Source: a virus
DNA: 28,441 nucleotides
Direction: 5' to 3' (one strand)
IMG/VR virus record: IMGVR_UViG_3300033273_000564
Coordinates: 1-28,441 of that record
Shown here piece after piece: positions 1 through 28,441 of this stretch (position 1 is the stretch's first letter; each line of letters starts with the position of its first letter). The translations under genes and the position numbers were made by a program. The notes under the pieces are model-generated. The model saw only the letters and a program-made list of their open reading frames with translations, had not been told where the DNA came from and searched no databases.

Positions 1-3000
1 ACTATGGTATTGTCGAGTGTTGTCTATTTGTTAATAACTTAAACATCGATCCACAATATATAATAGCCATTCCATCATCGTGTAATTATATTAACCTTAA
101 TACGGTATCTTTTAATTACGGAGGCGGGTACTCTTGTTTTAAGATTCTTGATCCTATCGATCCTACAACGACTAATTTACCTATAATACAAGAATATGAC
201 TATTGTCCATGGGTATCATCTCCATGTTCTGACGCATATGGTAGTGGTACAGGTGTATGTAATTGTAGATATACTTTCTACAAATTTAAACAATGTTGTA
301 ATTCCACCAACAGTATTGTAGTGTGTGTTAATAATGATTCACTATTTGAATCATTATCTCAAACCGAATTTTTACAAGGTCAAGGAACCTTTTTTATGGG
401 TGAATGTTACTATTTCTCAGGTTTACAAGTAGACATATTAGCAGAAAATGTCGAAGCTATTGAAATGAGTTTTGATTATCTAATCAATCCTTATACCAGT
501 GTAATAACACCTTCAGAGGGTAGTGTTTGTGATCTCCCACTTTGTGACTGCGGTGGCGGTGGCGGTGGTGGTGGTGATGATTATGAAACCTGGTTAATAA
601 GAAGATGCTGTCCGATGCCAGATGGTTCGATAAACACTCAAACAGAAATAATAAATGTTAACCCTTCATTAGTTTTAGCGGGAATGTCAATATTTACCAA
701 CATTTTTGGTGGTGGTGGTATTATAAACCCATTTAACTGTTGGTATTTCGAGTCACAGTTGGATTACGATGAAGATGTTAATTATTTTGATGTTGAAAAC
801 AATATCGGTGGTTTATTCACTTTTGGTTGTCAAGAATGTTATGATTGGACTGAACAAGGGGAAGATGTAGAATGTTATTCCACTTTTGCATATTCCGCTG
901 TTCCATGTTGTAATCCAAATAGTGATCCATTAATTTTTGATATTACTTATCTGGGTAATTTATCATACACATTTAATCAGTGGGTAGGATGGACAGTATT
1001 GTATAATAACGAGTGTTATAATATAACTGAGTTATTAATTGATTCTAGTTCATCGACAATACCACTCTATTTAAATGACGATCAAATTTTTAATAGTTCT
1101 TATGGTGAAGCCAATTGTAATGAGTGTACTAGTATATCTCAATATGCGTGTAATACGACACACTTCAGATCTTGTTCACCAGATGCCGCTTATTTTTATG
1201 AATTTGTAGTAATACAAAACGGTGTGGGACTGTTAAATAACTTTAATGTAGGTCAAACTTATCTATTCGATCAGGATGATCAAACTGGTGGTGGTGAAAT
1301 GATAGGTGTTTGTTATACTGGTATTGAATATACACCAAATACAACATATATACAGGTAATTTTAGAGGTTGACACGTATCCACAAACTTTGACGTGTGAT
1401 GATCCTGAATGTGGAACTATTCAAAGTGTCAGATTTATTAAATGTTGTAGTGAGTTTGACCAAGGAGCATATGTATATAACTATAATGTACCACCTAATA
1501 TACTTGCTCAATTTGAAATAGGTAATGCATTTGCAATTTCTACTCAACCAGGGGGTGTTATACAGGGTTGGTCCTTTTCAGCATCTACTATCTTACCTTT
1601 TGACCCAAATTTACCTAATTGGTATTTTGCAGAAGGAACATATCAAATATATGATAGTTGTTCTGATATACCAAACCCATTTACTTATCCTCTTTGTCCA
1701 TGGCCTAAAAATTATAGAATAAGGGCTTTCAGATGTTGTGATAGTGGAATAGAATGGAATGGTTTGACACCCCCAAATCCACTTTTCGCACCACAATATT
1801 TTGGAGATTATTGGCCAAATGCCATTTATTGGGCAACGGTAGCGTTTAATGAAAATTTTGCAATACCAACTGTTGGTGATGTTTTTGTATATAATGGAAA
1901 ATGTTTCAAAATAGAGTCGGCTGTACCAGTACCTGAATGGACAGATCTGGCATTTTTGACGATTAACGAGTGGTATAACGGTGGTGAAAATTATCCTGAA
2001 AACTGTCAAACATGTATAAACGATTTAGGTCCTTGTGGTGTAATAGACTGTAAACAAGATATTATTATAATCGTTCAAGATATTCAACTGTACTCTAACT
2101 ATCCTACTATTTGGCAAGATATTAAGAATGTAATCGTAGATATTATCGAGGGATTTAATCAAAATCTCTATGATGATGATGTAAGAATTGGGGTGTATAG
2201 AAATGGTGATTGTATTGAATTTGAGTCAGGATGGGTACATAACTTATCAAGTAATTTTGATGAGTTAATATCTGATGTTCAGTCCATGGAACAAATTTTT
2301 TACTCACAAGAACCTTCGTTAGGTAAGGCGTTAAATTACGCATATAATGAACTTTCTAATCCTGATAATTTCTTATCAGAGACTATTAAAACATTTATAT
2401 TGGTTGGTAGTAGAGAGTATCATGATTATAGTCAACCTCCTGGTGTGTATGATCCTTGTTTTGGTGGGTTACACTGTGATGTCATATTAGAACAGATGAA
2501 AAACGGTATTTGGGGAGGTAGTTATAATAATCCATTTGAGGTTAGAGTTTTTGGTATTAATGTTTGGAATTTTCTACTTATGGGTTCGTCAGACAATTTT
2601 TATAGTCCAAATATTGGTAATATTAGTCAGTTAACTACTTTAGTCTCGTCTACACAGTACGTCCCAGAATACTTTGTTCCAAATTTATGTCCCTTTAATT
2701 TATTTTTATTATGTTCTCAATTTGATCCTGGTTTATCGGGTAATACAGTTCAGGCCCAAGCTTGGGAAGATCAAGTATCTGGTTTCTTTATACAGAGATC
2801 TTGTTTTATTCCTGTTCTACCACCTACTTTTGATACTGTTAGAATGTTAATACCGTGTTGTCCTAATCTACCAATTATATATTCATTTGAACAAGAAAAT
2901 TTAGATTTTGAACCTCTTGTTGATGGTGTGTACTATAACGGTATTTGTTATAGAATTGGTGGTGAATTCTCATACTGGGTGTATAGCGGTAGTGTTGTAA

Positions 3001-6000
3001 CCACTATTTATCAAGATGAAATAGTTGAGAACATATGTGATGTTTGTGATTGTGGTCAAAATATAATCATGAGAGCTTGTTGTGACCATAGTATAAGTCA
3101 AATAGTTTATTTCGCAGGGTCTCAAGATGAATTAGTAATAGGTAGCGGATATATTATAAATGGTTTATGTTACACTTACAGTGGTGAAACAACTACAGAC
3201 CCTTATCAAAATGTAATTATTGGACTAAATCCAAATATTTGTGATAATAGTTTATGTGATTGTGGTGATGTAGTTTATTATTACCAAGTAAATTATAGTG
3301 GTTGTTGTGATGGATCAACTGGTGTAGAAACCGTAATTATACCTTCCGATCAGTTACCATTACAATTAAATGTGAGCACATACAACAATGGTTCTGGTTG
3401 TAGGGTAATCACTTCGTTTACTGAATTGACAGGTGCAACATATAATCCAGGAATTATCAATGATATTTACCAAGGTTGTGATGAATGTATAAATCAATCA
3501 CCATGTGAGATTGATGATTGTCAACAAGAAATTGTAATCCTTATGGATGCCACTACAAGTATTTCTTCTTCCGATTGGGAATTAGCCAAACAGGGGGTTA
3601 TAAACATTGCAACATCGTTGGAGTCGAATATGGATAACGACGAGGTAAGGATTGGTGTCATTCAGTGGTCAAACTGTGGATCTTCAGTAATTCAACAATT
3701 AACTTCGGATTATGATACTCTAGTAAACAATGTACAGTCATCAAACCAAGCTGGAGGTCTTACAGAATTAGGTTCGGCATTAAACACTGGTTATGGTATG
3801 TTGACTCAGAATTTTGATGCTAACTATGAAAAAAATATTGTGATCATCACTGACGGTCAGATATTTGATTTTGGATTAGGTAATGGATGTTATAATGATA
3901 TTCCAAGTGATCAAATGGCAGGATATATAAGTAGTGGTCAATATGGTGGTAATTATAATGTTTATATTTCGACTAAAATATTTGTTGTAGGTATAGGTGA
4001 TAATATACAATTCGAACAATTGAATACTTTAGCCAGTGACCCAGGATTGGTATTTTTATCAAACGGATTTAGTGATTTTGCCACTAATATTTCATTACAG
4101 ATAGCCGAACAAGTTTGTGAAGAAGAACCCCCTGTAAGTGATCCTCCTTGTTATTACAGAGGGGTACCATGTTGTACTACATATGGGTTATCTAATTTAA
4201 TAGTTTCTAGTGTTTGTACTGGTGTTACAATAGGTGCAGCATTTAACTATAACGGTTATTGTTATAAATTTACTGAAATAGTCCCTGAAACTTTAAGTGG
4301 TGATTCTGTAACATTTATACAAACTAATAGCACTGCATATAATCCAGGGGGTTGTACTGATTTCGTTTGTGATTGTGAGGGTTTAATGATAAAATTACAC
4401 AGCTGTTGTGGTGATGGTAGTTATATTACAGTTTTATTGTCAAATGCACTTAACGCCACTATTAATTCAGGACTAATCCATGAAGATGGTAAATGTTATG
4501 TTTATACAGGTGATACATCAACAGAATCACCAGTATATACTGTCGATAATTTATCTGGTAACATATGTTCTAATAGTTTGTGTGAAGAGTGTAATACTGA
4601 AGAAACTTGGAGATTCCTCAGTTGTTGTGGAACATATGATCCAATTATACGTAATGTAACAGAATCTGACAATATATCTTTAGGTACTGTTATTCAAATA
4701 ACTTATGATGGCGATGAAACATTGTATTGTTATAGTGCAACTACTCAGTTAACTTACGATGAAACCGCTATCAATCTGAGTAACTATAATTTTGAAATCT
4801 TTGATACTTGTGAAGAATGTTTAGGTGGTGATTGTCCAACACCTACACAGTCTAAAACTCCTACTCAGACACCAACTACAACTAATACCCCTGGACTATC
4901 ACCAACACAAACACCAACCAATACTGTTACCCCATCTCAAACAGTAACTAATACACCAACAAACACTCAGACACCAACGAATACCACTAGTAATACACAA
5001 ACACCTACACAGTCTAAAACTCCTACTCAGACACCAACAAACACACAAACAGTTTCAAAGACCCCAACACAAACCAGAACTCAAACCCCCACACCGACAA
5101 ATACTATAAGTCCAGGTACTACACAAACACAAACTAGAACCCAGACACCTACTCAGACACCAACAACTTCTCAAACGTCAAGTCAAACACCTACTAGTAC
5201 ACAAACACCTACTTTTACACCGACACCAACACAGAGTAAGACCCCTACACAAACTGTAACTCCAACACCGACACAAACACAAACTGTAACTCAAACATCT
5301 ACAAATACACCTACTAATTCCCAAACTAGAACTCAAACACCTACCACTACTAATACTAAAACACCTACTAGTACTCAAACACCTACAAATACACCTACAC
5401 AAACTAAAACATCAAGTCAGACACCTACTCAAACACCTACTCAGACATCAAGTCAAACTCCTACTAGTACTCAGACACCTACTTTTACACCGACACCGTC
5501 ACCATCAAAATCATCAGGTGCAAGTCAGACTCCCACAAAAAGTTTTACTCCGACACCGACTAAGACACCTACTAGTACACCTACTAATACACAGACACCA
5601 ACTAACACTCCTACTAATTCGATAACCCCAACACAATCTAAAACTCCAACATCTACAAAAACACCCACACAAACAACTACTAATTCTCAAACACCAACAA
5701 CAACTAAAACACCAACACAAACACCAACACCATCACAAACAAAAACACAGACACCTACTACTACAAATACTAAGACACCCACTCCGACATCAACACCAAC
5801 TAAGACACCTACACAAACACAGACGACTACACCAACACAAACACCAACACCATCACAAACAAAAACACAGACACCTACCAATACTCAAACTAAGACACCA
5901 ACACAAACAAAAACACCAACTAAAACACCTACTAGTACTCAAACACCAACGAATACTCCATCACATACCCCAACTAATTCACAAACTGCAACAATCTCAC

Positions 6001-6875
6001 ATACACCAAGTAGGACACAAACAAGAACTCCAGTAGAAACCCCAACACAAACACCATCAAATTCATTCACACCAACTCAGTCACAGTCTCCAACTAATTC
6101 ATTAACACCATCACAAACTAATACTCAGACTGCATCATACACTCCTTCAAATACACCTACAAATTCTATAACACCTAGTATAACGACATCACAAACTCCT
6201 TCACCAACAATAACACCTCAAGTAGACTACATAGTTGTAGCCATAGTCCATTGTTGTTCAGGAGTTGCTATGTTGTCATATGCAGATGCAAATGTTTTGA
6301 ATTCCTTGGAAGGTAATTTTGGATTACCTAATGGTGTGCAATTTATTGGTCTTACTGACCATCCAGATTTCCAACTTGAGCCTTGTTTTTATGTGTCTGA
6401 AATATTCGTTTGGTTTCCAATCCCTGACGAAAACTACATAAGTAATTTTGTTTATGGAGAATTCCTGGGTTCTGGTTGTGAAACATGTGTATCCATCAAC
6501 AACCAAATTGAATGTACTGAAGCCAACTTACCTGCAGCTGTAGATCCTAGATATCCAACTGCTGAATATTTTACTTCAGTAATTGCACAGTCTTGTTGTG
6601 ATGAAAATCTTCACCGTATTTTCCAAGTTTTAAGAATTGATCTTGAAACATTAGGTGATAATGCTGTAAGATCTATAGGTAGAAGTTCTAATCTAGAAGA
6701 CCAGACGTTCCCTTGTTTCCATATTGAAGTGGTAGTTGGAGAATTCTTACCAGGTAATAATGACATTATGACTAATTTTTACTTTGGACAATACAGTCCT
6801 TTTAGTAATAATTGTGAATGTTGTAATCAAAGTATAAAACTAATCGATTGTAACGGAAGTCAGTCCTTTTGTTAA
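1..6875 (+). CDS. Giant cysteine-rich virion/adhesin-like protein with two VWA domains and a TPT-repeat stalk (5' end missing)
   Basis: Codons run in frame from position 3 with no stop, so the gene starts upstream of the window; the GTG at 321 is internal, since CC modules lie before it. About 2290 residues are visible. From N to C there are repeated modules of roughly 60-90 residues, each with a CC pair, a later CY or CF, and a closing CxxC or CxC; an eight-glycine tract at 552-575; a VWA-like domain at about 2052-2690; more modules; a second VWA-like domain at about 3522-4110; more modules; a Thr/Pro/Gln/Ser repeat at 4836-6218; and two final CC modules. I count about 16 modules. The architecture suggests an extended, disulfide- or metal-stabilised surface fibre or adhesin. 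Its place upstream of the tail sheath gene supports a virion role. It shares a TTAA stop overlap with the convergent minus-strand gene. The exact function is unknown; a host-derived adhesin captured by the phage is the alternative. Confidence 0.8.
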   Translation, partial: YGIVECCLFVNNLNIDPQYIIAIPSSCNYINLNTVSFNYGGGYSCFKILDPIDPTTTNLPIIQEYDYCPWVSSPCSDAYGSGTGVCNCRYTFYKFKQCCNSTNSIVVCVNNDSLFESLSQTEFLQGQGTFFMGECYYFSGLQVDILAENVEAIEMSFDYLINPYTSVITPSEGSVCDLPLCDCGGGGGGGGDDYETWLIRRCCPMPDGSINTQTEIINVNPSLVLAGMSIFTNIFGGGGIINPFNCWYFESQLDYDEDVNYFDVENNIGGLFTFGCQECYDWTEQGEDVECYSTFAYSAVPCCNPNSDPLIFDITYLGNLSYTFNQWVGWTVLYNNECYNITELLIDSSSSTIPLYLNDDQIFNSSYGEANCNECTSISQYACNTTHFRSCSPDAAYFYEFVVIQNGVGLLNNFNVGQTYLFDQDDQTGGGEMIGVCYTGIEYTPNTTYIQVILEVDTYPQTLTCDDPECGTIQSVRFIKCCSEFDQGAYVYNYNVPPNILAQFEIGNAFAISTQPGGVIQGWSFSASTILPFDPNLPNWYFAEGTYQIYDSCSDIPNPFTYPLCPWPKNYRIRAFRCCDSGIEWNGLTPPNPLFAPQYFGDYWPNAIYWATVAFNENFAIPTVGDVFVYNGKCFKIESAVPVPEWTDLAFLTINEWYNGGENYPENCQTCINDLGPCGVIDCKQDIIIIVQDIQLYSNYPTIWQDIKNVIVDIIEGFNQNLYDDDVRIGVYRNGDCIEFESGWVHNLSSNFDELISDVQSMEQIFYSQEPSLGKALNYAYNELSNPDNFLSETIKTFILVGSREYHDYSQPPGVYDPCFGGLHCDVILEQMKNGIWGGSYNNPFEVRVFGINVWNFLLMGSSDNFYSPNIGNISQLTTLVSSTQYVPEYFVPNLCPFNLFLLCSQFDPGLSGNTVQAQAWEDQVSGFFIQRSCFIPVLPPTFDTVRMLIPCCPNLPIIYSFEQENLDFEPLVDGVYYNGICYRIGGEFSYWVYSGSVVTTIYQDEIVENICDVCDCGQNIIMRACCDHSISQIVYFAGSQDELVIGSGYIINGLCYTYSGETTTDPYQNVIIGLNPNICDNSLCDCGDVVYYYQVNYSGCCDGSTGVETVIIPSDQLPLQLNVSTYNNGSGCRVITSFTELTGATYNPGIINDIYQGCDECINQSPCEIDDCQQEIVILMDATTSISSSDWELAKQGVINIATSLESNMDNDEVRIGVIQWSNCGSSVIQQLTSDYDTLVNNVQSSNQAGGLTELGSALNTGYGMLTQNFDANYEKNIVIITDGQIFDFGLGNGCYNDIPSDQMAGYISSGQYGGNYNVYISTKIFVVGIGDNIQFEQLNTLASDPGLVFLSNGFSDFATNISLQIAEQVCEEEPPVSDPPCYYRGVPCCTTYGLSNLIVSSVCTGVTIGAAFNYNGYCYKFTEIVPETLSGDSVTFIQTNSTAYNPGGCTDFVCDCEGLMIKLHSCCGDGSYITVLLSNALNATINSGLIHEDGKCYVYTGDTSTESPVYTVDNLSGNICSNSLCEECNTEETWRFLSCCGTYDPIIRNVTESDNISLGTVIQITYDGDETLYCYSATTQLTYDETAINLSNYNFEIFDTCEECLGGDCPTPTQSKTPTQTPTTTNTPGLSPTQTPTNTVTPSQTVTNTPTNTQTPTNTTSNTQTPTQSKTPTQTPTNTQTVSKTPTQTRTQTPTPTNTISPGTTQTQTRTQTPTQTPTTSQTSSQTPTSTQTPTFTPTPTQSKTPTQTVTPTPTQTQTVTQTSTNTPTNSQTRTQTPTTTNTKTPTSTQTPTNTPTQTKTSSQTPTQTPTQTSSQTPTSTQTPTFTPTPSPSKSSGASQTPTKSFTPTPTKTPTSTPTNTQTPTNTPTNSITPTQSKTPTSTKTPTQTTTNSQTPTTTKTPTQTPTPSQTKTQTPTTTNTKTPTPTSTPTKTPTQTQTTTPTQTPTPSQTKTQTPTNTQTKTPTQTKTPTKTPTSTQTPTNTPSHTPTNSQTATISHTPSRTQTRTPVETPTQTPSNSFTPTQSQSPTNSLTPSQTNTQTASYTPSNTPTNSITPSITTSQTPSPTITPQVDYIVVAIVHCCSGVAMLSYADANVLNSLEGNFGLPNGVQFIGLTDHPDFQLEPCFYVSEIFVWFPIPDENYISNFVYGEFLGSGCETCVSINNQIECTEANLPAAVDPRYPTAEYFTSVIAQSCCDENLHRIFQVLRIDLETLGDNAVRSIGRSSNLEDQTFPCFHIEVVVGEFLPGNNDIMTNFYFGQYSPFSNNCECCNQSIKLIDCNGSQSFC
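2052..2690 (+). other. VWA-like domain 1, degenerate metal site
   Basis: The segment begins with a hydrophobic strand (IIIIVQD) after a CxxC / PC / DC linker and keeps the VWA pattern, including the DDDVRIGVYRNGDC stretch that matches DNDEVRIGVIQWSNCG in domain 2. The metal-ion-dependent adhesion site is not intact: DIQLY (2079-2093) stands where DxSxS is expected, and GSREY stands where TDG is expected. It probably binds no metal in the usual way. The assignment rests on similarity to domain 2 and family knowledge. Confidence 0.65.
3522..4110 (+). other. VWA-like domain 2, near-canonical metal site
   Basis: The strand EIVILMD leads into DATTS at 3546-3560, a DxTxS variant of the MIDAS motif. 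The conserved Thr follows in GGLTELGSAL (codon at 3762), and the third motif, ITDG, has its Asp codon at 3852. All three MIDAS elements are therefore present in the expected order. VWA domains usually mediate metal-dependent protein adhesion. The linker before it (CxxC, PC, DDC, QQE) repeats the linker before domain 1, indicating an internal duplication. Confidence 0.8.
4836..6218 (+). repeat. Thr-Pro-Gln/Ser low-complexity repeat (TPTxTxTPT), 461 residues
   Basis: The coding strand is a degenerate array of ACACCTACT-, CAAACACCA- and AATACACCT-like units encoding TPTQT, TPTNT, TPTKT and SQTPT steps. It contains no cysteine and almost no hydrophobic residues, so it should form an extended rod, possibly O-glycosylated if the host allows. 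Several segments are exact longer repeats, for example 4838-4876 with 5000-5038 and 5709-5758 with 5829-5878. It separates the VWA/cysteine part from the two C-terminal cysteine modules. Confidence 0.95.
5709..5878 (+). repeat. 50-nt exact direct repeat pair, offset 120 nt
   Basis: Bases 5709-5758 are identical to 5829-5878, and the offset of exactly 120 nt (40 codons) keeps the reading frame. Elsewhere in the array third positions vary freely, so this identity points to a recent slippage or recombination event. Confidence 0.9.
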
Positions 6876-7030
6876 TCAATTATATCACCATATATATCCC
6901 TTTTTACTTCACAGTTATCTATAATTAGTTTTTCTAGAAATTTATAAATTTTCAATCCGTTTTTATCACAATGGTTTTTAAGTACCCTATGAACGTTTTT
7001 TGATATTTTAATGTTCTTAATCTCTTTCAT
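6872..7030 (-). CDS. Small ribbon-helix-helix-like protein, antisense to the late genes
   Basis: Reading the minus strand from ATG at 7030-7028 gives 52 residues. The start is MKEIKNIKISKNVHRVL, followed by NHCDKNGLKIYKFLEKLI. This is the usual pattern of a short beta strand (IKISK), helix, turn (NG) and amphipathic helix seen in Arc/MetJ-type ribbon-helix-helix DNA-binding proteins, so a small repressor or antitoxin-like role is inferred. The in-frame stop upstream at 7061-7063 leaves this ATG as the natural start. No clear Shine-Dalgarno site precedes it. Its TAA stop shares the palindrome TTAA with the stop of the convergent giant gene. It is the only minus-strand gene I can support in the window. 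It carries no toxin partner here, so an antitoxin role is not favoured. Confidence 0.62.
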   Translation of the reverse strand: MKEIKNIKISKNVHRVLKNHCDKNGLKIYKFLEKLIIDNCEVKRDIYGDIID

Positions 7031-7069
7031 AACGATAAGTATGAAAAAAGGCAGAATGAATTATCCTTA

Positions 7070-7102
7070 TTTTATGTTTTTTACAAAAACATAAAAATTT
7101 TT
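7070..7102 (+). terminator. AU-rich terminator-like hairpin between the giant gene and the sheath gene
   Basis: A perfect 12-bp inverted repeat, TTTTATGTTTTT at 7070-7081 and AAAAACATAAAA at 7085-7096, encloses a three-base loop and is followed by a short T run. It sits after the end of the giant gene and before the promoter-like element of the sheath gene. The stem is nearly all A-U pairs, so it may be weak. It also lies just upstream of the antisense gene. Confidence 0.45.
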
Positions 7103-7116
7103 CATCGATTTTTAAC

Positions 7117-7125
7117 TATTTATAA
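7117..7125 (+). promoter_or_regulatory. Late-promoter-like TATTTATAA element before the sheath gene
   Basis: TATTTATAA lies 30 nt before the sheath ATG, a sensible distance for a -10 element with a short leader. The same nonamer occurs before the tube gene, the tape-measure gene and the 74-aa gene. It resembles the T4 late box TATAAATA in composition. In such AT-rich DNA it could arise by chance. Confidence 0.4.
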
Positions 7126-7155
7126 TAAAAATAAAATCTAAAAAGGAAATTTAAA

Positions 7156-10100
7156 ATGGCGACATCGAACAAAGTATTTGTTTCACCGGGTGTTTATACA
7201 TCAGAGAGAGATTTAACATTTGTAGCTCAAAGTGTTGGGGTTACAACATTAGGTATTGTGGGAGAAACCTTATCTGGTCCCGCTTTCGAACCTATTTTTA
7301 TCACTAATTTTGACGAATTTACTTCATATTTTGGAGGAACTAGTCCTGACAAATTTGTTAATACACAGATACCAAAATATGAAGCCGCATACATCGCAAA
7401 ATCATATTTATCACAATCAAATCAATTATTTGTAACTAGAGTATTAGGATTATCAGGTTTTGATGCTGGACCATCATTCTCAATAAAAACCATAGGTAAT
7501 GTTTCTGGTAATACTATTGAGTATGAATCAAATTCGGCGGCGCAAACTTTTGGTTTTACCGCAACATCTGGTAACACCAGTGCACCACAAATTGTTTCGA
7601 CAAATAATTTACCTGAAAGATTAGAGGCAGTATTTGATAGAACATTTACTAAATCTGACGGTAGTACATCGACGATGAGAGATGAGTTTATTTCCATCTT
7701 AGAAGATGAAGTTTTATTATATGACGATAATAGTATCGGACGGACTGTTTACGTTTTTGGTACTATGTCATCAACAACATACAGTAACCTTTACTCAACA
7801 ACTGGGGTTAATGGATCATCTACTGGTTACACTAACGTATTAAATACATCATCAAATATCGATACAACCGCTGATTTCGATAGTAGATCAAATGAGACTT
7901 GGTACTATTCATTGTTTAACATGAATGGTGATGAAACAGAATACGAAGGTATTTCTTTTGGTTTTAAAGTAACCACCTACACTCTATCAGATACTGAGGT
8001 TACTGGTGAGTGTACACTATATTTCAATAATCAAAAAGCAGATCCTATCGATGAATATCACCAAATGGTTGTTGGTACTCTAAGATCGAGAGGTAAGGTA
8101 ACATACTCTACTGACAATGAACAGGTTTATGAAGTAAGTGGAAAATCTGAATCAATAATTGTTACTACAGGTAATTATTCAGGTGTCACTAAAGATCCTT
8201 TTGGTACTTTCCAAATTTCGGGAGCAACAATATCAGGTACAGATTTTAAATTTGATACTTCATTCACAGTAAGTAATAAAAATTATTTAGGTAAAGTTTT
8301 TGGTAGAAGTAACTTTGGTAAGTCTAGAACTGACGTACCACTATTTTTGGAAGAAAATTACACAAATTTACTTACTCTTGGATATAGAGAGGGTAAAATA
8401 CGTGGTTTAAGTCAAAACTTATACAAAACAAATAAAGCTAGTAGTACCGATACAGATAGTTTAGGTTGGTACTTAGATCGTTATCAGACACCAAAAACAC
8501 CATACTTAGTTTCAGAACTTAGAGGTACTGATGTTGTTGATCTATTTAGATTTATTTTGATAAGTGACGGAAATTCGGCAAATAGAGAAGTTAAGATCTC
8601 AATCGCTAACATTTCTTTTAGTAATTCTAATTTTGATGTTATCGTTAGAGACTTTTATGATACTGATGCAAATCCAGTCGTTTTAGAAAAATTCACTAAT
8701 TGTGGTTTGGATCCAGAACTTAACAATTATGTAGCTAAAAAAATCGGAACTTCTAGTGGTGAGTTTGAGCTAAAGTCAAAGTTTATTATGATAGAGATGT
8801 CTGAGGACGCGCCTAAAGACGCGTTACCTTGTGGATTTAGAGGTTATAATACTAGACAATATGGTACAAATAAATCAGCATCATTAGTTTATAAAACAAA
8901 ATATTTAGAACCTGGTGAAACCGTATATACACCACCATTCGGTACTGCAGTGATTAGTAATGGTGATAAAGTTAGAAGAACTTACTTAGGTGTTTCTAAT
9001 ACCGTTGGTATTGACGGGGATTTCTTGAGTTATAAAGGAAAACAAAATCCAACTAACTTAGGTGAGACTCTAGAAGCTAGTGATTGGGCATATTTAACTA
9101 AAGGATTCCACATGGATTCTGGTGCTACGGTCGTAAAAATCTCTAATACTTACCCACTATCAGGACAATCACAATTTGAGGTGGGTGTAACTTCATTCCA
9201 GTCAGATCCTACAGATAGTGAAAATGCATACTACAAGTTAAATTCTAGGAAATTCACATTAGTACCTTCAGGTGGTTTCGATGGATGGGACATCTATCGT
9301 GAGTACAGAACTAATGGTGATACGTTCCAATTAGGTAGTACTGGTTTCTTAAGAGGTCATGTATCTAATACTCAATTCCCTAATGGTACTGGATGGGGAC
9401 AATTTAAACCAATTTCAGGTCCAGATAAAGAAAACTGGGCAAACACTGACTACTACGCATACTTATGGGGTCAATCAACATTCTCAAATCCTGAAAGTGT
9501 GAATATTAATATCTTTAACACACCAGGTATCGATTATGTTAATAATTCAAATCTTGTAGAATCGGCTATCGAAATGGTTGAAATAGACAGAGCAGACTCA
9601 ATATATATCTGTACTACACCTGACTATAATATGTTTGTACCTACAACTAATGATTTTACAACGAATTTTATTTATCCAGAAGAGGCAGTAGATAATCTCG
9701 AAGAGACTGATATTGATTCAAACTACACTGCTACTTACTACCCATGGATTCAAGTTAGAGATTCGGCAAACAATACTCAAATTAATATACCACCTACTTC
9801 TGAGGTTGTTAGAAACTTAGCATTAACAGATAATATTGCATTCCCTTGGTTCGCATCAGCGGGTTACACGAGAGGTTTAGTAAATGCGGTTAAAGCTAGA
9901 AAGAAATTAACTCAAGAAGATAGAGATATATTGTATAAAGGTAGGCTTAACCCAATCGCAACATTCTCCGATGTGGGAACTGTAATTTGGGGTAATAAAA
10001 CTTTACAAGTTAAGGAGTCTGCTCTAGATAGAATTAACGTTAGAAGACTTCTACTACAAGCACGTAAATTAATTTCGTCAGTAGCGGTAAGATTATTGTT

Positions 10101-18000: not shown

Positions 18001-19768
18001 TAACCCCGCTTTTCACTCAATGACGCCTGAAGGATTAAATTCAAGACTTACATTTTTACAACAATGTATGAGACCAGGTGATACAATACCAACCATAAAT
18101 GATGACGGTACTGTAAAAGAAGGTAGTGACGCATCTAATACTTCATTTGGTGCACCTCCAGTCTGTATATTGAGAATAGGTGATTTTTTCAATACAAAAA
18201 TAGTAATTAATAGTATTAATATAAATTATGAACCATTGACATTTGACCTTAATCCTGAAGGTATTGGTGTACAACCTATGATTGCAAACATTCAGATGTC
18301 TTTTAACTTTATTGGTGGTCATGGTTTGGAAGCTCCTGTAGCTAGACTACAAAACGCACTATCATTTAATTATTATGCGAATACTGAAATGTATGATGAA
18401 AGATCTGTAACTACTGCTATAGAAGATGTTGATAGACTAGATAAAAAAGTTTGGGAACTTATAGAAAATAAAACACCTTTTGGTTTAGATGATAGACCTA
18501 AAGATGAAACGGATGATGAAGGTGGTGATACTATTGGTGAAGTTATTAATAAAACTATTGGTATTAACGAACAAGGTGAAGAAGTACTTACGGGTGATAT
18601 AAATTATAAAGAAATAGTTACAGATTTGGTAAATTCAGTTTCTGATTATACTAGAACACTTAATGATAGTATTAAAAAATTAAATGAACAATATTCTGAA
18701 GCAGGTCTCAAATTATTTGTTAAAGAAAGAAAATATATTTCTGGTGACATACTAGGACTATTTGAAGGAAGTCAAAGTTCAACTAAAATATTTGGTTTAC
18801 CAGTCGGAATACAAGAAAGGTCTGAAGAGTTATTTAATAAGACTATTTCAGATATTGAAAATGAATTGTCTCCTTTAACAAAAAATATTAATAATCAAGA
18901 TTTTACTAAAACAGAAAAATCACAATATAAAAAGTCACTTATAAATTATATTGATAACCAAAGGGCAGGATGGACGAGTTTAATGACATCAACAATAAAT
19001 GATTTAAAGAGTAGTCAAGAAACCTTAATTAAGAATATTGACAAGTTAAATTTTGTTACCACATCAAGTGATGGTTATAAAATTAAATCAGGAAGAGTTT
19101 TTATTTATTTGATAAGTGATCAAGATAATAATTTAACTAAATTAAATGATGATGTTCAAACTGTTGGTGATGATTTACAAAACTACTACAATGATTTTTA
19201 TGATACTATAGTAACAGAAAATAACCAGTTTAATTCTAATTATGATTTTGTTTTACCTGGAAATACTAATATTAATACACCAGAACAAATAAGGTTATTT
19301 ATGGTTTTAGGTAAAAAAGTTATCCAAAACAGTAATGAAGTTATAAATGATTTATTGGGTCCATTATCTGAAAAAGAAAAATTTGTTGTTTATTTAACAA
19401 ATATTATAAATGGTAATTCGAGTCAGACAACATTAAATGATCCATTAAATTTATCTATAGATAATGTTGAGGTACCGCTAGTTATTACTACTGGAGAAAA
19501 AGGATTGAAGTATTACTACGACCAAATTTTTAAATTATCAAACCAAACAGTACAAAAATTTGAAAGTAAACCTAATGTTATTAAAATGAATTCATATAAT
19601 CCATTTAATATTAGTGAAGACAGGGTTATGACCTTTGTAAAAGATAGATCACAAAATACTACAGGACCAAATAATATAACACTTAAAGAGTCTTATTTTA
19701 ACCAACTATATTCAACTATTAATGGTGGACAAAACAATAGATTCAATCTAAAAGTTAACTTAAAATAA
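15035..19768 (+). CDS. Large baseplate/tube-initiator-like protein with an OmpA-like domain
   Basis: The 1577-residue protein has several visible parts. Residues 535-630 contain FSIENLAWRTSQKKGF, GGRIMWFPPYDMS and RQGSLSWKIIVDHPS, a compact structural block. Residues 780-910 resemble an OmpA C-terminal peptidoglycan-binding domain: DLVGSASSPND, YNALLSERRIDSVKKYF, then ACRRVRIENI. Residues 1040-1105 carry PPVCILRIGDFFNTKIVI and IQMSFNFIGGHG, a pattern like tube-protein or tube-initiator beta domains of contractile systems. The last 400 residues are helical and charged. The position after the tape measure and before gp53-like and hub genes corresponds to the 48/54 tube-initiator slot of T4, which I infer as its role. 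The stop overlaps the next start in TAATG. The OmpA-like part could bind cell-wall peptidoglycan during entry. Confidence 0.68.
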   Translation: MDSPLSFEATQNFRKKLLKRNLRPFRDDGFDDGSKPSDGELILDDSSVIDSEQVEEIGKLEGNLQIINNIYKPNTENGSLGDPLNIYTNVLGDMGIKDRRYSYPGPLIFSTYSLANIFTNDNPQGSDGSLSQDSDLARISTTQLQAEFQYRIGQELRSETIGRINALDPNNDAFDILSLATGNRSIIEKDFNISVPKSIVGKGLDFISRVTGVYSPYSWIEGSFFNYPEKQSFFNQIASAITGEKENKNIEEKDFSGARTKILLENTGKGSKSVLFASLTYNKFVPNLPKTNIIGPQPPQTNFYVGGETSSVKDMIAPNSELPVNAEGKKIQSPVRGYSEVAQEYEKNPDLKIGIASNSYYDEQGSLVGGLTWVSPKYKDDSGKKGEPGGTYGSADPQYDSIKSIVEGSLSEEKTFTEGSILDKTQRLINSGDNISGKKARLQHVSNAMSQISKVFHDGTRELTKGSRVIRYEDENSVPKGYEYCRVFTKDNPFSFFGDLQKTNGNIRDFRSSVFDKTFDLNITPYKGEEVKKYMFSIENLAWRTSQKKGFTYQDLARCERGQNGGRIMWFPPYDMSVSENITANWTSNDFLGRPEPIYTYNNTSRQGSLSWKIIVDHPSILNAIVDKELKNNPDIDKIVDSFIAGCRTYDIYELATTFPQFTFSDIYDIITKTNVIEDFEEITKEIITVTYPEPEEPVYDDPQPIIVEQDYAFNFYFHNDIPKMKSDSEPKLSSTNYLEDLNAYLGIKNFYESKAYGEENADEYGLPPQKIPVVQFYNTDIETIESKMLELQVKIREALEKGAYVTMDLVGSASSPNDVDYNALLSERRIDSVKKYFLESDGGGGKTLEQYVEEGKLTINSRGSGEEITVTTLGGKTVNCTESLQGNNKIYSINAMACRRVRIENIVETYEQEPVDIEPEDPDPIYSTELQTLRVPKPRTETETNVERKKDVAKIVLKKLLNECDYFERIKEDDPLIYNSIKEKIKFFNPAFHSMTPEGLNSRLTFLQQCMRPGDTIPTINDDGTVKEGSDASNTSFGAPPVCILRIGDFFNTKIVINSININYEPLTFDLNPEGIGVQPMIANIQMSFNFIGGHGLEAPVARLQNALSFNYYANTEMYDERSVTTAIEDVDRLDKKVWELIENKTPFGLDDRPKDETDDEGGDTIGEVINKTIGINEQGEEVLTGDINYKEIVTDLVNSVSDYTRTLNDSIKKLNEQYSEAGLKLFVKERKYISGDILGLFEGSQSSTKIFGLPVGIQERSEELFNKTISDIENELSPLTKNINNQDFTKTEKSQYKKSLINYIDNQRAGWTSLMTSTINDLKSSQETLIKNIDKLNFVTTSSDGYKIKSGRVFIYLISDQDNNLTKLNDDVQTVGDDLQNYYNDFYDTIVTENNQFNSNYDFVLPGNTNINTPEQIRLFMVLGKKVIQNSNEVINDLLGPLSEKEKFVVYLTNIINGNSSQTTLNDPLNLSIDNVEVPLVITTGEKGLKYYYDQIFKLSNQTVQKFESKPNVIKMNSYNPFNISEDRVMTFVKDRSQNTTGPNNITLKESYFNQLYSTINGGQNNRFNLKVNLK

Positions 19769-20085
19769 TGGAATATTTTGACAGATATAATGAATTTTTA
19801 ATAAACGGTCAACAGACAGTGGTGCCCTTTGTTTCTATACCTAGTAAAAGTACTGATAAAAGATATATCTTTAGGGAAGGTAGGACAAGGTTAGATAAAG
19901 TAAGTATGGAGTATTACAATTCACCATATTTTGGATGGTTAATACTCTCGGCAAATCCGAAATACGGAGGACTAGAAACGAATATTCCTGACCAAAGTAT
20001 TTTAAGTATACCCTTTCCACTCATTAGTTCACTTCAAGATTATAAAAGTGCGTTAGATAATCATTTCTTCTATTATGGTAGGTGA
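19768..20085 (+). CDS. Baseplate wedge protein, gp53/LysM-like
   Basis: The 105-residue protein has the pattern RYIFREGRTRLDKVSMEYY, then YFGWLILSANPKYGG and SILSIPFPL. This is the LysM-like fold seen in T4 gp53 and in tail protein X families, where a small domain clamps sheath, hub and wedge at the baseplate. T4 gp53 is longer (196), so this is a minimal version. ATG overlaps the previous TAA by one base and its own end overlaps the next gene by 11 bases, so the three genes are translated as a coupled unit. Confidence 0.75.
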   Translation: MEYFDRYNEFLINGQQTVVPFVSIPSKSTDKRYIFREGRTRLDKVSMEYYNSPYFGWLILSANPKYGGLETNIPDQSILSIPFPLISSLQDYKSALDNHFFYYGR

Positions 20086-23000
20086 TAAAAATAAGAAAGT
20101 ATATGTAGAAGCGGATTATGATAATATATTTGTTATAGATCCCAATAAGGTAGTTGACGAATCTGGAAAAGTAGAAGAAAGACTAGTTAACCATGAAGAA
20201 TTAGTGGTTTATGCTAATTTAGAAGCTAGAATTATCCCAAGAACAAAACTGACGAATGGTACTACATTTGATCAGGCGGTTCAAAACATAAGAGTAGCCA
20301 CCATAAACGGTGAAGAAAATTTATCAATTAATTTTTTGAAACCAAAAGGTAAAGAATATCTAGATACTTCTTGGTCGGATCAAATAACAGGTAAAGGTTC
20401 TACTGAAGGTAAAGGTATAAATCAATCACAGTTTAGTGAAGTTGGTGAGGGGACGACTAAAAGAAGAGTAAAAAAAATATTAAATAATGAGGATACTCAA
20501 CTATTGGGGATAACCAAAATTCAAATCAAAAATAGTCTAAGTTTTAGACCTGAAGTCAATATACAAATGGTTGACATACAAGGAAGACTACTTTTTGAAC
20601 AAGGAGAAAATTCGCCATATAGTTGTTTTGTACAGTTCCCATATCCAGAGTTTATTTTGACCCTTAAAGGGTATTTTGGTAAAGCAGTAAAATATTATTT
20701 AATGATGAACTCATTCAATGCGCAATTTGATCCGAGTAGTGGAAATTATATAATAGATTTACAAATGATCGCTAAGACATATGCGTTGTTTAACGACATA
20801 AAATTAGACTTTTTATATACATTACCAAAATTCAATCCTTCAAAAATAGAGACAATTTCTCAAACAAGTAGTAGTGGTCAGAGTGGATTGAGTACAAAAA
20901 AAACAAAAGATACATCACAAGGATACGAAAAGTTAAATGAAGTTTATACCGCATACAAAGCAAAAGGATTAATAGAAGAAAACTTTCCACATCTTACTGT
21001 TAATGAAATGATCATGAAACTTGAAAGATACGAAAAATACGTTTTAGAAAGTTATGGAAAAGAAGATCTATCAATACTTACAAATTTAGAATTTTACGAT
21101 GAAGATTTAAGAGAATTCAAAAAGTTCGTCTTTTCAGAAAATAAAAAATCTTGGTTCAAAAAATATATTGACGAATCTGAAGTGTTTGTTTTAAGTGATT
21201 TAAATAAAAGTATTTATTATAAATTTAAAAAACTGAACAAAAATGAAATTGGAAATGCTAAAACAGAACTACGATCTTTAATACAAGAATATAATAGTAA
21301 ATTAAATAATAACAAAGTTTGTGGTTCTGATGGTAAGTATATTTTAGAAAAAAAAGAAAGAAAATCTGAAATAACTATAAATGTTAGAAGTAATGATATA
21401 ATAAAAATATTACCTTCACTAGAAAACGTTAATTTTGAAGCAACCTATGAACTAAGAAATGGGTCAGTCGGTTTACCAGAACAAGTTAATAGATTAAAAG
21501 TAAATTTAAATGCTAATCTAGCAGTTGCTAAACCACAGATAAATAATTCAACAGGTCAAGTAGAGGAAAATACAGATGCTCTTACATTTATTACTTTTGG
21601 GGAAAATTTAATAGGTACCACAAATAAAAAATCATTTTTAGGTAAGATTACAGATACTGAGAAATTATTTACCGAAACTAGATTGACTATAGAAGATGAT
21701 ATAACAGATGTATTATCAAAAAAATTAACTACAAGTGAAAACGGTATAGGTTTTGTACCTACGATACAAAATGTAACTGCTGTTCTTTGTGCTAGTGCGG
21801 ACGCCTTTTTAAGGATTTTAGATGAAGTTCATGAAAACGCTTGGAACAAAAGAAAAGATCCTATTAGACTAAGAAGTATATTAACCGAAGATAAATCATT
21901 TGGTATTGACAATAAAGGATCATCAGTAACAGATTTAACTTCAACCTTATCAAATTATAGTTCACCAATTGTTTATCCATGGCCACAATACTTCGAAAAA
22001 GAAGTAGATGAAAAAGGTAAAGAAACTTTTGTTGGTAAATACCCTGGGAACTCAAAATCACTTCCTGTTACGCAAGGATTTAAATTTGATGTGTGGCCCG
22101 AAATTAAATTTATTGAAGATTATTTAAGGGCATCATTAATACAAGAAGAACAACCAATAGATTTTGATTTTAATAATGAATTAAAAAATAATAAAACAGT
22201 ATCATTTAATACTTCTGAATTTCCCTTTGAAAATAGACCTTACAGTAACCTAGGTGAAGTATCATTTTTTTATGAAATGTATGATAGATCCTATGTATTA
22301 TCTCATTATTCGATGTTGGCTGAACAAAACGATCAAACAAATGAAATATATAGTATTTTAGGTGACTTCGAAATAAATAATATTCAACAGAACGTAAAAA
22401 ACAGTCCTTCACTATTACAAAAGCTGAAGCAATTTCAATTTAATAATGATACTTTTTTAGAATATTTGAGAAGTATTTCTAATAATGGACAAGGATTAAA
22501 TTGGAACATATTGGCAAGAGATGGGTTTGCTACCAGTTATTTAAATGAAATAATTGGTAGTATAAATTCCACATCTTTATATACTATTGACCTAATATCT
22601 GAAGGATCTCAGGTTGTTGAAGGTAATTCAAATAATATTGAAAAACTAGAAAATTTTTTAGAGAGTAATTCTTCTAAAAAACTTTCATTATTACAAACAA
22701 CACCATTTACTAACCTAGAATACCTTAAAGAAAATTGCGAAGATGGTGATAAAATAAATAATGTTGATGATGCAAATGATACATCATCAGTATATAAATT
22801 TTTAAAAAATAAAAAGACTCTAGCTAGTTTTTCTAACGAAGACGATTCTCTTACTAAAAGACCTTTAGTATATTTTGAGTGGTTTAAAAACACGAATGTA
22901 GACTCACCTAACCAATTACCCAACGATGAATTTACTAATCAAAATTATGAATCATTAAAAAATTATTATCAGAATAGAAATTTAGAAAAACTATTTCTTA

Positions 23001-26000
23001 CTGAATCATATATTAGATATGGTCAAGAATACAATGATGAAAAATACCAACTAAATGAAAACCAGACAACTTCACTTTTAAATACACCATATTTTTTAAA
23101 CGCGATAGTTAATGGTGTTGACGAAGAAAAAAATGGTAGTACAAATTCTTATATACCACTTGGTTACTTATTTTTAAATTCACTACCTTTTACCACTTTA
23201 TATGATAAAATTAAAACGTTTGAAGACCCTATAACTAAAAAAGAAAATTATCATTTTGCGGTTTTAAATAAGTTCTCGTCTATACATAAACTTCCTTATT
23301 TATGGGTTTTAAAATATGGATCAATTTGGCATAGGTATAAGACACATATTGAAAATGGATATGATATATTAGACAATGTATGGAAAGACATAGATCAAAA
23401 TAAATTATATGATCCTCTAAATTCTAGTCCAGTTAAAGAATATTCATTTAGTAATGGATTCATTGATGAAAATAAAATAGTATTAAAAAATACTCAAATA
23501 AATCAAAATACTCAGACAACTATTCACACATTAAATAATGGATTTTATCCGAAAGTTATAGAAAGCGTCTATTATTTAATGTCTAAGAAATCCGTTTTTA
23601 ATTTTTATTCTAATAATGAACTTGAATCAGTCATTAGTTCAAAAAAGTTAAATATAGAAAAAGTTTCTAGTAATAGTATAACAAAAAATAAAGGTTATGA
23701 TCTTGAGAATCCTAATAATATATTATCGATTCAAAATTGGTCTACTTACTTTGATTTAAGTGAAAATGAAGATTTTCAAAATGAAAATGATACATTATTA
23801 ATAATCCCTTCGTGTGGGTATTTTACAGCAAATCAGGTAGAAGCTGAATTTTTTGATATAAACGGTATTATCAAAAAAGATATATTAAATGATAAATCAA
23901 TTTACAATGGTTCTGTTAGGTCTTTATGGGGAGTTCCTAATTTTGGATTTTTTAATAATGATGTCATAGAAAAGCCAGATACTGGACAATATATAAAACT
24001 AAAAAATTCTATTCATGAAAATATATTCGGATTAACTTCGGATAAGACTGAATATATGGATATACAAGATATACTTTCAGTGTTCGATAAAGAGACACTT
24101 AATCTTTTTGAACAACATTTTATAAATTTCTGTCAGAGGAAAGAAAATTATAAAGACCTAGTAAGTAAATTTAATCCAGACGGAATTAACTTTTTTGGTA
24201 ATGATAACCAAAAGTACGAACTTAACCTTTTTAAGATCTTAAAAGATATCTTCATAATCCCAAAACCAGAAACCGGTGACCAACAAGACTCGAACATAAA
24301 AAATATAACAAAAAAACAGACAGAAAATCTGGGTAAATTTAGGGAACATATACTTAATTATGATCTAGTTTTCAAAAATGGTAATTCTGGTCATTTTGAT
24401 AGAAAAGTATTTAATTCATTTTCTAGTGATTTTACTAATCACCCACAGGATAAGATAGAATTCGAAGAATATGGTACAACAGCATTAAATCAGGATACTA
24501 TAAATGAATTTAAACTTAGAATAGGTGATTTTGTAAATAACCTAGATAGGACGAATGAGTTCTTTCAAACATTCGATATTGATTTTACACAAGATAATGT
24601 TTCAAACTTATATAAAATAATTCAAATATACATTAGTCAAAAGAATGAAAATGATAGTTTGAGTGAAGAAGAATTTAATAATCTTTTTAACGAGTTTATA
24701 AGTAAACAAAACAACTTCCAAAATCTTATTTTGACACATATGTTTGTTAATCTAAACAGAAAATTACCAGAAGTTGTAATTGAAGAATCTGAAAGAAATA
24801 TTTCAAAATTAGATGGTAACGTAATTAAAAATGAATTATATAAGTACTTCAAAAGTATGAATGATAGGTGGGTTGCAGGCCAAGACTTTAAATCAATAAC
24901 TATTTTTGAAGATTTCTTATTTATGGACAAATCAAACTTACCTGTTGGTAATGACATTATAATTGATATTAATCAATTTTTATCAATCGTTAATGAATCT
25001 AATCATGATAAGCCGTTATGGTCAATTATAAGTGCTTTGTGTGATCAAAATAAATTTAATATTATGCCAGCACCATGTTATTTGAATTTTTATGGTAGAA
25101 ATTATAGATTGAAAAATGCAGATGCCATACCTTTTGATGCTGGTGATGAGATTTTTGGTACTTACATGAAAGTTGATACTAGAGAAACAAGACCAAAAAT
25201 AATTTGCACATATGTTGGTCAAGTATCTGAACATGTTGATATGAAAAATAACGAGAATTATGTTTTTGGTGATGATTCATTCGATCTAAAAAAATCACAG
25301 TTAAATCCTTTAGCTAATAACAATGAAGGTGTTACGGATTATTCTGATAGAAATAAAGTGGTTGGTTTCACGGTTGATTTTGGATTAAGAAATCAAGGAA
25401 TGTTTAAAAGTGTAAACATAAACACAACACAACACCAAGAATCAGGGGCGTCATACAGAGTTCAAGAGGCAATTGCTGACCAATTTAAAGGACAAGAAGC
25501 TGCTCAACAATCACAATCGATGTATAATTTGTATAGGAGTTACAGTTATAAATGTGATATAAATACGTTTGGAAATGTTATGATCCAACCGACCATGTAT
25601 TTTCATCTTCAACATGTACCAATGTTTCATGGTACTTATCAAATTATAGAAGTTAATCATACAATAAGTCCTGGTGATTTTACTACAAATTTTACAGGTA
25701 TAAGATTACCTATTTTTGTAAATGAAAAACCAGATAAATTAGTTGCAAGTATTAACAAGGATCTAGTAAAAAAATATAGAGAAGAGTTCAAAAATCTAAA
25801 AGAGTCTGAAAATAATTCATTAGAAACTGAAACAAATAATACTTCGGGGGGGACAACTAATATAGACGCACTTTCTAGTACACCTGCGTCCTCTACAAAC
25901 TGTGAGAACATTACCCAATATTCAGATTTACCGTTTGTAGATGTAACTTACAATGATGCTGAGTATACATCAAACGAATTATTAAATATAATACAAGATA

Positions 26001-26461
26001 AAACTAATATATCTGACCTACAAATTTATTTATTAGTCTTAGGAAATGTTGAATCATATAACAATAATAATTTATATTTTGTTAGAACTGACAGATCCTG
26101 GGGTGGAACACTTTCGAACAGTTTCACAGGACAATATTGTTTAGGTGATGAAGGAACATATGTACCTTATGCACAATTTGACAATGTTATTGATGGTATA
26201 GATTTTATGGTATCTAAGTACTCACAAATAATGCAACCACAAATATTTGATTTATACTTAAGGGATACAATACTTGATACCCCAACCAGAAAGGCTACCG
26301 CGTTGGCTGATATTTGGTTGAGTAGTTGGTATTATAATTTTATTTCAGGTTTGACTCAAATAGAATTACAAAATAGAGTTGATGAAATTTTAGAAAGTGA
26401 ACCTAATACTAAAACTATATATAATAGTTTAAAGACTAGTTTCAAGTCTTTATACAATTGA
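20075..26461 (+). CDS. Giant baseplate hub protein (gp27-like barrels) with C-terminal extra domain
   Basis: The protein has 2128 residues; T4 gp27 has 391. Near residues 160-215 the block FRPEVNIQMVDIQGRLLFE with YSCFVQFPYPEFILTLKGYF looks like a hub barrel that holds the tail tube. Residues 1817-1880 (SYKCDINTFGNVMIQPTMYF, VPMFHGTYQIIEVNHTISPG, FTGIRLP) match the second hub barrel pattern. About 1600 residues of helical, Asn/Lys/Glu-rich sequence lie between the two blocks. After a Ser/Thr/Gly linker near 1915-1945, a separate domain runs to the end, with LGNVESYNNNNLYFV, SFTGQYCLGDEGTY and FDNVIDGIDFMVSKY. It may be a cell-wall-degrading or spike-like domain, which T4 places in gp5, but I see no certain catalytic site. 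The gene overlaps gp53-like by 11 bases. Confidence 0.72.
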   Translation: MVGDKNKKVYVEADYDNIFVIDPNKVVDESGKVEERLVNHEELVVYANLEARIIPRTKLTNGTTFDQAVQNIRVATINGEENLSINFLKPKGKEYLDTSWSDQITGKGSTEGKGINQSQFSEVGEGTTKRRVKKILNNEDTQLLGITKIQIKNSLSFRPEVNIQMVDIQGRLLFEQGENSPYSCFVQFPYPEFILTLKGYFGKAVKYYLMMNSFNAQFDPSSGNYIIDLQMIAKTYALFNDIKLDFLYTLPKFNPSKIETISQTSSSGQSGLSTKKTKDTSQGYEKLNEVYTAYKAKGLIEENFPHLTVNEMIMKLERYEKYVLESYGKEDLSILTNLEFYDEDLREFKKFVFSENKKSWFKKYIDESEVFVLSDLNKSIYYKFKKLNKNEIGNAKTELRSLIQEYNSKLNNNKVCGSDGKYILEKKERKSEITINVRSNDIIKILPSLENVNFEATYELRNGSVGLPEQVNRLKVNLNANLAVAKPQINNSTGQVEENTDALTFITFGENLIGTTNKKSFLGKITDTEKLFTETRLTIEDDITDVLSKKLTTSENGIGFVPTIQNVTAVLCASADAFLRILDEVHENAWNKRKDPIRLRSILTEDKSFGIDNKGSSVTDLTSTLSNYSSPIVYPWPQYFEKEVDEKGKETFVGKYPGNSKSLPVTQGFKFDVWPEIKFIEDYLRASLIQEEQPIDFDFNNELKNNKTVSFNTSEFPFENRPYSNLGEVSFFYEMYDRSYVLSHYSMLAEQNDQTNEIYSILGDFEINNIQQNVKNSPSLLQKLKQFQFNNDTFLEYLRSISNNGQGLNWNILARDGFATSYLNEIIGSINSTSLYTIDLISEGSQVVEGNSNNIEKLENFLESNSSKKLSLLQTTPFTNLEYLKENCEDGDKINNVDDANDTSSVYKFLKNKKTLASFSNEDDSLTKRPLVYFEWFKNTNVDSPNQLPNDEFTNQNYESLKNYYQNRNLEKLFLTESYIRYGQEYNDEKYQLNENQTTSLLNTPYFLNAIVNGVDEEKNGSTNSYIPLGYLFLNSLPFTTLYDKIKTFEDPITKKENYHFAVLNKFSSIHKLPYLWVLKYGSIWHRYKTHIENGYDILDNVWKDIDQNKLYDPLNSSPVKEYSFSNGFIDENKIVLKNTQINQNTQTTIHTLNNGFYPKVIESVYYLMSKKSVFNFYSNNELESVISSKKLNIEKVSSNSITKNKGYDLENPNNILSIQNWSTYFDLSENEDFQNENDTLLIIPSCGYFTANQVEAEFFDINGIIKKDILNDKSIYNGSVRSLWGVPNFGFFNNDVIEKPDTGQYIKLKNSIHENIFGLTSDKTEYMDIQDILSVFDKETLNLFEQHFINFCQRKENYKDLVSKFNPDGINFFGNDNQKYELNLFKILKDIFIIPKPETGDQQDSNIKNITKKQTENLGKFREHILNYDLVFKNGNSGHFDRKVFNSFSSDFTNHPQDKIEFEEYGTTALNQDTINEFKLRIGDFVNNLDRTNEFFQTFDIDFTQDNVSNLYKIIQIYISQKNENDSLSEEEFNNLFNEFISKQNNFQNLILTHMFVNLNRKLPEVVIEESERNISKLDGNVIKNELYKYFKSMNDRWVAGQDFKSITIFEDFLFMDKSNLPVGNDIIIDINQFLSIVNESNHDKPLWSIISALCDQNKFNIMPAPCYLNFYGRNYRLKNADAIPFDAGDEIFGTYMKVDTRETRPKIICTYVGQVSEHVDMKNNENYVFGDDSFDLKKSQLNPLANNNEGVTDYSDRNKVVGFTVDFGLRNQGMFKSVNINTTQHQESGASYRVQEAIADQFKGQEAAQQSQSMYNLYRSYSYKCDINTFGNVMIQPTMYFHLQHVPMFHGTYQIIEVNHTISPGDFTTNFTGIRLPIFVNEKPDKLVASINKDLVKKYREEFKNLKESENNSLETETNNTSGGTTNIDALSSTPASSTNCENITQYSDLPFVDVTYNDAEYTSNELLNIIQDKTNISDLQIYLLVLGNVESYNNNNLYFVRTDRSWGGTLSNSFTGQYCLGDEGTYVPYAQFDNVIDGIDFMVSKYSQIMQPQIFDLYLRDTILDTPTRKATALADIWLSSWYYNFISGLTQIELQNRVDEILESEPNTKTIYNSLKTSFKSLYN

Positions 26462-26482
26462 TGAACTTTTACTTATTTGTTA

Positions 26483-26494
26483 TATTTATAAATA
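26483..26494 (+). promoter_or_regulatory. TATTTATAAATA, containing an exact T4-type late box TATAAATA
   Basis: The element joins the repeated TATTTATAA nonamer to the exact T4 late consensus TATAAATA (26487-26494). It lies in the 43-nt gap after the hub gene, 10 nt before ATG 26505. Confidence 0.5.
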
Positions 26495-26504
26495 AACAAT
26501 AATC

Positions 26505-26729
26505 ATGGATGTTAAAAGCTTGTTAGATTCATATTTGAGTAAAAATACTAGAATTACCGAAAGGGATGCTGGTCCTGGAATTAAGGAAGTGTGTGATCTA
26601 GATACTGGAGATTGCTATACAGTCAGAATGAAAGATGGTCTTATAGAGAGAATAGATAATACTACCCAAATAAATAAGACACTTAGGGTTGAAACACCAA
26701 GAGGAATTAAAACATTATTAAACGGTTAA
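26505..26729 (+). CDS. 74-aa hypothetical protein
   Basis: The frame begins MDVKSLLDSYLSKNTRITE and contains KEVCDLDTGDCYTVRMKDGLIERIDN, a beta-hairpin-like segment with two cysteines flanking DLDTGD. No family is recognised. It follows the strongest late-promoter-like element and ends two bases before the next gene, so the two are probably co-expressed. It may be a small virion or assembly protein. The A-rich leader has no Shine-Dalgarno site. Confidence 0.65.
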   Translation: MDVKSLLDSYLSKNTRITERDAGPGIKEVCDLDTGDCYTVRMKDGLIERIDNTTQINKTLRVETPRGIKTLLNG

Positions 26730-26731
26730 TT

Positions 26732-27343
26732 ATGAAAACAGAAGATCAAATTTTAAAAGAAGTTGAAAAATTCAATACTATTAAAAAATATATTAGTGAA
26801 CAAGAAGCAAATGATAGTTTGACTTCTGATCCTGCACCGGAAGAAGATCTAGGTATGGATAATTTAGGAGACGAAACTGGAGATACAACACCAATAGATG
26901 TTGAAACCGATCCAGACGTTGAAGTTGTCGGTGATGAATCATTAACGGACGATGATGGTGTAGGTACCGAAGAACTAGAGATTACAGATTTAGTTAATAC
27001 ACAAAATACAATATTAGATAAAATAGGAAATTTAGACCAAGTATTTAATAAGTTAGATGACTTAACTAATAAACTTGGTGAGATGGATGAAATAATATCA
27101 AAGATCGACAATCTAGAAGCGAAAATTGAAAAGTATAAACCGAAAACTCCTGAACAAAAGTTAGAACTTAGAAGTCTGGATAGTTATCCGTATAATCAAA
27201 AACTCACAGACTTTTTTGATGATAAGGGTATAGAAATTGAAAAAACAGATAAGAGTGAGTATATACTAACACCAGACGATGTTGAAAGTTATACTGATAA
27301 AGATATTCAAAATAGTTTTGACGAACCATTTTCCGAAGACTAA
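26732..27343 (+). CDS. Acidic coiled-coil hypothetical protein, 203 aa
   Basis: The N-terminal helix (EDQILKEVEKFNTIKKYI) is followed by a very acidic, disordered section around residues 30-90 rich in Asp, Glu, Thr and Pro. A regular heptad-like coiled coil comes next (TILDKIGNLDQVFNKLDDL, then LTNKLGEMDEIISKIDNLEAKIEKY), and an acidic C-terminal part ends with NSFDEPFSED. No family is recognised. It sits between hub and DNA-binding genes and starts two bases after the 74-aa gene. A scaffold or assembly chaperone role is possible, by composition only. Confidence 0.7.
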   Translation: MKTEDQILKEVEKFNTIKKYISEQEANDSLTSDPAPEEDLGMDNLGDETGDTTPIDVETDPDVEVVGDESLTDDDGVGTEELEITDLVNTQNTILDKIGNLDQVFNKLDDLTNKLGEMDEIISKIDNLEAKIEKYKPKTPEQKLELRSLDSYPYNQKLTDFFDDKGIEIEKTDKSEYILTPDDVESYTDKDIQNSFDEPFSED

Positions 27344-27366
27344 TACTAAATAAATTTGACATTTGA

Positions 27367-27398
27367 AATCTCCGCATTATATTATGTGGAGATTTTGT
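27367..27398 (+). terminator. Terminator hairpin before the gp32-like gene
   Basis: AATCTCCGCAT (27367-27377) pairs with ATGTGGAGATT (27384-27394) through 11 pairs with one G-U, around the loop TATATT, followed by a T-rich tail. It would end late transcripts and separate them from the replication genes. The gp32-like ATG lies 31 nt downstream. Confidence 0.7.
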
Positions 27399-27428
27399 TT
27401 TATAAAAATATTAAAGAGTATAAGAGAA

Positions 27429-28265
27429 ATGAGTAATGTATTAGATTCGGTATTGGCTCAATATGAGAAAAATACCCAAAAAACAGGAAAGAGTTCAGTG
27501 TCTCAAGAAGAGAGGATGAAAAAGTATTTCACAACATATCTTCCTAAAAACACTAAGTCCGGACAGAAAACGGTTCGTATTCTTCCAACCACTGATGGAT
27601 CATCACCATTTAAAGAAGTGTGGTACCATGAGGTTCAAGTTGACGGTAAGTGGACTAAGTTGTACGACCCAGATAAGAATGATAATGAAAGATCACCTCT
27701 TAATGAAGTCTATGAGGAGTTAATGTCAACAGGTAAAGAATCCGATAGAGAATTAGCTAAACAGTACAGAGCAAGAAAATTCTACATCGTAAAAGTTATT
27801 GATCGTGAAAATGAACAAGACGGACCTAAATTCTGGAGATTTAAGGATAATTATAAGCAAGAAGGTATCTTGGATAAAATTATTCCTATTTGGAGAAATA
27901 AGGGTGATATAACAGATACTGAGAAGGGTAGAGACTTGATTGTTGAACTAACTAAAGCAAAAACCCCATCTGGTATAGAATACACTGTTGTTCAGACAAT
28001 AATGTATGATGATCCCACACCACTTAGTGAAGATAGTGATTTGATGAATCAGTGGACAAACGACGAAACGACTTGGTCAGACGTTTATTCCAAAAAACCA
28101 GTAGAGTATCTTGAAGCTATTGCTAGAGGTGAAACACCAGTATGGAGTTCAGACCTAGGTAAGTATGTTTATAACGATAGCGATTCACAGATCACTGAAA
28201 CAAAAGAAGCTGTAAGTGACATTGTTGAAGAAGATTTAGAGGTAGACGAAGAACTACCATTCTAA
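27429..28265 (+). CDS. 32: Single-stranded DNA-binding protein (T4 gp32-like)
   Basis: The 278-residue protein starts MSNVLDSVLAQYEK and contains YLPKNTKSGQKTVRILPTTD, FKEVWYHEVQVDGKW, RKFYIVKVIDRENEQDGPKFWRFKDN and a GIEYTVV strand, the pattern of the gp32 DNA-binding core. T4 gp32 has 301 residues. An acidic C-terminal tail ends EEDLEVDEELPF, like the partner-binding tip of single-strand binding proteins. There is no cysteine, so the zinc site of T4 gp32 is absent. Upstream TTG 27363 would run through the terminator hairpin and is not the start; ATG 27429 has AAGAGA just before it. It coats single-stranded DNA during replication and recombination, and the probable recombinase follows. Confidence 0.88.
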   Translation: MSNVLDSVLAQYEKNTQKTGKSSVSQEERMKKYFTTYLPKNTKSGQKTVRILPTTDGSSPFKEVWYHEVQVDGKWTKLYDPDKNDNERSPLNEVYEELMSTGKESDRELAKQYRARKFYIVKVIDRENEQDGPKFWRFKDNYKQEGILDKIIPIWRNKGDITDTEKGRDLIVELTKAKTPSGIEYTVVQTIMYDDPTPLSEDSDLMNQWTNDETTWSDVYSKKPVEYLEAIARGETPVWSSDLGKYVYNDSDSQITETKEAVSDIVEEDLEVDEELPF

Positions 28266-28277
28266 TTAAAATTTTTT

Positions 28278-28306
28278 GGGGAGGGAAAGTCCCTCCCCTT
28301 TTTTTT
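28278..28306 (+). terminator. Strong rho-independent terminator after the gp32-like gene
   Basis: GGGGAGGGA (28278-28286) and TCCCTCCCC (28290-28298) form a perfect nine-pair GC-rich stem with a three-base loop, followed by eight T residues. It stands out sharply in this AT-rich sequence. Confidence 0.92.
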
Positions 28307-28323
28307 ATTTAATTAATTTAAAA

Positions 28324-28441
28324 ATGGCAATTAAGAAAAAAGATTTTAAGTCGTTGAAGAAAAAATTTTCTTCTTCTGCGAAGTTTAAAGCACAGAGATT
28401 TTTAGATTTAGGATCTGAATTTTTGGATGCGGTTGGAGTTC
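28324..28441 (+). CDS. uvsX: N-terminal fragment of a probable UvsX/RecA-like recombinase (3' end missing)
   Basis: ATG 28324 opens a frame of 39 codons to the window edge: a lysine-rich start (MAIKKKDFKSLKKKF) and then FKAQRFLDLGSEFLDAVGV. This last part resembles the segment just before the ATP-binding core in phage RecA-like (UvsX) proteins, which usually continues into a GPxxGH and Walker A region. The ATP site itself is outside the window. Its place after the gp32-like gene fits, since UvsX works on gp32-coated DNA. The identification rests on a short stretch. Confidence 0.6.
   Translation, partial: MAIKKKDFKSLKKKFSSSAKFKAQRFLDLGSEFLDAVGV

Follow-up and report, generated by a model that had tools for sequence, protein, structure and literature searches.

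A recurrent six-cysteine module in giant genes of related, uncultured phages: a probable building block of a disulfide-linked virion fibre

Von Willebrand factor (vWF) and other animal extracellular proteins with VWA domains carry strings of disulfide-rich modules around these domains, along with mucin-like stretches. Since the cytoplasm in which phage proteins fold is reducing, dense conserved disulfides are unexpected in them. In Bacillus phage 0305phi8-36, a VWA domain is reported in gp164, a protein encoded in the fibre/baseplate region (PMC2147016). The paper names neither cysteine nor disulfide, and the sections considered report neither Cys modules nor a Thr/Pro stalk.

Herein, we describe a giant phage gene in which all of these elements appear to be combined. 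It opens a stretch of 28,441 bases (hereafter, the window), which comprises the entire IMG/VR record IMGVR_UViG_3300033273_000564 and is itself a virus fragment.

The giant gene, its neighbours and its relatives

Pfam and PHROG profiles identified, downstream of the giant ORF and in order, genes for a tail sheath, a tail tube and a T4-type baseplate protein, with a gene for a gp32-like single-strand DNA binding protein at the far end of the window (Table 1). Such an arrangement indicates that the window comes from a T4-like phage with a contractile tail, an uncultured virus of bacteria; the phage origin proposed from the bare letters in an earlier note is thus borne out. Scans of bacterial and archaeal genomes for the sheath and the fibre gave no match, so that no host could be named from that side. 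The sheath protein, at 1060 aa, exceeds the typical sheath length, and Pfam and PHROG sheath profiles cover mainly its last third. The 52-aa ORF preceding it on the opposite strand resembles, by eye, a ribbon-helix-helix regulator.

The visible part of the giant protein contains 104 cysteines, i.e. 4.5% of its residues, or 5.7% when the Cys-free Thr/Pro linker is set aside, while the products of the other ten window genes contain 0-0.8%; the density of 4-5% in places that had first drawn attention to this gene is therefore real. Vicinal CC motifs occur 15 times, against a mean of 5.5 and a maximum of 13 in 5,000 shuffles of the Cys-containing part. Most of the protein is built from modules of ~70-105 aa, arranged in the order M01-M07, VWA1, M08-M10, VWA2, M11-M13, a Thr/Pro/Gln/Ser linker and M14-M15.

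Table 1. Features of the window, with coordinates, strand and the evidence for each
Feature	Coordinates	Strand	Basis
Giant Cys-rich protein built of modules, 2290 aa within the window, 5' end beyond it	3..6875	+	ORF; full-length relative L003 389-8533
M01, divergent, 8 Cys	3..266	+	profile, alignment
M02	273..551	+	profile, alignment
M03	582..875	+	profile, alignment
M04	885..1151	+	profile, alignment
M05, four Cys, without C2 and C6	1152..1421	+	profile, alignment
M06, four Cys, without C3 and C5	1422..1697	+	profile, alignment
M07	1713..2036	+	profile, alignment
VWA domain 1, MIDAS residues lost	2049..2564	+	27% identical to VWA2, E 5e-17
M08	2835..3053	+	profile, alignment
M09	3057..3263	+	profile, alignment
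M10	3279..3506	+	profile, alignment
VWA domain 2, MIDAS motif present	3531..4073	+	PF00092 E 1.7e-21; motif read from sequence
M11	4149..4376	+	profile, alignment; part of tandem model
M12	4383..4592	+	profile, alignment; part of tandem model
M13, used for single-module model	4602..4835	+	profile, alignment, AlphaFold2
Thr/Pro/Gln/Ser linker, 463 aa (about aa 1612-2074)	4836..6224	+	composition; tandem DNA repeats
M14	6228..6515	+	profile, alignment
M15	6570..6851	+	profile, alignment
52-aa ORF MKEIKNIKISKNVHRVLKNHCDKNGLKIYKFLEKLIIDNCEVKRDIYGDIID	6872-7030	-	between giant gene and sheath gene
Tail sheath protein	7156..10338	+	PF17482; phrog_23 E 2e-54
Tail tube gp19	11476..11964	+	phrog_4542 E 4.5e-29
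T4-type baseplate protein	12018..12782	+	PF12322 E 2.7e-7

PF00092 matched two stretches of the giant ORF with 77.6 bits (curated cut-off 23.8). In VWA2, the MIDAS signature DxSxS...T...D can be read as DATTS, the T in GGLTELG, and TDG; VWA1 is evidently a degenerate copy of this domain. Threonine makes up 197 residues (43%) of the linker and proline another 80, and the DNA encoding it consists of imperfect short tandem repeats of 6 to 120 bp. It is markedly different from the linker of a full-length relative (L003), which is 72% identical over the giant gene region; thus, the linker evolves fast.

In L003, the whole gene encodes a protein of 2713 aa that starts with MSFYRLVRTEACC and comprises 21 modules, including six extra ones at the N-terminus. 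In the window gene, the corresponding six modules are most likely missing, cut off at the window edge. As a query, the window sheath brings up hundreds of relatives. Among those examined, the majority lack a giant Cys-rich gene in this position and instead carry a 350-aa gene directly 5' of the sheath gene, which implies that the giant gene is an insertion. Within the phage group, the module profile nevertheless matches further giant ORFs: five in a 105-kb record (1821, 3752, 1961, 2894 and 2574 aa), two in a second record (2902 and 1007 aa) and four in a third (5725, 2344, 1923 and 3441 aa). As a rule, these ORFs have Thr/Pro linkers, and several have VWA domains. In L107, L110 and L125/L126, module ORFs adjoin genes lying 3' of gp25-like and gp6-like baseplate genes, names which come from sequence reading with no profile match.

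The module protein of L107 contains SprB repeats (PF13573), a hint at Bacteroidota hosts. Outside its modules, aa 1723-2075 of this protein are 46-49% identical, over that stretch alone, to nine other phage loci, mostly from records with no detected Cys module. Several module or Thr/Pro ORFs (L105 18116-19999, L174 1-5682, L175 1-1152) open, by eye, with a Hint-like N-terminus of the intein/hedgehog type, GxKVGQKVLLxDG; Pfam gave no match to the start of the L105 ORF.

Overall, we favour the view, which as a whole seems fairly likely to us, that the gene encodes a giant disulfide-linked fibre or adhesin on the virion surface of a T4-like phage; its location on the virion is suggested by the gene neighbourhood. 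One might instead suppose that the protein is off the virion and that lysis sets it free, as a decoy, a toxin-like factor or an adhesin, either soluble or on the host surface, since its VWA and Thr/Pro-rich build resembles bacterial adhesins and the L107 protein has SprB repeats. However, the full-length L003 protein has no signal peptide, as judged by eye from its sequence, and the gene adjoins the sheath gene in the window and baseplate-region genes in relatives, so that we regard a released factor as rather unlikely.

Six cysteines lost in pairs

The route proposed in the earlier note, i.e. cutting out the modules, aligning them and building a profile, was followed with hand-cut modules of the giant ORF, and the repeat held, with sequence matches also in the giant ORFs of relatives. 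The profile finds exactly 15 non-overlapping copies in the window ORF, and the count of at least 16 was therefore too high. Leave-one-out profiles recovered all but two of the 15 at E <= 1e-3, the exceptions being M05 (4e-3) and M01 (0.05). The recurring CC, CY/CF and CxxC elements were likewise real, but the description of the module by five cysteines had to be discarded, as it overlooked a sixth conserved one that is present in each normal module. Many copies read as C1C2...C3[YFW]...C4xxC5...C6, where C6 lies 2-12 residues past C5 and often directly ahead of a Thr/Pro linker.

The way in which these cysteines disappear bears on their role. All six are retained in 69 of 94 hand-curated modules, from which orthologous modules of the 72% relative had been excluded; the remainder have lost C2 and C6 (16 modules), C1 and C4 (5), C3 and C5 (2) or a single cysteine (2). 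Loss of C1 was told from loss of C2 by the flanking residues (LIRR-C-ND vs LIRR-CC-PM; LSG-V-C-GE vs LSG-CC-DN). With six sites, 15 pairings can be drawn; C1-C4/C2-C6/C3-C5 is the best of them and agrees with 92 of the 94 modules, all with an even number of cysteines, and the next best fits 85, while randomly dealt losses fit 57 on average and 69 at most (20,000 shuffles); the modules share ancestry, so the losses are non-independent, and curation was by hand. Another 66 anchored modules, taken from uncurated ORFs, agreed in the main and showed the same loss classes, with six cysteines in 32 modules and four in 15; this second set is only partly independent because several of its ORFs (L172, L173) correspond to curated ones. 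The whole CC is absent, with C4 and C6 retained, from modules at aa ~907 and ~2341 of L104 and aa ~2048 of L107, as well as from their orthologues; these break the strict pairing, although their cysteine count is still even. Some modules also have extra, odd cysteines.

Three separate pairwise losses point to disulfides and not to a four-ligand metal site; most likely, each module contains three, C1-C4, C2-C6 and C3-C5. The cysteines might alternatively bind zinc or iron, making the modules small metal-stabilised cytoplasmic domains, and indeed the CxxC pairs resemble zinc knuckles and single modules weakly match PHD, Zn-ribbon and rubredoxin models (E 0.005-0.07). However, each such model matches one or two of 82 modules, and four ligands of a zinc-type site should be kept or lost together, failing wholesale, whereas here pairs vanish while the other four cysteines remain. 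We therefore consider metal binding improbable, and between the two roles first suggested for these cysteines, metal binding or oxidation after lysis, oxidation is the better supported one, and it would take place after lysis.

In one relative, a 630-aa protease-like ORF (phrog_20754; L004 7823-9715) separates a giant module gene from the gene for the sheath, and carries an inserted thioredoxin/TlpA-like domain with WCGPC; in this single case, the domain may aid folding. Twelve records yielded no sulfhydryl oxidase, apart from one sub-threshold match to Evr1/ALR. The least credible alternative is that, during infection, the modules remain in the reduced state and function as a sensor of redox conditions or a reserve of thiols, served by a dedicated phage thioredoxin such as this WCGPC domain, as the domain occurs in one record only and the paired losses indicate structural disulfides.

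Fold of the module and a linked GlcNAc-transferase

Searches of Pfam, NCBIfam and PHROGs with 82 modules returned scattered single matches only, and thus no family with an assigned function. Zinc-domain profiles reached E 0.005 at best, with no family matching more than two members; extracellular Cys-rich Pfam domains (VWC, VWD, TIL, EGF and others) gave nothing at E <= 0.1, and a sequence search of the PDB nothing below E 0.09. A match to chitodextrinase 9x9r (E 0.099) was judged to be due to chance. Nor did tblastn find a match to the giant protein among 50,697 phages, and a relative's ORF richest in modules likewise gave no phage match. For the L107 ORF, the single match was a 642-kb uncultured phage, in which the module profile finds no module. 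Hence, annotated families, PDB sequences and phage records of the searched collections yielded no instance of the module.

The structure of a single module was predicted with confidence: the AlphaFold2 model of M13, from 82 aligned modules, has a pLDDT of 94 and a pTM of 0.82, and consists of five strands plus a short helix at the C-terminus. No clear match to it was found in the PDB (lowest Foldseek E, 0.15; highest VIA Z, 5.6, below 8). It weakly resembles the DNA-binding domain (3'BD) of PriA, ribosomal bL33 and tudor/SH3-like barrels (Z 5.6 at best), a likeness that may reflect, at most, a common small-barrel arrangement. The best hit in BFVD was A0A516LRQ9 (E 0.03, TM 0.62). The tandem model of M11-M12, from nine sequences, is less certain (pLDDT 77, pTM 0.51). 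The suggestion that the fold may be undescribed therefore stands, in the sense that the modelled module has no clear known relative in the libraries searched, which is not proof of a new fold.

A recurrent neighbour of these genes belongs to PF11397, the Skp1-type polypeptide GlcNAc-transferase family, which includes enzymes that add GlcNAc to cytoplasmic proteins. In relatives, it is detected with 233 bits against a cut-off of 21, and six records have it clustered with module or Thr/Pro-rich ORFs, in four of them within 90 bp: 57 bp after the 2894-aa ORF (G002), 61 bp ahead of a module ORF (G020), 89 bp from the 2344-aa ORF (G027) and 42 bp from a Thr/Pro ORF (G023). In G026 and G030, it is clustered with other sugar-modifying genes. 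Record length confounds the co-occurrence of transferase and module, so the bare association was not used. Clusters of sugar-modifying genes (PF11397, other glycosyltransferases, methyltransferase-like ORFs) are seen in the fibre region of relatives at L105 15058-18066, L172 1-1922, L175 1221-8324 and L125 13957-15956. The jumbo phages XacN1, CM1 and RAS14 carry PF11397 too, and no fibre gene is annotated near the XacN1 copy. We suggest that, in relatives carrying PF11397, the Thr/Pro stalks are probably sugar-modified by the phage's own enzyme. No such transferase was seen in the 28 kb fragment that forms the window record, and the window protein is perhaps O-glycosylated as well.

A possible way of working and comparison with known systems

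If the protein is indeed a virion fibre, the appendage would line up about 21 small beta domains, bead after bead, each with three disulfides; the beads would serve as rigid spacers between the VWA domains, VWA2 as a metal-dependent ligand binder, and the Thr/Pro stalk as a long, flexible, mucin-like tether, perhaps coated with sugar. Lacking a signal peptide, the protein would be made reduced in the cytoplasm, where the GlcNAc-transferase of relatives with PF11397 would modify the stalks, and would then be assembled onto the particle in this state; lysis would expose its thiols to oxygen, turning it into an oxidised, hard and protease-resistant form. It is tempting to go further and to picture a coat like an extracellular matrix, i.e. 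three-disulfide beads on mucin-like Thr stalks that bear O-GlcNAc from the phage's own transferase, soft while reduced and made rigid by lysis; this fuller picture we offer only tentatively.

What makes the case important is that one module family bears dense conserved cysteines in many giant genes of these uncultured phages, and that their paired loss supplies a bond map that can be tested even where no structure is available. If our reading is true, phages let proteins mature through oxidation when the cell lyses, and they possess a small scaffold that is locked by disulfides and able to evolve. With the linked GlcNAc-transferase, glycosylation of the Thr/Pro stalks on the virion becomes directly testable; were it confirmed, an undescribed disulfide domain would be joined to phage-encoded glycosylation of the mucin type.

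Among animal proteins, vWF offers the closest parallel: Cys 1173 and 1372 of the window protein flank VWA2, as cysteines flank the A1 and A3 domains of vWF. The two may work alike, whereas Pfam reports no sequence link between the Cys module and VWC, VWD or TIL. SprB-type gliding adhesins of Bacteroidota share their repeats with the L107 module protein, but the window protein, the product of a phage gene, has none. In the literature searched, we found no description of a three-disulfide module with a bond map from paired losses and a link to a GlcNAc-transferase. The nearest phage counterpart is gp164 of 0305phi8-36, a large virion-associated protein with a VWA domain, encoded in the fibre/baseplate gene region; the window protein shares the VWA domain and the kind of gene neighbourhood, and is probably virion-associated too. 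Thus, a VWA protein of the phage fibre/baseplate region was already known, while the recurring module with its three predicted disulfides and the link to a GlcNAc-transferase appear to be new.
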